From NCBI RefSeq assembly GCF_900474295.1, contig NZ_UCOB01000003.1, positions 124,001 through 188,000 of the forward strand: a stretch of DNA of 64,000 nt, given 5' to 3'. This stretch comes from Synechococcus sp. UW140. GTDB taxonomy: Bacteria > Cyanobacteriota > Cyanobacteriia > PCC-6307 > Cyanobiaceae. Position 1 is the first letter of the stretch. Each line of letters begins with the position of its first letter. The notes under the pieces were generated by a model that saw nothing but the letters and a program-made list of their open reading frames with translations, had not been told where the DNA came from and did no database searches. The position numbers and the translations under genes are program-made. Below, piece by piece: positions 1 to 64,000 of the stretch.

Positions 1-368
1 TATTACTGGGGTCTTGGGCTTAGAAAGTTTATTCAGGTCGATCACTGGGGCTCGCACGGCACAGCGGTTCACCCTCTTCCTTCTTCATGGCGTGAAAGCC
101 AACGTTGATCGGCGCAGCCCTTAAGCGGTCTTCTTCGCTCGATATCCCTCGAACAGACCACCTCAATGTGCAGTGATCGGACCTTGTTCGCATCGTCCGT
201 ACTCCTTCCCACTCGCTTCCGGTTAGCGCCCATGGAAGCATCCTGAAATCAGCCGAAACAGGAGTGCTGTCAGACAATGCGACTGAATGACGTCGCAGCA
301 GCCCTGCTCATGCGGATGGCAATGACATCGCCTGGATGGGATGGTTCGGGATCAGCTTGGTCTGGCTT
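1..368. other. Stretch without a confident gene
   Basis: I see no recognisable gene or structured RNA here. A minus-strand frame at 29-277 is open for 82 codons but is arginine-rich, resembles no family I know, and is rivalled by open frames on the other strand. The segment may be intergenic or hold the decayed end of a gene lying left of the window. Confidence 0.35.
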
Positions 369-557
369 TCAGCGCCAGTTGCCATCGAGATTGCGGCGTT
401 GTTGGGGATTGAACTGGTCGATGGTGTTGCTTGCAGACCCCATCGCCGTCATGTCTCCGATCAGCTCAAGCAACCGTTTCAACTGGAGCTGGGCCCACTC
501 TCGTGCAGTGTGAGGTCTTTGAACGTTCATTGCCGCTGTCACCTGAGCATTTGTCAA
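369..557 (-). CDS. Small hypothetical protein (62 aa)
   Basis: Not recognised. The frame is open for 62 codons, with a second in-frame ATG at 530 that would give 53 residues. The centre looks protein-like: an amphipathic helix around EWAQLQLKRLLELIGDM, then a polar tail ending in GNWR. Third-position composition is more gene-like than in the competing plus-strand frames. It lies on the same strand as the DUF2103 gene upstream, with about 125 bp between. It could be a lineage-specific small protein or a chance frame; comparison with sister genomes would settle it. Confidence 0.35.
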   Translation of the reverse strand: MTNAQVTAAMNVQRPHTAREWAQLQLKRLLELIGDMTAMGSASNTIDQFNPQQRRNLDGNWR

Positions 558-683
558 AGTCTGAGGCCAGCTCGGGGTCTGCTTCAGCCTCCTGCATCAG
601 TGTGGCGTCGCTGGATCAGTGTCCGATGTTTTCTGCTTCTTTGCGATTGGCCTGTCGTTGCAACCAGCACGCTGCTGTGCTGA

Positions 684-995
684 TCAGCTCTTGGCGGATG
701 AGCGCCCTTTGATCGAGGCCCCAGGTTGGCAAGAATCGATCCTGCGTTGCAGTTCTTCAGCAGCCAGGTTCGTGACGACAAACACCTCCTGCACCGTCGC
801 TCCCCGACGGGCAACAAGTTTGTAGCCGCCCAGCATTGGGGTTGAGAGCCGAAGTCTTAAGCCTTGGGATCGGCCCCGCACCCTGGCGATCACAGCCGGT
901 GTGATGGTCTGGATCGCCTCATCAGCTGCCAGGGCTTTGAGCCAAGGAATCAAACCCTCCAGGTATGTGCTGTGTGTGATTACCAGCCGGCCCAA
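684..995 (-). CDS. DUF2103 family protein
   Basis: The N-terminus MGRLVITHSTYLEGL and the roughly 100-residue length match the cyanobacterial DUF2103 family, described in databases as predicted metal-binding; its function is unknown. The histidine in THST near the start is the sort of residue that prompted the metal-binding label, but no full site can be defined from one sequence. No signal peptide or membrane segment is visible, so it is probably cytoplasmic. It is divergent from the next gene with only about 20 bp between the two starts, so the promoters must overlap or one start is misplaced. Confidence 0.7.
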   Translation of the reverse strand: MGRLVITHSTYLEGLIPWLKALAADEAIQTITPAVIARVRGRSQGLRLRLSTPMLGGYKLVARRGATVQEVFVVTNLAAEELQRRIDSCQPGASIKGRSSAKS

Positions 996-1016
996 GGTTG
1001 AAGCAGGTCTTCAGAG

Positions 1017-1298
1017 TTGGCTGAAGCTAGCGACTTTGGCTACGACAAAGAGAGAGCCCTGCTGGTCGTGATGCTCAAGTCAGTGGATAGCCTGCGGCTT
1101 TTGGTCGGGGAGCCGTTACTCAGGCGCCATGGGCCCAACGCCTGTGTGCTCACCACAGAGCTGCATGGCTTGGAGGTGCGTGGCCTCGCCTATAGCCCAG
1201 GCAGAGTGATGCGTTACGTGCTGAATAATGAGAGCAAGCGTTTGCAGACGTCGGTTCTGATGCGTCTGGCTCGCTCAAGACGGGAACCCGCAGCATGA
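1017..1298 (+). CDS. Conserved-looking hypothetical protein (93 aa)
   Basis: Not recognised as a named family. The product is basic and compact: a probable beta/alpha segment (ALLVVMLKSVDSLRLLVGEP) followed by strands (ACVLTTELHGLEVRGLAY) and a basic C-terminal helix (RLARSRREPAA). Codon use matches the neighbours, which supports real coding. The first usable start in frame is TTG at 1017; no strong ribosome site is visible, so the start is uncertain. It ends 1 bp before the convergent VTT-domain gene. No transmembrane segment. Confidence 0.55.
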   Translation: MAEASDFGYDKERALLVVMLKSVDSLRLLVGEPLLRRHGPNACVLTTELHGLEVRGLAYSPGRVMRYVLNNESKRLQTSVLMRLARSRREPAA

Positions 1299-1299
1299 G

Positions 1300-1977
1300 T
1301 TAGAAGTCTTGCGATGGGCTGGCGTTCTTCTCCCGCCGCTTGACCAGGCCGGTTAGAACGGCGAGACCGAACATCGCAAACAAGGCGACGAACAGCATCA
1401 CGCTGGCTCCCTGGGTCACGCCAGCGCCCACAGCAACAATGATCGAGTCGCTAATCAAAACGCTGATCACCAAAGCGGGCGCAAAGACTCGCCAGTGTGT
1501 GCGACTGATGCCAATGGCGTAACTGAGAAAGTCGAACAGACCTGTCATCAGTAAGCCTGTCATCAGGAAGAAATTTCCCTCGAGTTGGTTTTTGCCAAAA
1601 CCGTCGATGCGTTGCATCGCTTTTTGGCCTACAAGCTTGCTGACCGGTTCACGTCCCCACGTTCTGGCGATGGCGAATGCAGCTCCACAGCACACCAAAT
1701 CAGCAAGGACGATCGTGATGTAACCGACCTTGAAACCAAGCAAAGATCCTGCCAGCAGGGAGTAGATCGAACTCGGTAGCGCTGGCAGGATGATGCTGAT
1801 CCCACGCAGCAGAAACAGTCCTAACGGAGCCCAAAACCCCATCTTTTTGACGATCTCTTGCAACGGTTCAAGCCCGTAGCGCTGGAGAAAAAAGACAGCG
1901 ATGACAAAGAGCGCGACCCACAGGGTGATCTTCAGTGCTCTCTTGAAAGCAGGCACGCCGTGGTTCCGTTCGTCCAA
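1300..1977 (-). CDS. TVP38/TMEM64 (VTT-domain) membrane protein
   Basis: An integral membrane protein of 225 residues with about five to six hydrophobic segments. The VTT domain core is visible as the segment from GFWAPLGLFLLRG through LPSSIYSLLAGSLLGFKVGY, and the later GLFDFLSYAIGISR motif. Proteins of this family (TVP38/TMEM64/DedA-related) are linked to lipid scrambling or membrane homeostasis in other organisms; the cyanobacterial substrate is unknown. The N-terminus is a short basic cytoplasmic tail followed by a transmembrane helix. Length is normal. It lies about 45 bp downstream of clpS on the same strand and may be cotranscribed with it. Confidence 0.8.
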   Translation of the reverse strand: MDERNHGVPAFKRALKITLWVALFVIAVFFLQRYGLEPLQEIVKKMGFWAPLGLFLLRGISIILPALPSSIYSLLAGSLLGFKVGYITIVLADLVCCGAAFAIARTWGREPVSKLVGQKAMQRIDGFGKNQLEGNFFLMTGLLMTGLFDFLSYAIGISRTHWRVFAPALVISVLISDSIIVAVGAGVTQGASVMLFVALFAMFGLAVLTGLVKRREKNASPSQDF

Positions 1978-2022
1978 GGGACTGTACGGCGAGTGATTGC
2001 TCTCAGTTTTGGAGGCTCTGGC

Positions 2023-2328
2023 TTAGCAGCGCTCAATCGGCGCCATGGTCAGGCCTTCTGCACCGAGCTGTTGGTGGTAGAGCTCAGCTTGCTCGAGTGG
2101 GCCGCACCAGACCTCCGCTGAGCCCTCATTATCGATTTTGTGAGCAAGTTTCCAGGCCCGATCTGTGCCCATTCCTGGAATGATCCGGCAGAGGCAATCC
2201 ACGACGTGCTGAAAGGTGTTCACGTCGTCATTGAGAACGATCACCCTGGCCTGGGGATAGCCCTGCGTGGTGCGCGAACGTTCCAGCAGGGTGGCGGAGC
2301 CGGCAGTGGAGCCTGTCATGAGAATCAA
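2023..2328 (-). CDS. ATP-dependent Clp protease adaptor ClpS
   Basis: ClpS binds N-degron substrates and hands them to the Clp AAA+ unfoldase/ClpP protease. The diagnostic core is VIVLNDDVNTFQHVVDCL near residues 29-46, containing the conserved N-D-D loop, followed by the helix with DRAWKLAHKIDNEG and a final strand at AEVWCGPLEQAELY. The 101-residue length is typical; the first 20-25 residues are a flexible Ser/Thr/Arg-rich tail. ATG at 2328 is plausible, though an in-frame ATG three codons in (MTGSTAG) would do as well. A clpP gene lies 2.4 kb away, so adaptor and a possible protease subunit are near neighbours. Confidence 0.9.
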   Translation of the reverse strand: MILMTGSTAGSATLLERSRTTQGYPQARVIVLNDDVNTFQHVVDCLCRIIPGMGTDRAWKLAHKIDNEGSAEVWCGPLEQAELYHQQLGAEGLTMAPIERC

Positions 2329-2389
2329 CAGTACTGGCGGATTGAGGGAGGAGGCTAGTTAAAATCGTCGCACTCGCATCACCCCTCCC

Positions 2390-2491
2390 ATGCTGTTCAC
2401 CTTTGCCTGGGCATCCCTGGCCGCCATGTTCAGCTTCTCGATTGCCATGGTGGTGTGGGGTCGCAATGGTGACGGCACCCTGAACTTCTGA
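2390..2491 (+). CDS. Cytochrome b6f complex subunit PetN
   Basis: A 33-residue single-helix protein. The reading ATG CTG TTC ACC gives [16 protein letters not shown], followed by a hydrophobic run and a short polar end ([10 protein letters not shown]). Length, a single transmembrane helix and the VVWGRNG motif identify PetN, the smallest subunit of the thylakoid cytochrome b6f complex. It is divergent from clpS. It is too short for most automatic gene callers. The next small frame begins 1 bp after its stop. Confidence 0.9.
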
Positions 2492-2492
2492 G

Positions 2493-2654
2493 GTGTTGTC
2501 TGAAGCGCTGCAGTCGCCAGCCCTGAGTCAAGTGCTGGCTATCACCGCAGGAGCACTGTTGGTTTTCGTCAGTGTTGCTGTGATTTACCTCTCCATAATT
2601 GAATGGCGGGATCGTGGCCGTCGGCGCAAAGGAAAAGGATCTGGCAAGGTCTGA
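2493..2654 (+). CDS. Small single-pass membrane protein (53 aa)
   Basis: Immediately after petN an open frame starts at GTG 2493 (or TTG 2496). It encodes a short polar N-terminus, one clear transmembrane helix (LAITAGALLVFVSVAVIYLS), then IEWRDRGRRRKGKGSGKV, a strongly basic tail that by the positive-inside rule should face the cytoplasm. The 1-bp spacing to petN and the 52-bp overlap with the next gene suggest a translationally coupled operon. The family is not recognised. The size resembles small thylakoid subunits, but nothing proves such a role. Confidence 0.55.
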   Translation: MLSEALQSPALSQVLAITAGALLVFVSVAVIYLSIIEWRDRGRRRKGKGSGKV

Positions 2655-4024
2655 TCGGCTCTGTTGCCCGATCTCCTTGGTCGGTAGGTGGTCTTGGGCT
2701 GCTCCTATCGGTTTCCATCCTTGGTGTGAGTTGCACCACTGCTTCGGTTCGCACAGCTAGACGCGCCGGTCTGCTGAGGTTGTCCTCAGCCGCGGCATTG
2801 CTGCAGAGCTTCCAAGGCGATCCGACCCAGGCACCGCCACAGCTCTGGTATCAAAGGCTTGGTGTGAAGCCTGCTTTATCCCTCTGGAAGCGGCTAGGCC
2901 GAGGGATCTGGTGGCAAGCCTGGACTGCAGATGGTCAGAACTACCTCGCACTACCGGCTCACCTGCTCACATCGAGCGAACGTTCCAAGCTCTTCGCACG
3001 AGATCTTGATGGGTTAATCCTCATCAGTGCAGATGCGCTCAATCAACAGCATCTCGAGCAATGGTTGGGCCAAGAAGGCAAGGCTCCGGCTGTTGTGTCC
3101 CCCCTTCAAGACGCCTGCATCCGCCGTCTTGACCGCTCCGCTTCGGTGCAGTGGCGGCCTGAGGGTCTGGCTCGGCTCAGTGGTGCACTCTCTCCGTTGT
3201 TGCAGCAGGCCCGTCACGGCTGTCTTGCTCTGCGCATGCGCGGTCGTCAACTCCAGTGGCATGGCTGGGTTGGTCCCCGTGATTTCGCTGCTGCGCCTCC
3301 GTCCCTTGCTGTGCGGGATACCTTTTCGAATCCTGAGCTTGCGTTGTCGTCGCTCAGCACTGAGTCTGGATCCAATGCGATCAAACCGTTACTGCAGATC
3401 CAGGGGCGGAACATCGGTTTGCTGATGTCGGCCTTGATCTCGCGCCAGATCATTCGTCAACCCCTGGAACAATTTTATGGATTGGGGCGTCGACAACGCA
3501 CTCAACTGCTGCAATCACCATTCCAGTTAGAGCTTCTCCCGCAGACGCCAGCTTTCTTTCAAGCGGGCGTTCAATTGCAGTTGAAGCCGGAAGCTGAACG
3601 AGAGTCCTTTCAAACGTCACTTGATGCCATCGGCGGACGACTGCGTGATCAGGGCCTTCAGTTAATGCCAGCGAAGGCTGTTCTGTGGACCGATCCCCTG
3701 ACGCAAGAAGGGACTGTGGCTGGTGGTTGGCAATGGCTTCAGCTCCCCTCGAATCAGTCCTTGCTCAGCATCGGTCTTGGCATGGCACCGGCTCAACAAC
3801 CATTTCCACCACTGCTTCCTGAAAAGACAGCAGACCTGAGATTGATTCTTTTGGCTGATCCCGCTCAGATCGTTCGGCACAAGCTGCTGAGCGGCAGCTG
3901 GCCGAGGGTGTTGAGGCAATCCTCAACACTGCAGCTTTCGTTGCATACCCTTGGCACTGCTGGCGAACCTGAGTGGTTTGAGCTGCGAGGTCAGCTTTCG
4001 CTGCCCGTTTCAGGAACCTCCTGA
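2603..4024 (+). CDS. Membrane-anchored conserved hypothetical protein (473 aa)
   Basis: Function not recognised. The N-terminus is basic, followed by a hydrophobic segment (GGLGLLLSVSILGVSC) that could be a signal anchor; the Cys after it hints at a lipobox-like LGVSC, but the spacing from the start is long for a lipoprotein. The rest is soluble, rich in Leu and Gln, with no catalytic motif that I can see. ATG 2603 lies inside the preceding small frame, implying coupling; no better in-frame start occurs before the hydrophobic segment. It ends overlapping the convergent thf1 gene by 34 bp. Being downstream of petN suggests, but does not show, a thylakoid or envelope location. Confidence 0.65.
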   Translation: MAGSWPSAQRKRIWQGLIGSVARSPWSVGGLGLLLSVSILGVSCTTASVRTARRAGLLRLSSAAALLQSFQGDPTQAPPQLWYQRLGVKPALSLWKRLGRGIWWQAWTADGQNYLALPAHLLTSSERSKLFARDLDGLILISADALNQQHLEQWLGQEGKAPAVVSPLQDACIRRLDRSASVQWRPEGLARLSGALSPLLQQARHGCLALRMRGRQLQWHGWVGPRDFAAAPPSLAVRDTFSNPELALSSLSTESGSNAIKPLLQIQGRNIGLLMSALISRQIIRQPLEQFYGLGRRQRTQLLQSPFQLELLPQTPAFFQAGVQLQLKPEAERESFQTSLDAIGGRLRDQGLQLMPAKAVLWTDPLTQEGTVAGGWQWLQLPSNQSLLSIGLGMAPAQQPFPPLLPEKTADLRLILLADPAQIVRHKLLSGSWPRVLRQSSTLQLSLHTLGTAGEPEWFELRGQLSLPVSGTS

Positions 4025-4695
4025 GATTGTGTGGTTTCGTCTTGTCGTTCGCGCTTGCGTCGTTCGGCAGCAAGGGTTTCTTCCATCAGTTCAACGGCCT
4101 GAGCCATCCGCTCCAGATTGCGGTTGTAGATACCCAGATCCTTTTCAACCCGGTCCTTCGTCATCCCCAGCGGTTCACTCAGTTCGTGCGCCAGCTTTGC
4201 TAGTTCGGCAGGGTCCGAGCTTTGCTCTCCCTGAGCTTTGGCTAGCAGGGTGAGCAGACCGACTGCCATCAAGCGCGAATAGTGAAAATTCGGCTGATTG
4301 GCTTGATCCAATGCCTTGGCCATCGCTTCTGGCGCTCCAGCACCTTTCTCGCGGACCCAGCCTTGAACGTCCTCGAATGAATGGCCTTCAACAGCCGATT
4401 CACTGTCTGCAGCAAGTTTGATCAGCGCCTCTCCATCGAAGCCGTTGCAGCTGCAAAGCGCCATGAACAGAGGCGTCCGATGCTGATCAGGGCGGTAACC
4501 CTGAGTGAAGGCGTTGAACACCTGGTTCAGCCCCACGGCGAACAGGGCATCAGCTTTGAAAAATTTCTGATGGCTGAGTAAGTGCAGCTCCACCAGCAAC
4601 TCATCAGCAGTTCGCCGATACAGCGATGGAATCACATGAGGGAAAGCGCTGTGAAAGGCCCTTTTGCTGTCAGCAATGGTCAGATGCTCACCCAA
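3991..4695 (-). CDS. Thf1/Psb29 photosystem II biogenesis protein
   Basis: Thf1 (Psb29) stabilises FtsH proteases and supports photosystem II repair and thylakoid formation. The signature is the N-terminal stretch TIADSKRAFHSAFPHV followed by SLYRRTADELLVELHLLS, then FNAFTQGYRP, and a C-terminal coiled coil (DRVEKDLGIYNRNLERMAQAVELMEE) with a charged tail. I choose TTG at 4695, which puts five residues before TIADSK, as I recall for homologues; an upstream TTG at 4713 is open but adds residues not expected. The product is about 234 aa, normal for the family. It is divergent from clpP and lies near ftsH, its known functional partner. Confidence 0.9.
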   Translation of the reverse strand: MGEHLTIADSKRAFHSAFPHVIPSLYRRTADELLVELHLLSHQKFFKADALFAVGLNQVFNAFTQGYRPDQHRTPLFMALCSCNGFDGEALIKLAADSESAVEGHSFEDVQGWVREKGAGAPEAMAKALDQANQPNFHYSRLMAVGLLTLLAKAQGEQSSDPAELAKLAHELSEPLGMTKDRVEKDLGIYNRNLERMAQAVELMEETLAAERRKRERQDETTQSQEVPETGSES

Positions 4696-4778
4696 GTGCT
4701 TGCACCAAAACAAATTGGATATGACCCTAGCGCCGCTGAAGCCGCCGTTAGGATTACGGCAACCACCAGCAGAGCAAC

Positions 4779-5369
4779 ATGATCCCGATCGTGATCGAAG
4801 AATCAGGCCGGGGTGAGAGGGCCTTCGATATCTATTCCCGCTTGCTTCGAGAGCGGATTGTTTTTTTGGGAGAGCCAGTCACCAGTGACTCTGCCAATCG
4901 CATCGTTGCTCAGCTGCTTTTTCTGGAAGCAGAGGATCCTGAAAAGGATATCTACCTCTATATCAATTCCCCTGGTGGATCGGTTTATGACGGATTAGGC
5001 ATATTCGATACCATTCAGCACATCAAGCCTGATGTTCATACAGTCTGTGTCGGCCTCGCCGCCAGCATGGGTGCATTTTTGCTCTGTGCTGGCACTAAGG
5101 GAAAAAGAAGCAGCCTGCGTCACTCCCGAATCATGATTCACCAGCCACTTGGTGGTGCAAGCGGTCAGGCAAGTGATATCCGTATTCAGGCTGATGAAAT
5201 TCTGTTTCTTAAAGACAAGCTCAATAGAGAGCTGTCTGATCGCACCTCTCAACCTCTTGACAAGATTCAGCTGGACACAGATCGCGATTTCTTCATGTCA
5301 CCTCAAGAAGCTGTCGACTACGGTCTGATCGACTCCGTGATTGATCGGCGGCCTGTTCACTCGGTCTAG
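4779..5369 (+). CDS. ATP-dependent Clp protease proteolytic subunit ClpP
   Basis: A serine peptidase of the ClpP family, forming the barrel that degrades proteins delivered by Clp AAA+ partners. The catalytic triad is present: Ser96 in AASMGAF, His121 in MIHQPLGG and Asp170 in DTDRDFF. The N-terminal [18 protein letters not shown] and the [13 protein letters not shown] oxyanion region are standard. At 196 residues it is full length and active-type, not the inactive ClpR variant. Cyanobacteria carry several clpP genes; I cannot say which paralogue this is with confidence. A strong bidirectional terminator follows. Confidence 0.95.
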
Positions 5370-5414
5370 TTGTTGAATCAGGCTCAGGTTGCGGTTCTCC
5401 AACTGATTTGGATG

Positions 5415-5442
5415 AAAAAACCCCGCGTTTGCGGGGTTTTTT
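5415..5442. terminator. Bidirectional rho-independent terminator between clpP and ftsH
   Basis: A perfect 6-bp GC stem (CCCCGC/GCGGGG) with a GTTT loop at 5421-5436, flanked by six A on the left and six T on the right. It therefore can end both clpP transcripts (plus) and ftsH transcripts (minus), which converge here. Confidence 0.9.
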
Positions 5443-5480
5443 GCTCGGTAATTTTATTTGATGCCGAAAGGGACATTCCC

Positions 5481-7406
5481 TTAGTTGTTGAGAATGGGGA
5501 CTGTACGTTCTTTGTCTGGAATTGTGGTGAACTCTGAAACCATGGCTCGGAATTCATCACCATCCATGGTTTCGATCTCGATCAATCGCTCCACGAGTTG
5601 ATCCATTGCTTCCCGATGCTCAGCCACTAGTTCCACGGTTTGGTCATAGCAGCGCTTGACCATCGCACGAACTTGCTCATCAATCTGTTTGGCAATGGCA
5701 TCGGAGACGTCACTACGAGTCATCAAATCTCGGCCGAGAAAGACCTCTTGGTTGCCTCCTTCCAGCGCGACAGGTCCAAGATCAGACATGCCGAACCGTG
5801 TGACCATCTGCCTGGCCATCGATGCCACCTGTTGAATGTCTCCACCAGCTCCTGTGGTGACTTCCTCGTAGCCGAACACGACATCCTCCGCTGCGCGACC
5901 TCCGAGCGCTCCCATGATGCGAGCCTTCAATTGAGCGCGAGATACAAGCATCTGCTCTTCATCCGGGGAGAACCACGTCAGACCTTGGGCCTGGCCCCTG
6001 GGAATCAGCGTGACCTTTTGGACAGGGTCATGCGCTTTGACCAATGTTCCAACCAGGGCATGACCCACTTCGTGATAGGCGATCAACCTCTTGCTGCGGC
6101 CATCGGTGAGCGGCTGCCCCTCCATTCCGGCAATGATGCGATCAACGGCATCATCGATTTCACTGAGACCGATGCACTCCTTGCGGCGGCGTGCAGTGAG
6201 AATCGCTGCCTCATTGAGAAGGTTGGCAAGATCAGCGCCGGTGAATCCAGGCGTGCGTCGGGCAATACTCTCAAGCGAGAGCTCAGTATCGATCTTTTTG
6301 TTGCGGGCATGAACTTCGAGAATTGAAAGCCTGCCTTTGATGTCAGGTGCGTCGACGCTCACCTGGCGATCAAATCGGCCTGGACGCATCAATGCTGAAT
6401 CGAGGACATCGGGGCGGTTCGTCGCCGCCAGGATGATGATGCCGCTGTTGCCCTCGAAGCCATCCATCTCAGTGAGAAGTTGGTTCAGGGTCTGCTCTCG
6501 TTCGTCGTTACCTCCGCCGATACCAGCACCGCGTTGTCGGCCGACAGCATCAATCTCATCGATGAAAATCAAGCAGGGGCTGTTTTCCTTCGCGCGTTTG
6601 AAGAGGTCGCGCACGCGACTGGCGCCCACACCCACAAACATCTCAACAAATTCAGAACCAGACAGTGAGAAGAAGGGAACTCCAGCTTCACCAGCAATGG
6701 CCTTAGCGAGCAGTGTTTTGCCGGTGCCAGGGGGGCCGACAAGCAAAACGCCTTTAGGGATTTGTGCTCCAACTGACGTGAATCGTTCCGGTTGCTTGAG
6801 GAAAGTGACGACTTCCTGCAGGTCTTGCTTGGCCTCTGCAACGCCAGCGACATCATCAAATTTGACTCCGGTCTCTGCCTCCATGGCAAAACGGGCTTTT
6901 GTCTTGCCGAACTGCATCGCCTGGCCTGGGCCTCCTGGCATGCCATTCGAACGACGTGCAAGGAAGATCAGCGAACCGATCAGGAGCAAAGGGAAGAGCA
7001 GGTTCCCCAGCAAGCCCAAGGCAGGTGGGGCTGTGCGGGGAGGGTGAATATCAAAGCTGATGCCCTCCTCTTTCAACGTATTGATTAGTTCTGGTGCAAG
7101 GCCAGGCAGATCGACCCGCAGACGCTGTACACGGTTGTCGATTTCAGGGTCAACAGTTTCCACAACGGCATTACGGCCCCCGTCATAGATGTCCACTGCT
7201 GTGATCCTTCCCGCTTCCACGGAATCGAGGAAACGCCCATAACTCATGCGACCAACGGCGGCATTCCGAGGGGCCTCTGTCGTTTGATTGGGGTTAAGGG
7301 CCTGGATCCCACCGTTTCCGATTAGCTGCCAGCCCAGAAGCAACGCCACGCAGATGGGAAGAATCCAGAGAGCGATCTGACGCCAGCGTTGATTCATGGA
7401 AGACAC
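5481..7406 (-). CDS. ATP-dependent zinc metalloprotease FtsH
   Basis: A membrane-anchored AAA+ protease of 641 aa. There is an N-terminal transmembrane helix, a periplasmic/lumenal domain, a second helix ([19 protein letters not shown]), then the AAA module with Walker A GPPGTGKT, Walker B LIFIDEID and the SRH region ([21 protein letters not shown]), and the zinc site HEVGH. The lumenal region ([19 protein letters not shown]) and the MPGGPGQAM linker resemble, from memory, Synechocystis FtsH2 (Slr0228), the isoform that removes damaged D1 from photosystem II, but four FtsH paralogues exist in cyanobacteria, so the assignment is tentative. The presence of thf1 close by fits. The gene is convergent with clpP. 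Confidence 0.95.
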
Positions 7407-7481
7407 GAAAGTGAGTTGACTTTAAGAGTTGCGAATGCACAAATGCCGGCTTTACGGCCAGATCCATCTGCCGGATGGGTT

Positions 7482-8717
7482 TCAGAGGCTGCGCAGGGCA
7501 ACGATGGGGTCAAGACGTGCGGCCCGACGGGCCGGAATCACTCCGAAGAACAGCCCGATTGATCCGGACAGGGTCACAGTCACCAAGACAACCGATGCTC
7601 CGATGGTTGCTGGCAGTGGTGTTAGAGCCGCCACCACCGCAACGGTGCCGAGTCCGGTGGCTGTGCCAATCACACCACCCAGTGTTGCCAGCACGAGCGA
7701 TTCGACCAGGAACTGGCTGAGCACATCGGAACTGCGTGCTCCAAGAGCCTTGCGAAGGCCAATCTCCTCGGTGCGTTCACTGACCGAGACGAGCATGATA
7801 TTCATGATTCCAATGCCTCCGACCAGTAAGGACACGCCGCCGATCGCAGCCAGCATCAACGTGAGGCCCCCAGTGATGGTGCCGACAATCGTGAGCGCAT
7901 CCTTCTGCGACCGCACAGCGAAATCATCATCACGAAGAATGCGATGGCGCTGGCGTAGAAGATTGGTGATCTGAAACTTCGCCGCTCCTGTGCTGGCCTC
8001 ATCGAGAGCTTCGACGCTGATGAAGCTGAGGCTCACCCCGTAGGTCGGGTCCCTGCCGGTTAAACGACTCACCATTGTTGAAAGAGGGATATACGCGTTT
8101 TCGTCTTGGTTGTTCCCGAAAACCGCCCCTTTGGGTGCCATCACTCCGATCACGCTGAAGCTCTGGTCCTTGATGCGAAGGTTCTGACCAATCACTGGTC
8201 CTGTCGGGAACAGTTTGTCGCGAAGATCCGGGCCAATCACAACGACACTGCGGGCGCTGCGTAAATCTTGTTGGCTGATGAAGCGACCTCGAGCAACTTC
8301 GAAGCTGCGTACGGGTAAGAAGGCTGGAGTGACCCCAGAAATCGAGCTGCTGGAACTACGTGATCCAGCTTGCACAACGGCGGTGGTGGAGATCTGAGGT
8401 GCCACACGCTTCACACTGGGTACCTGCTCTGCAATCGCCTCAGAGTCTTCAAGCACCAGGGTTTTAGGAAAGGCGACCCCCCGGCGTCGGGCGTCATTGT
8501 TGCCAGGCACAACAAAGAGCACATTGGCTCCAAGATTGCTCAGCTGCTCTTCAGCAAGATTCTGAGCACCGCGGCCGACACCAACCAGGGTGATCACCGA
8601 TGCATTGCCGATCACGATCCCGAGCATCGTCAGCAAGCTGCGTAGTCGATTGGCTCTCAGGGTGTTGAGGGCCATGCCAACGGTTTCGTTCAGTGGCAGC
8701 TTGCGTGCCATAGGCAA
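7482..8717 (-). CDS. MacB/FtsX-type ABC transporter permease
   Basis: A 411-residue permease with the MacB topology: an N-terminal transmembrane helix (ANRLRSLLTMLGIVIGNASV), a large periplasmic MacB_PCD domain (about residues 40-260), then three C-terminal helices of the FtsX domain (starting GGLTLMLAAIGGVSLLVGGIGIMNIMLVSV, with SERTEEIGLRKALGA after). The conserved cytoplasmic motif RTEEIGLRKALGA is present. No ATP-binding subunit or membrane-fusion protein is adjacent, so the partner must be encoded elsewhere. The substrate is unknown; relatives export macrolides, peptides or lipids. It begins 4 bp after the pyk stop on the same strand, so the two are probably cotranscribed. Confidence 0.85.
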   Translation of the reverse strand: MPMARKLPLNETVGMALNTLRANRLRSLLTMLGIVIGNASVITLVGVGRGAQNLAEEQLSNLGANVLFVVPGNNDARRRGVAFPKTLVLEDSEAIAEQVPSVKRVAPQISTTAVVQAGSRSSSSSISGVTPAFLPVRSFEVARGRFISQQDLRSARSVVVIGPDLRDKLFPTGPVIGQNLRIKDQSFSVIGVMAPKGAVFGNNQDENAYIPLSTMVSRLTGRDPTYGVSLSFISVEALDEASTGAAKFQITNLLRQRHRILRDDDFAVRSQKDALTIVGTITGGLTLMLAAIGGVSLLVGGIGIMNIMLVSVSERTEEIGLRKALGARSSDVLSQFLVESLVLATLGGVIGTATGLGTVAVVAALTPLPATIGASVVLVTVTLSGSIGLFFGVIPARRAARLDPIVALRSL

Positions 8718-8721
8718 ACAA

Positions 8722-10488
8722 TCAGATCGCTGTGTTGCTGCTGGTGCCGCGGTGGACCAGACCGTCCTTCACCTGGATGGTGACGACCTCGCCCTGAAGC
8801 AAGTCTCGAGTTGCATTGGAGACTCCCGTGATGACCGGGATCCCCAGCCGTTTGGCAATCACCGCTGCATGTGATGTCTCAGCAGGTTCTTCAGTGACGA
8901 TTGCAGATGCCTCACGGATCGCATCAAGATCATCTGCGTCGGTGTCACGCACCACAAGAATTTCGCCCTTTTCGATCTTGCAGGTATCCCCTGGGCATTG
9001 GGCAAGGCGAACCTTGCCGCTCACTGTTCCGGTACCGATGCCTTGGCCGCGTCCAAGCACAGCACTGACGATGCCTACTTTGACCAGATCGGTTGAACCC
9101 GACACTTCAGGGAGTGTGCCTGCGGTTTGAACAACAAGATCCCCCTCCTTGAGCCAGCCCAGATCTTGGGCCATGCCCATGGCCGTTCCGAAGGTCCCTG
9201 TGGTGCTCTTTTGTTGATGAATCAACAACGGGGTGACTCCCCACACCAGCTGTAGCTTCCGCGCCACGCCGATCTCACTGGTAATGGCAAGGATTGGAGC
9301 AGCTGGACGAAATTTGCTCACGTTGTGTGCTGTTGAGCCACTTTTGGTGAGTGGAAGGATCGCCGCTGCATTCAGTTGGCTGGCAATCGTGCTGACTGCG
9401 CTGCTAATGGCATTGGGAATCGTGCTGGGCAGGTGACTATCGATGCTGCGTTGCGGGTAGTCCTTCTCGATTCGACGGGCAATTGTGGCCATGGTTTCCA
9501 CTGCCTCGACCGGGAAATCGCCCACAGCGGTCTCATTGGAGAGCATCACTGCATCAGTACCGTCGAGAATGGCGTTGGCCACGTCGCTGACCTCGGCACG
9601 GGTCGGACGGGGACTCGCTGCCATCGAGTCGAGCATCTGGGTGGCGGTAATGATTGGAATGCCAAGGCTGTTGGCCTTCTGAATCAGATCTTTCTGCAAC
9701 AGGGGCACTTCTTCTGCAGGCATTTCGACGCCCAGGTCACCCCGAGCCACCATCACGCCATCACAGAGAGGAAGGATGGCATCGATCTGATCGATCGCTT
9801 CGAACTTCTCGATCTTTGCCACCACTGGGGTGGTGTGCCCGTGCTTGCGGATCAGTTCGCGAATCTCCTGCATGTCTGAGGGATTACGAACAAAGCTGAG
9901 TGCAACCCAGTCCACCCCTTGCTGCAATCCGAAGGCCAGGTCAGTGCGGTCTTTGTCGGTCAATGCCCGAACAGACAACTGCACATCGGGGAAATTGACC
10001 CCTTTGTTATTGGAGAGGACACCACCAACAGTGACTGTGCAGTGCAAGGTCTGCTCAGATTGTTCCACCGTGTCGACCTTCATCTCAACCCTGCCGTCAT
10101 CGAGCAGGATGCGGCTTCCTGCGGTGACTTCGTCGGCAAGTTTGTCGTAAGTGACTGTGGCAATGCTCTGATTGCAGCTCACCGAACGGGATGTGAGGGT
10201 AAATGGATCTCCATTGGCCAGAGTGATCGGCCCATCGGCGAAGCGACCCAGGCGAATCTTTGGCCCTTGGAGATCCTGAAGGATCCCAATGTGCTGCCCC
10301 AGTTCTGATGCCACCTGACGGATCGTGGCAATACGGGTGGCGTGTTCGCTGTGGTCGCCGTGAGAGAAGTTGAGTCGGAACGTTGTCGCACCAGCCTCAA
10401 TGAGCTGCCTCAGACGTTCAGGGCTTTCTGTGGCAGGACCGATGGTGGCCACGATCTTGGTTCTACGGGAAAGATCGATGTGAGCCAT
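8722..10488 (-). CDS. Pyruvate kinase with C-terminal PEP-utiliser domain
   Basis: Converts phosphoenolpyruvate and ADP to pyruvate and ATP, the last step of glycolysis. The barrel begins SRRTKIVATIGPATESPE and contains RLNFSHGDH and the signature around VAKIEKFEAIDQI and ATQMLDSM. After the usual C-terminal domain there is an added domain of about 110 residues ending near residue 588 with ETSHAAVIAKRLGIPVITG, the mobile His domain of PEP-utilising enzymes, as in Bacillus-type and many cyanobacterial pyruvate kinases. I choose ATG 10488 (MAHIDLSRR); the frame is open for 17 more codons upstream, but that extension looks non-native. Confidence 0.95.
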   Translation of the reverse strand: MAHIDLSRRTKIVATIGPATESPERLRQLIEAGATTFRLNFSHGDHSEHATRIATIRQVASELGQHIGILQDLQGPKIRLGRFADGPITLANGDPFTLTSRSVSCNQSIATVTYDKLADEVTAGSRILLDDGRVEMKVDTVEQSEQTLHCTVTVGGVLSNNKGVNFPDVQLSVRALTDKDRTDLAFGLQQGVDWVALSFVRNPSDMQEIRELIRKHGHTTPVVAKIEKFEAIDQIDAILPLCDGVMVARGDLGVEMPAEEVPLLQKDLIQKANSLGIPIITATQMLDSMAASPRPTRAEVSDVANAILDGTDAVMLSNETAVGDFPVEAVETMATIARRIEKDYPQRSIDSHLPSTIPNAISSAVSTIASQLNAAAILPLTKSGSTAHNVSKFRPAAPILAITSEIGVARKLQLVWGVTPLLIHQQKSTTGTFGTAMGMAQDLGWLKEGDLVVQTAGTLPEVSGSTDLVKVGIVSAVLGRGQGIGTGTVSGKVRLAQCPGDTCKIEKGEILVVRDTDADDLDAIREASAIVTEEPAETSHAAVIAKRLGIPVITGVSNATRDLLQGEVVTIQVKDGLVHRGTSSNTAI

Positions 10489-10538
10489 CCACCGGGCCGG
10501 AAACACAGCGGAATCTACCCTCCAGCCCTTTCGCGCCA

Positions 10539-10907
10539 ATGATGGTCTTTGATGTCACCGAATCAGGACAGCGCTCGATGGAGCTCAATCGATATCAGAA
10601 CGAGGCACGTCAAACTGCCCGATATCCAGACGTGGGCTCCAATCCGATTTACCCCACGCTTGGACTTGCTGGAGAAGCCGGTGAGGTGGCTGACAAGGTC
10701 AAGAAGGTGCTGAGGGACAACGGTGGTGCTTTTGATCTTGAAGTGCGCAACGCGATCAAGCTTGAGTTGGGTGACGTGCTTTGGTACGTGGCCCAGCTGT
10801 CGAGTGAATTGGGTTTCAGCCTTGAGGAGGTCGCCGAGGCAAATCTCGGGAAGTTGGCGAGCAGAGCGGAGCGGGGCAAGCTCTCAGGAAGTGGAGACAG
10901 TCGCTGA
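10539..10907 (+). CDS. MazG-like nucleotide pyrophosphohydrolase
   Basis: A single-domain MazG/all-alpha NTP pyrophosphohydrolase of about 110-122 aa. The metal-binding pattern is visible: GLAGEAGEVADKVKK (EExxE-like helix) and later ELGDVLWYVAQLS (the ExxD helix). Such enzymes hydrolyse non-canonical or excess nucleoside triphosphates to monophosphates. The start may be ATG 10539 or, more family-like, ATG 10578 (MELNRYQNEARQTARYP). It is divergent from pyk, and its 3' end converges with the YggT gene. The lack of a second MazG domain separates it from full-length MazG. Confidence 0.85.
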   Translation: MMVFDVTESGQRSMELNRYQNEARQTARYPDVGSNPIYPTLGLAGEAGEVADKVKKVLRDNGGAFDLEVRNAIKLELGDVLWYVAQLSSELGFSLEEVAEANLGKLASRAERGKLSGSGDSR

Positions 10908-10930
10908 TCGCTCTCTTCTGCCTTTCTCAA

Positions 10931-11242
10931 TCAGCTGTAGAACGATGGGCTGTTCAGCAGTGCCAGCTGGGCATTGCCGAGGGCCCACTGAAAAACGTTC
11001 AGAGCAATAAAGGCCAGGATCGCTGAGAGATCGAGGCCGCCAAGGGGAGGGATGATGCCCCGGAAGGCATTCAAATAAGGATCGGTGATCGAGCTGAGCG
11101 TGCTGATCAGTGGATTGCTCTGGTCCACGTTCGGGAACCAGCTGAGGAGCACTCTGATCACAAGCACATAGAAGTAGATCTCCAGTGCGCTGGAGATCAC
11201 ACCAAGGAGATTGACGAGATATCCGATCACTTCGGCCGACAT
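10931..11242 (-). CDS. YggT family membrane protein
   Basis: A small integral membrane protein (103 aa) with two to three hydrophobic helices: GYLVNLLGVISSALEIYFYVLVIRVLLSWF and the C-terminal LSAILAFIALNVFQWAL. The LLSWFPNVDQSNPL and TDPYLNAFRGIIPPLGGLD motifs are the YggT hallmark. Related cyanobacterial/plastid proteins (Ycf19, CCB3-like) act in thylakoid biogenesis or heme attachment, but this one is not assignable to a given paralogue. ATG 11242 gives the family-like start; the open frame continues upstream through scpB but is not coding there. It follows scpB by 25 bp on the same strand. Confidence 0.85.
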   Translation of the reverse strand: MSAEVIGYLVNLLGVISSALEIYFYVLVIRVLLSWFPNVDQSNPLISTLSSITDPYLNAFRGIIPPLGGLDLSAILAFIALNVFQWALGNAQLALLNSPSFYS

Positions 11243-11267
11243 GGTGTTCTGCTCAGAAGTCTCAACT

Positions 11268-11804
11268 TTATGCAGCTTGCGTTGATTCGGCTTGAAGTGA
11301 AGGGGGTTCAACCTCTTCAGGCCCTGTGGTTGGCAGCACCGAGAAGGTGCGATGGAACTTATCCGTGAGGTTGATCCAGTAGGAGCGCCCTTCACTTTGA
11401 CGTTTGCGTTCGATGAAGTTCTGGGCGAGAAGCTCCTTGATGTGGTCGTAGGCACCAGAGCCACGTAAGTCGACAAGGTCTGATTGGAGGATCCGCTTTT
11501 TTAGGGCAATGGTGGCGAGCGTTCGCAGTGCTGCTGTGGAGAGATTCACGGGCAGGAGATCCCGCACCAGTTCACCGAGGCCAGCCCGGAGTTGAAGGCT
11601 GTATGTGCCGCTGCCCACCACGATGTCTAACGCTGTATCCCGCTGGGCATAACTCGCTTCCAAGGCCAACATGGCCTGTTCAACCTGTTGTTCAGATGTT
11701 TCCGCCAAACGTGCCAGCTCTTGCAGGCTGACTGGGGTGCCTTTGAGGTAAAGAATCGCCTCGAGCCGTGCAGGCAATGAGATTCGCAGCGGCTCTGCCA
11801 TCAC
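11268..11804 (-). CDS. Segregation and condensation protein B
   Basis: ScpB is the winged-helix kleisin-associated subunit that, with Smc and ScpA, organises the chromosome. The 178-residue sequence has the two winged-helix domains: SLPARLEAILYLKGTPVSLQELARL at the N-terminus and TAALRTLATIALKKRILQSDLVDLRGSGAYDHIKELL in the middle, with the typical RGSGAYDHIKEL turn. The C-terminal tail is acidic and Pro-rich. Either ATG 11804 or ATG 11801 may be used. No scpA is seen nearby. It lies 41 bp downstream of ilvA on the same strand. Confidence 0.88.
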   Translation of the reverse strand: MMAEPLRISLPARLEAILYLKGTPVSLQELARLAETSEQQVEQAMLALEASYAQRDTALDIVVGSGTYSLQLRAGLGELVRDLLPVNLSTAALRTLATIALKKRILQSDLVDLRGSGAYDHIKELLAQNFIERKRQSEGRSYWINLTDKFHRTFSVLPTTGPEEVEPPSLQAESTQAA

Positions 11805-11845
11805 GCTCTGACGATCAACACTTCAAACTATCGCCTGTTCTGACA

Positions 11846-13393
11846 TCAGCCAGGTGTTGACTGCCCAAGGAAGAGACGGTATGCGGGGTTACCTGTTTCC
11901 TCCCAGCTCGGATACCCAACATCCCTGAGGAAGTTGTTCCAGTCGTCGAGTTCCGACTGTTTCACCAACACTCCAACCACGATCCGTCCGACATCCGCTC
12001 CGTGATTGCGGTAGTGGAAAATGCTGATGGTCCATTCCGGCCGAAGAGCGGTGACAAACGTCATCAGGGCTCCTGGACGCTCCGGGAATTCAAACCGATA
12101 CAGCAGTTCAAGGCAGCCATCGTCCTGTTTGCACTGGGCTGAGGCGGGCAACCGACCTCCCACCATGTGACGCAGATGCACCTTGGCCAGTTCATCATCA
12201 CTGAGGTCCTGGCAGGTGAATCCTTGGTCCTGCAGTAATTGGATTAAGGCTCGTCGGTCTTCATGGTTCTGCACTTGAACTCCCATGAAGATCTGAGCCT
12301 GAGGTCCGTCACTCATGCGGTAACTGAATTCGGTGAGGCTGCGGCGATCAAGGCACTCGCACAGCGCTCTGAGGCTCCCGGCTCTCTCCGGTATCTGCAC
12401 AGCAAGCATCGCTTCTCGCTCTTCACCGAGCTCCGCCCGCTCGGCCACGAAACGCAACCGATCAAAGTTCATGTTGGCGCCGCAGGCGACTGCCACCAGC
12501 ACCTGATTCTTCAAACCACGGCGGGTTACATCGGCTTTGAGGCCAGCGATGGCTAAAGCACCCGCTGGTTCAAGGATCGAGCGGGTGTCTTCAAAAACAT
12601 CCTTGATCGCTGCACAGATCTCATCGGTTCCCACCGTCACCATCGCGTCGACATAGCGTTGTGCGAGGGCAAAAGTGTTTTCTCCGACCTGGCGTACGGC
12701 CACGCCATCGGCGAACAGCCCAACCTGTGGAAGACGGATCCGCTCACCGGTCTCGAGGGAAAGGGTCATGGCGGCAGCGTCATGGGGTTCAACGCCAATC
12801 ACCTTCACGTCCGGCCAAAGGCTCTTCACGTAAGCGGCGATCCCTCCGATCAAGCCGCCACCACCCACAGCCACATAAATCGCGTGGGGTGGCTGGGGGA
12901 TTTGGCGCAGAATTTCCATCCCAATCGTGCCTTGGCCTGCAATCACCTCGGGATCATCAAAAGGATGGATGAAACAGAGGCCCTCGTCTTCGCTTCGTCG
13001 CTTGGCCTCCGCGTAGGCCTCGTCGTAGGTCTCGCCATGCAGCACCACCTCGGCACCGCGGTTGCGCACAGCCTCCACCTTCACCACTGGAGTGGTGATC
13101 GGCATCACAATCAGCGCCTTGCACTGGAGATGCTGGGCGCTCAGTGCCACGCCCTGGGCATGGTTCCCGGCACTGGAGGCGATCACGCCCCGCTCGAGCT
13201 CTTCAGCACTGAGCTGGGCCATGCGGTTGTATGCGCCACGCAACTTGAATGAGAAGACGGGTTGGAGGTCTTCGCGCTTGAACCAGATGTCGTTATTGAG
13301 TCGGCGGCTCAGGCTGATCGCTTGCTCTAGCGGCGTCTCCCGGGCCACGTCATAGACACGTGCTCGAAGAATGCGAGGCAGGTAGTGATCCAT
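11846..13393 (-). CDS. Threonine ammonia-lyase (biosynthetic), IlvA
   Basis: A PLP enzyme that deaminates threonine to 2-oxobutanoate, committing carbon to isoleucine. The PLP lysine sits in FSFKLRGAYNR; SAGNHAQGVALSA and VAVGGGGLIGGIAAYVK (phosphate-binding glycine loop) follow. After residue about 325 come two ACT-like regulatory domains (EREAMLAVQIPERAGSL and ELLYRFEFPERPGAL), so feedback control by isoleucine is expected, as in other biosynthetic forms of about 510 aa. Length 515 aa is normal. It is divergent from dxs with a 68-bp shared promoter region. Confidence 0.95.
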   Translation of the reverse strand: MDHYLPRILRARVYDVARETPLEQAISLSRRLNNDIWFKREDLQPVFSFKLRGAYNRMAQLSAEELERGVIASSAGNHAQGVALSAQHLQCKALIVMPITTPVVKVEAVRNRGAEVVLHGETYDEAYAEAKRRSEDEGLCFIHPFDDPEVIAGQGTIGMEILRQIPQPPHAIYVAVGGGGLIGGIAAYVKSLWPDVKVIGVEPHDAAAMTLSLETGERIRLPQVGLFADGVAVRQVGENTFALAQRYVDAMVTVGTDEICAAIKDVFEDTRSILEPAGALAIAGLKADVTRRGLKNQVLVAVACGANMNFDRLRFVAERAELGEEREAMLAVQIPERAGSLRALCECLDRRSLTEFSYRMSDGPQAQIFMGVQVQNHEDRRALIQLLQDQGFTCQDLSDDELAKVHLRHMVGGRLPASAQCKQDDGCLELLYRFEFPERPGALMTFVTALRPEWTISIFHYRNHGADVGRIVVGVLVKQSELDDWNNFLRDVGYPSWEETGNPAYRLFLGQSTPG

Positions 13394-13461
13394 CAGAGCA
13401 GTCTGGCTCGCCGCTGCTGCCGGGGGCCCCGTAGATTGCCTAGAACGGTCGGTGGAAGGGC

Positions 13462-15396
13462 ATGCATCTCAGCGAGTTGACCCATCCGAATCAGCTGCAC
13501 GGTTTGTCTGGGCTGGAGCTGGAGGAGATTGCCGCACAGATCCGCGAACGTCATCTCGAGGTCGTTTCCAACAGTGGTGGACACCTGGGGCCCGGTCTGG
13601 GCGTGGTGGAACTCACCCTCGCGCTTTATCAGACCCTTGATCTCGATCACGACAAGGTTGTCTGGGATGTAGGGCACCAGGCCTACCCACACAAATTGAT
13701 CACCGGTCGCTATGGCGACTTTCATACCTTGCGTCAGCAGAGCGGTGTGGCTGGGTACCTCAAGCGCTCTGAAAGCAACTTCGACCATTTCGGTGCAGGA
13801 CACGCCAGCACCTCCATCTCCGCAGCGCTGGGGATGGCCATCGCCAGAGACCGTCGGGGTGAGTCCTACAAATGCGTTGCTGTCATTGGTGATGGTGCAC
13901 TGACTGGAGGCATGGCCCTCGAGGCGATTAACCATGCCGGACACCTCCCGAACACTCCACTTCTGGTGGTTCTCAACGACAACGACATGTCGATCTCCCC
14001 TCCTGTCGGGGCCCTGTCGACCTATCTCAATCGCATGCGGCTGAGTCCCCCCATGCAGTTTCTCTCAGGCAGTGTGGAAGAGAGCATGAAGCATCTCCCC
14101 TTCATGGGCGGAGAGCTCCCTCCCGAATTGAACCGACTCAAGGAGAGCATGCGCCGTCTGGCTGTGCCGAAGGTCGGTGCGGTGTTTGAGGAGCTGGGCT
14201 TCACCTATATGGGGCCGATTGATGGTCATGACATTGCCGAAATGACCCGCACCTTCCAGGCCGCGCATCGCGTTGGAGGCCCGGTGATGGTGCATGTGGT
14301 GACCACCAAGGGCAAGGGATATCCCTATGCGGAAGCTGACCAAGTCGGTTACCACGCCCAGTCGGCATTCGACTTGGACACTGGCAAAGCTCGTCCGAGT
14401 AAGACCCCAAAACCGCCTAGCTACAGCAAGGTGTTTGGCCAAACTCTCGTCAAGCTCTGCGAACAGGATTCAACCGTGATCGGCATCACTGCCGCCATGG
14501 CCACGGGAACGGGTCTTGACATCCTGCAGAAGGCGATCCCTGCTCAATACGTCGATGTTGGGATCGCCGAGCAGCATGCAGTCACCCTTGCTGGTGGAAT
14601 GGCCTGTCAGGGTCTTAAACCAGTCGTAGCGATCTACAGCACGTTCTTGCAGCGAGCGTTCGATCAGCTGATTCATGACATCGGCATTCAAAAACTGCCG
14701 GTCACCTTTGTGCTCGATCGTGCTGGCATTGTTGGAGCTGATGGCCCAACCCACCAGGGCCAGTACGACATCAGTTATTTCCGCGCCATTCCGAATTTCA
14801 CGGTGATGGCTCCTCGTGATGAGGCCGAATTACAGCGAATGCTGGTCACCTGCCTACAGCATGACGGCCCTGCGGCTTTGCGCATCCCCCGTGGTCCCGG
14901 AGAAGGAGTGCCGCTGATGGAAGAAGGCTGGGAACCCCTGCCGATCGGTTGTGGAGAAACGCTCTGCAGTGGCGATGATTTGCTCATCGTTGCCTATGGC
15001 TCCATGGTCAGCCGTGCCTTGGCCACAGCTGATTTACTTCGAGCCAGTGGCATCGAAGCCACGGTGGTGAATGCACGCTTCCTGCGGCCTCTGGATGAAG
15101 CACTCATTCATCCGTTGGCCCGTCGCATCGGCAAGGTTGTGACGATGGAGGAAGGGGCCTTGTCTGGAGGTTTTGGTGCTGCTCTGCTCGAATCCTTGAG
15201 CGATCACGATTTGATGCTGCCTCTTTTCCGTTTGGGCATCCCTGATCAATTGGTGGATCATGCCACTCCCCAACAGAGTTTTGAAGCGCTTGGTCTTACC
15301 CCGGAGCAAATGAAGGAACGGATCTGTAAACGGTTTGAATTGGAAGCCAGCAAAACCGGCACCACTCCTGAGACCCCGTCACTTCTTAAGCGCTGA
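13462..15396 (+). CDS. 1-deoxy-D-xylulose-5-phosphate synthase
   Basis: First enzyme of the MEP isoprenoid pathway: it joins pyruvate and glyceraldehyde 3-phosphate using thiamine diphosphate. The TPP-binding motif [18 protein letters not shown] is near residue 140, and the N-terminal [15 protein letters not shown] contains the catalytic-type His. The transketolase C-terminal domains include [19 protein letters not shown] and [16 protein letters not shown]. At 644 aa it is full length. ATG 13462 matches the family start ([24 protein letters not shown]). It supplies precursors for carotenoids, phytol and quinones. A terminator follows. Confidence 0.97.
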
Positions 15397-15413
15397 CCGG
15401 AAAGCTCAGATAC

Positions 15414-15446
15414 AAAAAAAGACCAGCCCTAAGGGCTGATCTTTTC
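15414..15446. terminator. Bidirectional terminator between dxs and psaK
   Basis: Stem GACCAGCCC/GGGCTGATC at 15421-15441 with a TAA loop and one internal mismatch, preceded by seven A and followed by four T. On the minus strand it gives a seven-T tract, so it looks stronger for psaK than for dxs. A second GGGGC-AAAAA-GCCCC hairpin at 15461-15475 lies between psaK and this structure. Confidence 0.8.
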
Positions 15447-15486
15447 TCATGGGTTTAAGAGGGGCAAAAAGCCCCAAGGTTGCATC

Positions 15487-15744
15487 TCAGAGAATGCCGC
15501 GGGCAGCCAGACCTTGGATTGCACCGATTCCGATGATGTGACCCAGGCTGGTGGTGCCGAGCATGGCTGCATGGCCAAATCCACCGAAGTATTTGGAGCC
15601 AGGAAGACCTGCGCCCTCAGAGGGGTGCTTGATAGTCGCCTTGCCGACGCCAATAGCGATGACGTTGCACAGAATCATCACCAGGGCAACCTTCGGCGAC
15701 CAGGAGAAGGAGGCGGGAGCGATGGCTAGAAGCGGGGAGAACAT
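15487..15744 (-). CDS. Photosystem I reaction centre subunit PsaK
   Basis: An 85-residue thylakoid protein with two transmembrane helices (SPKVALVMILCNVIAIGVGK and the C-terminal GHAAMLGTTSLGHIIGIGAI) joined by a hydrophilic loop (HPSEGAGLPGSKYFGGFG). This two-helix pattern and loop are diagnostic for PsaK, which sits at the periphery of photosystem I and binds chlorophyll. Length is normal. The same strand carries a DUF3593/DUF2499 pair 64 bp upstream, and two hairpins lie downstream. Cyanobacteria often have more than one PsaK; which isoform this is cannot be told here. Confidence 0.92.
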   Translation of the reverse strand: MFSPLLAIAPASFSWSPKVALVMILCNVIAIGVGKATIKHPSEGAGLPGSKYFGGFGHAAMLGTTSLGHIIGIGAIQGLAARGIL

Positions 15745-15808
15745 GCAAACCCTGAAGAGACACCGTATTTTCCGCTTTCAGGCAGCACTCTTCGCAGTCT
15801 CGTAAGAG

Positions 15809-16138
15809 TTATTCACCCGCGCCTTGTGAGCCGTGTTGGTTGAGACGCTGCATCAAGCCGGCAACGATCAGCGCATTGCTCAGGGTCAGGAAGGCCTCCG
15901 CTCCGCCGTGGAGAGGATCGACTGCCACCAGTTCTGAATCGAAATAACGCAGAGCAATGATGGCTGCTGCAATCGTGACGGCAACAAACAGGAGGGTCAG
16001 ACGAAAACCGAGTTGGGTGAAGCGATGCACGCTCTTGCATTGACCGAGCCAATGCAGAAACAGCAGATAGGGCAGCAGTGAGCCTGCGAAGAACAGGCTT
16101 GGGTCAACCGTTGCAAGCTGTTCGATCCAGTTGATCAT
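15809..16138 (-). CDS. DUF3593 family membrane protein
   Basis: A 109-residue protein with three hydrophobic segments (PSLFFAGSLLPYLLFLHWLG, FRLTLLFVAVTIAAAIIALRYF, and AFLTLSNALIVAGLMQRL). The sequence fits DUF3593, a family found in cyanobacteria and plant plastids, of unknown function. The motif VDPLHGGAEAFLTLSNALIV is the recognisable part. It overlaps the upstream DUF2499 gene by 4 bp (ATGA), so the two are almost certainly cotranslated, and it precedes psaK on the same strand. A thylakoid role is inferred only from this context and the phototroph distribution. Confidence 0.8.
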   Translation of the reverse strand: MINWIEQLATVDPSLFFAGSLLPYLLFLHWLGQCKSVHRFTQLGFRLTLLFVAVTIAAAIIALRYFDSELVAVDPLHGGAEAFLTLSNALIVAGLMQRLNQHGSQGAGE

Positions 16139-16473
16139 CTTGCGTGCTCCCCCCCGTTCGCATCACTCGCAGGGGGATCCATCCGTTCCCTGCGCAGCAG
16201 ATTCCACGCCGCCAGTGCCAGGCAAGCATTGCCAAGAGCTGTGCAGCCAGCCTGAAGCACCACTAGTCCGCGCAACTGTTCGCTGTTGTCGAAAAAATGC
16301 CAGGTACATGCAGCCATGGCACTCACCAGGGCAGGAGTCATGGCCAAGGCAAGCCAAAACAGGGCCGGTTTGCCCTCCCGTTGTGCCTGACGCTGCAGCA
16401 AGGCAATCGCAGCAATCCATTCAAGAACGGAGGCCACATGGATCCACCATGTGCCAAGAGACAAGGCGTGCAT
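16135..16473 (-). CDS. DUF2499 family membrane protein
   Basis: A 112-residue membrane protein starting MHALSLGTWWIHVASVLEWIAAI, which is the characteristic beginning of DUF2499, again a family of cyanobacteria and chloroplasts without known function. Three hydrophobic helices are visible, with tryptophans clustered in the first (TWWIHVASVLEW) and a middle segment ALAMTPALVSAMAACTWHFF. The C-terminal tail is polar. It shares an ATGA overlap with DUF3593. It is divergent from csaB, with about 69 bp between starts. Confidence 0.8.
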   Translation of the reverse strand: MHALSLGTWWIHVASVLEWIAAIALLQRQAQREGKPALFWLALAMTPALVSAMAACTWHFFDNSEQLRGLVVLQAGCTALGNACLALAAWNLLRRERMDPPASDANGGEHAR

Positions 16474-16542
16474 TGAAGCCTGTGGTTGATGCGAGCCTAG
16501 AACTTGCTAGCGGTCGATAATGCTTAGGTCAGGTCAGGCGGA

Positions 16543-17655
16543 ATGGCAGTGACGCTTAGGACCCAGAGCCCTCAGGTGTTGTTATGCGGCTATTACGGCG
16601 AGCACAACCTTGGGGATGATGCACTGCTTGCTGTCTTGCTCGATCAGATCCCTTCCCCATGGATGTCACGGGTCACAGCCCACGAGAGCGAGGCAGTTCA
16701 AGGGCTGCATCACGGCAACGGGGTTCGTGCCGTGCAGAGGAGATCGCTGAAGGCCACGGCTCAGGCTCTGATCCATTCAGATGCTTTGGTGCTTGGAGGA
16801 GGAAGTCTTCTTCAGGACAGCACCAGTTTCAAGAGCCTGATCTATTACATCTGCTTACTGGCATTGGCCAGGCTAAGGAGAATTCCCGTCATTCTCTGGG
16901 GTCAGGGGCTTGGCCCCCTGAATCGTTGGACCAGTCGCCTTTTGGTCCGACTGATCCTGCCGGGGGTCAGAGCCATCGGTTGGCGTGACCCCGCGTCAAA
17001 GCGGCTTGCTGACCAATGGCATGTCTCGGTGCCAACCCTTGTTGCGGCTGACCCTGTCTGGAGTTTTCCTGGCGTGGTTTGGGATGGTCAGCACTGCGCC
17101 GACGCAGAGCGAAGCGGCATCGTTCTCTGCTGGCGGCCAACGCATCAGCTCAATCTGCATGAGTGGGCCCGTCTGATTGAGGTTGTGAATCAACTTGCAG
17201 AAGACCAAAGCTTGCCTGTCACATGGCTTGCGTTCCACAAGCATCAAGATCATCCCCTGCCAGGTTGGCTCGAAACGCAGGGTTTGATGCCAGACACTCT
17301 CGCCCGTCGTTCGCGCTATCAGCTAGCTGAATCGCTGGATGAGGTCTTAAAGCTGTTCTCGCGCTCTCAACTCGTCCTACCGATGCGTTTACACGCATTG
17401 ATTTTGTCTCAGTTGGCAGGGGCCCCCTGTGCTGCTCTGAGTTATGACCCCAAGGTCGCTGAGGCAGCTGCCATGGCCAAGCTCGATTGCGTCGATTTAG
17501 ACCATCTCCCTTCGTTTGAAGAGCTGAAGAGACGTTGGTCCGATCAATTGATGCGTCCTGTCGATGCCCACACGATCGATTGCATCAAAGAGGATGCTGG
17601 CCGTCATGGCGCAATGCTGCAGCGGGAGCTCACACGAATCATGAGCAGCCACTAG
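16543..17655 (+). CDS. Polysaccharide pyruvyl transferase CsaB
   Basis: Transfers pyruvate from PEP to a cell-wall polysaccharide; in Bacillus and relatives the ketal anchors SLH-domain S-layer proteins. The N-terminal motif CGYYGEHNLGDDALL and the DALVLGGGSLLQDSTS loop are the CsaB hallmarks, and the C-terminal half has RLHALILSQLAGAP. The 370-residue length is typical. It probably acts on the cytoplasmic face during polymer synthesis. ATG 16543 is the only sensible start. It ends 2 bp before the convergent ggtA gene. Confidence 0.9.
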   Translation: MAVTLRTQSPQVLLCGYYGEHNLGDDALLAVLLDQIPSPWMSRVTAHESEAVQGLHHGNGVRAVQRRSLKATAQALIHSDALVLGGGSLLQDSTSFKSLIYYICLLALARLRRIPVILWGQGLGPLNRWTSRLLVRLILPGVRAIGWRDPASKRLADQWHVSVPTLVAADPVWSFPGVVWDGQHCADAERSGIVLCWRPTHQLNLHEWARLIEVVNQLAEDQSLPVTWLAFHKHQDHPLPGWLETQGLMPDTLARRSRYQLAESLDEVLKLFSRSQLVLPMRLHALILSQLAGAPCAALSYDPKVAEAAAMAKLDCVDLDHLPSFEELKRRWSDQLMRPVDAHTIDCIKEDAGRHGAMLQRELTRIMSSH

Positions 17656-17657
17656 GC

Positions 17658-18632
17658 CTAGGCCGCAAGTCTCTTGCCGCTTCTGGCGTTGAAGCGATGC
17701 TCCTGTTCCGGTGCCCAACTCACCTGGATCGATTCTGGAACAGTCTGGTCCGATCCCACAAGCATTCGCAGTGGCCCCAGATGGGACTTCAGCTGCCAGA
17801 TTTGGCTGGCTCCGAGCCATTCTCTGTGCAGCAGCTCACAGGCAATTCCTCCAGCCTGAAGTTTCAGGGCTTCAGGTCGAATGGCCTTGATGACACCCTG
17901 CTCAGGTGGCAAAACATTGATTTGGGGCCGACCGATGAATTCGGCTACGTACAACGAAGCGGGATGCTTGTACAACTCGATGGGGTTCGCAACCTGCTCA
18001 ATCTGGCCATCCCTCAACACCGCAATTCGGTCAGCGATTGCCATCGCCTCATGCTGATCGTGGGTGACATAGACCACAGGTTTTTGATCTCGCAGCACCA
18101 GTCTGCGTAGTTCTGGTCTGAGCTCTTCTCTCAATTGTGCATCGAGATTGCTCATTGGTTCATCGAGCAGATACACCATTGGGTCCCGAAGTAGAGCTCT
18201 TGCCAGGGCAACTCTTTGGCGCTGTCCACCAGAAAGTTGGGCTGGTTTCTGGCTGGCCCGCTCTTCAAGTTGCACTAGTTGCAGAATCTGGCGAACGCGT
18301 TGTTGCCGTTCTGAAGGTGCAACTCCGCGCACTTTCAGACCCAGTTCGAGATTGGCAGCCACACTGAGGTGAGGAAAGAGGGCATAGCTTTGAAACACCA
18401 TGCCTACTTTGCGATCGACCGCTGCTGTGGAGGTGACATCAATGCCGTCGATAGAGATGGATCCCTCGTCGGCTTGATCTAAGCCAGCAATGATTCGGAG
18501 CGTCGTACTTTTTCCGCAGCCGCTAGCACCCACAAGTGCCAGACATTCACCATTCTGAATCTCTAGATCCAAATGGCGAAGAATCCACCGATCGTCAATA
18601 CGACGTCCAAGATTATTGAGCTTAAGACTCAT
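17658..18632 (-). CDS. Sugar-type ABC transporter ATP-binding protein (GgtA-like)
   Basis: The ATPase of a carbohydrate importer of the MalK/UgpC class. Walker A is ALVGASGCGKST, the signature LSGGQRQRVALARAL, Walker B VYLLDEPMSNLD, and the H-loop VTHDQHEAMA; a C-terminal TOBE-like regulatory part follows (about residues 240-324). I choose ATG 18632 (MSLKLNNLGRRI), which overlaps the stop of the permease gene by 4 bp; the frame is open for 63 more codons but that stretch is the permease coding region in another frame. Position at the end of the ggpS operon makes it the ATPase for glucosylglycerol uptake (inference). Confidence 0.88.
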   Translation of the reverse strand: MSLKLNNLGRRIDDRWILRHLDLEIQNGECLALVGASGCGKSTTLRIIAGLDQADEGSISIDGIDVTSTAAVDRKVGMVFQSYALFPHLSVAANLELGLKVRGVAPSERQQRVRQILQLVQLEERASQKPAQLSGGQRQRVALARALLRDPMVYLLDEPMSNLDAQLREELRPELRRLVLRDQKPVVYVTHDQHEAMAIADRIAVLRDGQIEQVANPIELYKHPASLYVAEFIGRPQINVLPPEQGVIKAIRPEALKLQAGGIACELLHREWLGASQIWQLKSHLGPLRMLVGSDQTVPESIQVSWAPEQEHRFNARSGKRLAA

Positions 18633-19450
18633 CCCTTTACCGCTCCACTCGTGAGACCGGAGACGATCGATTTCTGGAAGATTAGTACCAATGCAATCAA
18701 TGGAATTGAACCGAGAACTGTGGCAGCTGCGTAGGCACCATAGGGAACTGAATAGATTGAAGATCCAGCGATGCGAGCCATGGCTACTGGAAGGGTCAGC
18801 AGGCTGGAATCGCTCAGCCAAGTCAATGCAATCGGATATTCATTCCAGGCGAATAAAAATACGAGGATTGCGGTGCTAGCAGTGGCTGGAGCGATGAGAG
18901 GAATCAGGACCCAACGCAATCGAGACCAGAGGCCTAATCCTTCCAGACGTGCTGCATCTTCTAGATCGATCGGGAGGTCTCGGAATGCGGCTGAGAGCAG
19001 CAGAATGGCCAAGGGTTGAGACAACGCTGCATATGGAATTGTTAGGGCCAGAAGGTGATTACCCAGATGGAGGCTCCGAGCCACTTCCAGCAGGGCAAGA
19101 AAAAGCAACACATAGGGGAACAGGGCTGCAACGATCAGCATGGTTTGCACCACCTTCGTGATCGTGCCCCTGGACCGTGTAATCGCATAGGCAGCGGGTG
19201 TTGCGATGCAAAGAGTGAGAATGGTGCTGCCTGCTCCGACAATCAGGCTGTTGATGAGATACCTCCAGAATGGGGGATTGCCGGTAAGGACATCTTTGTA
19301 ATGGTTCAGCGTCCAGCGGTGATCAATATTGGCGAAGGGGGTGATCAGAGCTTCGTTTGTGCTGAAAGAGGTATAAAGCTGCCAAAGCAATGGGCCGAGT
19401 GACCAGCTGAGCAACAACACAATCAGCAATCGTCGAGTCGGAGTCTTCAC
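18629..19450 (-). CDS. Carbohydrate ABC transporter permease, MalG type (GgtD-like)
   Basis: An inner-membrane permease of about 273 residues with six helices and the EAA loop visible as FRDLPIDLEDAARLEGLGLWSRLRWVLIPL. It belongs to the CUT1 family MalG/UgpE branch. I prefer GTG 19450, which starts 2 bp after the ggtC stop and has a GGGAGAG ribosome site; an ATG at 19498 would lie inside ggtC. Translation looks coupled to ggtC and ggtA on both sides. With ggtC it should form the channel for the solute bound by ggtB. Confidence 0.85.
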   Translation of the reverse strand: MKTPTRRLLIVLLLSWSLGPLLWQLYTSFSTNEALITPFANIDHRWTLNHYKDVLTGNPPFWRYLINSLIVGAGSTILTLCIATPAAYAITRSRGTITKVVQTMLIVAALFPYVLLFLALLEVARSLHLGNHLLALTIPYAALSQPLAILLLSAAFRDLPIDLEDAARLEGLGLWSRLRWVLIPLIAPATASTAILVFLFAWNEYPIALTWLSDSSLLTLPVAMARIAGSSIYSVPYGAYAAATVLGSIPLIALVLIFQKSIVSGLTSGAVKG

Positions 19451-19452
19451 AG

Positions 19453-20316
19453 TCAGACTCTCCCGGTACGGTGTTGAAGACGAATCAGAAAGGACCAACT
19501 GATCAGGCAGAGCAGTAGTAGCAAGATGAAACTACCGATCATCACTGTGGCGCTATAGCCGAAATCAAGGAAGCGCATGGCATTGATGTAAGCGTAGAGC
19601 GCCAGGCTTTCAGTGCTGCTGGCAGGTCCACCTCCAGTCATGACCTGCACGAGATCAAAGACACCAAAGGCCTGAGCGAGTCGAAACAGGAGAGCAAGGG
19701 CGATGTAGGGCTTCAGCAGAGGCAGGGTGATGCGCAGGAAACAGGTTCGCTGGGATGCACCTTCAAGACGCAGCGCCTCGTACAGATCCGTTGGGATGGT
19801 TTGAAGGCCGGCTAGGAGAATTAAGGCGGCGAAGGGGGTGGTTTTCCAGACATCGGCCAACACCGTTGCCATCCATGTGATCGCTGGATTGGACAGGATA
19901 TTGAGAGGAGCGACCCCCAAGAGAGACGCCGTTTGATTCAGTGGTCCGTAGGGGGTGTTGAAGATCCAGCGCCAGCCCAGCGCCATCACTGTGGTGGGCA
20001 GAGCCCATGGAATGAGCGTCAGTGCTCGGGCCGCACCACGGCCTCTCCAGCGCTGATCGAGTAACAGGGCAATGGCAAGTGCCAGAAGCACTTCAAGGCT
20101 GACCGACACGACGGTGAAACGCAGTGTCTGGCCTGCATCCTGCCAAAAACGTTGATCGCTGACTAAACGAATCCAATTGGCCCCCTGATTCGGAATTGGT
20201 ACTAATCCGGTGAGCACCGAGTTGGCGTGAGCACTGAGCCACACGTAGTGCAGCATCGGTGCCACAAACACCAGTGCCAGCAGGATGGCGGCTGGCACAA
20301 GAAGCAGCAGCATCAA
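19453..20316 (-). CDS. Carbohydrate ABC transporter permease, MalF/UgpA type (GgtC-like)
   Basis: A 287-residue permease with six predicted transmembrane helices and the EAA motif in LYEALRLEGASQRTCFLRITLPLLKPYIALAL. The N-terminus is a membrane helix (MMLLLLVPAAILLALVFVAPM). It belongs to the CUT1 MalF/UgpA branch. It overlaps the substrate-binding protein gene by 4 bp (ATGA). In Synechocystis the equivalent Ggt system takes up glucosylglycerol, trehalose and sucrose; that specificity is inferred here from operon position after ggpS. Confidence 0.85.
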   Translation of the reverse strand: MMLLLLVPAAILLALVFVAPMLHYVWLSAHANSVLTGLVPIPNQGANWIRLVSDQRFWQDAGQTLRFTVVSVSLEVLLALAIALLLDQRWRGRGAARALTLIPWALPTTVMALGWRWIFNTPYGPLNQTASLLGVAPLNILSNPAITWMATVLADVWKTTPFAALILLAGLQTIPTDLYEALRLEGASQRTCFLRITLPLLKPYIALALLFRLAQAFGVFDLVQVMTGGGPASSTESLALYAYINAMRFLDFGYSATVMIGSFILLLLLCLISWSFLIRLQHRTGRV

Positions 20317-21599
20317 CGCCGATCTCCTGCAGAACGCATGATCACAGTGCTGGTCTTTGTGGCATTTTTCATTCCCTGTTCTGCACTGACTTCGCCAGTC
20401 AGAACGCCACTCAGTTCCCTCTGGAGAACATCACTCAATTGAGCATAGAGAGGGGTTTCAGGTCTGGCTTTTGTGTGTTCTAGAGCCTCCGCAAGCTTTG
20501 GCAGGGTTGGATTCACCTTGATCAGCTCCTGATCGTGAAAGAGCGACACGAGTACGGGTGTGTAGCCATGAGAGAGAAAGAGTTGCTTTTGAGCTTGTTC
20601 TGAAGTGAGGAAGCGAATGGCCTCTGCCGTGGCATCTTGATGGGAACTGGTCTCCAACAACGCAAGACCCCAACTTCCGAGCGTTGCTGTTGAGGAGGAT
20701 CCTTCCTTGGCCACCATGGTGGTGATGCCTACCTTCCCCTTCACGTCACTGTCGGGCTTCTGCAACTCTGCCCAGGCATAGGGCCAATTTCGCATCAAGG
20801 CTGAATCCCCTACTTTGAAACTTTGTAGTGCTTCCGGTTCGGCGTAATTGGTAACTGCTTGGGGGCTAATGCCAGAACTGATCAGATGGCGTAGCCAGGT
20901 TGCTGCTTCAACTCCATTGCGTTTGTCGAGACCAAAGGCAGCGTTTTTCGGGTCCATCCAGTACCCACCGAAGCCGTCGATGATTTCCAGGAAAACACAG
21001 CTGAGGCCTTCATATTGACGCCCTTGCCACACGTATCCCCAAGGAACCTTTTGATCGGCTTGAAGCTTCACGCTGATCGCTTCGAGTTGCTCGGGTGTTT
21101 CGGGTGGCTGATCCATTAGATCAGTCCGCCAGTAAAGCAGGCCCATGCTTGCCACAAAGGGCCAGCGGTACAGAGTGCCCTCGTAGGTATTCCCCTCGCG
21201 AGCACCAGTGGCAAGCGTCTCCACATCCGATGCGTCGAACCAGGGATCGAGAGATTGAAGCCATCCTGCAGCTGCATATTTCGGCAACCAGGTCACATCC
21301 ATCAAAAGCGCATCGAAGGGTGTATCTCCTAGAAGCAGGCTGCTGATGGCCAAATCAGAAATCGCTTCTGTTTCAAACGGTCCGCGAATCACATCAAGGT
21401 GAATGTTGCCTTTGTGCAAGCGGTTGAATTGCTCGACCAATGGCCTGGTTGCATCGGCGAACGGAGCCGGCATCAGGATGTTGATGCGTTCAATCTGCCG
21501 AAACGGTGCTGATACAAGTCCGATCGGGAGTATGAGTAGCGCCAGCAGTGCAGCCAGAAGACGTGGACGCAGCGCAACAACCCTCTTCAGTGGATTCAT
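20313..21599 (-). CDS. ABC transporter substrate-binding protein (GgtB-like)
   Basis: A 428-residue extracellular solute-binding protein of family 1 (MalE-like). The N-terminus has a basic region and hydrophobic signal peptide (LRPRLLAALLALLILPIGLVSAPF); no lipobox Cys is evident. Mature-domain features include FNRLHKGNIHLDVIRGPFE, the hinge motif YRWPFVASMGLLYWRTDLMD, and a conserved tail region FLTSEQAQKQLFLSHGYTPV. It should capture glucosylglycerol or related disaccharides in the periplasm. It overlaps ggpS by 4 bp, so synthesis and retrieval genes are translationally coupled. Confidence 0.87.
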   Translation of the reverse strand: MNPLKRVVALRPRLLAALLALLILPIGLVSAPFRQIERINILMPAPFADATRPLVEQFNRLHKGNIHLDVIRGPFETEAISDLAISSLLLGDTPFDALLMDVTWLPKYAAAGWLQSLDPWFDASDVETLATGAREGNTYEGTLYRWPFVASMGLLYWRTDLMDQPPETPEQLEAISVKLQADQKVPWGYVWQGRQYEGLSCVFLEIIDGFGGYWMDPKNAAFGLDKRNGVEAATWLRHLISSGISPQAVTNYAEPEALQSFKVGDSALMRNWPYAWAELQKPDSDVKGKVGITTMVAKEGSSSTATLGSWGLALLETSSHQDATAEAIRFLTSEQAQKQLFLSHGYTPVLVSLFHDQELIKVNPTLPKLAEALEHTKARPETPLYAQLSDVLQRELSGVLTGEVSAEQGMKNATKTSTVIMRSAGDRR

Positions 21600-23089
21600 C
21601 GAGGTGATAACTCGAGGCTTCCCATTTGTTCTTCAGCCCAGTCTTGAACCGTAAAGGCTTCTACCGCGGCAGTCATCGTTCGCATCCGCCGCTTTTGCTC
21701 ATTTTCAGGCATCTCCAAGGCTAATTCAATCGCATCGTCCATCCGTCTGTGCGAATAGGGATTGGTCAAAACAGCACCGTCAAGAACAACCGAGGCACCT
21801 GTAAATTCAGACAAGACCAACACGCCTCCTTGATTCTTTCGTGCGGCGGCATATTCCTTAGCCACGAGATTTAAACCATCTCGCAAAGGCGTAATCCAGC
21901 AAATATCAGATTGAGTAAACCAAGCCACCATCTCTTCATAGGGAATGCGACGAGTCGAAAAACGAATTGGAACCCAGTCAATGAGGCTAAAACGGCCATT
22001 AATACGTCCTGCCATTTCCTCAATTGAACGCTGTGTGTCTTCGTAAATTTTCATGCCGCTGGCTGCAGAGACACAGGCAAGCATTAATACCACTTTGCCA
22101 TGAAGATCCTTGCGCCGTTCGAGAAGTCGCTCAAAGGCCAGAAGTAGTTCCTCATTGCCTTTGGTGTAGTCCACCCTGCTGGCGGAAAGGATCAGCTTCC
22201 TACCCTTTCTAGTGTCTTCTTCAATATGAACACCAAGATTTTTGATCTCCTGATCAGCGACAAGGGCTTGAATAACATCCGGAGACGTTCCTACTGGTGA
22301 AGACACAAGCTGGATCGTTCGCCCCTCATAAGTAAGCCAAGGCGTTTCTGATGGCTCTGTGAGGGCCGTGCCGGTACTGAGAAAACGAGGGTTTACAGCA
22401 CGTTTTGGGCCCTTCTTGGCACCAAGTAGGCAGTTTGCCGCGCGTGCAAAGTTTTCTGTGTAACGGGGAATATGGAAGCCGACTAAATCACAACAGAGAA
22501 GGCTTTCGAGGATCTGATGACGCCAAGGCAGAATTGCAAAGACATCGTTCCCCGGGAATGGGGTGTGATGAAAAAAGGCAATCTTTAGATCGGGACGTTC
22601 AGCTCTGATGTAACCAGGAGCCAGCCAAAGATTATAGTCATGGATCCAAACCGTGGCACCCTCTGCGGCTTCTTTGCATGCCGCCTCTGCAAAGCGACGG
22701 TTGACGTCTTCGAAAATCCCCCAGTCGGCATTGTTAACTTCGAAGTGGGTGGGGAAAGTATGGAGAATGGGCCAGAATGATTCCTTTGATGTGACGTGAT
22801 AGAAGCTAGAAATCTGATATTGCTCGAGTGGAATACGCCTCAATGTAAAGGGAGAAGGATTCTCCATCGAGATTCTTTCGTCAACGCTGGTACTAACCTC
22901 GTCTACCTGACGCCATGCAATCCAGGTACCATCATGATGATTACGGAATAGATTTCTTAGAGTTGGGATGATACCGTTTGGACTTTTTTGATCTCCCCAA
23001 CTTCGATTTCCATTGTCATCAATGACCTCATCAAAAGGGGTTCGATGGTAGAGAAGAATAAAAGAACTCTTTCCTTCGTCGTTCAGCAT
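21596..23089 (-). CDS. Glucosylglycerol-phosphate synthase
   Basis: Transfers glucose from ADP-glucose to glycerol 3-phosphate, the key step in making glucosylglycerol, the main compatible solute of many marine cyanobacteria. It is a GT20 enzyme related to trehalose-phosphate synthase. Visible motifs are VWIHDYNLWLAPGYIRAERPDL, FFHHTPFPGNDVFAILPWR, SRVDYTKGNEELLLAF and the C-terminal PLRDGLNLVAKEYAA. At 497 aa it is full length. The phosphatase that completes the pathway is not in this window. The gene looks AT-richer than its neighbours, which may hint at transfer but is a visual impression. It heads the ggt operon. Confidence 0.92.
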   Translation of the reverse strand: MLNDEGKSSFILLYHRTPFDEVIDDNGNRSWGDQKSPNGIIPTLRNLFRNHHDGTWIAWRQVDEVSTSVDERISMENPSPFTLRRIPLEQYQISSFYHVTSKESFWPILHTFPTHFEVNNADWGIFEDVNRRFAEAACKEAAEGATVWIHDYNLWLAPGYIRAERPDLKIAFFHHTPFPGNDVFAILPWRHQILESLLCCDLVGFHIPRYTENFARAANCLLGAKKGPKRAVNPRFLSTGTALTEPSETPWLTYEGRTIQLVSSPVGTSPDVIQALVADQEIKNLGVHIEEDTRKGRKLILSASRVDYTKGNEELLLAFERLLERRKDLHGKVVLMLACVSAASGMKIYEDTQRSIEEMAGRINGRFSLIDWVPIRFSTRRIPYEEMVAWFTQSDICWITPLRDGLNLVAKEYAAARKNQGGVLVLSEFTGASVVLDGAVLTNPYSHRRMDDAIELALEMPENEQKRRMRTMTAAVEAFTVQDWAEEQMGSLELSPR

Positions 23090-23201
23090 GAAAGCCCTCT
23101 AAGTGCCATGTGCCTTGGCAGGCATCTGGTTGACTGCCATTTTCCCACATGCTCCACGACGCAATGGTGCCAACCACCAACCACTGTGTTCTTAGGCGTT
23201 C

Positions 23202-23759
23202 TTAGGCCAATGCGTTGTCCTTGAAGGTTGTGAGGGTTTCGAGCACCTCTTTGGCATGCCCTATTGGCCGAACCCCTGTCCAAGTTTGGCGAATCGTCCC
23301 CGTTGGATCGATTAAAAACGTGTGACGCAGCGAATACGGTGCCATCCATGAGCCATAGGCTTTGCTCACCCGGCCGTCCATGTCGGACAGCAGCAAGAAA
23401 TCAAGCTCTTCCGAACTGCAGAAGGAGGCATGGTCGTCGACGCCATCAGCGCTGATGCCCACAATTGACGCTCCAGACTGCTCAAACTGATCGTTCAATT
23501 GCTGAAAACCGTGGGCTTCAATGGTGCAGCCCGACGTGAAATCGCGTGGGTAGAAATACAACACGATCCATCGACCCCGAAACTGATCAAGGCTCCAGAT
23601 GTCTTGATCCTGTTGGCCTCGCACCGTTCCTGGCAGTGAAAAATCAGGAGCCTGCTGGTCAATGGACGGTAAAGGCCCCCCTAATGCTTTTGTAGGCCTT
23701 GGGGCCAACAGAAAAGCCCCGAACGCAGCGAGCCGACGGATGAATTGACGTCGGTTCAT
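23202..23759 (-). CDS. Exported peroxiredoxin Q/BCP
   Basis: A thioredoxin-fold peroxidase that reduces hydroperoxides. The peroxidatic Cys78 sits in FYPRDFTSGCTIEAHGF. In most PrxQ/BCP enzymes the resolving Cys lies five residues later; here that position is His83, so the enzyme is 1-Cys or uses a distal Cys such as Cys114 (ASFCSSEEL). The N-terminus MNRRQFIRRLAAFGAFLLA is a twin-arginine-type signal (RRQFIRR) before a hydrophobic stretch, so export to the lumen or periplasm is likely. At 185 aa it is longer than cytosolic BCP by about 30 residues, accounted for by the signal. It is upstream of ggpS on the same strand with 112 bp between. Confidence 0.87.
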   Translation of the reverse strand: MNRRQFIRRLAAFGAFLLAPRPTKALGGPLPSIDQQAPDFSLPGTVRGQQDQDIWSLDQFRGRWIVLYFYPRDFTSGCTIEAHGFQQLNDQFEQSGASIVGISADGVDDHASFCSSEELDFLLLSDMDGRVSKAYGSWMAPYSLRHTFLIDPTGTIRQTWTGVRPIGHAKEVLETLTTFKDNALA

Positions 23760-23805
23760 GCTGGTTTCGGGGCTGAAGAGATGGCTGCTGCCAGTGGCTT
23801 GGAAC

Positions 23806-24042
23806 TCAGAGCTTGCTCAGGTCCACACCGAGAGAACGAGCATAGGCACCCAGGCCTTTCTTTTGAATGGTCTTGAGGGCTCGTGTGGTCACACGAAGCT
23901 TCACCCAGCGATTGCCTTCTGCCCACCACAGCCGCCTCTGTTGCAGATTGGCTTGCTGGAGTTTCTTCGTACGGATATGTGAATGGCTCACGGCCATGCC
24001 GTTGTTAGCCCGAGTACCGGTGAGCTGACACACCCGTGACAT
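23806..24042 (-). CDS. 50S ribosomal protein L28
   Basis: A 78-residue basic ribosomal protein of the large subunit. It begins [27 protein letters not shown], the L28 hallmark, and continues [31 protein letters not shown] 24042 is chosen: the open frame extends 17 codons upstream but those residues are not part of the family. The C-terminal [15 protein letters not shown] is typical for cyanobacteria. It lies 46 bp upstream of the PrxQ gene and downstream of htpG, on the same strand as both. Confidence 0.96.
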
Positions 24043-24103
24043 GATGAACTTCCTGTAGAGCAGTGGCACTAAGCCAAGGGCTGATCCTACCAAAGAGGGA
24101 CGC

Positions 24104-26008
24104 TCACATCCCTCTCTCCATCAGTTCTGACATCAGTTTGGTGCTACGGGACTGAAAGCCTGCGAGCTCATTGGGCTCCAGCCCTCCGACCGACAACCGA
24201 GCCATGTCATAGAGATGCTTGGCTAGGGATGCAGCTAGTTGCTGGCTTGGAGAACTGGTCTCATTACTGACGAGAACGCTGCCCGCATTCAGTTTCAAGA
24301 GGCCTTCCACCATGGGATGACGGCGATTCACCAGAAGAACATGATGGTCTGGTAATCCGGGGAGACGTTGCTCCATCAGAGCACCGATGTCATTCATACG
24401 GCGCATCTGCTCAGGAAGAAGGATGAGTGCCGCTGGAGAATCAGCACCACCTTTTAGTGCTTGAACCTGGATCGTGACCTTGTCGTTGTTGAGCGCTTTT
24501 TTAATCAAGCCACGCAGGCTTTCACTTGGGCTTTCGCCATCTTGATCGGTCAGTTCAGGTTGTTCATCGCGCATGCTCTCGTCGAGCTCGGCATCAATAC
24601 GCTGAAATTTGAGCTCACTATGCTTCGATTCAAGCCAAGGAATGAATTGGCTGTCGATCACTGTTTCGGCGAGGAGAACTTCCGCTCCCTGGCCTTTCCA
24701 AAGGCTAAGAGCCCCTGCTTGTGCGATTTCGTCAGTGCAGTAAAGAACACGATTGACATGATCGCTCGCTTGGCGGGCTCGATAGCCCGCCAAAGTTGTA
24801 AAGGCTTGATCCCCTACGGCAATGGGTTCTTCTGTTTCGCTTGGATTTGGTGGTGCGGTTGTGCCAAACAAGATGAGCTCACTGACCTGATCGGCAAACT
24901 TTTCATCCTCCATGGCCCCGATCTTTACGAATGGAGCCAAGGCATCCCAGGCCTCGGCGTAGGACTTGGCATCCTCTTGCTTGAGGCTGCGTAGACGATC
25001 AGCAACTTTCTTGGCTACAAAATTGCCAATAGACCGCACTCTGCGGTCAGTCTGCAATGCGCTGCGACTGACATTCAGAGGAATGTCTGGTGAGTCGATC
25101 ACGCCTCGCAGTGGCAATAGATAACGAGGAACTATTTCCTTGATTGAATCGCTAACGAAGACTTGATTGCAGTAGAGACGGATCTCGCCCTTTTCCCAGT
25201 CGGCCCGACCACTCACTTTCGGGAAGAAGAGAATGCCTTGCAGTGCATAGGGGTAATCTGTATTGAGATGAACCCAAAGCAATGGGTCACCCTGGAATGG
25301 ATAAAGATATCGATAAAGTTCAATGTAGTCCTCGTCAGTTAGCTCTCTTGGTGATTGCCTCCATGGTGCTATTTTTTTATTGACTGGCTCTCCTTCTAGC
25401 TCCACTGTGACCGGCATGAAGTCGCAATACTGCGTGATCAGATTGCGAAGGCGGGCTGGTTCGAGGTATTCAACTTCTTCGTCGAGAAGATGCAGAATCA
25501 CGTCTGTGCCTGGTTCACTACGCTCAGCAGCTTCAAGGCTGAAGTTGGGGGAACCGTCGCAACACCAGCGCACTGGCTCTGAGTTGGGTCGAGCTGAACA
25601 GGTAATCAGCTCAACTTCTCGGGCGACCATAAAACTTGAATAAAACCCTAGGCCGAAATGTCCAATAATGGCGTCGTCTTCTTTCTTGTACTTTTCCAGG
25701 AAATCTTCTGCACTTGAGAATGCAACCTGATTGATATAGCGCTTTACTTCATCGGCGGTCATGCCAATGCCGTTATCTGTGATGGTGATCGTTTTATTCT
25801 CGCGATCAATCCGAATTGATACGTTGCCTTCGGCGCCTTCGCTGCAGTCTCCCGCCATCGCCGCCATTCGCCGCTTGCTAATGGCATCAGCAGCGTTGCT
25901 GACTAGTTCACGTAAAAAGACCTCATGGCCGGAATAAACCGCCTTCTTGATAATCGGGAAAATATTTTCAGTATGGATCTGAATCTGACCCTGTTCTAGA
26001 ACGGTCAT
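24104..26008 (-). CDS. Molecular chaperone HtpG (Hsp90)
   Basis: A 634-aa Hsp90-family chaperone. The GHKL ATPase motifs are present: [17 protein letters not shown] (catalytic Glu and Asn), [13 protein letters not shown], and [15 protein letters not shown]. The middle domain carries the catalytic-loop region [18 protein letters not shown]. The C-terminal dimerisation domain ends at MSELMERGM and lacks the eukaryotic MEEVD tail. Cyanobacterial HtpG is needed for heat and oxidative stress tolerance and interacts with phycobilisome linker proteins. It starts at ATG 26008 ([20 protein letters not shown]). No CIRCE element is seen upstream. Confidence 0.96.
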
Positions 26009-26097
26009 GGCACGAGATCGGACAAGGCGAGATTAGGGATGTCTCTTCAGCTGCTCAAGCCTTTTGTTGGTGAGGTCTCCGTACCTTGCCCGTAGGG

Positions 26098-26322
26098 TTA
26101 GGGAGTGCGCTGGAGATCAGAGCGTTCTTCAGCAAGAATTGCACCTTCCACCGGACAGACTTGGAGACAGATGCCGCAGTCGATGCAGGTATCGAAATCA
26201 ATCCAGTAGAACTCGGTACCTTTCTTGTTGCGGCCTTGGCCTGCCTGAATGCAGGCGACAGGACACGCATCAAGGCAATCGGCGATGCCTTCGCAGACAT
26301 CGGTCACGATTGTGTGGGCCAT
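26098..26322 (-). CDS. Bacterial-type [4Fe-4S]/[3Fe-4S] ferredoxin
   Basis: A 74-residue ferredoxin. Cysteines fall as C10, C16, C20, C24 in the N-terminal half (VCEGIADCLDACPVACI) and as CIDCGICLQVCP in the second half, which is a full [4Fe-4S] motif. The altered first site resembles seven-iron ferredoxins, so one 3Fe or 4Fe cluster plus one 4Fe cluster is expected. It is a low-potential electron carrier in the cytoplasm; its partner is unknown. Between it and htpG lie about 90 bp without a gene. Confidence 0.9.
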   Translation of the reverse strand: MAHTIVTDVCEGIADCLDACPVACIQAGQGRNKKGTEFYWIDFDTCIDCGICLQVCPVEGAILAEERSDLQRTP

Positions 26323-26367
26323 GGGGCACTCAAAGCGATGTTGATCCTAGTCAGCCGTTGATCCCAG

Positions 26368-27546
26368 TCAGCTCGCTAACCAGGCAAGGGAGCTACATCG
26401 ACGCGTTGCCAGTAGTGACTCGGCGTGATCGGAACTCTCCACCGGATCCAGCTCGATCATGGCGTTGATCCCCTTTCGGTGTAGCTCCTGTTGATGGAGC
26501 AATGCTGTTTCAAGACTGGAGGCCGGGCCATAGGCAACCAGAACCCGATCCAAGTCGCTCACACACGGTTGTTCGGCTGCAGGCAGATCTCGGATGTCGT
26601 CCAAACAAAAACTGAAGCCAAGGCCTGCTGCGTTGTGGCCTGATGCTCCAAAGCGCTTCAAAACACGGTCATAACGGCCGCCACGAGCGATCACGACAGG
26701 TGCTGCACGGCCCTGGCAAACCAGCTGGAAAACGAGTCCGTCATACAACTCGAAGTGGGGCTGGAAACTTGGGTCGAGCTGCAGTTTGATCCCTTGCTGA
26801 GCTGCTATTGGTTGTAGATGATTGAACATGCGTTCCAGATGGCACAGCACTGGCTGGCTGCCAAACACACGTCGTTCCTCGGCGAGAACTTCAGAGGGTT
26901 CTCCTCGCAGGTCGATTTGTGTCTGAAGCCGTTGCAGTTGCTCGGCTGGTAAATCGAGCGCTTGGAGTTGAAGGCGATCGAAGCAAACAAGGGCCTGCTT
27001 GATCTGGTGACGGACCTCGGGGACGAAGGGAGACAGAATCAGGTTCATTAAGCCGGCATGGCCGACCAGAAGCTGAGCCCCATGGTTCTGTTGGAGCTCA
27101 AGCGCTTGCATCGAGGTCATCAGCAAGGAGAGCAGCTCTAATTCGCCATTGACTTGGCTCGCCCCAAACAGCTCAACGCCGCTATGAAGCTTCTCTTCGA
27201 TTCGCTGCCCACCCTCATCGTTGGCGCAGCTCTCAAACACGGTTCCTGACGACCAGAGTCGTAAAGGACGCGGACGCTCAGCAAGTCTGGTAGTTGCCGC
27301 TCTGGCAATGGAAGCGGTCAGTTCTGGACGGAGTCCGAGCGGCTCATCAGAGACCAGACGCACAATGTCTGCACTGTCAATGCCACCACCGGCTTTGAGG
27401 GTGTCCATCCGCTCCACCTGAGGTGGAGAGACCTCGTCGTATCCCCAACAGCGATAGACAGCAGCGAGCCGCTCGCGCAGCAACTGGTTGTGCTCCACCT
27501 GTTGGGGATTGAGATCACGCGCGCCCGAGGCAGGTTGCAGGGCCAT
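26368..27546 (-). CDS. ATP phosphoribosyltransferase regulatory subunit HisZ
   Basis: HisZ is a catalytically inactive paralogue of histidyl-tRNA synthetase that binds short-form HisG and confers histidine feedback control. The protein has the class II core (PQQVEHNQLLRERLAAVYRCWGYDEVSPP, then RLVSDEPLGLRPELTASIAR, and later VIARGGRYDRVLKRFG), but lacks the C-terminal anticodon-binding domain of true HisRS. I use ATG 27546 (MALQPASGARDL), giving 392 aa and avoiding overlap with the upstream gene; the frame is open 19 codons further. hisG itself is not in the window. Confidence 0.88.
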   Translation of the reverse strand: MALQPASGARDLNPQQVEHNQLLRERLAAVYRCWGYDEVSPPQVERMDTLKAGGGIDSADIVRLVSDEPLGLRPELTASIARAATTRLAERPRPLRLWSSGTVFESCANDEGGQRIEEKLHSGVELFGASQVNGELELLSLLMTSMQALELQQNHGAQLLVGHAGLMNLILSPFVPEVRHQIKQALVCFDRLQLQALDLPAEQLQRLQTQIDLRGEPSEVLAEERRVFGSQPVLCHLERMFNHLQPIAAQQGIKLQLDPSFQPHFELYDGLVFQLVCQGRAAPVVIARGGRYDRVLKRFGASGHNAAGLGFSFCLDDIRDLPAAEQPCVSDLDRVLVAYGPASSLETALLHQQELHRKGINAMIELDPVESSDHAESLLATRRCSSLAWLAS

Positions 27547-27568
27547 CCCAGTGCAAACAACAGATGAC

Positions 27569-28456
27569 TCAGGATCCCATGAGCCCGAGATTGGGTTCGC
27601 CAATGACCTCTCCCAACAGCGGTTTCACCTGTGCCAGTTCGCTTGAGATTTGTGCATGGAGTGCAGGATTCGAGGCGAGCACACGGCCTGATCCCAGTTG
27701 GAAGGGGCTTCGGTCGTAATCCGATACAACGCCACCAGCCTGTTGCACCAGGGCGACACCTGCAGCTAGATCCCAAGGAGCGAGGCCTCGTTCCCAGTAA
27801 CCGTCTAACAGCCCCGCTGCGACGAAGGCGAGGTCAACAGCGGCAGCCCCTCCACGCCGAACACCATGGGTTCGGTGGGTGAGCCAACAGAACTCGGCGT
27901 AGTTGTTGTCCAGTCTGGTGTGGCGGTCGTAAGCAAAACCTGTCACAAGAAGCGAATCCTTGAGATCAGAGCACTGAGAGACGGCAATTGGTGCGTCGTT
28001 GCAGAAGGCGCCTTGGCCCGGACAGCTGTGAAAGATCTGCTTCAGATATGGAACAGCAATGGCCCCAAGCAATGGAGCACCGTTCCAGCACAAACCAACC
28101 GATGTGGCGAAGAATGGATATCCGTGGGCAAAGTTGGTCGTGCCGTCTAGGGGGTCCACCATCCACTGCAAGCCATCCTGTGGCCCAAGAAGTCCTGATT
28201 CCTCAGCAAGGATTCCGATCTTGGGTGTTTCGGTCTGAAGCACCTGTAGAACCGCTGCCTCAGCCGCTTCATCAGCTTCAGTGAGCAGATCTCCCTGACG
28301 ACCTTTGCTGCGAATATTCGACAGTCGGCCGTAGTGGGCCATCAGCTGCTCTGCACCATGTTCAGCCGCTTTCTTCGCTGTGGCATGCAAGTGCGTCAGT
28401 TGCGACGCGTTCAGGCCAGCTGAACTGGCAACTGATTCGCAAGACGATTGGTTCAA
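27569..28456 (-). CDS. Inositol monophosphatase family protein
   Basis: A Mg-dependent, Li-sensitive-type phosphatase of about 295 aa. The motifs are GILAEESG (metal Glu), WMVDPLDGTTNFAHGYPF (DPxDGTxN) and ERGLAPWDLAAG (WDxAAG). Substrates in the family include inositol phosphates, histidinol phosphate, PAP and fructose-1,6-bisphosphate. Because hisZ lies next to it, a histidinol-phosphatase role is possible but not shown. I choose TTG 28456, which follows a good AGGA ribosome site and sits just after the stop of the upstream ferredoxin; the open frame extends another 99 codons upstream, through the ferredoxin gene in another frame. Confidence 0.85.
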   Translation of the reverse strand: MNQSSCESVASSAGLNASQLTHLHATAKKAAEHGAEQLMAHYGRLSNIRSKGRQGDLLTEADEAAEAAVLQVLQTETPKIGILAEESGLLGPQDGLQWMVDPLDGTTNFAHGYPFFATSVGLCWNGAPLLGAIAVPYLKQIFHSCPGQGAFCNDAPIAVSQCSDLKDSLLVTGFAYDRHTRLDNNYAEFCWLTHRTHGVRRGGAAAVDLAFVAAGLLDGYWERGLAPWDLAAGVALVQQAGGVVSDYDRSPFQLGSGRVLASNPALHAQISSELAQVKPLLGEVIGEPNLGLMGS

Positions 28457-28457
28457 G

Positions 28458-28826
28458 TCATTCCTCGTCGAGTGGGAGACCAGCGGTGACACGGCCTTGG
28501 CCGAAGTGACGTCCGAACTGCAGCTCGTAGACCTCATCTTCATCCTGGGTTTCTGCTTCCAGATCAGCGGTTGCCCTGGCAACACAAAGCAACCCGTAGC
28601 CCTGGTCACGAAGCTCACGCGACAATCCCATCGCTTCTCTCTGATCAAGGTCTCCGCTGAGAACACGCACTGCACAGGCTGTGCAACATCCGTTACGGCA
28701 AGAAAAAGGCAGAGGGTCTCCTTGCAGTTCAAAACTGCGGAGGATGTACTCACCCTCCGGCACCTGATGGGTAATCGTGCGTTGCTCCTGTCGCCAATGG
28801 ATGGTCACCCTGTGGCTGCGGGGCAT
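28458..28826 (-). CDS. Plant-type [2Fe-2S] ferredoxin family protein
   Basis: A 122-residue protein with the cluster motif [18 protein letters not shown] and the fourth Cys at [10 protein letters not shown], which is the plant-type [2Fe-2S] ferredoxin pattern (CX4CX2C...C). The C-terminal tail of about 30 residues ([15 protein letters not shown] onward) is longer than in photosynthetic PetF, so it is a divergent paralogue, not the main ferredoxin. Partner unknown. Its stop overlaps the ribosome site of the downstream phosphatase gene, which is likely translated from the same mRNA. The tRNA-Ser gene lies 54 bp away, on the other strand. Confidence 0.85.
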
Positions 28827-28879
28827 GGCCGAAATCGATCGAACGCCCTGCTACATTCGCACTGCCCCAACCAGCCGCT

Positions 28880-28966
28880 GGAGAGGTGGCCGAGTGGTCG
28901 AAGGCGCAGCACTGGAAATGCTGTATAGGGGCAACTCTATCGAGGGTTCGAATCCCTCCCTCTCCG
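28880..28966 (+). tRNA. tRNA-Ser (anticodon GGA)
   Basis: The 87-nt cloverleaf has acceptor arm GGAGAGG/CCTCTCC with discriminator G, D arm with GTGGTCGAAGGC, anticodon loop CTGGAAA (GGA, reading UCC and UCU), a long variable arm as expected for class II tRNA-Ser, and T arm GAGGG-TTCGAAT-CCCTC. The 3' CCA is not encoded. A terminator follows directly. Confidence 0.97.
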
Positions 28967-28972
28967 CTATCT

Positions 28973-28996
28973 ACCGGCCCTAAGGCCGGTTTTTTT
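28973..28996 (+). terminator. Rho-independent terminator after tRNA-Ser
   Basis: Stem ACCGGCC/GGCCGGT with a CTAA loop at 28973-28990, followed by a T tract ending at 28996. It lies 6 bp beyond the tRNA. Confidence 0.88.
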
Positions 28997-29028
28997 ATGC
29001 AGTGGTTGGCTCGGTGGACGGTTACGGA

Positions 29029-29847
29029 TCAGCCGAAACGCCCAGAGACATAGTCATAGGTGGCCTGTTGGGTCGGTGAATTGAAAATCTTGTCGGTTTC
29101 ATTGAATTCAACCAGATAACCTACTTTTCCTGAGCCTCCCTCTTGCGCTTCGGCATTGAAAAACGCTGTCCTATCACTGACGCGCACAGCTTGCTGCATG
29201 TTGTGCGTCACGATCACAATGGTGAAAGTCTTTTTGAGTTCATGCATGGTTTCCTCAATTTTAAGGGTTGAGATCGGATCAAGAGCAGAACAAGGCTCGT
29301 CCATTAGAATCACTTCGGGTTGAATTGCAATGGTTCGAGCAATGCATAAGCGTTGCTGTTGGCCACCAGAGAGAGAACATCCGCTTTCATTTAGTTTGTC
29401 TTTGCATTCATCCCATACAGCCGCTTGTCGTAAGGAGCGTTCAACTAATTCATCCATATCACCCGTATAGCCATTGATTCTGGCGCCAAAAGCAATATTT
29501 TCGTAGATGCTTTTTGGGAATGGATTCGGTTGCTGGAAAACCATGCCAATCCGCCTTCTCACCTCAACGGGGTCGACGCCTGGATGGTAAAGATCAGCAC
29601 CGTCGAAGACAACTCGTCCACTAAGAGTGCAGTTATCAATTAAATCATTCATTCGGTTCAGTGCTCTCAGCACCGTGGACTTCCCACATCCAGAGGGGCC
29701 GATGAAGGCTGTGACCTGTCCTCTAGGGATGGCGCAGTAGACGTTGCGCACCGCCTCTTCCCCGCCATAACTGATCGAAACATTCTCAAGGGAGAGGCAG
29801 ATCTCTTCCCCAGTGGTAGGCGTCGCAGTAGTTGCAGAGACTGTCAT
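29029..29847 (-). CDS. Phosphate ABC transporter ATP-binding protein PstB
   Basis: ATPase of the high-affinity phosphate importer. Walker A is [14 protein letters not shown], followed by [11 protein letters not shown], the PstB-specific Q-loop region [21 protein letters not shown], the signature [14 protein letters not shown] and Walker [14 protein letters not shown]. The 272-residue length is normal. It is the last gene of a pstC-pstA-pstB set on the minus strand, 75 bp downstream of pstA. No phoU is seen. Confidence 0.96.
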
Positions 29848-29922
29848 GGAAAGAATTGAGGAGGCGCTGCCTTTAATCAGCTAATTGGAGCGATGGGTGG
29901 ACTGTTAATACCTTAGGAATGG

Positions 29923-30822
29923 TCAACGCGAGGTGAAGGTATTGATCCACCGGGCCACAAGATTGAGGCCAAGAATGAAGGCCACTAGTACGAACGAGGC
30001 AGCCCAGGCAAGTTCGTTCTGGACCTCGTAGGGCATGGTTGCAAACTTGAAGATCAATACGGAGAGACTGCCGACAGGGTTGAAGATCCCTTCTGCCCAC
30101 CAGGGTGAATACAGGGCTGTGAAGATCAGCGGAGCGGTTTCGCCAGCAGCCCTGGCGATCGATAGAACAATCCCTGTTGCAATTGAGCGCGAGGCCTTCG
30201 GCAACGTGATTCGAATGGTCGTGACAAAACGGGAAGCACCGACGCCGAGAGCGGCTCTGCGTAGGTCATCCGGGACCAGTTTCAGGCCTTCATCGGTTGT
30301 TTTGATCACAGTCGGCAACATCAAAACAGCCAATGCCATCCCCCCGGCTACTGCGCTGTAGGCGTGACCAAACAGGATTCGTGTTGAAACGATGGCGCTA
30401 TAGATAAAGACACCGGCAATAATCGATGGAACTCCCGAGAGAACATTGGTGCCAAATCGGATGAACTGAGCAAACCATCCATTGCGTGAATACTCTGCTA
30501 GAAATACTCCACCACCAATACCGATCGGGATCGCTAGAAGGCTGGCTATCAAGGTCACAATGATTGAACCTTGGATTGCATTGCTGATTCCTCCCACCTC
30601 CAAACCTGGAGCGGGCTGCTCTAGGAAAAACAGGTCGAGGCTGAGTTTGCTTGCACCCTTGTAAAGCACATAGCTCAAAACGAGAAACAGTGGCAGAACA
30701 GCGACGAGTGAAAAGAGCCCTGCAATGGAAGTCAAGGCGATCCCGAAGACGTTTCGTGATCGCGTTGGCTTGTATCGGAGATCAGGAATAGGCCGACTGG
30801 CCTGAGTAATTGTAGAATTCAT
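29923..30822 (-). CDS. Phosphate ABC transporter permease PstA
   Basis: A 299-aa permease with six helices and the PstA-type start of the membrane domain. Visible landmarks are IGIGGGVFLAEYSRNGWF, FGTNVLSGVPSIIAGVFIY, and the EAA-like loop VPDDLRRAALGVGASRFVTTIRITLPKA, plus the near-C-terminal ARAAGETAPLIFTALYS. It overlaps pstC by one base, so the two are translationally coupled. It forms the phosphate channel with PstC. Confidence 0.95.
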   Translation of the reverse strand: MNSTITQASRPIPDLRYKPTRSRNVFGIALTSIAGLFSLVAVLPLFLVLSYVLYKGASKLSLDLFFLEQPAPGLEVGGISNAIQGSIIVTLIASLLAIPIGIGGGVFLAEYSRNGWFAQFIRFGTNVLSGVPSIIAGVFIYSAIVSTRILFGHAYSAVAGGMALAVLMLPTVIKTTDEGLKLVPDDLRRAALGVGASRFVTTIRITLPKASRSIATGIVLSIARAAGETAPLIFTALYSPWWAEGIFNPVGSLSVLIFKFATMPYEVQNELAWAASFVLVAFILGLNLVARWINTFTSR

Positions 30823-31772
30823 CAGTACTTAAGGCTGAGCCGTTTAACGATTAACTGGGCCAGGATGTTGACCACTAGTGTTAAAAGGATTAAGACGAAT
30901 GCTGCATACATCAGCGAGGACACCTGGCTGCCATCAGCCTCGCCAAATTGATTGGCCAACATGGCGGCAATCGTATTGCCGGGAGCGAGTAGAGACCAGC
31001 TGAAGTTGTTTGAATTGCCAATGATCATCGTGACTGCCATGGTTTCACCCATGGCACGACCAAGGGCCAACATCACACCTCCCACAATTCCGGAGATGGA
31101 TGCAGGCAAGATCACATGCAGGATGGCTGACCATTGAGTGCTGCCAACTCCATAGGCAGCCTGCCGCAGCCTGATCGGCACTTGATTCAGTGAATCGCGA
31201 GAGATCGCCGTGATGATCGGCAAGATCATCACCACAAGAACCAAAATGGCAGGGGTCATGCCTGGACCCAGCGGTTGTGTGCTGAACAACGGGATGTCTT
31301 TAAACGTGAAGTGCAACCAGGTCAGGAAGGGGCGCAAGGCTGGCTCCAGAACGAAAATGGCCCATAGCCCTAGAACCACTGATGGAATCGCCGCAAGCAG
31401 CTCGACCATCAGCCCGATCATTTCCCGAAGCGGTCGAGGAATGAACCTTTCTGTGATGAAAATGGCGGTGCCAACTCCGAGTGGAACGGCAATAAGTAAT
31501 GACACCAACGAAGTCACCATCGTTCCGTAGATGGCTGTTAGGGCTCCGTATTCGTCGTCGACCGGGTTCCAGTTCGAGGTGACCAGGAAGCGCCATCCAT
31601 AGAGCCCCATCGACTCCAAGGAGCCGTGAAAGACGATGGCCAGGATCAAGACCAGGACAATCGCGACGGTTGAGGCCGTCAAGACAGTCAGCCAATGGAA
31701 GCCCGTGTCGAGCTGTTTTTCCGAAGGCGGGCGACGCCGAAGCCTGTAAAGGTCGTTGGGATCGATGGGCAT
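30822..31772 (-). CDS. Phosphate ABC transporter permease PstC
   Basis: A 316-aa permease with a first transmembrane helix after a basic cytoplasmic N-terminus (LYRLRRRPPSEKQLD). Landmarks are IAVPLGVGTAIFITERFIP, LVELLAAIPSVVLGLWAIFVL and the coupling loop PIRLRQAAYGVGSTQWSAILHVILPA, followed by RAMGETMAVTMIIGNSNNF, which is strongly PstC-like. It is the first gene of the operon. pstS, the periplasmic binding protein, is not adjacent and must be elsewhere, as is common in marine picocyanobacteria. Confidence 0.95.
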   Translation of the reverse strand: MPIDPNDLYRLRRRPPSEKQLDTGFHWLTVLTASTVAIVLVLILAIVFHGSLESMGLYGWRFLVTSNWNPVDDEYGALTAIYGTMVTSLVSLLIAVPLGVGTAIFITERFIPRPLREMIGLMVELLAAIPSVVLGLWAIFVLEPALRPFLTWLHFTFKDIPLFSTQPLGPGMTPAILVLVVMILPIITAISRDSLNQVPIRLRQAAYGVGSTQWSAILHVILPASISGIVGGVMLALGRAMGETMAVTMIIGNSNNFSWSLLAPGNTIAAMLANQFGEADGSQVSSLMYAAFVLILLTLVVNILAQLIVKRLSLKY

Positions 31773-31916
31773 GCAGGCGAGCCACTGTGCTTAAAACGTA
31801 CGCGGAAGCCACCGCTTCGATCACTAAGACCGTATTAACCAATTGGAAATTCGATCATGAATGGGCTTGGGCCGTTTGGTTTGGCCCGTTAACTTGGAGG
31901 TTCGCTAATCACGGCC
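31773..31916. promoter_or_regulatory. Divergent pstC/dnaK intergenic region
   Basis: This 144-bp spacer must hold the promoters for both the pst operon and dnaK. Short Pho-box-like words occur (CTTAAAAC at 31790, ATTAACCA at 31834, GTTAACTT at 31888) but are about 50 bp apart instead of in tandem 11-bp spacing, so a functional Pho box is doubtful. A 5-bp GGGCC/GGCCC inverted repeat with a 9-nt loop lies at 31869-31887, upstream of dnaK. No CIRCE element is visible. Confidence 0.4.
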
Positions 31917-33914
31917 ATGGGGCGGATCGTCGGAATCGACCTGGGAACGACCAATTCCGTCGTTGCGGTGTTGGAAGCGGGTCGACCGCAGGTCATCGCG
32001 AACGCCGAGGGAACCCGTACCACACCATCAGTGCTTGGTTACACCAAGGATTCAGAACTTCTTGTTGGTCAGGCAGCTCGGCGTCAACTGGTCCTCAACC
32101 CCAGAAATACGTTTTCCAACCTCAAACGCTTTGTCGGTCGCAGTTGGGATGAACTGGATGACAGCAGTCTGACGGTTCCATACACGGTTCGAGCCAATGC
32201 TCAGAACAACGTGCGCGTGGCCTGTCCAATCACGGAAAGGGAATACGCCCCTGAGGAATTGGTGGCCAGTATTCTTCGCAAGCTCGTTGATGATGCCGCC
32301 ACCTATCTCGGTGAAAGCGTGGAAGCGGCGGTGATTACAGTCCCTGCCTATTTCAATGATGCCCAGCGTCAGTCCACCCGCGATGCCGGACGTCTCGCCG
32401 GGATTGAGGTTGAACGCATCCTTAACGAACCCACTGCAGCAGCTCTGGCCTATGGCTTTGATCGCAGTGCGGTGAAGCGTGTGTTGGTGTTTGACCTTGG
32501 TGGTGGCACCTTCGATGTCTCACTGTTGCGTGTGGCTAACGGTGTTTTTGATGTCAAGAGCACCAACGGAGACACCCAATTGGGTGGTAACGACTTCGAT
32601 CAGCGCATTGTTGATTGGCTAGCAGAGGCTTTTTTGAAGGCTCACGGCATCGACCTACGTCGTGACAGGCAGGCTCTGCAGCGACTGACAGAGGCAGCAG
32701 AAAAGGCCAAACAGGAGCTGTCTGGTGTTGTGATCACACCGATCTCACTGCCTTTTATTGCCACAGGTACCGACGGCCCGCTTCACATCGAAACCTCATT
32801 GGAACGCTCGACCTTCGAGGGTCTGTGCCCTGATTTGCTCGACCGTCTGCTCGTTCCCGTCCAAGCAGCCTTGCGTGATTCTGGCTGGGCGGCAGACGAT
32901 ATTGATGATGTGGTGCTGGTTGGTGGTGGCACGCGAATGCCGATGGTGCAACAACTGGTGCGCACCCTGATTCCTCACGATCCATGCCAATCAGTCAACC
33001 CGGATGAGGTTGTCGCCGTTGGGGCAGCGGTTCAAGCCGGGATTCTCACTGGAGAACTGCGTGATCTGTTGCTGAATGATGTGACACCACTGTCCCTAGG
33101 TCTGGAAACGGTGGGAGGGCTGATGAAGGTTTTGATTCCCCGCAACACTCCGATTCCCGTTCGCCAGTCGGATGTGTTCAGTACCTCCGAATCGAATCAG
33201 TCGTCGGTCGAGATTCATGTTTGGCAGGGAGAACGTCAAATGGCCTCCGACAACAAATCGTTGGGTCGGTTTCGCCTCTCCGGTATTCCTCCCGCTCCTC
33301 GCGGTGTCCCCCAGATTCAGGTCGCCTTTGATATCGATGCCAACGGCATCCTGCAAGTGAGTGCAACGGATCGAACCACTGGCAGAAAGCAATCGGTAAC
33401 GATCCAAGGTGGATCGAATTTGAACGAAGACGAACTGCAGGCTCTGCTGGCCGAAGCTGAAGCTCGGGCCGATGAAGACCGTCGCACCCGTGCTGCGATT
33501 GAGCGCCGCAATAGAGCCCTGACGTTGGTCTCCCAGGCTGAACGTCGTTTAAGGGATGCGGCCCTCGAATTGGGTCCTTATGGGGCAGAGCGGCAGCAGC
33601 GTGCCGTGGAGATGGCCATGCGTGACCTCCAGGATCTTCTGGAACAGGATGATCTTCAGGAATTGGAACTGGGTGTTAGTGCTCTCCAGGAGGCTTTGTT
33701 TGGTCTCAATAAACGTTTGTCCGCAGAACGACGGTCTGAGTCCAGTCCATTGCAGGGGATCAGAAACACTCTCGGTTCTCTGAAGGATGAATTGTTTGCT
33801 GATGACGACTGGGATGAGGATCCCTGGTCGAGCCCCAGCGGCAGACCCTCCCAGGGCCGATACAGCTCGTCAAGACAAGGGATGGATCCCTGGGACGATG
33901 ACTTCTACCGCTGA
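31917..33914 (+). CDS. Molecular chaperone DnaK (Hsp70)
   Basis: A 665-aa Hsp70. The N-terminal ATPase domain starts GRIVGIDLGTTNSVVAVLE, with FDLGGGTFDVSLL and VVLVGGGTRMPMVQQLV as further signatures; the substrate-binding domain and lid follow. The C-terminal tail is acidic and aromatic (DDWDEDPWSS...GMDPWDDDFYR). Cyanobacteria carry several DnaK paralogues; the tail and the downstream dnaJ suggest a DnaK1-like member, but that is tentative. ATG 31917 is a clear start. It overlaps dnaJ by 17 bp, so chaperone and co-chaperone are coupled. Confidence 0.95.
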   Translation: MGRIVGIDLGTTNSVVAVLEAGRPQVIANAEGTRTTPSVLGYTKDSELLVGQAARRQLVLNPRNTFSNLKRFVGRSWDELDDSSLTVPYTVRANAQNNVRVACPITEREYAPEELVASILRKLVDDAATYLGESVEAAVITVPAYFNDAQRQSTRDAGRLAGIEVERILNEPTAAALAYGFDRSAVKRVLVFDLGGGTFDVSLLRVANGVFDVKSTNGDTQLGGNDFDQRIVDWLAEAFLKAHGIDLRRDRQALQRLTEAAEKAKQELSGVVITPISLPFIATGTDGPLHIETSLERSTFEGLCPDLLDRLLVPVQAALRDSGWAADDIDDVVLVGGGTRMPMVQQLVRTLIPHDPCQSVNPDEVVAVGAAVQAGILTGELRDLLLNDVTPLSLGLETVGGLMKVLIPRNTPIPVRQSDVFSTSESNQSSVEIHVWQGERQMASDNKSLGRFRLSGIPPAPRGVPQIQVAFDIDANGILQVSATDRTTGRKQSVTIQGGSNLNEDELQALLAEAEARADEDRRTRAAIERRNRALTLVSQAERRLRDAALELGPYGAERQQRAVEMAMRDLQDLLEQDDLQELELGVSALQEALFGLNKRLSAERRSESSPLQGIRNTLGSLKDELFADDDWDEDPWSSPSGRPSQGRYSSSRQGMDPWDDDFYR

Positions 33915-34827
33915 ACCCAATTACTGGTCCCTGCTCGGTCTCGAGCCAGATAGCGATGCGGACGCCCTAAAGCGGGCCTTCCGTCGCGAGGCAAGACGCT
34001 GGCATCCGGATTTGAATGCCAACGACAGGCAGGCAGAAGAGCGGTTCAAGTTGGTCAATGAGGCCTATGCGGTGCTCAGTGATCCGAAGCGGAGACGCGC
34101 CTGGGAAGGACGCAGCATCGATCCCCCTTCCCATGTCGACCCCTTTGCCTCAGGCTTTCCGGACTTTGAGGATTACCTCGAGGTTGTGTTGGGTTTGGGC
34201 CGACGCCGGGCCAGTGATCAAGACGATGAGGCACGGCAAACGGTGACCGATTCACCAGCCGACTCACAGCATTTTTCTGGCGATTGGCCGGCTACAGCCC
34301 CACCACCCCCACCTCCGCCTGTGCAGGCAGCGGAAACTCTGGAAACTGATGTGTTGCTCACGCCGGATCAGGCACTGTGCGGAACCGCTGTTGAGATTGA
34401 GCTCAGGGATGGAACCCTCGTTGAGGTGCTAACTCCACCTCAGGCCGGCGATGGTTGGAGGCTCAGGCTGGCCGGCGTCACACCTGGGGGAGGAGATCAC
34501 TTCCTCCATTTGCGAGTGCAAACGGAGGAGGGCCTTCGCATTGATGGGCTTCGCGTGCACTATCGCCTTGAGCTCCTACCCGCCGATGCTGCTCTGGGCT
34601 GTGCCGTTGACGTGCCGACTCTTTCTGGACCGGTAACGCTCCAGGTGCCACCAGGCTCCTCCAGCGGCCGGTTGCTGCGACTGCGTGGACGAGGACTCGA
34701 ATCGGACGATCGTCGGGGTGACCAATTGGTGGAGATCGTCGTTGTGATTCCTGCTCAGCTCACGGAGGCGGAACGGGCTCTCTATCGAAGACTGCAGGAA
34801 CTAGCCCTCGAGACTGAGCTCGACTGA
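33898..34827 (+). CDS. DnaJ/CbpA-type J-domain co-chaperone
   Basis: A J-domain protein of 309 aa. The J domain occupies about residues 7-72 with the HPD motif at 36-38 (WHPDLNAND). The zinc-finger repeats of type I DnaJ are absent; instead a linker with an uninterrupted run of seven prolines (about residue 135) leads to the C-terminal beta-sandwich substrate domains (VLLTPDQALCGTAVEIELRDG, and LQVPPGSSSGRLLRLRGRG). It is thus a type II (CbpA-like) co-chaperone. I choose ATG 33898 inside the dnaK end; an upstream open start at 33787 only repeats dnaK sequence in another frame. Confidence 0.93.
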   Translation: MTSTAEPNYWSLLGLEPDSDADALKRAFRREARRWHPDLNANDRQAEERFKLVNEAYAVLSDPKRRRAWEGRSIDPPSHVDPFASGFPDFEDYLEVVLGLGRRRASDQDDEARQTVTDSPADSQHFSGDWPATAPPPPPPPVQAAETLETDVLLTPDQALCGTAVEIELRDGTLVEVLTPPQAGDGWRLRLAGVTPGGGDHFLHLRVQTEEGLRIDGLRVHYRLELLPADAALGCAVDVPTLSGPVTLQVPPGSSSGRLLRLRGRGLESDDRRGDQLVEIVVVIPAQLTEAERALYRRLQELALETELD

Positions 34828-34886
34828 TCCTGTCCGATCGGTTTCTGGCTGATCGGTGAGAGACTGGCCTTGATTTTCTGCGCCGA

Positions 34887-35291
34887 ATGCTTGTTCACGT
34901 TCTTCTTTATGACGCCGGACAGGACAGTGAAGGCATTCACTCACTGGAAGTGTCAGGAAACACAGTGGTGTTGATGTTCGAGAACCGTGATGATGCGGAT
35001 CGTTATGCCGGACTGCTGGAGGCGCAGGACTTTCCAGTTCCAACCATCGAAGCCTTGGATCGCGAAGAGATTGAGATCTTCTGCCGTCAGGCCGGTTACG
35101 AACCAAGGCTTGTGGAGTCTGGATTTGTTCCCCAGACGGATGAAGACCGGTTGCTGCTTGCGCCTCCATCCGCGAATCGTGATGTGAGCACTTGGCAGGA
35201 GTCAGAAGAAGGTGATGAAACTGCTGCTCCAACCAAAGGCAATAGCAGTGATCTGGATGAGATCCGCCGGCGCCTTGAAGGATTGCTCTGA
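34887..35291 (+). CDS. DUF3110 family protein
   Basis: A 134-residue cyanobacterial protein. The N-terminus MLVHVLLYDAGQDSEGIHSL followed by VVLMFENRDDADRYAGLLEAQDFPVP marks DUF3110, whose function is unknown. The fold looks like a small alpha/beta domain of about 80 residues; the C-terminal 45 residues are acidic and probably disordered until the final helix (DLDEIRRRLEGLL). It lies 59 bp after dnaJ and 6 bp before murQ on the same strand, suggesting one operon. A link to the chaperones is only contextual. Confidence 0.8.
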   Translation: MLVHVLLYDAGQDSEGIHSLEVSGNTVVLMFENRDDADRYAGLLEAQDFPVPTIEALDREEIEIFCRQAGYEPRLVESGFVPQTDEDRLLLAPPSANRDVSTWQESEEGDETAAPTKGNSSDLDEIRRRLEGLL

Positions 35292-35297
35292 GCGACG

Positions 35298-36257
35298 ATG
35301 ACGGAACCCTTCGACTCAGAGCCAATGCTTGTGGCGTCCGACGATCGTGGCCACCTGCTCACCGAACAGTCCAATCCCCGCAGCAGTGATCTCGACACCC
35401 TCAGCGTCGAAGACCTGGTCGCCCTGTTCATTAGCGAAGACGTCAAACCTCAACAGGCTGTGGCTCAAGCTGCTGGGGCAATCACTGAGGCTGTTGAACG
35501 CATTTCCGAGCGGTTGCGTGCTGGAGGACGCCTTTTCTATGTGGGAGCTGGTACGTCTGGCAGGCTTGGCGTTCTGGACGCCGCAGAATGCCCACCTACC
35601 TTCTGTAGTCCTCCCGAGCTTGTGCAGGGTGTTCTTGCCGGAGGCGCTCCTGCTCTACTCCGCAGTTCAGAAGGACTCGAGGATCTCAGTGATGCTGGAG
35701 CCAGTGATCTTCAGGATTGCAAGCTTGGGGCAGCAGATTGCGTGATCGGAATCGCAGCGGGAGGAACGACGCCCTATGTGCATGGTGCCCTGAACTATGC
35801 ACGATCCACCGGAGCACTTGCCATTGCGATGGCCTGCGTTCCTGCCGAGCAGGTGCCGATCGGTTGCGACATTGATATCCGTTTGATCACAGGCCCTGAG
35901 CTGCTGACGGGCTCAACTCGCCTGAAGGCTGGCACTGCAACAAAAATGGCGCTCAACGTGATTTCAACCTCGGTGATGGTGCGCTTGGGGAAGGTGTACG
36001 GAAATCGCATGGTTGATGTCGCAGCAACCAACAGCAAGCTGATGGATCGTGCTCTGCGCATCCTTAGGGATCTGGCGAATGTTCCGCGCGATCGTGGCAT
36101 TGAATTGCTCCGACAGGCTGACGGCTCTGTGAAGCTGGCGCTATTGATGGCAGGCACCGGACTTCCGTTGCAAGAAGCCCGCTCAGTACTCGCCAATCAC
36201 GGCAATCAGCTACGGGAGGCTTTGAGCAGTTGTGACGCTGAGCTGAAAGCATCCTGA
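35298..36257 (+). CDS. N-acetylmuramic acid 6-phosphate etherase MurQ
   Basis: Cleaves the lactyl ether of MurNAc-6-phosphate to give GlcNAc-6-phosphate and lactate during peptidoglycan recycling. The SIS domain is visible with FYVGAGTSGRLGVLDAAECPPTF, GIAAGGTTPYVHGAL and the later TRLKAGTATKMALNVIST. At 319 aa it is full length. It begins 6 bp after the DUF3110 gene. Other recycling genes (anmK, nagZ) are not in this window, although an amidase and a D,D-carboxypeptidase occur elsewhere in it. Confidence 0.93.
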   Translation: MTEPFDSEPMLVASDDRGHLLTEQSNPRSSDLDTLSVEDLVALFISEDVKPQQAVAQAAGAITEAVERISERLRAGGRLFYVGAGTSGRLGVLDAAECPPTFCSPPELVQGVLAGGAPALLRSSEGLEDLSDAGASDLQDCKLGAADCVIGIAAGGTTPYVHGALNYARSTGALAIAMACVPAEQVPIGCDIDIRLITGPELLTGSTRLKAGTATKMALNVISTSVMVRLGKVYGNRMVDVAATNSKLMDRALRILRDLANVPRDRGIELLRQADGSVKLALLMAGTGLPLQEARSVLANHGNQLREALSSCDAELKAS

Positions 36258-36274
36258 ATCACCAGACTCTCGGC

Positions 36275-37207
36275 TTAGTCAGCGTTGAAAGCTCCCCAAT
36301 AGGGGCTTGTGAACAGGTCAAGGGCTTGGCGTGTTGTGGCTGGAACCGACTCAGGACGCGTCATCAAGGCATCCGCTAGAGCTGTGTGCGCTGGTGAAAG
36401 GGGGCGCGACGCAGCCAGGGCTTGCATGAGCTCCTGAAGAATCGGACCTGTGGCTGCGGCATTGGCCTGCAAATTGGCGATCACCATCTCGACACTGACA
36501 GCATCATGATCCGTATGCCAGCAGTCAAAGTCGGTGACCATGCTGAGAGACGCATAGGCGATCTCAGCTTCACGGGCGAGACGGGCTTCCGTGTGGTTGG
36601 TCATGCCAATCACATCACAGCCCCAACTTCGGTACAGCTCACTTTCCGCCCGGGTCGAAAAGGCAGGTCCCTCCATGCATAAATACGTCCCACCCCGGTG
36701 CAGTCGTTGACCATCCGGTAGTGAGGTTTCCGCCGCCGTTGCTAAGAGGGCACTGAGCTTTGGGCAGAAGGGGTCAGCGAGACTGACATGAGCAACACAA
36801 CCGTTGCCGAAAAAGCTTGCCGGTCGCTGCATTGTGCGATCAATAAATTGTTCCGGCACGACCATGTCGCGCGGTTGAAGATGGGCCTGTAAGGAACCAA
36901 CAGCCGATACGGATACCAGCCATCGAACTTGAAGTGATCGCATGGCCCAGATGTTTGCCCGATAGGGCACTTCCGTTGGCAGCAGATGATGACCTCGACC
37001 ATGTCGAGCAAGGAACACCACTTCAGCTCCGTTCAAGCGGCCGATTCGAAAGGAATCAGAAGGCTCACCGAAAGGCGTGTTCACTTGTAGTTCCTTGACT
37101 CCCTCCAATCCCTCGATGGCATAGAGCCCACTGCCGCCGATCACTCCAACTCGGGCCTCTTGGAGGTTGTCCTGAAGGGCGTCAGTGGGCATGGCAAGGG
37201 ATGTCAT
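36275..37207 (-). CDS. S-methyl-5'-thioadenosine phosphorylase
   Basis: Phosphorolyses methylthioadenosine to adenine and methylthioribose-1-phosphate, part of methionine salvage and purine recycling. The PNP/MTAP family 2 motifs are [14 protein letters not shown], the phosphate site [24 protein letters not shown], and [30 protein letters not shown], with [13 protein letters not shown] near the end. The 310-aa length is normal. ATG 37207 or the in-frame ATG 37192 may be used. It is divergent from the cyclophilin gene. Confidence 0.92.
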
Positions 37208-37254
37208 TCAGTCCATCCTGCACCTGCGTAGCATGGTCTTTTGCAGCCAGCGTT

Positions 37255-37695
37255 TTGACGACTGTTCTGATGGAAACCGATGCCGGCCAGATCAAGCTGG
37301 ACTTGTTCGATAACGACGCCCCGAAAACGGTGGCCAACTTCGTCAAATTGGCTAAAGACGGGTTCTATGACGGTCTTGCCTTCCATCGGGTCATCGACGG
37401 TTTTATGGCCCAGGGCGGCTGTCCGAATTCACGTGAAGGCGCCAAGGGAATGGCTGGTACCGGAGGTCCCGGCTACATGATCGATTGCGAGATCAACAGC
37501 CGAAAGCATGGTCCAGGTGCGCTCTCAATGGCCCATGCTGGCCCTAACACTGGCGGTAGCCAGTTTTTTATCGTTCACGAAGCACAGCCTCACCTGGATG
37601 GAGTGCACACGGTTTTTGGTCAAACCGGGGATATGAACGTTGTGATGGCCCTGCGCAATGGTTCCCGAATCAACAAAGTGACCGTTCAGGACTGA
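37255..37695 (+). CDS. Cyclophilin-type peptidyl-prolyl cis-trans isomerase
   Basis: A compact 146-aa cyclophilin catalysing proline isomerisation. The active-site loop [13 protein letters not shown] and the [22 protein letters not shown] motif are intact. The start is uncertain: TTG 37255 gives [13 protein letters not shown], which matches the family N-terminus, while ATG 37270 would lose the first strand. There is no signal peptide in either case, so it is cytoplasmic. A longer in-frame ATG at 37201 would add 18 Cys- and Ser-rich residues and overlap the divergent mtnP start; I rejected it. Confidence 0.88.
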
Positions 37696-37708
37696 TTGGT
37701 CTCCACGA

Positions 37709-39421
37709 TCAACTCCATAACAGCAGAGTCGGCTTCTCAAGCTGACTCTGTTCAGGCATCCGTCCGCTTCTGACGTCTTCGAGGGATGCTTCGATCCGCT
37801 CCAGGGTCTGCGATGGGTGATTGATTTGCTGCGCCGTTGGAGCGGTGTAGAGACCAATGCGGCTGGTTTCCTGCCAAGAAGCGAGTGTTTGAATCAGCGA
37901 CCGGAGTCGCGTGGTGAAGGAGCTACCACCTGGGCCTCTCTGTACATCCGTGATGCGCCAGGCAAATTGTGGACGTTCCCACAGGGCCAAAAGCCTCGGT
38001 GATGAGTTGGCAGTGATCGAAACTTCAACGTTGCTGGCTGCTGTTTCGCATCTGGTGCGGATCAAGGGGAGTTGATCTGAACTACAATTGCCATCCCAGC
38101 TAATCACCGTTTGGCTTGTTATTGGTGCAATGGTTGAGTCTTCGATGCTAATGATCGGTGCACTTGGCTGATCAACAGTACCCTGAAATAGGTGGCCTAA
38201 CTTGTCACGCTTAACGGCGAGATAATCGGCATTGTGATCGCCTGGATTGATCACCAGCGGCACCCGATCCACCACCTCCAGGCCATAACCACCAAGACCA
38301 GCGATCTTGCGTGGATTGTTCGTCAGAAGACGAAGACGATGAATGCCAAGATCACTAAGAATCTGAGCCCCGACCCCGTAGTTACGCAGATCGGCCGGAA
38401 ACCCCAGCTTCTCATTCGCTTCAACCGTGTCTAGGCCACCATCCTGAAGGCTGTAGGCCTTGAGTTTGTTGATCAGACCGATCCCACGTCCTTCCTGACG
38501 CAGATAGACCACCACGCCTTCTCCCTCAGCTTCAATTTGACGCAGTGCAGCCTCCAGTTGCGGCCTGCAATCACAACGCAGTGATCCGAAGGCATCACCG
38601 GTGAGGCACTCGGAGTGCATGCGCACCAGAACGGGTTCGCTCAAGCGATCGGGATCGCCTTTGACAATGGCGACATGCTCGCTTCCATCTAGCTCATTGC
38701 GATAACCAATGGCCTTGAATTCACCGAAAACACTGGGCATCGAGGCATAAGCCTGACGCACAACAAAACGTTCATTCTCAAGCCGGTAACGAATCAGGTC
38801 AGCAATGCTGATGAGGCGAAGATTCCATTGATCCGCATACTCCTTGAGTTGGGGAAGCCTGGCCATCGAACCATCTGCATTTTGGATTTCGCAGATCACA
38901 CCGGCTGGGATGAGGCCAGAAAGGGCGGAAAGATCGATGGCTGCCTCGGTATGGCCGGCTCGCTTCAGAACGCCTCCCTGGCGAGCGCGCAGCGGGAAAA
39001 TATGACCAGGACGGCGCAGATCCGTAGGACGTGCATCCTGTCGCAGAGCAACCTGGATGGTTTTGGAACGGTCTTCAGCCGAGATCCCCGTTGAAACACC
39101 ATTTTCAGGGCCTGCATCAATGCTCACCGTGAAGGCTGTTTGGTTGGCATCGGTATTGCGATCAACCATCAAAGGCAGATCAAGAGCATCAAGCTGCTGA
39201 CCTTCCATGGCCAGACAGATCAATCCCCTGGCATGGGTGGCCATGAAGTTGATCTGATCCGGGGAAGCGTATTGGGCTGCGCAGATCAGGTCACCTTCGT
39301 TTTCGCGGCGTTCGTCATCCACCACAACGACACATTCGCCGTTGCGGATCGCAGCAAGGGCATCAGGAATCGTGTCGAAGCGAACGGTTTGAACCGCGTC
39401 AGCAGTGGAAGGCGTGCTCAG
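37709..39421 (-). CDS. Bifunctional RibBA (DHBP synthase/GTP cyclohydrolase II)
   Basis: Makes two riboflavin precursors: the N-terminal half is 3,4-dihydroxy-2-butanone-4-phosphate synthase ([17 protein letters not shown]), the C-terminal half GTP cyclohydrolase II ([22 protein letters not shown], zinc cysteines, and [22 protein letters not shown]). A further tail of about 145 residues follows the cyclohydrolase core and is unassigned. The conserved N-terminus ([18 protein letters not shown]) has no ATG, GTG or TTG before it; the only start that includes it is CTG 39421 ([10 protein letters not shown]). An in-frame TGA lies two codons upstream of that CTG. GTG 39325 would delete the first 32 residues. 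Confidence 0.85.
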
Positions 39422-39427
39422 GGGAGT

Positions 39428-39448
39428 TCAGAAGCCAACAATCTGCAT
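39428..39448 (-). other. Six-codon mini-ORF upstream of ribBA
   Basis: ATG CAG ATT GTT GGC TTC TGA, encoding MQIVGF, lies in the same frame as ribBA and ends two codons before the CTG codon at 39421. It may be a leader whose termination allows re-initiation, or the original start separated by a nonsense codon from the coding region, or chance. Confidence 0.3.
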
Positions 39449-39492
39449 TCATTATCGACATCAGTACGATCAGCCGAACACCCAAACGACGC

Positions 39493-40599
39493 ATGCAGCC
39501 CACTTCCACGATTCCCGCCCCTATCGCCTCGGGCGGGGTTGTCGGACGCGTCGCGGTCGTGGGAGCCTCTGGCTACGGCGGTTTGCAGACCCTCCGGCTC
39601 TTACAAGCCCATCCCCAGTTCGCAGTCACCTTCCTTGGCGGTGAGCGCAGTGCAGGCAAGCGCTGGAGTGATGTTTGCCCTTTCCTTCCCTTGTTGGATG
39701 ACCCCGTTGTCGAAGCTCCTGATGCCGACAGGATCTCCGAGGCGGCTGACTACGCCGTGCTCAGTCTTCCCAACGGTCTCGCGAGTGAGATGGTTCCCAA
39801 GCTGCTTGAGCGGGGCGTTCGTGTTGTGGATTTGTCGGCTGATTACCGCTATCGCAGCCTGGACGAATGGTCTCAGGTCTATGTGCATGAGGCACAGAAG
39901 CATCAACGGCAAGACTCCGACCTCTGCCAGGAGGCGGTTTACGGACTGCCGGAATGGCATGGACCGGCAATCGCTCAGGCCCGTCTCGTTGCCGCCCCAG
40001 GATGCTTCCCTACGACAAGCCTTCTCCCACTTCTGCCCTTCCTGAAGCAAGGACTGATCGAGACCGACGGATTGATCATTGACGCCAAAACAGGAACCTC
40101 CGGAGGGGGAAGAGCTGCGAAGGAAAACCTGCTCCTCGCGGAAGCGTCTGAATCGATCTGCCCCTACGGCGTTGTGGGCCATCGCCACACTTCAGAGATC
40201 GAACAGATCGCCTCATCCGTGGCTGGATGTCAGATCAATCTCCAGTTCACCCCGCACCTTGTACCCATGGTTCGTGGTCTTCTGGCCACCGTTTATGCCC
40301 GGCTGAGGGATCCAGGCTTGACTGCAGACGATTGCACAACGGTCTTGGAGGCTGTGTATCGCCACCACCCCTGCGTGCGCGTTCTCCCCGTCGGTACGTA
40401 TCCGGCCACGAAGTGGGCCAAACACACCAACCAGGCCCTGCTGTCTGTTCAGGTCGATAGCCGTACCGGACGGTTAGTGCTGATGAGTGCTGTCGACAAT
40501 CTGATGAAAGGGCAGGCTGGTCAGGGGGTGCAGTGCCTCAATCTGATGGCAGGGCTCACGGCCACCACGGGCCTGCCACTCGATCCGTTTTATCCCTGA
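39493..40599 (+). CDS. N-acetyl-gamma-glutamyl-phosphate reductase
   Basis: Third enzyme of arginine synthesis, reducing N-acetylglutamyl phosphate with NADPH. The N-terminal Rossmann motif is RVAVVGASGYGGLQTLRLL and the catalytic Cys sits in AAPGCFPTTSLLPLLPF. The C-terminal domain includes TSGGGRAAKENLLLAE and the HRHTSEIEQIA motif. At 368 aa it is slightly longer than E. coli ArgC because of about 20 extra residues at the N-terminus (MQPTSTIPAPIASGGVVG). It is divergent from ribBA, with about 70 bp between. Confidence 0.95.
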   Translation: MQPTSTIPAPIASGGVVGRVAVVGASGYGGLQTLRLLQAHPQFAVTFLGGERSAGKRWSDVCPFLPLLDDPVVEAPDADRISEAADYAVLSLPNGLASEMVPKLLERGVRVVDLSADYRYRSLDEWSQVYVHEAQKHQRQDSDLCQEAVYGLPEWHGPAIAQARLVAAPGCFPTTSLLPLLPFLKQGLIETDGLIIDAKTGTSGGGRAAKENLLLAEASESICPYGVVGHRHTSEIEQIASSVAGCQINLQFTPHLVPMVRGLLATVYARLRDPGLTADDCTTVLEAVYRHHPCVRVLPVGTYPATKWAKHTNQALLSVQVDSRTGRLVLMSAVDNLMKGQAGQGVQCLNLMAGLTATTGLPLDPFYP

Positions 40600-40621
40600 T
40601 CAGGGCAAGGCCTGTTGGCCC

Positions 40622-41266
40622 TCAACCTCCTGATCGCCAACGTTCACCAATTAACGCCACGGCCCAAGGCAAGATCCGGTGCTCTTGAACACTGATACGT
40701 GACGACAGTGTCTCGTGATCGTCGCCTTCCAACACTGGTACGGCTGCTTGGCTGATCACAGGTCCGGTGTCCACGTCCTCACGCACCAAATGTGCCGTAC
40801 AGCCTGTGATTCGTACGCCAGCGGCCAGCGCTTGACCAACAGCATTCACACCCCGAAAGCTCGGTAGAAGAGAGGGGTGGATGTTGATCAGTCGTTCTTG
40901 ATAGGCATTGATCAACACAGGTGTGACAATCCGCATCCAACCAGCCATCACCACCGCTTCGACTCCGGCCTGGCGAAAACTGTCAACAAGGGCCCTGTCG
41001 AGGTCTTCACGGCTGCTGTAACGGCGATGGTCATGCACAAGGCAGGGCACAGCGAGCCGTTCTGCTCTTTGTTGGGCCCCACAGCCTGGATTATTCACAA
41101 CCAGCAGCTCGATCTGAGCATGCAGTCGTTCTTGGCTTGCCTGCACCAGAGCCTCGAAATTGCTGCCATGTCCAGAGGCCATCACGCCCAGGCGCAGCGG
41201 CGTGTTGAACTGTGGCCAGGCACGCTCCAACGGAGCGATCAGGACATCCCCACGCCGAGCGTCCAT
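40622..41266 (-). CDS. Phosphoribosylglycinamide formyltransferase PurN
   Basis: Formylates GAR to FGAR in purine synthesis using 10-formyl-THF. Motifs are VMASGHGSNFEALVQA, AGWMRIVTPVLINAY, the catalytic Asn and His in LINIHPSLLPSFRG, and the Asp in VREDVDTGPVISQAAV. ATG 41266 (MDARRGDVLIAP) is used; ATG 41302 would leave only 7 bp to the divergent gene. The product is about 214 aa. It ends 22 bp after argC on the opposite strand. Confidence 0.92.
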   Translation of the reverse strand: MDARRGDVLIAPLERAWPQFNTPLRLGVMASGHGSNFEALVQASQERLHAQIELLVVNNPGCGAQQRAERLAVPCLVHDHRRYSSREDLDRALVDSFRQAGVEAVVMAGWMRIVTPVLINAYQERLINIHPSLLPSFRGVNAVGQALAAGVRITGCTAHLVREDVDTGPVISQAAVPVLEGDDHETLSSRISVQEHRILPWAVALIGERWRSGG

Positions 41267-41309
41267 TGGATTGAAGTGGCTAGTGTTTGACAAAGCGGGC
41301 ATTCAAACC

Positions 41310-41654
41310 GTGTCCCATTTGTCCATCCTGCCCACAGCCCTTACCGATCTCGACCGTCTGGCTTCTGTCCTCATCGGTCAGGGCTATCGCGTTGAACGCG
41401 AGGGACGACTGATCGGTTTTGCCGGTGAAAGTCTGCGATTTGATCTCAAAGCCACCAGCTCCGCTGGTACCCATTTCGCCTGGCGACGGTCTGCATCCGG
41501 TCCACAGCTTGAACTGATTGCTGATCTCGAACGCCAGGGTGCCGCTGATACCTACCAACCGAGGTTGCAACGCATTCTTCGGCTCTATGCCTTATCCAAA
41601 GCCTTGGATGAGGTTGAATCATCTCCCGCTTTGAAGGACGTATACGCCTGTTGA
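41310..41654 (+). CDS. Ycf35-like (DUF1257) protein
   Basis: A 114-residue protein of the DUF1257/Ycf35 family, conserved in cyanobacteria and red-algal plastids. The start SHLSILPTALTDLDRLASVL with GTG 41310 matches the family (usually MSHFS...). The rest is an alpha/beta domain (YRVEREGRLIGFAGESLRFDLKA, and the C-terminal helix LQRILRLYALSKALDEVE). Function unknown. Its TGA stop is one base before the GTG start of the M61 protease gene, so the two are likely coupled. Confidence 0.75.
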   Translation: MSHLSILPTALTDLDRLASVLIGQGYRVEREGRLIGFAGESLRFDLKATSSAGTHFAWRRSASGPQLELIADLERQGAADTYQPRLQRILRLYALSKALDEVESSPALKDVYAC

Positions 41655-41655
41655 C

Positions 41656-43362
41656 GTGACGGACCATAAGGATGTTCACCTACGCATTGATCTGCTGGAT
41701 CCTGCGTCACAAACTCTCAAAATCGAACTGAGTTGGACTCCTGAAGTCCAAATGCAGAGGTGGACCTTGCCGATCTGGACGCCAGGTTCCTACACCGTTC
41801 GAGATCCGTCTCAACATTTACATAGTCTTGCCTTCTATCAGCACGACCAACAAGTCGAGACAAGACGTCTAAGCCCATCGCGCTGGAGCGCCAAGCTTCC
41901 TTGCCTTGAGCGGGTTCGTCTTGTGTATAAGCTTGAAGCGAAACAACTCACGGTGCGAACCAGTTTTCTCGACCCAGAGTTTGCCTCTCTGTGTCTTTCT
42001 GCTGTGTGCATGTTGGTGGATGGCAAACGTTGGGAACGCCACGTTCTCGAGTTGCTATTGCCAGAAGGGTGGCGTGGTTTTGTTCCTCTTCCTCAAGACG
42101 ATTCGTTCTATATCAGTAGGGATTTTGATCAGCTTGTTGATAGTCCAGTTCATGCGGGTTCATTCGAAGACTGTGCATTTATTGTTGATGGCTGTCACCA
42201 CTCGTTGCTGCTGATCGGTTCGCCGCCGACGGGCTGGCCAGACACACTTGTGGCGGATATCGAGGCTGTGTGTGGAGCCGCTGCATCGCTTATGGGTGAA
42301 TCACCTCCGTCAGGTGATCGTTACCAGCTTGTGATTCAGATGCTCGATAGTGGCTATGGAGGATTGGAGCATAACGATGGGGCTGTTCTTCAGTTCGCTT
42401 GGCCTGCTTTAGCTGAACCCAATGGTTACCACCAGCTTCTTCAACTGGTGGGTCATGAATACCTGCACCAATGGAATGTTCGGCGTCTGCGTCCAAGGGA
42501 GTACATCCCTTACGACCATGGAGTTGCGGTAGTGAGTGACAGTCTCTGGTTTGCTGAAGGCATCACCAGTTACTTCGACCTTGCCCTGCCGTTGTTGGCG
42601 GGACGATCGACTCGAAAAACTTTTTTAAGAGATCTCGGCAAGGACCTTTCGCATGTCCTGCTCAGTCCAGGTGCACAAGTGCAGAGCTTGGCTGATAGTT
42701 CACGGGAAGCTTGGGTGCGTCTTTACAAATGCACACCAGCAGGAGCCGACACCCAGATCAGTTACTACAAGCTTGGGGCTGCACTTGCGTTCTGCCTCGA
42801 TGTTCAGTTAAGAGCCCTAGGCGTGTCCCTTGCTCAGGTTGTCAGAGATCTTTGGCAGAGCTTTGGCCAGGTCGGCCGAGGCTACGGCCGGTGCGATATC
42901 CAAAACGCCCTGGCTGTGTATAGCCAGGAACTCGCCGACCAACTCCCTTGTTGGCTAGATCAGAAGGGCACGCTACCGATTAAGGAGTGTCTTGAACAGT
43001 TGGGATTGATCTTGCATCCGGTGTTGGCGAACACGGCCTGGACTGGCTTAACCCTTGCAGATCATCCAAAAGGAGTGCGGGTGACACGTGTGCGCATCGA
43101 GAGTCCGGCACATCATGCCAATCTCGTTGCCGGCGATGAGATTGTGGCAGTTCGTGGTCATCGCCTCTACTCAGTTGATCAGTGGACGTTGTTGCAACCA
43201 GGGGCTGACCCGATAGCGATCATCTACGCACGACGGGGACGGTTGGAAGAAACACAGGTGATTCCAGCACCCAAACACACTCAGGACTACACAGTGGAAT
43301 GGAATCCTCTCGCACCCCATGAGGCCAGGGTGCTCCGCGACCGATGGCTCGAGATCCGCTGA
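41656..43362 (+). CDS. M61 family metallopeptidase with PDZ domain
   Basis: A 568-aa glycyl-aminopeptidase-type M61 protease. The zinc site is HEYLH at 267-271 (context LLQLVGHEYLHQWNVRRLRP), with the third ligand Glu301 in FAEGITSYFDLAL. The N-terminal beta domain starts DVHLRIDLLDPAS and contains LPIWTPGSYTVRD. A C-terminal PDZ domain follows (about residues 440-540). No signal peptide is seen, so it is likely cytoplasmic. The start is GTG 41656, one base after the previous stop. It overlaps the amidase gene by 19 bp. Confidence 0.9.
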   Translation: MTDHKDVHLRIDLLDPASQTLKIELSWTPEVQMQRWTLPIWTPGSYTVRDPSQHLHSLAFYQHDQQVETRRLSPSRWSAKLPCLERVRLVYKLEAKQLTVRTSFLDPEFASLCLSAVCMLVDGKRWERHVLELLLPEGWRGFVPLPQDDSFYISRDFDQLVDSPVHAGSFEDCAFIVDGCHHSLLLIGSPPTGWPDTLVADIEAVCGAAASLMGESPPSGDRYQLVIQMLDSGYGGLEHNDGAVLQFAWPALAEPNGYHQLLQLVGHEYLHQWNVRRLRPREYIPYDHGVAVVSDSLWFAEGITSYFDLALPLLAGRSTRKTFLRDLGKDLSHVLLSPGAQVQSLADSSREAWVRLYKCTPAGADTQISYYKLGAALAFCLDVQLRALGVSLAQVVRDLWQSFGQVGRGYGRCDIQNALAVYSQELADQLPCWLDQKGTLPIKECLEQLGLILHPVLANTAWTGLTLADHPKGVRVTRVRIESPAHHANLVAGDEIVAVRGHRLYSVDQWTLLQPGADPIAIIYARRGRLEETQVIPAPKHTQDYTVEWNPLAPHEARVLRDRWLEIR

Positions 43363-44264
43363 CCAGACGCTTCAAGCACTTAAGGCGACGGTTGGAAGGC
43401 CGCCATGGAATCCTCGCGATTGGATCCTTTGGCTTGATCGTTAGTCTCAGCAGTGTGATTTGGCTGAGTTCTAGCGATGTTGCGCATACCCAGTCGCACC
43501 AGCAGCCATCACTGCTTGAGCTTCTCGATCAAGTCACCAGTGGTACTCCCAAGCAGTTGGATGACTCCTCCAACCGCATGAGGCCAGATCCACCCGAGAC
43601 GAACGCATGGCGTTCACCACTGGCACGCCAGTGCAAGGGAATCGACGATCAAATCAGAAAGCGTCTCGTCAAGTTGAAGTCAAGCTTCAAACAACAACGG
43701 GAACGAATTGCAATCGACCCCAGTAATTACGGCAAGCGCTACAGCGTCAATCCCTGGAAGGATTCGATTGATCCCATGCCTCGCATGGTTGTTTTACACG
43801 AAACAGCAAATTCACTCACATCGGCGATTAACACATTCAAGACTCCACACCCGAATGATCATGATCAGGTGAGCTATCACACCTTGATTGGAATGGAAGG
43901 GCGTGTTGTTGATGTGGTTGATCCACTGCATCGTGCCTATGGAGCTGGTTATTCGGCTTTTCTAGGCGAATGGGCTGTAACAAATCCTGAATTTATGGGC
44001 TCGGTTAATAATTTTGCGTTGCACCTCAGCCTGGAAACTCCGCCGGATGGCTACATCGGAGGCCGACACCATTCTGGTTATACAGAACAGCAGTACGACG
44101 CTCTTGCTTTAGTTCTAGACGATTGGATGGAAACCTTCAGGATTCCGTCAGAAGCAATCACCACTCACCAACATGTTGATCTTGGCGGTGAAAGGGGTGA
44201 CCCACGCAGTTTTAACTGGAAGAAACTTCAAGTACGGATGGCGGCATTGAAGCGACTTTGTTGA
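43344..44264 (+). CDS. N-acetylmuramoyl-L-alanine amidase (Amidase_2)
   Basis: A cell-wall hydrolase that cleaves the amide between MurNAc and the stem peptide. The N-terminal basic region precedes one transmembrane anchor (GILAIGSFGLIVSLSSVIWLS). The catalytic zinc domain spans about residues 145-300, with VLHETANSLTSAINTF (first His), SYHTLIGMEGRVVDVVD, NNFALHLSLETP and TTHQHVDLGGERGDPR (ligand His and Asp). At 306 aa it is full length. It is anchored in the inner membrane facing the periplasm. It ends 2 bp before the convergent gene. Confidence 0.87.
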   Translation: MARDPLTRRFKHLRRRLEGRHGILAIGSFGLIVSLSSVIWLSSSDVAHTQSHQQPSLLELLDQVTSGTPKQLDDSSNRMRPDPPETNAWRSPLARQCKGIDDQIRKRLVKLKSSFKQQRERIAIDPSNYGKRYSVNPWKDSIDPMPRMVVLHETANSLTSAINTFKTPHPNDHDQVSYHTLIGMEGRVVDVVDPLHRAYGAGYSAFLGEWAVTNPEFMGSVNNFALHLSLETPPDGYIGGRHHSGYTEQQYDALALVLDDWMETFRIPSEAITTHQHVDLGGERGDPRSFNWKKLQVRMAALKRLC

Positions 44265-44266
44265 AG

Positions 44267-45091
44267 TCAGATTGTTCTGGGCTCTGATTCCATCTGGGTG
44301 GAATAAATCAATCCATGCAGGGCCGGATCCTGCATATAGCGGAGGATACGAGCTGGATAATCAAGTTTTCCGTTATGCAGATAGGCAAGCGTTGCGATGG
44401 CCTTGGCGTCTGCAAACGATGCGCTTGCGCACAGCATGGTGGAGTCAGCTAACCGCAAGGCACGTTTGAGCCTGTGTAGTTTCCCGGCCAGGAGAGAGAC
44501 ATTTTGATGGGGGTCAAGCAACAGATTCCGGGCCCAAGCAATCTGCTCTTGTGAAGGATTTCGTGGCAGTCGTCCCTGATGGATCAGCTCACTGATGCCG
44601 AGTTGTGCGGGACCGTGAGTCGAGACCAAGCCTGAATGGGCAACGAAGGGCAACCCTTCTCCAGGCTTGGAATGCTGAATTTCGTCGTAAAGAATGCCAG
44701 TGAGCAACATCGGATTGATGTGGTGTTGCTCGGATTCCCTCAAAATCACAGGTTTCAGTTCGCTCAGTCGAGAGAGGGTCCTCGCACGAAGCGGCTCGAA
44801 TTGATCCACACCGCTGGTGAAAAGCTGCGCCAATGGTGTTTGAGGACCATGGACACCGAAACGTCGCTGCAGATTCTCGAGTTCTTCGGCGGAGAAATCA
44901 GTGGGGTTGGCACGCTCCTGAAGGGCGTTTCCTGTCTCGGATTCCAGTGCGACCTGCGCATCGATCACCTGACCGATCGGAACGGGCGTCAGGGTTGAAC
45001 GAACCAGAAAGCCTCCGGCAATGCCGCAGGCGAGCGTTGCCAAAAGGGGCGGTCTTAAGAATGGAAGGATGACGCGACCGAATGTGGCCAT
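44267..45091 (-). CDS. Exported hypothetical protein, possible lytic-transglycosylase-like fold
   Basis: A 274-residue protein with a signal-anchor (LLATLACGIAGGFLVRS). The central part LSELKPVILRESEQHHINPMLLTGILYDEIQHSKPG, then THGPAQLGISELIHQGR, recalls the catalytic-Glu helix and the GPAQLG motif of SLT/DUF1402-like lysozyme folds, but the match is partial and I cannot name the family. A Cys and several basic residues occur near the C-terminus. It is convergent with the amidase, so a role in peptidoglycan turnover is suggested by context only. Confidence 0.6.
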   Translation of the reverse strand: MATFGRVILPFLRPPLLATLACGIAGGFLVRSTLTPVPIGQVIDAQVALESETGNALQERANPTDFSAEELENLQRRFGVHGPQTPLAQLFTSGVDQFEPLRARTLSRLSELKPVILRESEQHHINPMLLTGILYDEIQHSKPGEGLPFVAHSGLVSTHGPAQLGISELIHQGRLPRNPSQEQIAWARNLLLDPHQNVSLLAGKLHRLKRALRLADSTMLCASASFADAKAIATLAYLHNGKLDYPARILRYMQDPALHGLIYSTQMESEPRTI

Positions 45092-45179
45092 GGGGAGACG
45101 CTAGCTGTGCTGTCGCAGAAAATGGGCATCTGGTGAAATCGAAGATAGCTTCAAGCTGAGAGCGGCCTCGAACCCAGCG

Positions 45180-46778
45180 ATGAGCTTCCCAGATTTCAGC
45201 GCCAACGATCCTCAGGTTCAGTGGCAGCGCTTCTGTGAACTGCTTTGGTTCCATGACGACCTGGGTGTGTGGCTGGATATCAGCCGCATGCACCTCAACC
45301 TTTCGGATCTTGAGGGGCTTCGTCCTGGTTTCGATCAGGCCTTTCGATCCATGGCTGCCCTTGAAGCTGGATCGATTGCAAACGCAGACGAACAGCGACA
45401 GGTCGGCCATTACTGGTTACGGCAACCCCAACTCGCTCCAGACCCCGACGTTCAAAGCCACATTGCCCTCGAAGTGGATCAAATCGAGGCGTTTTGTCGC
45501 TCGGTTTTGGACAAGGAGATCACCGCCCCCAACGGTCAAGCCTTCACAGATGTTCTCTGGATTGGTATCGGTGGAAGCGCTCTAGGGCCGCTGTTGATGG
45601 TCCGTGCTTTGCAAGAAGAGGGTGCTGGCCTCCCCTTCCACTTTTTCGACAATGTCGATCCCAACGGCATGAGCCGTGTGCTGGCTGGAATTGGTGAAGC
45701 GCTTCCCACCACATTGGTGATCACTGTCAGCAAGTCAGGCGGAACCCCAGAGCCGCACCTCGGGATGGAACAGGCCAGGCATCGTGTCGAGGCTTGCGGA
45801 GGACGTTGGGCAGGTCAGGCAGTCGCTATCACCATGGCCAACAGCAAACTTGATCAGAAGGCCAGCGAGGAAGGCTGGCTCAAGCGGTTTGACATGTTTG
45901 ATTGGGTCGGCGGAAGAACGAGTATCACCAGTGCCGTAGGACTCGTCCCTGGTGCTCTCATCGGGTCGGAAATCAGAGAGTTTCTTGCCGGTGCTGCACA
46001 GATGGATGAAGCCACCCGTGTGTGCGATGTGCAGCGCAATCCAGCGGCGTTGATGGCTGCCTCTTGGTACGTGGCTGGGGAAGGCCGTGGCTTACGCGAC
46101 ATGGTGGTTCTCCCCTACCGCGATCGCCTTGAGGTGTTTAGCCGTTACCTCCAACAATTGGTGATGGAATCCCTCGGCAAACGTCTGGACCGTGACGGCA
46201 ATGTGGTCCACCAAGGCATTGCTGTCTATGGAAACAAGGGTTCGACCGACCAACACGCCTATGTGCAACAGCTCAGAGACGGTGTCGACAATTTCTTTGT
46301 CACCTTTATCGAAGTGCTTCGGGATTCAAAGGAGATCCCTGAAATCAATGGTGAATACCCCGGAGATTTCCTCGATGGCTTCCTGCAGGGAACGCGTTCA
46401 GCCCTTACCGAAGGCGGTCGCCAGAGCATCAGCATCAGCATGCGTCAATTTGATGCCCGACGCCTTGGTGCTCTGATCGCTCTGTTTGAACGGGCCGTCG
46501 GCCTTTATGGCGAGTTGGTCAATATCAACGCGTATCACCAGCCTGGTGTTGAGGCTGGAAAGAAGGCTGCTGCAGCCATTCTTAGCCTTCAAGGGGAAGT
46601 GGAGAAGGTTTTGGCCGATGGCCAGGCCAGGTCTGTCAATGAAGTGCAGTCTGCAATTGGTGAGGGAACAGTGGAGGTGGTGTTCTGGATCTTGCGCCAT
46701 CTCACAGCCAATGCGCGTGGTTATTCAGCGCAGGGAAGCTGGGATAACCCCGCATCACTGCGCTTCAGCAAGGTCTGA
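45180..46778 (+). CDS. Glucose-6-phosphate isomerase
   Basis: Interconverts glucose-6-phosphate and fructose-6-phosphate. The PGI motifs are WIGIGGSALGPLL, the SIS-fold region VSKSGGTPEPHLGMEQAR, NKGSTDQHAYVQQLRDG and the C-terminal AYHQPGVEAGKKAAA with the catalytic Lys. At 532 aa it is normal for the cyanobacterial type. It is divergent from the preceding exported-protein gene with about 88 bp between, and 30 bp separate it from the convergent leuS. Confidence 0.95.
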   Translation: MSFPDFSANDPQVQWQRFCELLWFHDDLGVWLDISRMHLNLSDLEGLRPGFDQAFRSMAALEAGSIANADEQRQVGHYWLRQPQLAPDPDVQSHIALEVDQIEAFCRSVLDKEITAPNGQAFTDVLWIGIGGSALGPLLMVRALQEEGAGLPFHFFDNVDPNGMSRVLAGIGEALPTTLVITVSKSGGTPEPHLGMEQARHRVEACGGRWAGQAVAITMANSKLDQKASEEGWLKRFDMFDWVGGRTSITSAVGLVPGALIGSEIREFLAGAAQMDEATRVCDVQRNPAALMAASWYVAGEGRGLRDMVVLPYRDRLEVFSRYLQQLVMESLGKRLDRDGNVVHQGIAVYGNKGSTDQHAYVQQLRDGVDNFFVTFIEVLRDSKEIPEINGEYPGDFLDGFLQGTRSALTEGGRQSISISMRQFDARRLGALIALFERAVGLYGELVNINAYHQPGVEAGKKAAAAILSLQGEVEKVLADGQARSVNEVQSAIGEGTVEVVFWILRHLTANARGYSAQGSWDNPASLRFSKV

Positions 46779-46808
46779 TCAGCGCTATCAAGCTTCTACG
46801 ACCACGAT

Positions 46809-49466
46809 TCAGGGCACCAGATTCACCAGTTTTCCTGGCACAACAATTACGCGGCGGGGTGCCTGACCCTCAAGCCACTTCTCCGCCACATCACTGGCCA
46901 AGGCCAACTTCTCGAGCGTGTCTTTGTCGGCATCGGCTGGGACCTGGAGGCTCCCCCTCACCTTCCCCTTCACCTGAATCACAAGTTCAATCGTGTCTTG
47001 CACGAGAGCCGTTGCTTCATGCATCGGCCAGGCTTGCTGATGGACGCTGCCAGCCCCGTCGAGCCGATGCCAGAACTCCTCGGCCAAGTGCGGTGCAAAC
47101 GGTGCCAATAATCGAATCAGGACTGACAGGGCCTCTTCGCGGATCGGAGGCTGAACAGTCTGAAGCTTGCCGCTCAGGGCATTCGACAATTTCATCAACT
47201 CCGAAATGGCCGTGTTGAATTGAAACTCTCCTGTCAGGTCGTCTCCAATGGCTTCAATAGCGGTGTGAACAGCACGGCGCATGGTCTGATCGTTGTCACT
47301 CAGATCGTCTGGAATCACACTGCCGTTCTGGTTAGACAGGCTGACATGCTGATCACCCTCAGCCGCAGCTGATTCAATCAGACGCCAGAGCCTCTGGAGA
47401 AAACGGAACTGACCTTCAACATCGGCGTCATCCCATTCCAGATCTTTCTCTGGAGGTGCCTTGAAGAGAATGAACATCCGTGCCGTGTCGGCGCCATAGC
47501 GGTCAATCACAGCGGCGGGATCAACGCCGTTGTACTTCGATTTCGACATCTTCTCGAACAGCACCTCGAGCACTCCACCGTCATCAGGGTCCCGCGGGTC
47601 TCCTTCATCCGTGACGAGGTTGGGAGCGACATACCGTCCGGTTCGAGGGTTTCGATAGGTCACCCCCTGGACCATGCCCTGGGTGAGGAGGCGTTCAAAT
47701 GGTTCATCAATCGTCAGTAGGCCTCGATCCCGCAATGCCTTGGTAAAGAAACGGGCATAGAGGAGATGGAGGATCGCGTGTTCAATGCCGCCTACGTATT
47801 GTTTGACAGGTAGCCAGCGCTGGATGGCCTCCGACGAGAAAGGCTGCTGGTTGTTGGAGGGATCCGCGAAACGAAGGAAGTACCAGGACGAGCACATGAA
47901 GGTATCCATGGTGTCCGTTTCTCTTCGAGCAGGTTTTCCGCAACGGGGGCAGGGCACATTCACCCACTCCTCAAGTTGAGCCAGGGGTGACCCTCCACGA
48001 CCTGAAAGATCGACGCCCTTTGGAAGGGAGACCGGTAAATCGTCACGAGGGACAGGAACGGCTCCACAGCTTTCGCAATGGATCACTGGGATTGGGCATC
48101 CCCAATAACGCTGTCTTGAGATCAGCCAATCCCTGAGGCGGTACTGCACTTTGGGCGTCGCCCAGCCTTCTTCTCTGCCCTTCGTGACAATGGCTTCCTT
48201 GGCGTCTTCGGATGTCAGACCATCGAACGCCCCGGAATGAATCAAGACACCTGGTTCCGTCCAGGCCTGTCCGTCATTGAGATGCTCATCAGTTCCAGGC
48301 ACTTGGATGACCACACGGAGCGGAAGCTCATGGCGGCGGGCAAAGAGGAAATCTCGCTGGTCATGGGCAGGCACGCCCATCACGGCACCGGTGCCGTACT
48401 CGGCGAGCACATAATCAGCAATCCAGACGGGTAGGCGCTCTCCATTGGCAGGGTTGATCACCTCCGCTCCGATTGGAATCCCCCGCTTGGGCTGATCATC
48501 AGCTGTGCGGTCCTCGCTGCTGAGAGTGCTCATCAGATCGCGGAACGCGGTGACTTCATCACGGTGTTCCGCTGATGTGATTGTTTCGACCAGAGGATGT
48601 TCCGGGGCGAGAACGAGGTAACTGGCACCAAACAACGTGTCTGGTCGGGTTGTGAAGACTGTGATGCTTGGCTCAAGAGCGGTTTCTATCGCTGTTGAGC
48701 TCGGATCGTGAAGCGAGAAACGAATTTCTGCGCCTTTGGATCGGCCAATCCAGTTGGCCTGCATCGTGCGAACACGCTCTGGCCAACCCTTGAGAAGCGC
48801 AAGGTCATCCAGCAGGGCATCGGCGTAATCGGTGATCTTCAAAAACCATTGACGCAAGAGCCTTTGTTCCACGACCGCCCCTGAGCGCCATGACTTGCCA
48901 TCGGCATCCACTTGCTCGTTAGCCAGCACGGTTTGGTCGATGGGGTCCCAGTTGACCTGTGCTTCTTTCTGGTAGGCCAGATCGCCATCAAGTAGCTCCA
49001 GGAAGAGCCATTGGGTCCAGCGGTAATAGTCCTCATGGCAGGTGGCCTGCTCCCGGCTCCAATCGATTGATAAGCCGAGTCGGGCCAGCTGGTCTTTCAT
49101 CTGGTCGATATTGCGATCGGTCCAGATGCCTGGATCGATCTCCCGTTCAATTGCCGCGTTTTCTGCCGGCAGGCCAAACGCGTCCCAACCCATGGGATGG
49201 AGCACGGCATCCCCGCGCATCCGCTGCACCCGCGCGATCACGTCAGTAATGACGTAATTCCGCACGTGACCCATGTGCAGGCTCCCTGACGGATAAGGGA
49301 ACATCGAGAGGGCATAGAACGGTGCGCGGCCGTCATCGAGGGGCGGAGTGACATCCAGATTGATATCACTCCAATGGTTTTGCCAGCGCTGCTCGGTCGC
49401 GAGAGGGTCGTAACGACGTTGGCCGTTGTTGGATTCAGGCAGGCTGGTTGTCGACTCGGTGCTCAC
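46809..49466 (-). CDS. Leucyl-tRNA synthetase
   Basis: Class Ia synthetase of 885 aa. The HIGH-type motif is [14 protein letters not shown] near residue 57 and KMSKS is in [15 protein letters not shown]. The CP1 editing insertion is present ([21 protein letters not shown], with [26 protein letters not shown]), so misacylated tRNA can be deacylated. The C-terminal anticodon and Leu-specific domain ends MIEL-like ([19 protein letters not shown]). The first 20 residues are polar and may be a short extension. It lies 65 bp from hfq. Confidence 0.97.
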
Positions 49467-49531
49467 GGGCAGGCTTCACCTGGGAGCGATCGTGCCACAG
49501 CCGTGATTCACGAGCTGCCTTGGTTGTTCGT

Positions 49532-49753
49532 TCAACCCAGTGGCCTAATCAAGGTGAGAGCCCGGCGAGTGATCAGGATTGGCTCACTGGCATCGGAACG
49601 AACGACAGCAAGAAATTCCGGATCTTGCCAGAGCAGGACACCTTCATGACTACTGCCATTCAGGAGTTCAATCCGAAGCAAACGTTGCTCTCTGGTCCAT
49701 GCCTGTAGCTGACGCACACCCGGCAGACTGGGATCGAAAAGGGTGCTATTCAT
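49532..49753 (-). CDS. Cyanobacterial Hfq
   Basis: A 73-residue Sm-fold protein. The Sm1 part is LPGVRQLQAWTREQRLLRIELLNGSSHEGVLLWQDPEFLAVV and the Sm2 part ends ILITRRALTLIRPLG. This matches the divergent cyanobacterial Hfq, which lacks the usual RNA-binding residues of enterobacterial Hfq and in Synechocystis works through the PilB1 pilus motor to affect motility. The LWQDPE and ILI..A...I positions are the recognisable anchor points. It is followed by the longest gene-poor stretch of the window on its upstream side. Confidence 0.88.
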   Translation of the reverse strand: MNSTLFDPSLPGVRQLQAWTREQRLLRIELLNGSSHEGVLLWQDPEFLAVVRSDASEPILITRRALTLIRPLG

Positions 49754-50355
49754 CGGATCACAGATACAGGAAAGAAGATTTTGAAGTTATGAACTGAGTC
49801 TAGATGCAAATGCTAAGCAAGAGCTAGAATGATTATGGTTAAGTGATCTCATCATTGCATGAGGTTTTCCTGCACTTGCTGGATTGATAGCGATATTCTC
49901 GCTCATTTTCTTGAATGCCACGTTTGATTTGGATGGCTGAATGTCACCAGTTGGTCTATATTTTAAATCCATTTTTCTTGAAGGTTCTAGGAGTATGGTT
50001 CTTTGTGTCTGCTAAAGCTTTTTCAAAGTAGGTGTGACATCGCCAACATCTTCCCTTGGCTTGAGTGTTCGACTGCTCGTTGAATGAGTTGACAGTGAAG
50101 GGCCTAGAAACACGAGCAAGGGATGATCGGAATCTGATGCAATGACTTGCTTGATCTCTCGTTCCGACCAGCCTTTGAACAAGGCGATGACGCGATAATT
50201 GCACGGATCACAACATCCTGTTCCAATCAGGCTGGAATGACTGCGTCATGAGCTTCTAAACTTGGCTGATCCAAGCCAATCAGTCAGTCAGGTGCGGTAA
50301 AGCAGTGGGTATAACGACTCGCTGAGATTCCAGACCAAGACAGGAGATGAAGGGA
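49754..50355. other. Gene-poor intergenic stretch between hfq and dapF
   Basis: About 600 bp without a confident gene, AT-richer than the flanks, especially 49,790-50,030. The only candidate is a broken minus-strand frame at 50012-50249, listed separately. The right edge contains the dapF upstream region. No tRNA, no rho-independent terminator and no inverted repeat of note were seen. It may hold a small RNA. Confidence 0.5.
50012..50249 (-). pseudogene. Possible frameshifted small gene
   Basis: Reading from ATG 50249 gives MTQSFQPDWNRML and a TGA after 13 codons. The neighbouring frame over the same bases stays open to TAG 50012 and reads GTGCCDPCNYRVIALFKGW, then REIKQVIASDSDHPLLVFLG and a polar tail. 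Both parts look protein-like, and the longer one has no start of its own near its beginning. One base lost or gained near 50210 would join them into a protein of about 78 residues. Function unknown; a chance frame is the alternative. Confidence 0.3.
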
Positions 50356-51498
50356 ATGCTCTCATTCAGCAAATATCAGGGTCTCGGCAACGATTTCGTG
50401 GTGTTGGAGGGGCGCCAAGGACAGTTGGATGCCACGATCACAGGCCCAGATCCTCAATGGGTTCGCAGAATCTGCGACAGGCGTTTTGGTGTGGGAGCAG
50501 ACGGAATCATCTTGGCGCTTCCAGCCGAAGCGGATGCAGAACTGCGGATGCGCATCTTCAACGCTGATGGCAGTGAGGCGGAAATGTGCGGTAACGGGAT
50601 CCGATGTCTTGCACGCTTTCTTGCCGACAGCGATGGAGATGCACCAGGTCGCTCCTGGACGATCGTGACACCTGCAGGCCTGATCGTGCCAGTGCTGCAG
50701 GGCGACGGCCAAATTCGAGTCGATATGGGAGCACCTGTACTTGACCCTGGCCAGGTCCCCACAACGCTGGCAGTCGGGGAGCAGGGGCTTCCTCAAGGCC
50801 TGATTGAGTGCCATGGCGAGTCTCTTTCTGTGGCTTCGGTCGGTATGGGAAATCCCCACGTCGTTGTCCCCGTCGAGGATCTGGCCACGATCCCCTTTGA
50901 TCAGTGGGGCGCAGCGCTTGAGCAAGATCCCTGCTTTCCTGCCAAAACGAATGTGCATTTCCTCCAGGTGCACGGCCCTTCATCGCTAGAAATCCGTGTC
51001 TGGGAGCGTGGGGCCGGACCGACGCTTGCCTGCGGTACAGGTGCTTGCGCCACCCTTGTGGCGGCCTATCTGCTCGGCTTGAGTGAGCACAGCGCTGAAG
51101 TGCTGCTGCCTGGTGGTCCCTTGCAGATCAGCTGGCCGAATGGCGAGGGATCGGTGTTCATGACGGGACCCGCTGAGGCTGTGTTTGATGGGGTTCTGAT
51201 TCCTGAACTGGTTCCGTATTCACCAGTGCCCCGAATCGCCGAACCTGAAACTCAGATACCAAATCAATCCGATCCCAGGCCGGCAGCGGAGCTAACACCG
51301 CCATCAAAGCCAAGCTTTGATTGTTCTCATGACTGTAAGGACGAATGCCAGCGCCCTGATGATTGCCTCCAGGCTGAAGCGCAAGAACAGGTGCAATCCC
51401 TACTGGATTCGATGTCGCTCGACGCCATGATTGACTTGGCGAGCGATACCCTCGAACAGCGCACTCGTTCACGCCTCGACCGCCATCAAGGTGGCTAG
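50356..51498 (+). CDS. Diaminopimelate epimerase with C-terminal extension
   Basis: Converts LL-DAP to meso-DAP for lysine and peptidoglycan. The catalytic cysteines are in EMCGNGIRC and LACGTGACAT (about Cys78 and Cys226). The core ends near residue 285, which is the normal DapF length; here about 95 extra residues follow, first Pro-rich, then a cluster DCSHDCKDECQRPDDC with four cysteines (about 323, 327, 331, 337), then an amphipathic helix. I choose ATG 50356, 9 bp after an AGGAG site; ATG 50347 sits directly against that site. The tail overlaps the start of the next gene by 8 bp. Confidence 0.88.
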   Translation: MLSFSKYQGLGNDFVVLEGRQGQLDATITGPDPQWVRRICDRRFGVGADGIILALPAEADAELRMRIFNADGSEAEMCGNGIRCLARFLADSDGDAPGRSWTIVTPAGLIVPVLQGDGQIRVDMGAPVLDPGQVPTTLAVGEQGLPQGLIECHGESLSVASVGMGNPHVVVPVEDLATIPFDQWGAALEQDPCFPAKTNVHFLQVHGPSSLEIRVWERGAGPTLACGTGACATLVAAYLLGLSEHSAEVLLPGGPLQISWPNGEGSVFMTGPAEAVFDGVLIPELVPYSPVPRIAEPETQIPNQSDPRPAAELTPPSKPSFDCSHDCKDECQRPDDCLQAEAQEQVQSLLDSMSLDAMIDLASDTLEQRTRSRLDRHQGG

Positions 51499-52681
51499 TG
51501 CTTCCGGGGATATTTATCTCGACAGCTGTGCCACGTCACCGCCGAGACCAGGAGTGGTGGAGGCGATGACTGATGTTCAGACCACTGCTTGGGGCAACCC
51601 TTCAAGCCTCCATCGCCAAGGCTTGGCGGCAGCAGAAGTGCTTGAACGCTGCCGTTGGCGAATCGCATCGCAGTTGAACAGTGATATCGAGGATGTGGTC
51701 TTCACGAGCGGTGCAACAGAATCGGTTCATCTGGCCTTGCTCGGGCTTGCAGAGACACTGTCACCTGGTCGTTTGGTGATCAGCGCTGTTGAACATCCTG
51801 CTGTGATTGCAGCGGCCAAAGGCCTTGAACGGCTCGGCTGGGTTCTGGCTTATTGGCCAGTGGATCGTTATGGACGTATCGACATGGACCAGCTGGATCG
51901 CATGCTGGCTCCGCCCACAAAACTGGTGTCATTGATTTGGGGCCAAAGCGAAGTCGGCAGCCTTCAACCGATTGAAACGGTTGGCCGAGCTTGCGCTGAG
52001 CGAGGCATACCGTTCCATACCGATGCCACGCAGGTCGTCAGTCAGGGCAGACCTGACTGGCAATCATTGTCCGTGGATTTGCTCAGTGCTTCGGCCCACA
52101 AATTCGGAGGCCCAAAAGGGATTGGCTTCCTGTTGGTACGAGCACAGTGTCGCCATCGCCTCCGACCACGCCAGGGTGGCGGTGGGCAAGAACACCAACT
52201 CAGGGCTGGAACAGAGTCTGTGGCTCTGTTGGCTGGTATGGCCACAGCTCTTGAACAGTTACCGCCATGGTTGTCTCCACCAGCAGTGAGACAGGAGACG
52301 TCTGGTCATCCGATCAGTGAATTACGCGATCAATTGCTGGATGCGTTGCTCGAGGATCCCCGTCTCATGCTCACCGGCGACCGCTGGAGAAGACTGCCCC
52401 ATCACATCTCTTTGCTGGCCTTCGATCACCAAGAGCGACCTCTGCCTGGTCGAGCCATCGTTCGTGCACTCAGTCAACGCGGCATTGCTGTGAGTAGTGG
52501 CAGCGCCTGCTCGTCGGGAAAGGACAGTGGCAGTTCCGTGCTGGCGGCGATGGGATTTGGACCCGAGTTGCAGCGTGCAGGACTTCGCCTCAGTCTCGGT
52601 TCCTGGATTGATCAGCAACACTTGCCTCGTGTCACGTCAGCCCTCTTCGAGGCGCTGAATGAGGTCTCGGCTCAGATCTGA
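51491..52681 (+). CDS. Cysteine desulfurase family PLP enzyme
   Basis: A class V aminotransferase-fold enzyme of about 396 aa that would release sulfur from cysteine for Fe-S clusters or thio-cofactors. The PLP lysine is in SASAHKFGGPKGIGFLLV, SGATESVHLALLGLAE forms the cofactor site, FHTDATQ the Asp contact, and the active Cys loop is VSSGSACSSGKDSGSS. The N-terminus reads YLDSCATSPPRP where NifS/IscS usually have YLDNAATTP. GTG 51491 overlaps the dapF stop by 8 bp, so translation is probably coupled; earlier in-frame starts lie inside dapF. Confidence 0.87.
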   Translation: MASASGDIYLDSCATSPPRPGVVEAMTDVQTTAWGNPSSLHRQGLAAAEVLERCRWRIASQLNSDIEDVVFTSGATESVHLALLGLAETLSPGRLVISAVEHPAVIAAAKGLERLGWVLAYWPVDRYGRIDMDQLDRMLAPPTKLVSLIWGQSEVGSLQPIETVGRACAERGIPFHTDATQVVSQGRPDWQSLSVDLLSASAHKFGGPKGIGFLLVRAQCRHRLRPRQGGGGQEHQLRAGTESVALLAGMATALEQLPPWLSPPAVRQETSGHPISELRDQLLDALLEDPRLMLTGDRWRRLPHHISLLAFDHQERPLPGRAIVRALSQRGIAVSSGSACSSGKDSGSSVLAAMGFGPELQRAGLRLSLGSWIDQQHLPRVTSALFEALNEVSAQI

Positions 52682-52724
52682 AAGGTCGACACCGCGTTAC
52701 CCTCCTGGCATTCTCATAAGTGAC

Positions 52725-53420
52725 GTGAGCGCTTCCCTGCCTGCGGATCTGAAAGCTGCTGAAGCCGATGCCCTTGAGGCTCTCTTGCATGCTCTTCGAA
52801 CTGGAGAAGGCCTTCGCTGGTCGGTGACCTGGCGATTCGAAGGCCTGAGAGTGATGCCGGTGGGAATCAGGTTGATGCACGCTCTACGCGATGCAGGGAT
52901 GAATCCAGTGATCGCATGGTCGGACGCAGGTGCCGCTGCTTTGGCTCAGCGCGATGCACCCGAACTCGCTGATGTGTGCTGTTCCTTGAACGATCTCAAG
53001 CGAGGCAAGTTTGCTGATGAGCGCGATCGTTGTTTGCTGGCAATGGCGCCACAGCCAAGTGATTACGAAGAGTTTGAGAGCGTCTGTGACGTCTGGTCAG
53101 GCCCGGTGGTGATGCTGAATGGTCGCCTCGAGGATGCAGCTGTGGGGATTGGCAATGTGGCAAGAACGCGACGCAGAGGCTTCGTCTCAACGTGGCAGGT
53201 TGCTTATTGGCTACAACCGCTAGCCCAGGGAGCTCTTCAACGTCAGTGGCCGGATGCTTGGTGGTTGTTCCGCCAAGATGCCGATGGTCATCGTGGCGTG
53301 GCAAGTTTCGAGACTCGTCCGGAACCCGAAGCGATCGAAGCTGCCCTCTACGGCGAAAACGCGGAACTGCAACGACAGATGGGGGCCATGGATCGTTTCC
53401 TCAACGACCTGAGCAACTGA
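52725..53420 (+). CDS. DUF1995 family protein
   Basis: A 231-aa protein of the DUF1995 family, shared by cyanobacteria and plastids (the Arabidopsis LPA3-type proteins, implicated in photosystem II assembly, belong to it). Visible parts are SLPADLKAAEADALEALLHALRTG at the N-terminus, then WRFEGLRVMPVGIRLMHALRD and the later RTRRRGFVSTWQVAYWLQPL. I use GTG 52725; an ATG at 52659 would begin inside the previous gene. It is soluble, without a signal peptide. It follows the cysteine desulfurase and precedes DUF4330 on the same strand. Confidence 0.78.
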   Translation: MSASLPADLKAAEADALEALLHALRTGEGLRWSVTWRFEGLRVMPVGIRLMHALRDAGMNPVIAWSDAGAAALAQRDAPELADVCCSLNDLKRGKFADERDRCLLAMAPQPSDYEEFESVCDVWSGPVVMLNGRLEDAAVGIGNVARTRRRGFVSTWQVAYWLQPLAQGALQRQWPDAWWLFRQDADGHRGVASFETRPEPEAIEAALYGENAELQRQMGAMDRFLNDLSN

Positions 53421-53495
53421 ACTGCATCGCTCCGATGACGTCCTGTTGTTGGAACTGTTCAACCTCCTTAAATTGACAGCTCTGAGGGCTGGCTG

Positions 53496-54014
53496 ATGGC
53501 AGGTGAGAACAGAACCAGAGCTGTGTCTTGGATCGATGCCGTCGCAGCAACCGTGGCACTGATCGCCCTCGCCGGCGTCATTTGGAGCCCGAAGCTGAGC
53601 AATTCCGTTGCACGAGCCACCGGGTCGATGAAATCTGTCCAAGTCAGCGTTGACGTGCGCGGTCTGCCCACTGCTGATAAAGCGAAGCTGATCTCGGATG
53701 CCTTAGCGCATGGATCCACCAGTCTCGTGATCCGCAATCAACCGGCTGGTTCGCTCACATTGCTGGAGATACAAGACATCTCAAGCAAGCTCAACACCCT
53801 CCTTCCAGACGGCACTGTGATCGAAGCTCCTGATCCGAATCGTGAACTGCAAGGGATCCTGGAGGCAAGGTTTGTGCTGGAAGGTGAGGCCACCGTTTCC
53901 GACTCAGGAATCGTGATGGCAGGCACAAAATTGAAGATCGGCTCTCCGGTTGAACTGGAGGGTCCGCGGTATCGCATCAACGGAAGTGTGAGTGGTGTGG
54001 AGATGGAGTCATGA
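53496..54014 (+). CDS. DUF4330 family membrane-anchored protein
   Basis: A 172-residue protein with one N-terminal transmembrane segment (WIDAVAATVALIALAGVIWSP) and a soluble domain with VQVSVDVRGLPTADKAKLISDAL and GTKLKIGSPVELEGPRYRINGSVSG, matching the cyanobacterial DUF4330 family of unknown function. It overlaps dacB by 4 bp (ATGA), so both are likely translated together. Location is probably inner membrane with the domain outside. A cell-wall role is suggested only by linkage to dacB. Confidence 0.78.
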   Translation: MAGENRTRAVSWIDAVAATVALIALAGVIWSPKLSNSVARATGSMKSVQVSVDVRGLPTADKAKLISDALAHGSTSLVIRNQPAGSLTLLEIQDISSKLNTLLPDGTVIEAPDPNRELQGILEARFVLEGEATVSDSGIVMAGTKLKIGSPVELEGPRYRINGSVSGVEMES

Positions 54015-55345
54015 CCATCACCAAACTGTCGATTGCAGCGATCCTGCTCACCTCCCTGACGTCTCCAGCTTGGGGTGAGTCTGAACTGAGTTCGTACCTT
54101 TCAGAGACCACAGACCAGCAGCCGACGATTCCGTTGTTGGCACCACCGCCGCCGACGAGCAATCAAGCCCTTCCGCTTCTGCAGATGGGCCCTATCTGCC
54201 AGCCATTACAAACTGCCCTCAGCCGTCACGTTGGCTCTTCTAATCGAGCCTGGAGTATCAGCGTTGTTGATCCAAAAGGATCCCTGATCGGTGATGTGAA
54301 CGGCAGTCGTTCGCTTGTGCCTGCTTCGAACCAGAAACTGATCACCACGGCCTTCGCCCTCGACAGGCTTGGCACAGACTTCCGACTGAGGACACGCCTG
54401 CTACGGCGTCCTGATGGGGTGATGGAGATCGAAGGACAAGGCGATCCTGATTTAGGGCTGGCAGGGGTCCAACGTTTTGCCATGGCGGCCCTTGGGCAGG
54501 GTGGAGCCCGTACCAATCCGGCTGGAACAGTTCAGTTGATGTTGCGCGAGGAACCACGTCAGCGCTGGTGGCCCGCTGACTGGCATCCAGCTGATCGTGC
54601 TGAGGCCTATGGCGCTCCGATCACACGCCTTGCACTCACGAGCAATGCTCTCGGACGTGCCATTAGCAATCCATCTGCACGGTTTCAAACCCTGATGCAA
54701 CGCGAGATCGAGCGTCAGGGTGGTCAGGTGCGCATGCAGATGCTGAAAGCAGAAGAACCCAGTTCAACTCTGTTCAAGCACAGTCAGTCCAATCCTCAGC
54801 GAGGCGTCGTGCTCCACGAGGAAACGTCAGCACCGATGCATGCTTTGCTCAGCCTGGCCAATACAGAAAGTCATAACTTCACCGCGGAAGTTCTGCTGCG
54901 ACAGGCTGCTGATCGTTGGGACGTCAAACAAGCTTCCCATCAAGCCATGCGCTGGATGCGATCTCAGAACTTGCCGATGTCGGGACTGAGGATTGCCGAT
55001 GGCAGTGGCCTTTCACGGGGAAATCGGGTGACGAGTCGCACGTTGGCGGCGCTCCTACTGCGCATGAATCAGCATCCGCTCAGCGCTTACTACACAGCGT
55101 CAATGGCGATTGCAGGACAGCGAGGCACACTCAGGAACTACTTCCGAGGCAGCAGCCTTGAAGGCCGATTCCATGGAAAAACTGGAACACTGACAGGGGT
55201 TCGTTCCGTTAGTGGAATTCTGCAGACGAAAGATGGTCCCCGTTTTGTGAGCATGATCTCGAACGGAGCTCCGAACCCGAACAGCACAATCGGGCGGATA
55301 CTCCGTTCGGTGCAGAGCTTCAGCCCGTGCCCTTCATCGATCTGA
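54011..55345 (+). CDS. D-alanyl-D-alanine carboxypeptidase/endopeptidase (PBP4, DacB)
   Basis: A class C low-molecular-weight penicillin-binding protein of 444 aa that trims peptidoglycan. The catalytic SxxK is SNQK in LVPASNQKLITTAFALD, the second motif is in RIADGSGLSRGNRV, and the KTG box is FHGKTGTLTGVRS. The N-terminal signal is AAILLTSLTSPAWG. The family-typical domain inserted between SxxK and the second motif is present. It overlaps DUF4330 at the start and the convergent coiled-coil gene by 26 bp at the end. Confidence 0.93.
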   Translation: MTITKLSIAAILLTSLTSPAWGESELSSYLSETTDQQPTIPLLAPPPPTSNQALPLLQMGPICQPLQTALSRHVGSSNRAWSISVVDPKGSLIGDVNGSRSLVPASNQKLITTAFALDRLGTDFRLRTRLLRRPDGVMEIEGQGDPDLGLAGVQRFAMAALGQGGARTNPAGTVQLMLREEPRQRWWPADWHPADRAEAYGAPITRLALTSNALGRAISNPSARFQTLMQREIERQGGQVRMQMLKAEEPSSTLFKHSQSNPQRGVVLHEETSAPMHALLSLANTESHNFTAEVLLRQAADRWDVKQASHQAMRWMRSQNLPMSGLRIADGSGLSRGNRVTSRTLAALLLRMNQHPLSAYYTASMAIAGQRGTLRNYFRGSSLEGRFHGKTGTLTGVRSVSGILQTKDGPRFVSMISNGAPNPNSTIGRILRSVQSFSPCPSSI

Positions 55346-56264
55346 TTCGTGACGCGGCACGACGGGCCCGTGAGATCGGGACAGCTTCGTTGCCGCTCCG
55401 ATCTGATGCAGGGCTTCGTTGACTGGTCTCAGGATGAATGGTCTGGATCTTCACTAATTCTTGGCGTCCTGCCAAGACCACTTGGGCCATTTCCTTGAGT
55501 CGATTCTCAAGTTCTCCCAGGGTTTGTTCGGCATAACGATTGGCGCCATCCTGCACTGAGACCGCCTCCTGACGGGTTCTCTGAATCAGGCTTTCGCATT
55601 GCTGCTGGGTTTGTTGCCTGTATTGAAGGGCCTCTTGATGGAGGCGCTCGGATTCAGCCTGAGCCTCCTTCTGAACCCTCAGCCCCTCCTGTCGAACTTG
55701 TTCAAGTTCCTGCAAGGCCTGTTGGCGATTGCGATCATGCTGCTCAGCCAGCTGCCGTTTCAACTCAATCGCTTCCTGATCGAGTTGCTGACGCCGTTGT
55801 AATGCCTCTTGCTCCAATTGCTGACGGCGTGTGGCGAATTGCTGCTCGAGCTGAGAGAGCTTGGTCTGCATTTCATGCTCGATCTGGCCAGATTGCTGAC
55901 GGGTCGTCTGCAGCAACTGTTCGCATTGTTGACGGGTTTGCTCACGCAGTTCGTTGACCTGTTTCTCTGCTTCCTGACGGATCGAGACTGTATTGACGAG
56001 TTGCTCACGCTGTTGCTGAGCCTTTTGAACGATTTCGTCCGCCTGATGCTTGGCAGTGGAGATGAAATCATCTCGTTTCTGGAGGAGCTGGTCAGCCTGT
56101 GTGACCTGGTTGGGCAGGGTTTCGCGAACCGCATCCAACAGTTCAACGGCGTCTTGTTCATTGACGAGCCGCCCACCACTGAATGGGATGCGGCTGCCCT
56201 CAAGCAGAATTTCTTCCAGTTGATCCAACTGGTCAAGAACTGGGAACCGCATCTCGCTCATCAC
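55320..56264 (-). CDS. Long coiled-coil protein, DivIVA-like
   Basis: A 314-residue protein that is almost entirely coiled coil: residues about 60-240 repeat Gln/Glu-rich heptads (for example [27 protein letters not shown]). The first 50 residues ([45 protein letters not shown]) are ordered and recall the N-terminal domain of cyanobacterial DivIVA-like proteins. The C-terminus is basic. A scaffold role in division or polar organisation is the best guess; no enzyme motif is present. It overlaps coaD by 4 bp upstream and dacB by 26 bp downstream. Confidence 0.7.
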
Positions 56265-56755
56265 TTCCTGGCCGGGAAAGGCAAATTAAAGAGCCTCGCG
56301 AGGTCATCCGCCACCACCTCGGGGACCATGTGGCTAACCGGCCCACCAAAACGGGCCACTTCCTTGACCACCGAGCTGCTCAGAAAACTGTGGTGAGCTG
56401 ATGTCGCGAGGAAAACCGTCTCGAATTCAGAGGACAACGATCGGTTGGTGTGAGCGATTTGCAGTTCATATTCAAAGTCGCTCATGGCCCGAAGGCCACG
56501 GAGGATCAAATTCACGCCCTGGTCGCGAGCGCACTGGACTGTGAGGCCGTCAAAACTGATCACCTCGACGCCGTTCAGATGCTTTGTGGCGGTTCGGATT
56601 TGGTTCAACCGTCTTTCCAGGGAAAAGGCTGGTGTTTTGCCAGGGTTCTGCAGCACTGCCACGACCACGTCACCAAACAGGCTGCAGCCACGTTCGATCA
56701 AATCCAGGTGCCCGAGTGTGAGGGGATCGAAGCTGCCGGGATAAAGAGCCCTCAT
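56261..56755 (-). CDS. Phosphopantetheine adenylyltransferase
   Basis: Catalyses the fourth step of coenzyme A synthesis, adenylating 4'-phosphopantetheine. The nucleotidyltransferase motif is [18 protein letters not shown], with the catalytic His in TLGH; the later [19 protein letters not shown] and [15 protein letters not shown] are CoaD-specific. At 164 aa it is complete. ATG 56755 ([12 protein letters not shown]) is the family start. It is coupled to the downstream coiled-coil gene by an ATGA overlap. Confidence 0.95.
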
Positions 56756-56828
56756 GGCCTGACTTGAGCTGGATCGATCCTATGCAGCGAGGGATGTCTA
56801 GATTCTCGCCATTGCTTGACGATCAACG

Positions 56829-57311
56829 ATGACCCTGAATGCCGACGCCAAGAAGGTGCTGCTGCGCAAGATCCCTCACGGGCTTTTTATCTGTGGTGTT
56901 CGTGAAGGTGACCAAGTGAATGGGTTTACTGCCAGTTGGGTGACCCAAGGATCATTCGAACCTCCATTGGTGGTGATGGCTGTGCGTAGCGACAGCACCA
57001 GCCACGGGATGATTGAGCGCAGTGCACGCTTCTCCCTCAATGTTCTCAGGGCGGATCAGAAGGATTTGGCAGCTGTGTTTTTTAAGCCACAAGCGGGGGT
57101 AGGAGGTCGATTCGATGCAGCTCCCTATGACGAAGGGCCGCTGGGACTGCCGCTCCTCAAAGATGCCGTTGGTGGTGTGGAGTGCGAACTTGTCGGATCC
57201 GTTGCGCATGGTGACCACACCGTCTTCGTCGGACAAGTCAAAACGGCCACGCTGATTGCTGACGGCGATGCCCTCAACCTGGCCTCCACGGGCTGGAACT
57301 ACGGAGGATGA
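56829..57311 (+). CDS. Flavin reductase-like FMN-binding protein
   Basis: A 160-aa flavin-reductase-like split beta-barrel. The recognisable stretch is IPHGLFICGVREGDQVNGFTASWVTQGSFEPPLVVMAV, which carries the flavin-binding region, and SARFSLNVLRADQKDLAAVFF; the C-terminal half has HTVFVGQVKTATLIADGDAL. Some cyanobacterial relatives are fused to A-type flavodiiron proteins; here the domain stands alone. The exact substrate is unknown. It ends 15 bp before uvrC. Confidence 0.82.
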   Translation: MTLNADAKKVLLRKIPHGLFICGVREGDQVNGFTASWVTQGSFEPPLVVMAVRSDSTSHGMIERSARFSLNVLRADQKDLAAVFFKPQAGVGGRFDAAPYDEGPLGLPLLKDAVGGVECELVGSVAHGDHTVFVGQVKTATLIADGDALNLASTGWNYGG

Positions 57312-57326
57312 ACGTTCTTTGCCGCC

Positions 57327-59294
57327 GTGGCTGCGACTGAACCGCTGCTGACTCATGCAGAGCGCCTCGAGCGAAGGCTGAAGGAGATCCCTCCGGAGCC
57401 CGGCTGTTATCTGATGCGTGATCGCGAGGACCGCATCCTGTACGTGGGCAAGTCCAAAAGCTTGCGTAGTCGGGTTCGTAGTTACTTCCGTCATCGCAAC
57501 GATCTATCACCAAGAATTCGCCTGATGACCCGTCAGGTCTGTGAGATCGAGTTCATCGTGACCGATAGTGAGGCAGAGGCTCTGGTTCTTGAATCGAATC
57601 TGATCAAGAATCATCAGCCGCATTTCAACGTGCTCCTCAAGGATGACAAGAAATACCCTTACCTTTGCATTACATGGAGTGAGACTTATCCGCGGATCTT
57701 TATCACCAGACGACGTCGCTTCCGCAGCCCTTTAGATCGGTTTTACGGCCCTTATGTTGATGTTGGCCTACTGCGCCGCACCCTTTTTCTTGTCAAAAGA
57801 GTCTTTCCATTGCGCCAACGTCCTCGACCATTATATGCCGATCGCACTTGCTTGAATTATTCAATCGGCCGGTGTCCAGGGGTCTGCCAGCAGATGGTTA
57901 GTTCAGATGATTACCACCACACCTTACGGAAGGTGGCGATGGTTTTTCAGGGGCGCAGCGATGAGTTACAGACTCTGCTTTCTGACCAGATGACGCGGTA
58001 CGCGGAGCGACTTGATTACGAGTCGGCAGCAAGGATCAGAGATCAATTGCAAGGGTTAGATCAACTCACGGCAGATCAAAAAATGAGTTTGCCAGATTCA
58101 TCGGTTAGCCGAGATGTTCTGGCCTTGGCTAGCGACGAGCGTGTTGCTTCGGTTCAGTTATTTCAGATGAGAGCAGGCAAGCTTGTTGGCCGTCTTGCTT
58201 ACACCGCCGATGCTCAGGATCTTGAACCTGGCCAGATTCTTCAAAGAGTGATTGAGGAACATTACAGCCAGGTTGAAGCTGTTGAAGTGCCTCCTGAATT
58301 GCTGGTGCAGCACCCGATCCCTCAGCATCAGCTCATGGAGGAATGGCTGGCAGAACAACGGGAGCGAAAAGTGGTGATTCAATGTCCTCAGCGTCGTCAG
58401 AAAGCAGATTTGATTGAGCTGGTGCAGCGCAATGCAGAATTCGAACTTCTCCGTGCTCAGCAAGGACAAGAGCAGCAGGCCTTGGCGACGGAAGACCTTG
58501 CACAGTTGTTGGAGCTCCAAACACCTCCAAGGCGAATCGAGGGTTACGACATCAGTCATATCCAGGGCAGTGATGCTGTGGCATCGCAGGTGGTGTTCAT
58601 CGACGGTCTTCCAGCCAAACAGCATTACCGCAAGTACAAAATCCGCAGCAGCAGTATTCGCGCTGGACACAGTGATGACTTCATGGCGATGGCTGAGATC
58701 ATGCGCCGTCGTTTCCGGCGCTGGGCTCGGGTCAAAGCGGAAGGTGGCGACATCGCTGCCCTTCGCAAGACAGGAGGCAGTGCTCTTCAGACTGACGGAC
58801 TCAACGACTGGCCCGATGTCGTGATGATTGATGGGGGAAAGGGTCAGCTTTCAGCTGTGATGGAGGCTCTGCGTGAACTCGATCTGGTTGAAGATCTGAA
58901 CGTGTGCTCCCTAGCCAAGCAGCGGGAGGAAATCTTCTTGCCTGGCGAGAGTGAACCTTTGGAGAGTGAGCCTGACCAGCTCGGTGTGGCCTTACTCAGG
59001 CGATTACGCGATGAGGCTCACCGTTTTGCCGTCAGCTTTCATCGCCAGCAAAGGGGGCAGAGGATGAAACGATCACGGCTCTCGGATATCCCAGGGCTGG
59101 GTCCGAAACGAATCCGCGAACTGCTCTCTCACTTTCATTCCATCGACGCCATCCAGCTGGCGAGCTTGGAACAGCTGACGGCAGCACCTGGCGTAGGCCC
59201 TGGAATGGCACAGCAGATCAGGGCTTATTTTCACCCTGATCATTCCGATGACAATTTTCCTGAGCAGCACTCTGATCCCTGCCCTAATGCTTGA
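57327..59294 (+). CDS. Excinuclease ABC subunit C
   Basis: UvrC makes both incisions in nucleotide excision repair. The N-terminal GIY-YIG nuclease is [31 protein letters not shown], the UvrB-binding coil is around [22 protein letters not shown], then the RNase H-like C-terminal nuclease ([24 protein letters not shown], and [21 protein letters not shown]), and the final helix-hairpin-helix pair ([28 protein letters not shown]). At 655 aa it is full length. The start is GTG 57327. It overlaps the next small gene by 8 bp. Confidence 0.96.
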
Positions 59295-59616
59295 AAGAGG
59301 TTTAAAGCACCAGCTTGAATTCACCCTCAGACGTTGTTTTAGGGCTCTATTGTTGGTGATCATTGGCATCTTGCTGGTATGGCCATCCGAGGCTTTCGCC
59401 GCTCCAGGCTTATGCACTGGTCCGGTCTGCGCCGACGCGATCACAAGGAGTGCCAAAAACCATTGGCAATTGCTTTTGCGCCTCGAAGATCAACAGGGGC
59501 ATCGTGAAAAGGTTGTGATGGACTGCAAGGCAGGGGAGCTCAGTCCAATGGCAGGTCTCGTTGACCGCGGTTATGCCCGTGCTCTTGGCCTGAGACTGTG
59601 CCGATACGTGGCCTAA
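59287..59616 (+). CDS. Small secreted hypothetical protein (109 aa)
   Basis: Not recognised. ATG 59287 overlaps the uvrC stop by 8 bp. The first 25 residues are basic, followed by a hydrophobic stretch ([14 protein letters not shown]) and a likely signal cleavage SEAFA/APG. The mature part is about 70 residues with five cysteines (LCTGPVC, MDC, LRLC pattern) and basic/aromatic positions, suggesting a small disulfide-bonded periplasmic protein. An upstream in-frame start at 59248 would lengthen it into uvrC. No family is known to me. Confidence 0.6.
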
Positions 59617-59642
59617 TTCATTCAGATATCGGCTCCTGAACT

Positions 59643-61130
59643 TTGGACATCACTCTGATCTATCCACACCAATTGTTCTGTGACCATCCGTCGTTACGAC
59701 AAGGACGTGCCGTCGCTCTGATTGAGGACCCACTCCTGTTTGGAACCGATCCAAGCTCGCCAATGCGCATCCACCGCCAGCGGGCTCTGTTGCACCGAGC
59801 CTCGATGGAGTCCTACGCGGACGATTTGCGAGGCCAGGGCTTCGAAGTGATCGTTCAGCGCCACCATCTCGCGAGGCAAAGCAGCGGTCATCTAAGGATT
59901 CTCTGGAACAAGGGTTATCGCTCGTTTTATATGGCTGATCCGGTGGATCATCGCCTGGAGCAAAGGATTAAAACGACAATCACAGAATTTGGCGGGAACC
60001 TTCAGCAGGCTGAGACGCCAATGCTATTAACGCCCGAATCAGTATTGAACGATTACTTTTACCAGGGTCGGAAACCGTTGATGGCTGGTTTTTATGCCAT
60101 GCAACGCAAACGCATGAATGTTTTGCTCACACCTGAAGGCACACCCCTGGGTGGTCAGTGGAGTTTTGATGCTGACAACCGCAAGCGACTGCCGAAGGGA
60201 ATCTGTGTTCCGACGGAACCCCAATGCGATCACAACAATCAGCTTGGCGATAGTCTCAGGCAGCTGGAGAACGAAGGCTTAACACTTGTTGGATCCGCCG
60301 ATCGCTTCATCTACCCAATTAATCACCGCCAAGCGGCTGCTTGGCTGGATCAATTTCTAGACGAACGCTTTTACCACTTCGGTGACTATGAGGATGCTAT
60401 TAGCAGTCAACACCGGGTGCTTTGGCATGGGGTGCTCACACCGATGCTCAACATCGGTTTGCTCACACCAAGTCAAGTGCTGAAGCGTGCACTGGAGGTC
60501 GCTGAAGATAGGGCCATCCCTCTTAATTCGTTGGAGGGATTTGTCCGCCAAATCATTGGTTGGCGTGAGTTCATCGCCGCGATGTATCGCCACCATTCTG
60601 ATCGAATGCGCGACACGAATTTCTGGAATTGTGACCAGAAGCCGATCCCAAGCGCATTCAGCAATGGAACCACCGGAATAGTGCCAATCGATGATGCCAT
60701 TCATCATGCTCTTGATACCGGCTGGTGCCATCACATTGAGCGTTTAATGTTGATTGGTAACATCATGTTTCTGTGCAGCTTTCACCCTGATCGTGTCTAT
60801 CAGTGGTTTATGGAGATGTTCGTGGATGCCTATGACTGGGTGATGGTTCCAAATGTCTACGGGATGAGTCAGTTCGCTGATGGAGGCCTGTTCACAACAA
60901 AGCCCTATCTCTCAGGTTCGAACTATGTGCGCAAGATGTCCAACTACGCCAAGGGACCCTGGTGTGAGATTTGGGACGGGTTGTTTTGGAGTTTCGTTGC
61001 ACGGCATCAGCAATTTTTCCGCGGTCAGCCCCGCTTAGCGATGATGGCCCGAAACCTTGATCGGATGGCCCCCGACACCCTGAAGAGCCATCAACAACGG
61101 GCATCACAGTTTCTTGACGAGTTGAGCTGA
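59643..61130 (+). CDS. Cryptochrome/photolyase family protein ((6-4) photolyase-like)
   Basis: A 495-aa protein of the FeS-BCP/PhrB-type photolyase family (deoxyribodipyrimidine photolyase-related). Key stretches are HHIERLMLIGNIMFL (about 363), DAYDWVMVPNVYGMSQFADGGLF (about 395-417, FAD region) and the C-terminal KMSNYAKGPWCEIWDGLFWSF. In canonical members a [4Fe-4S] cluster is held by four Cys including a C-x2-C after this SNY motif; here the first of these is Ala436 and the loop is shortened, leaving Cys441, and possibly Cys330, as remaining ligands. A DNA-repair or light-sensing role is assumed from the family. The start is TTG 59643. Confidence 0.85.
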   Translation: MDITLIYPHQLFCDHPSLRQGRAVALIEDPLLFGTDPSSPMRIHRQRALLHRASMESYADDLRGQGFEVIVQRHHLARQSSGHLRILWNKGYRSFYMADPVDHRLEQRIKTTITEFGGNLQQAETPMLLTPESVLNDYFYQGRKPLMAGFYAMQRKRMNVLLTPEGTPLGGQWSFDADNRKRLPKGICVPTEPQCDHNNQLGDSLRQLENEGLTLVGSADRFIYPINHRQAAAWLDQFLDERFYHFGDYEDAISSQHRVLWHGVLTPMLNIGLLTPSQVLKRALEVAEDRAIPLNSLEGFVRQIIGWREFIAAMYRHHSDRMRDTNFWNCDQKPIPSAFSNGTTGIVPIDDAIHHALDTGWCHHIERLMLIGNIMFLCSFHPDRVYQWFMEMFVDAYDWVMVPNVYGMSQFADGGLFTTKPYLSGSNYVRKMSNYAKGPWCEIWDGLFWSFVARHQQFFRGQPRLAMMARNLDRMAPDTLKSHQQRASQFLDELS

Positions 61131-61165
61131 GTGGTCTCTATGGTTTTGGCGTTCGCCTCCCAGCC

Positions 61166-61756
61166 ATGACCCTCCCAGCCGAGGCCTACCTGTGGTTCAA
61201 GACCCTTCACATCGTTGGGGTTGTGGTGTGGTTCGCCGGACTCTTCTACCTCGTGAGGCTTTTTATCTATCACGTGGAAGCCGAGGAGCTATCGGCTGAG
61301 TTGAAAGGCCCCTTTCAGCAGCAGTACTGCTTGATGGAGCGTCGCCTGGCCAACATCATTACCACCCCTGGAATGGTTGTGGCCGTTTCCATGGCCGTCG
61401 GCCTCTTGATCACGCAACCAAGTTGGCTGCATCAGGCCTGGATGCACGCAAAACTTGCCTTTGTCGCCGCGTTACTGGCCTATCACTGGTTTTGCTATCG
61501 GCTGATGGGCCAGTTGCAACGTGGTGAGTGTCGATGGAGTGGACGACAGCTACGAGCACTCAATGAACTTCCCACCCTGCTCTTGGTGATTGTGGTGATG
61601 CTTGTGGTGTTTAAAAATCAGTTCCCGACAGGAGCTGCCACCTGGTTCATGGTTGCGTTGGTGGTGTTCATGGCCGCGTCAATACAGTTTTATGCACGCT
61701 GGAGACGGCTTCGTCAGGAGGCTGCCGCCACGAGCTCCGAAGCCAATGTCGGCTGA
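61166..61756 (+). CDS. Protoporphyrinogen oxidase HemJ
   Basis: Oxidises protoporphyrinogen IX to protoporphyrin IX for heme and chlorophyll in most cyanobacteria. The 196-aa membrane protein has four helices; the first carries YLWFKTLHIVGVVVWFAGLFYLVRLFIYH with the essential conserved His, and the middle MERRLANIITTPGMVV and QAWMHAKLAFVAALLAYHWF hold further conserved His and Arg. It sits in the plasma/thylakoid membrane. It overlaps the downstream PHP gene by 11 bp. Confidence 0.94.
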   Translation: MTLPAEAYLWFKTLHIVGVVVWFAGLFYLVRLFIYHVEAEELSAELKGPFQQQYCLMERRLANIITTPGMVVAVSMAVGLLITQPSWLHQAWMHAKLAFVAALLAYHWFCYRLMGQLQRGECRWSGRQLRALNELPTLLLVIVVMLVVFKNQFPTGAATWFMVALVVFMAASIQFYARWRRLRQEAAATSSEANVG

Positions 61757-62402
61757 TCACCATCCACTCCGGCCGGTTCTCGAGACGGTCGGATCTCAGA
61801 GCTGTCCATCAGCTCTCAATTTTCATTGCCACACCCTCTGCAGTGATGGAAGCTTGGAACCCCTGGCCTTAGCCAAACAGGCCGTGGAACAGGGTCTCAA
61901 TCACTTGGCAGTGACCGACCACCACAGCTCAGCAGCGTTTCTGCCGATGCAGGCCTGGCTTGAGGCACAACGTCTACTCGGCACAGCAGTGCCACAGCTT
62001 TGGACTGGGATGGAGATCAGTTGCCTGCTCAAAGGGTGTTTGGTTCATGTTCTGGCCCTGGGCTTTGAGCATGGCCACCGGGCCTTGCATGTCTACAACC
62101 AGGGGGATGCTGCCGTGGGTGTACCACTGCGTGCAGATGCTGTGGTGGATGCCATCCACGCTGCAGGCGGATTGGCGATCCTTGCCCACCCCGCTCGTTA
62201 CAGGTTGAGTCACACACTGCTGATCGAGGCAGCAGCGCTCACTGGCATGGATGGTGGGGAGGCTTGGTATGACTATGAAATGCAAGGCCGCTGGCAGCCA
62301 ACACCGGTGGTGTGTGAATCGATCGATCAGCACTTGAAAAAACTTGGCCTTTTGCGTACGTGTGGCACAGACACCCACGGGCATGACCTCAAAGGCCGCT
62401 AA
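61746..62402 (+). CDS. PHP-domain phosphoesterase
   Basis: A 218-aa metal-dependent phosphoesterase of the PHP superfamily. Motif 1 is LNFHCHTLCSDGSLEP, motif 2 LAVTDHHSSAAF, motif 3 LAILAHPARYR and motif 4 CGTDTHGHD, which provide the metal ligands. Relatives include the RNase AM/nucleoside 3',5'-bisphosphate phosphatases, but the substrate here is not known. ATG 61746 lies within the end of hemJ, implying coupling; an earlier in-frame start lies entirely inside hemJ. Confidence 0.85.
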   Translation: MSADHHPLRPVLETVGSQSCPSALNFHCHTLCSDGSLEPLALAKQAVEQGLNHLAVTDHHSSAAFLPMQAWLEAQRLLGTAVPQLWTGMEISCLLKGCLVHVLALGFEHGHRALHVYNQGDAAVGVPLRADAVVDAIHAAGGLAILAHPARYRLSHTLLIEAAALTGMDGGEAWYDYEMQGRWQPTPVVCESIDQHLKKLGLLRTCGTDTHGHDLKGR

Positions 62403-62431
62403 AATGGTCGACGCACCAGACTGAATCAGGC

Positions 62432-62992
62432 ATGGGCATCTTCGACCGTCTGCGGAAATCGGGCTCTCAAGAGGCCGGCGGCAATTCTGGGGGAAAGCAG
62501 AAAGCTGCAAAGAAGGATGATTCCTTCTTCCTTGACAGTGACTCCTCCTCCTCCTTGGGCGACCGTAATTACATGCGTGAGGCCAAGACCATTCGTCGCA
62601 CCTTTCCTGGCTCAGCGGACAGCCCAGGCAACAAGGAGCTTGTGACTGAGGTGGATGCCATGGGGCTCAAGGTTGAAGCGATGACGGAAGGATTAGGAGG
62701 AAGCACCGTCGAGGACAACGTCACCTCCGTCACAGGCGGAGTGCCTAAGCCTGTCAAGAAGACGTTTGCAGAGGCGATGAGCAAACAGGAGCTTCAACAG
62801 CGCTTGAAGGGCAGTGCAATCAATGGAACAAACACCCGTGCCAGTGCAGATGCGGCACCAGCTGCTCGAAAAGCCGAGTTGAAACCAGAAACCACGACCA
62901 CGACCACGGCCACAAGCCAAAAGGCGGCCAAGTCGTCCAGGCCTGGTTCGATTGATCCGTTCATGAGCATGGCCCAGAACCTGGATACCTGA
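62432..62992 (+). CDS. Low-complexity hypothetical protein (186 aa)
   Basis: Not recognised. The sequence is hydrophilic, with a Lys/Gly-rich start (MGIFDRLRKSGSQ), a Ser-rich patch, a middle segment REAKTIRRTFPGSADSPGNKELVTEVDAMGLKVEAM that looks ordered, and a long Ala/Thr/Lys-rich disordered region with a run of six threonines. The end SIDPFMSMAQNLDT may be a short linear motif. There is no transmembrane segment. It lies between the PHP gene and the convergent cobN. It may bind a partner through the ordered middle. Confidence 0.65.
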   Translation: MGIFDRLRKSGSQEAGGNSGGKQKAAKKDDSFFLDSDSSSSLGDRNYMREAKTIRRTFPGSADSPGNKELVTEVDAMGLKVEAMTEGLGGSTVEDNVTSVTGGVPKPVKKTFAEAMSKQELQQRLKGSAINGTNTRASADAAPAARKAELKPETTTTTTATSQKAAKSSRPGSIDPFMSMAQNLDT

Positions 62993-62993
62993 T

Positions 62994-64000
62994 TCAACCG
63001 AAGCTGCCGTTCTCCACGGCCGTTTCGGCCTGGAGAACCAGCTTGCGAAGCCTTGCAAGTCTGAGCGGATCGACGCTGCTCCACAATCCACGATTCGCAG
63101 CTTCCAAAAGACGTTCAGCCATATCTCGAAGCGCCCATGGATTGTGTTGCATGAGGAAGTCACGAGCTTCCGACGCATCTAACCAGTGCGTCTGCAGAGC
63201 GTCGTAACACCAATCAGGAATGACTCCAGTCGCAGCATCGTATGCAAACAGGTAGTCGAGGCTTGCCGCCATCTCAAAGGCTCCCTTGTAGCCATGTTTC
63301 TGCATGCCTCTCATCCAGCGAGGATTGAGAAGACGGCTGCGCATCACCTTGTCGATCTCTTGTTCGAGACGGTGGATCCGAAGTCGTTCCTGACGGGAAT
63401 GATCTGCAAACCAAAGGGCCGGGCTCTTGCCATTGATCCGTGTCACAGCCGCAGCAAGTCCGCCATGGAACTGGTAGTAATCATCGGAATCGAGCAGATC
63501 GTGTTCGCGATTGTCCTGGTTATGCAAGACCACTTGCACCCTGGAGAGACTGCGTTCTAAACCGGATCGATCCTTCTGAGGCTCAAGAGATCCGTCGTAG
63601 CTCCATTGGCTCCATTCCAGATAGGCCTCGCCAAGATCACTGCGCTCTTCCCACTGTCCTGAGTCAATCAACGCCTGGAGACCAGCTCCGTATGCACCTG
63701 GTGCCGATCCAAAGATCCGCGGCTGATGTCCCTGGTTACGGGATAGAGCCGCTAAGGGGTTCATGGCTTCCGGTTCATCCAGATTGGCTACGAGAGATTG
63801 GGCGCGACTCACCCACTCAATTAAATGAGGGAAAGCGTCTCGGAATAAGCCTGAAATCCGCAGGGTGACATCCACCCGTGGACGCCCCAACAAACTGAGA
63901 GGAATCAGCTCGAGATCGATCATGCGTCGGGTGGGACCGTCCCACACCGGGCGAACGCCCAACAGCGCCAACAGTTGACCAATATCCTCCCCACCGTTGC
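62994..64000 (-). CDS. Cobaltochelatase subunit CobN (C-terminal part, incomplete)
   Basis: The C-terminal part of the large CobN subunit, which inserts cobalt into hydrogenobyrinic acid diamide with CobS/CobT-type partners. The frame enters the window reading [19 protein letters not shown], continues [28 protein letters not shown] and [12 protein letters not shown], and ends [14 protein letters not shown] and a short tail. It is cut by the right edge: the N-terminal two thirds lie beyond 64000. CobN is paralogous to the magnesium chelatase subunit ChlH; the RISGLFRD region fits CobN. It ends 2 bp from the previous gene, on the opposite strand. Confidence 0.9.

Follow-up and report, generated by a model that had tools for sequence, protein, structure and literature searches.

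The closest described systems are the prokaryotic (6-4) photolyases that bind a [4Fe-4S] cluster (FeS-BCP photolyases) and their cluster-free relatives, among them Phr2 of the marine Synechococcus strain RS9916, which we presume to be a member of subcluster 5.1. Because the available part of PMC9426592 describes Phr2 of subcluster 5.1 as cluster-free, we treat RS9916 Phr2 as cluster-free, given that membership. The same text equates Phr2 with the cluster-free PromaPL (citing a 2019 paper in FEBS J.), states that most picocyanobacterial Phr2 lack the Cys, and places RS9916 phr2 downstream of uvrC. It also reports that UV-B survival of the RS9916 phr2 mutant was approximately 1,000-fold lower, and that E. 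coli carrying phr2 survived UV-B nearly 10 times better in the light, with no gain in the dark. Cluster-free Phr2 was predicted there to act on CPDs owing to the missing cluster, whereas PMC9178010, in the part available, lists PromaPL as a 6-4 photolyase and includes it in subgroup M, which is without the four Cys. Among the FeS-BCP homologues studied in PMC4619345, 7% were without the Cys according to the available text, which also relates that the PhrB cluster is assumed to be necessary for protein stability; the accessible portion of PMC12082625 assigns the cluster in prokaryotic (6-4) photolyases a "yet unknown function".

We examined a window of 64,000 nucleotides from Synechococcus sp. 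UW140, in which the gene at 59643..61130 (plus strand; 495 aa, TTG start) was assigned as phr2, encoding a cluster-free prokaryotic (6-4) photolyase of the PhrB-like, PromaPL/Phr2 type. The reading frame is free of internal stops and can be extended upstream by one codon (496 aa), and no strong ribosome-binding site was seen by eye ahead of the gene. The protein matched PF04244 (3.9e-44) and PF03441 (1.4e-7), both above the curated cut-off, and the solved-structure sequences that it matched were all of the PhrB type (8/8). An AlphaFold2 model built from a 46-sequence input (pLDDT 93.4) aligned with PhrB (4DJA) over 485 residues (Z 49.4, rmsd 2.0; VIA-align, with Foldseek also run), and its top ten PDB entries, at Z 44.2 to 49.4, were all PhrB-type; Z fell to 30.3 for the next class. 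The predicted model conforms to the PhrB fold over its whole chain, and by sequence and fold comparison the protein is closer to PhrB-type enzymes than to CPD photolyases. The initial annotation had proposed a PhrB-like protein that may fold without the cluster: the identity holds, given the two domains and the match to 4DJA, and the folding is supported by the model scores together with the cluster-free state seen across the clade. phr2 is under purifying selection, with a dN/dS of 0.14 against UW105 (0.04 for uvrC and 0.03 for hemJ in the same comparison), a value from one unsaturated pair, since synonymous sites were near saturation against L033 and no value was computable against L032. With this ratio and no stop codon, a pseudogene reading was rejected.

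Compared with marine Synechococcus Phr2 and Prochlorococcus PromaPL, as described in the available parts of PMC9426592 and PMC9178010, the window protein lacks the same four Cys and its gene occupies the same place after uvrC; no substantial difference was seen, and the window gene is a further species' copy. It fits the definition of subgroup M (a prokaryotic 6-4 type that lacks the four Cys) and the placement of Phr2 (a cluster-free clade, split 100/100 from cluster-bearing genes, with uvrC upstream), PromaPL and RS9916 Phr2 being not identified among our alignment and tree rows. The protein is an ordinary, functional and already known Phr2/PromaPL photolyase without the cluster, in print by 2022. 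With the FeS-BCP photolyases compared, namely Agrobacterium PhrB (4DJA), Rhodobacter CryB (3ZXS), the enzymes of V. cholerae (7YKN, 8A1H) and Caulobacter (9HNK), and S. elongatus SePhrB (8IJY), the window protein, a PF04244 member, shares the fold and the columns of the catalytic His and lesion-binding Tyr, but it differs in lacking the cluster ligands, in a loop shortened by 10 residues and in having E366 instead of Gln, with 28 to 31% identity. The discussion of PMC9426592, taken literally, mentions a V. cholerae Phr2-like protein without the Cys (which may mean C. gracile); section 5 of the same paper, in the part available, and the solved chain 7ykn, whose Cys are visible in the alignment, give V. 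cholerae the Cys.

In the MAFFT alignment, PhrB ligand C350 falls on P348 of the window protein (codon 60684..60686, plus strand; position computed from the residue number), C438 and C441 fall in the 10-residue deletion, and C454 falls on E442; a HMMER alignment to PhrB instead sets A436 near C438. Residues 436–443 (AKGPWCEI; 60948..60971, plus strand) form the shortened loop that replaces the C-x2-C ... C ligand loop. Its lone Cys (C441 in the window numbering) pairs with an Ala one column before PhrB C454, that is, in a non-ligand column. No ligand column holds Cys (0/4), and the four cluster-binding Cys that define FeS-BCP proteins are absent. As all four columns are without Cys and C441 lies off the ligand column, the site is absent rather than partly kept. 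The initial annotation had read the segment, Ala436, the shortened loop and the single loop Cys correctly, and its account of ligand loss stands for the loop; it had not located the first PhrB ligand, C350, which is gone as well.

This pattern was uniform among 193 aligned rows (MAFFT; the window is one of the 144) divided according to the E or Q of the HHI(E/Q)RLM motif: the four ligand columns were all Cys in 49/49 Q rows and never Cys in 144/144 E rows, with no intermediate row, and the C350 column was Pro in 144/144 cluster-free rows. E366 (60738-60740) places Glu where Gln stands two residues past the catalytic His; in the 193 rows the E366/Q368 contrast is the split criterion itself, and splitting on it reproduces the Cys pattern exactly. 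In a separate grouping by locus lists, compiled after inspecting an earlier alignment, the letter was E in 112/112 cluster-free and Q in 16/16 cluster-bearing rows. The 193 rows omit the own-genome copies L001, L113 and L133, L115 (treated as identical to the L036 record), the partial or broken L097, L109, L162 and L177, L110 (unknown residues), L131, L132 and L164 (other own-genome places) and everything shorter than 440 aa; L020 and L178 represent a single gene that entered the count twice, and further named or unnamed records may overlap. Cluster-free rows came from Synechococcus and relatives, Bacteroidetes, Planctomycetes, Verrucomicrobia, Pelagibacteraceae and others, a spread that is a sample because the scan retained the best 80 of 120 relatives; the 49 cluster-bearing rows were all cyanobacterial. 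Binding of a cluster by other conserved Cys was rejected: among columns with Cys in at least 30% of cluster-free rows, those of C362, C378 and C441 held Cys in 73, 114 and 101 of the 144, none being invariant, and were without Cys in the 49 cluster-bearing rows. The alignment with PhrB and homologues that the initial annotation had proposed as a check thus revealed no four conserved Cys elsewhere, the other Cys columns being variable. Judged from the alignment, the cluster-free state is a fixed clade-wide trait.

The putative active site is retained. H364 (codon 60732..60734, plus strand), aligned with the catalytic H366 of PhrB, and L368, M408, Y422 and Y428, aligned with PhrB L370, M410, Y424 and Y430, are identical in 193/193 rows, and the catalytic His and the two Tyr that mark the PhrB-like group are present as H364, Y422 and Y428. 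D176 and D251, invariant in the 46 rows of alignment A1, align with PhrB D179 and D254, the two Asp of the Mg2+ sites. The PhrB counterparts of H364, L368, M408, Y422 and Y428 are needed for (6-4) repair or pack against such residues, as given for PhrB, including the role of H366, in the available part of PMC4619345. In the proposed mechanism, blue light would excite reduced FAD, directly or via an antenna pigment; the excited FAD would give an electron to a (6-4) photoproduct that Y422 and H364 hold in place, and H364 would protonate the lesion before the electron returns. The metal-free short loop (KGPWCEIWDGLFW) would fill the place of the [4Fe-4S] cluster, and such a loop in that place would make the cluster dispensable for folding and repair in this branch. 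The packing of the loop, like the chemistry, is conjectural. Synthesis of 8-HDF by this cell is doubtful, because no match to CofG above the cut-off was found in its genome (34.2 vs 213.35 bits).

phr2 is bordered upstream by uvrC (57327..59294, plus strand) and downstream by a UPF0093 gene (61166..61756, plus strand), which we take to be hemJ. A small ORF of 122 aa without a Pfam match (59248..59616, plus strand) lies between uvrC and phr2, so that the gene order reads flavin reductase, uvrC, small ORF, phr2, hemJ and PHP gene. The small ORF overlaps the end of uvrC, and similar ORFs adjoin both photolyase forms as well as empty slots (L215, L217). Among 22 other loci with enough flank in the window's genus and genus g5 (L111, L112 and L114-L130 lying outside this count, with flanks too short), the cluster-free gene was found between uvrC and hemJ in 21, and the exception, L034, had no hemJ match. 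The 34 cluster-bearing loci of the same family, classed by HHIQRLM (all four Cys confirmed in 33; L162 is partial), had both uvrC and hemJ in 19 cases, uvrC only in 4, hemJ only in 8 and neither in 3, many flanks being short. Since both forms are found between uvrC and hemJ, one slot holds either form. Cluster-bearing Phr2 of related genera (e.g. L134, L146) have the same slot and orientation as the window phr2, but they possess all four Cys, share approximately 31% identity with the window protein and fall on a separate branch of the tree.

We found a PF04244 match in 82 of 151 family genomes, which were an even draw from a larger group. Among the 70 read outside the window's genus, 34 carried the cluster-bearing and 36 the cluster-free form, and none carried both, a complementarity whose counts are inflated by kinship; G075, G120, G138, G161, G177 and G186 are PF04244 genomes outside the 70. 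Genera g6, g54 and g68 each include species of either kind. A second PF04244 match occurred in two genomes, G100 and G186; that of G100 (L177, on C17) is a broken second cluster-free copy beside an intact one. In the remaining 30 cluster-free genomes that were read from other genera than the window's, the cluster-free gene did not have both uvrC and hemJ as neighbours. For 15 of them both uvrC and hemJ could be traced: the matched parts are separated by 78 to 452 bases in 13 genomes, and a 1.9-kb gap in G103 contained an ORF that looks reductase-like by eye. G150 (L214, G150:C1:1175900-1195800) has the cluster-free gene in the 20.6-kb stretch that separates uvrC from hemJ, perhaps on an inserted island.

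A tree of 95 rows (careful search; unrooted, with no outgroup; the long-branched L017 and L102 left out) split cluster-bearing from cluster-free genes at 100/100. The family's cluster-bearing genes formed one group (100/100) adjoining L011 (97/94), which is S. elongatus-like by eye. Cluster-free genes of Synechococcus and Prochlorococcus-like members (Syn+Pro; 100/96) grouped with two Verrucomicrobia rows (L038, L040; 100/99), and those of the other genera branched elsewhere, together with Pelagibacteraceae and Phycisphaeraceae rows (98/87). In the AU test, a clade of Syn+Pro and the family's cluster-bearing genes was rejected (p 2.2e-57), as was a single clade of the family's cluster-free groups (Syn, Pro and other; p 0.0096), whereas a topology uniting Syn+Pro with all cluster-bearing rows against the rest was not rejected (p 0.173); these p-values are somewhat flattering because a first tree had already guided the naming of the groups.

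Which lesion the enzyme repairs has been a matter of disagreement. An assignment of cluster-free Phr2 to the CPD photolyases, as predicted in PMC9426592, with (6-4) repair left to cluster-bearing Phr4/Phr5, would agree with the strong UV-B sensitivity of the phr2 mutant and the phr4 loss visible with UV-C and not with UV-B in the available text of that paper, and a phr4/phr5 pair is present in the window's genome. We regard it as unlikely: the prediction was based on the missing Cys, the His is kept in 193/193 rows and its replacement by the CPD-photolyase letter (H366N) abolishes (6-4) repair by PhrB (PMC4619345, available part), PromaPL is given as a 6-4 photolyase in the accessible text of PMC9178010, and the two forms substitute for each other across the family, which fits the same job. 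Because the His is kept and PromaPL is described as a 6-4 photolyase, (6-4) repair appears likelier than CPD repair for cluster-free Phr2. The initial annotation had instead seen an apparently decayed cluster site, in a protein that may fold without its cluster or serve a non-repair function, which here would be a cryptochrome-like one. All four ligands are indeed missing, and of the photoreduction Trp, W390 of PhrB is kept as W388 but W342 is replaced by S340. However, W342 is also missing in 32/49 cluster-bearing cyanobacterial rows, and, whichever the form, almost every row has F in the column of PhrB Y391 and M in that of E403; as these changes occur in both forms, they are not tied to cluster loss. 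The cluster-free state is common to 144/144 such rows, dN/dS is 0.14, the catalytic and lesion-binding residues are kept, and RS9916 phr2 gives UV protection in the light according to the mutant and E. coli data in the available part of PMC9426592, so a decayed or non-repair protein is very improbable. Nor is "degenerate" an apt word: the state has become fixed throughout a large clade, the gene is under purifying selection, and a clade with the family's own cluster-bearing genes was rejected.

A further scenario, in which the resident gene diverged and lost its cluster without leaving the slot, after which picocyanobacteria passed the cluster-free form on to other phyla, also seems highly unlikely, if marginally less so. 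The slot and orientation shared with the cluster-bearing gene would suit such a history, as would the unrejected topology that places Syn+Pro alongside the entire cluster-bearing set, but the rejected clade with the family's own cluster-bearing genes argues against it, and in the unconstrained tree Syn+Pro are nested among cluster-free rows from other phyla. We infer that the window phr2 is not a decayed resident copy and that a homologue from another lineage replaced the resident between uvrC and hemJ; very probably, the window gene encodes a cluster-free (6-4) photolyase of the subgroup M/PromaPL type standing in the resident's place. For the family as a whole, we lean slightly towards replacement of the native [4Fe-4S] form at least twice by cluster-free homologues from other lineages, once within the slot (in Synechococcus), with none of the 70 genomes holding both; this would be a natural test of the role of the cluster, and marine Synechococcus may have gained an iron-saving repair enzyme.

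The less expected observation is that the cluster-free gene occupies the very slot where related genera keep the iron-sulfur version. We found no account of an exchange of forms in the uvrC-hemJ slot in a limited literature search that included the available part of PMC9426592, where the word "horizontal" does not occur; "horizontal gene transfer" occurs twice in the available part of PMC9649867. The slot exchange is a modest evolutionary addition and the part worth keeping. Cluster-bearing and cluster-free enzymes that trade places in one slot offer a clean comparison for the role of the cluster, and they bear on the published disagreement over the substrate of cluster-free Phr2, CPDs or (6-4) products. 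An explanation by iron sparing was set aside, as cluster-free forms also occur in Chryseobacterium and lake Planctomycetes, and the window's genome retains the Cys-bearing phr4.

The window's genome (G000) contained three FAD_binding_7 matches, namely phr2, a class I type and phr4 (L131 on C5, L132 on C8, L133), compared with four in 17 of the 18 other genus members searched at ≥ 99% completeness and three in the UW105-like G011; both G000 and G011 are draft genomes. A Phr1-like query matched only the C5 gene in this genome, and phr1 is reported in all marine Synechococcus in the available part of PMC9426592. On the minus strand of L206 (G000:C8:2000-5000), phr4, with its FAD domain and many Cys, overlaps phr5 in a different frame, an arrangement resembling the split reverse-order photolyase described in the accessible text of PMC9426592.
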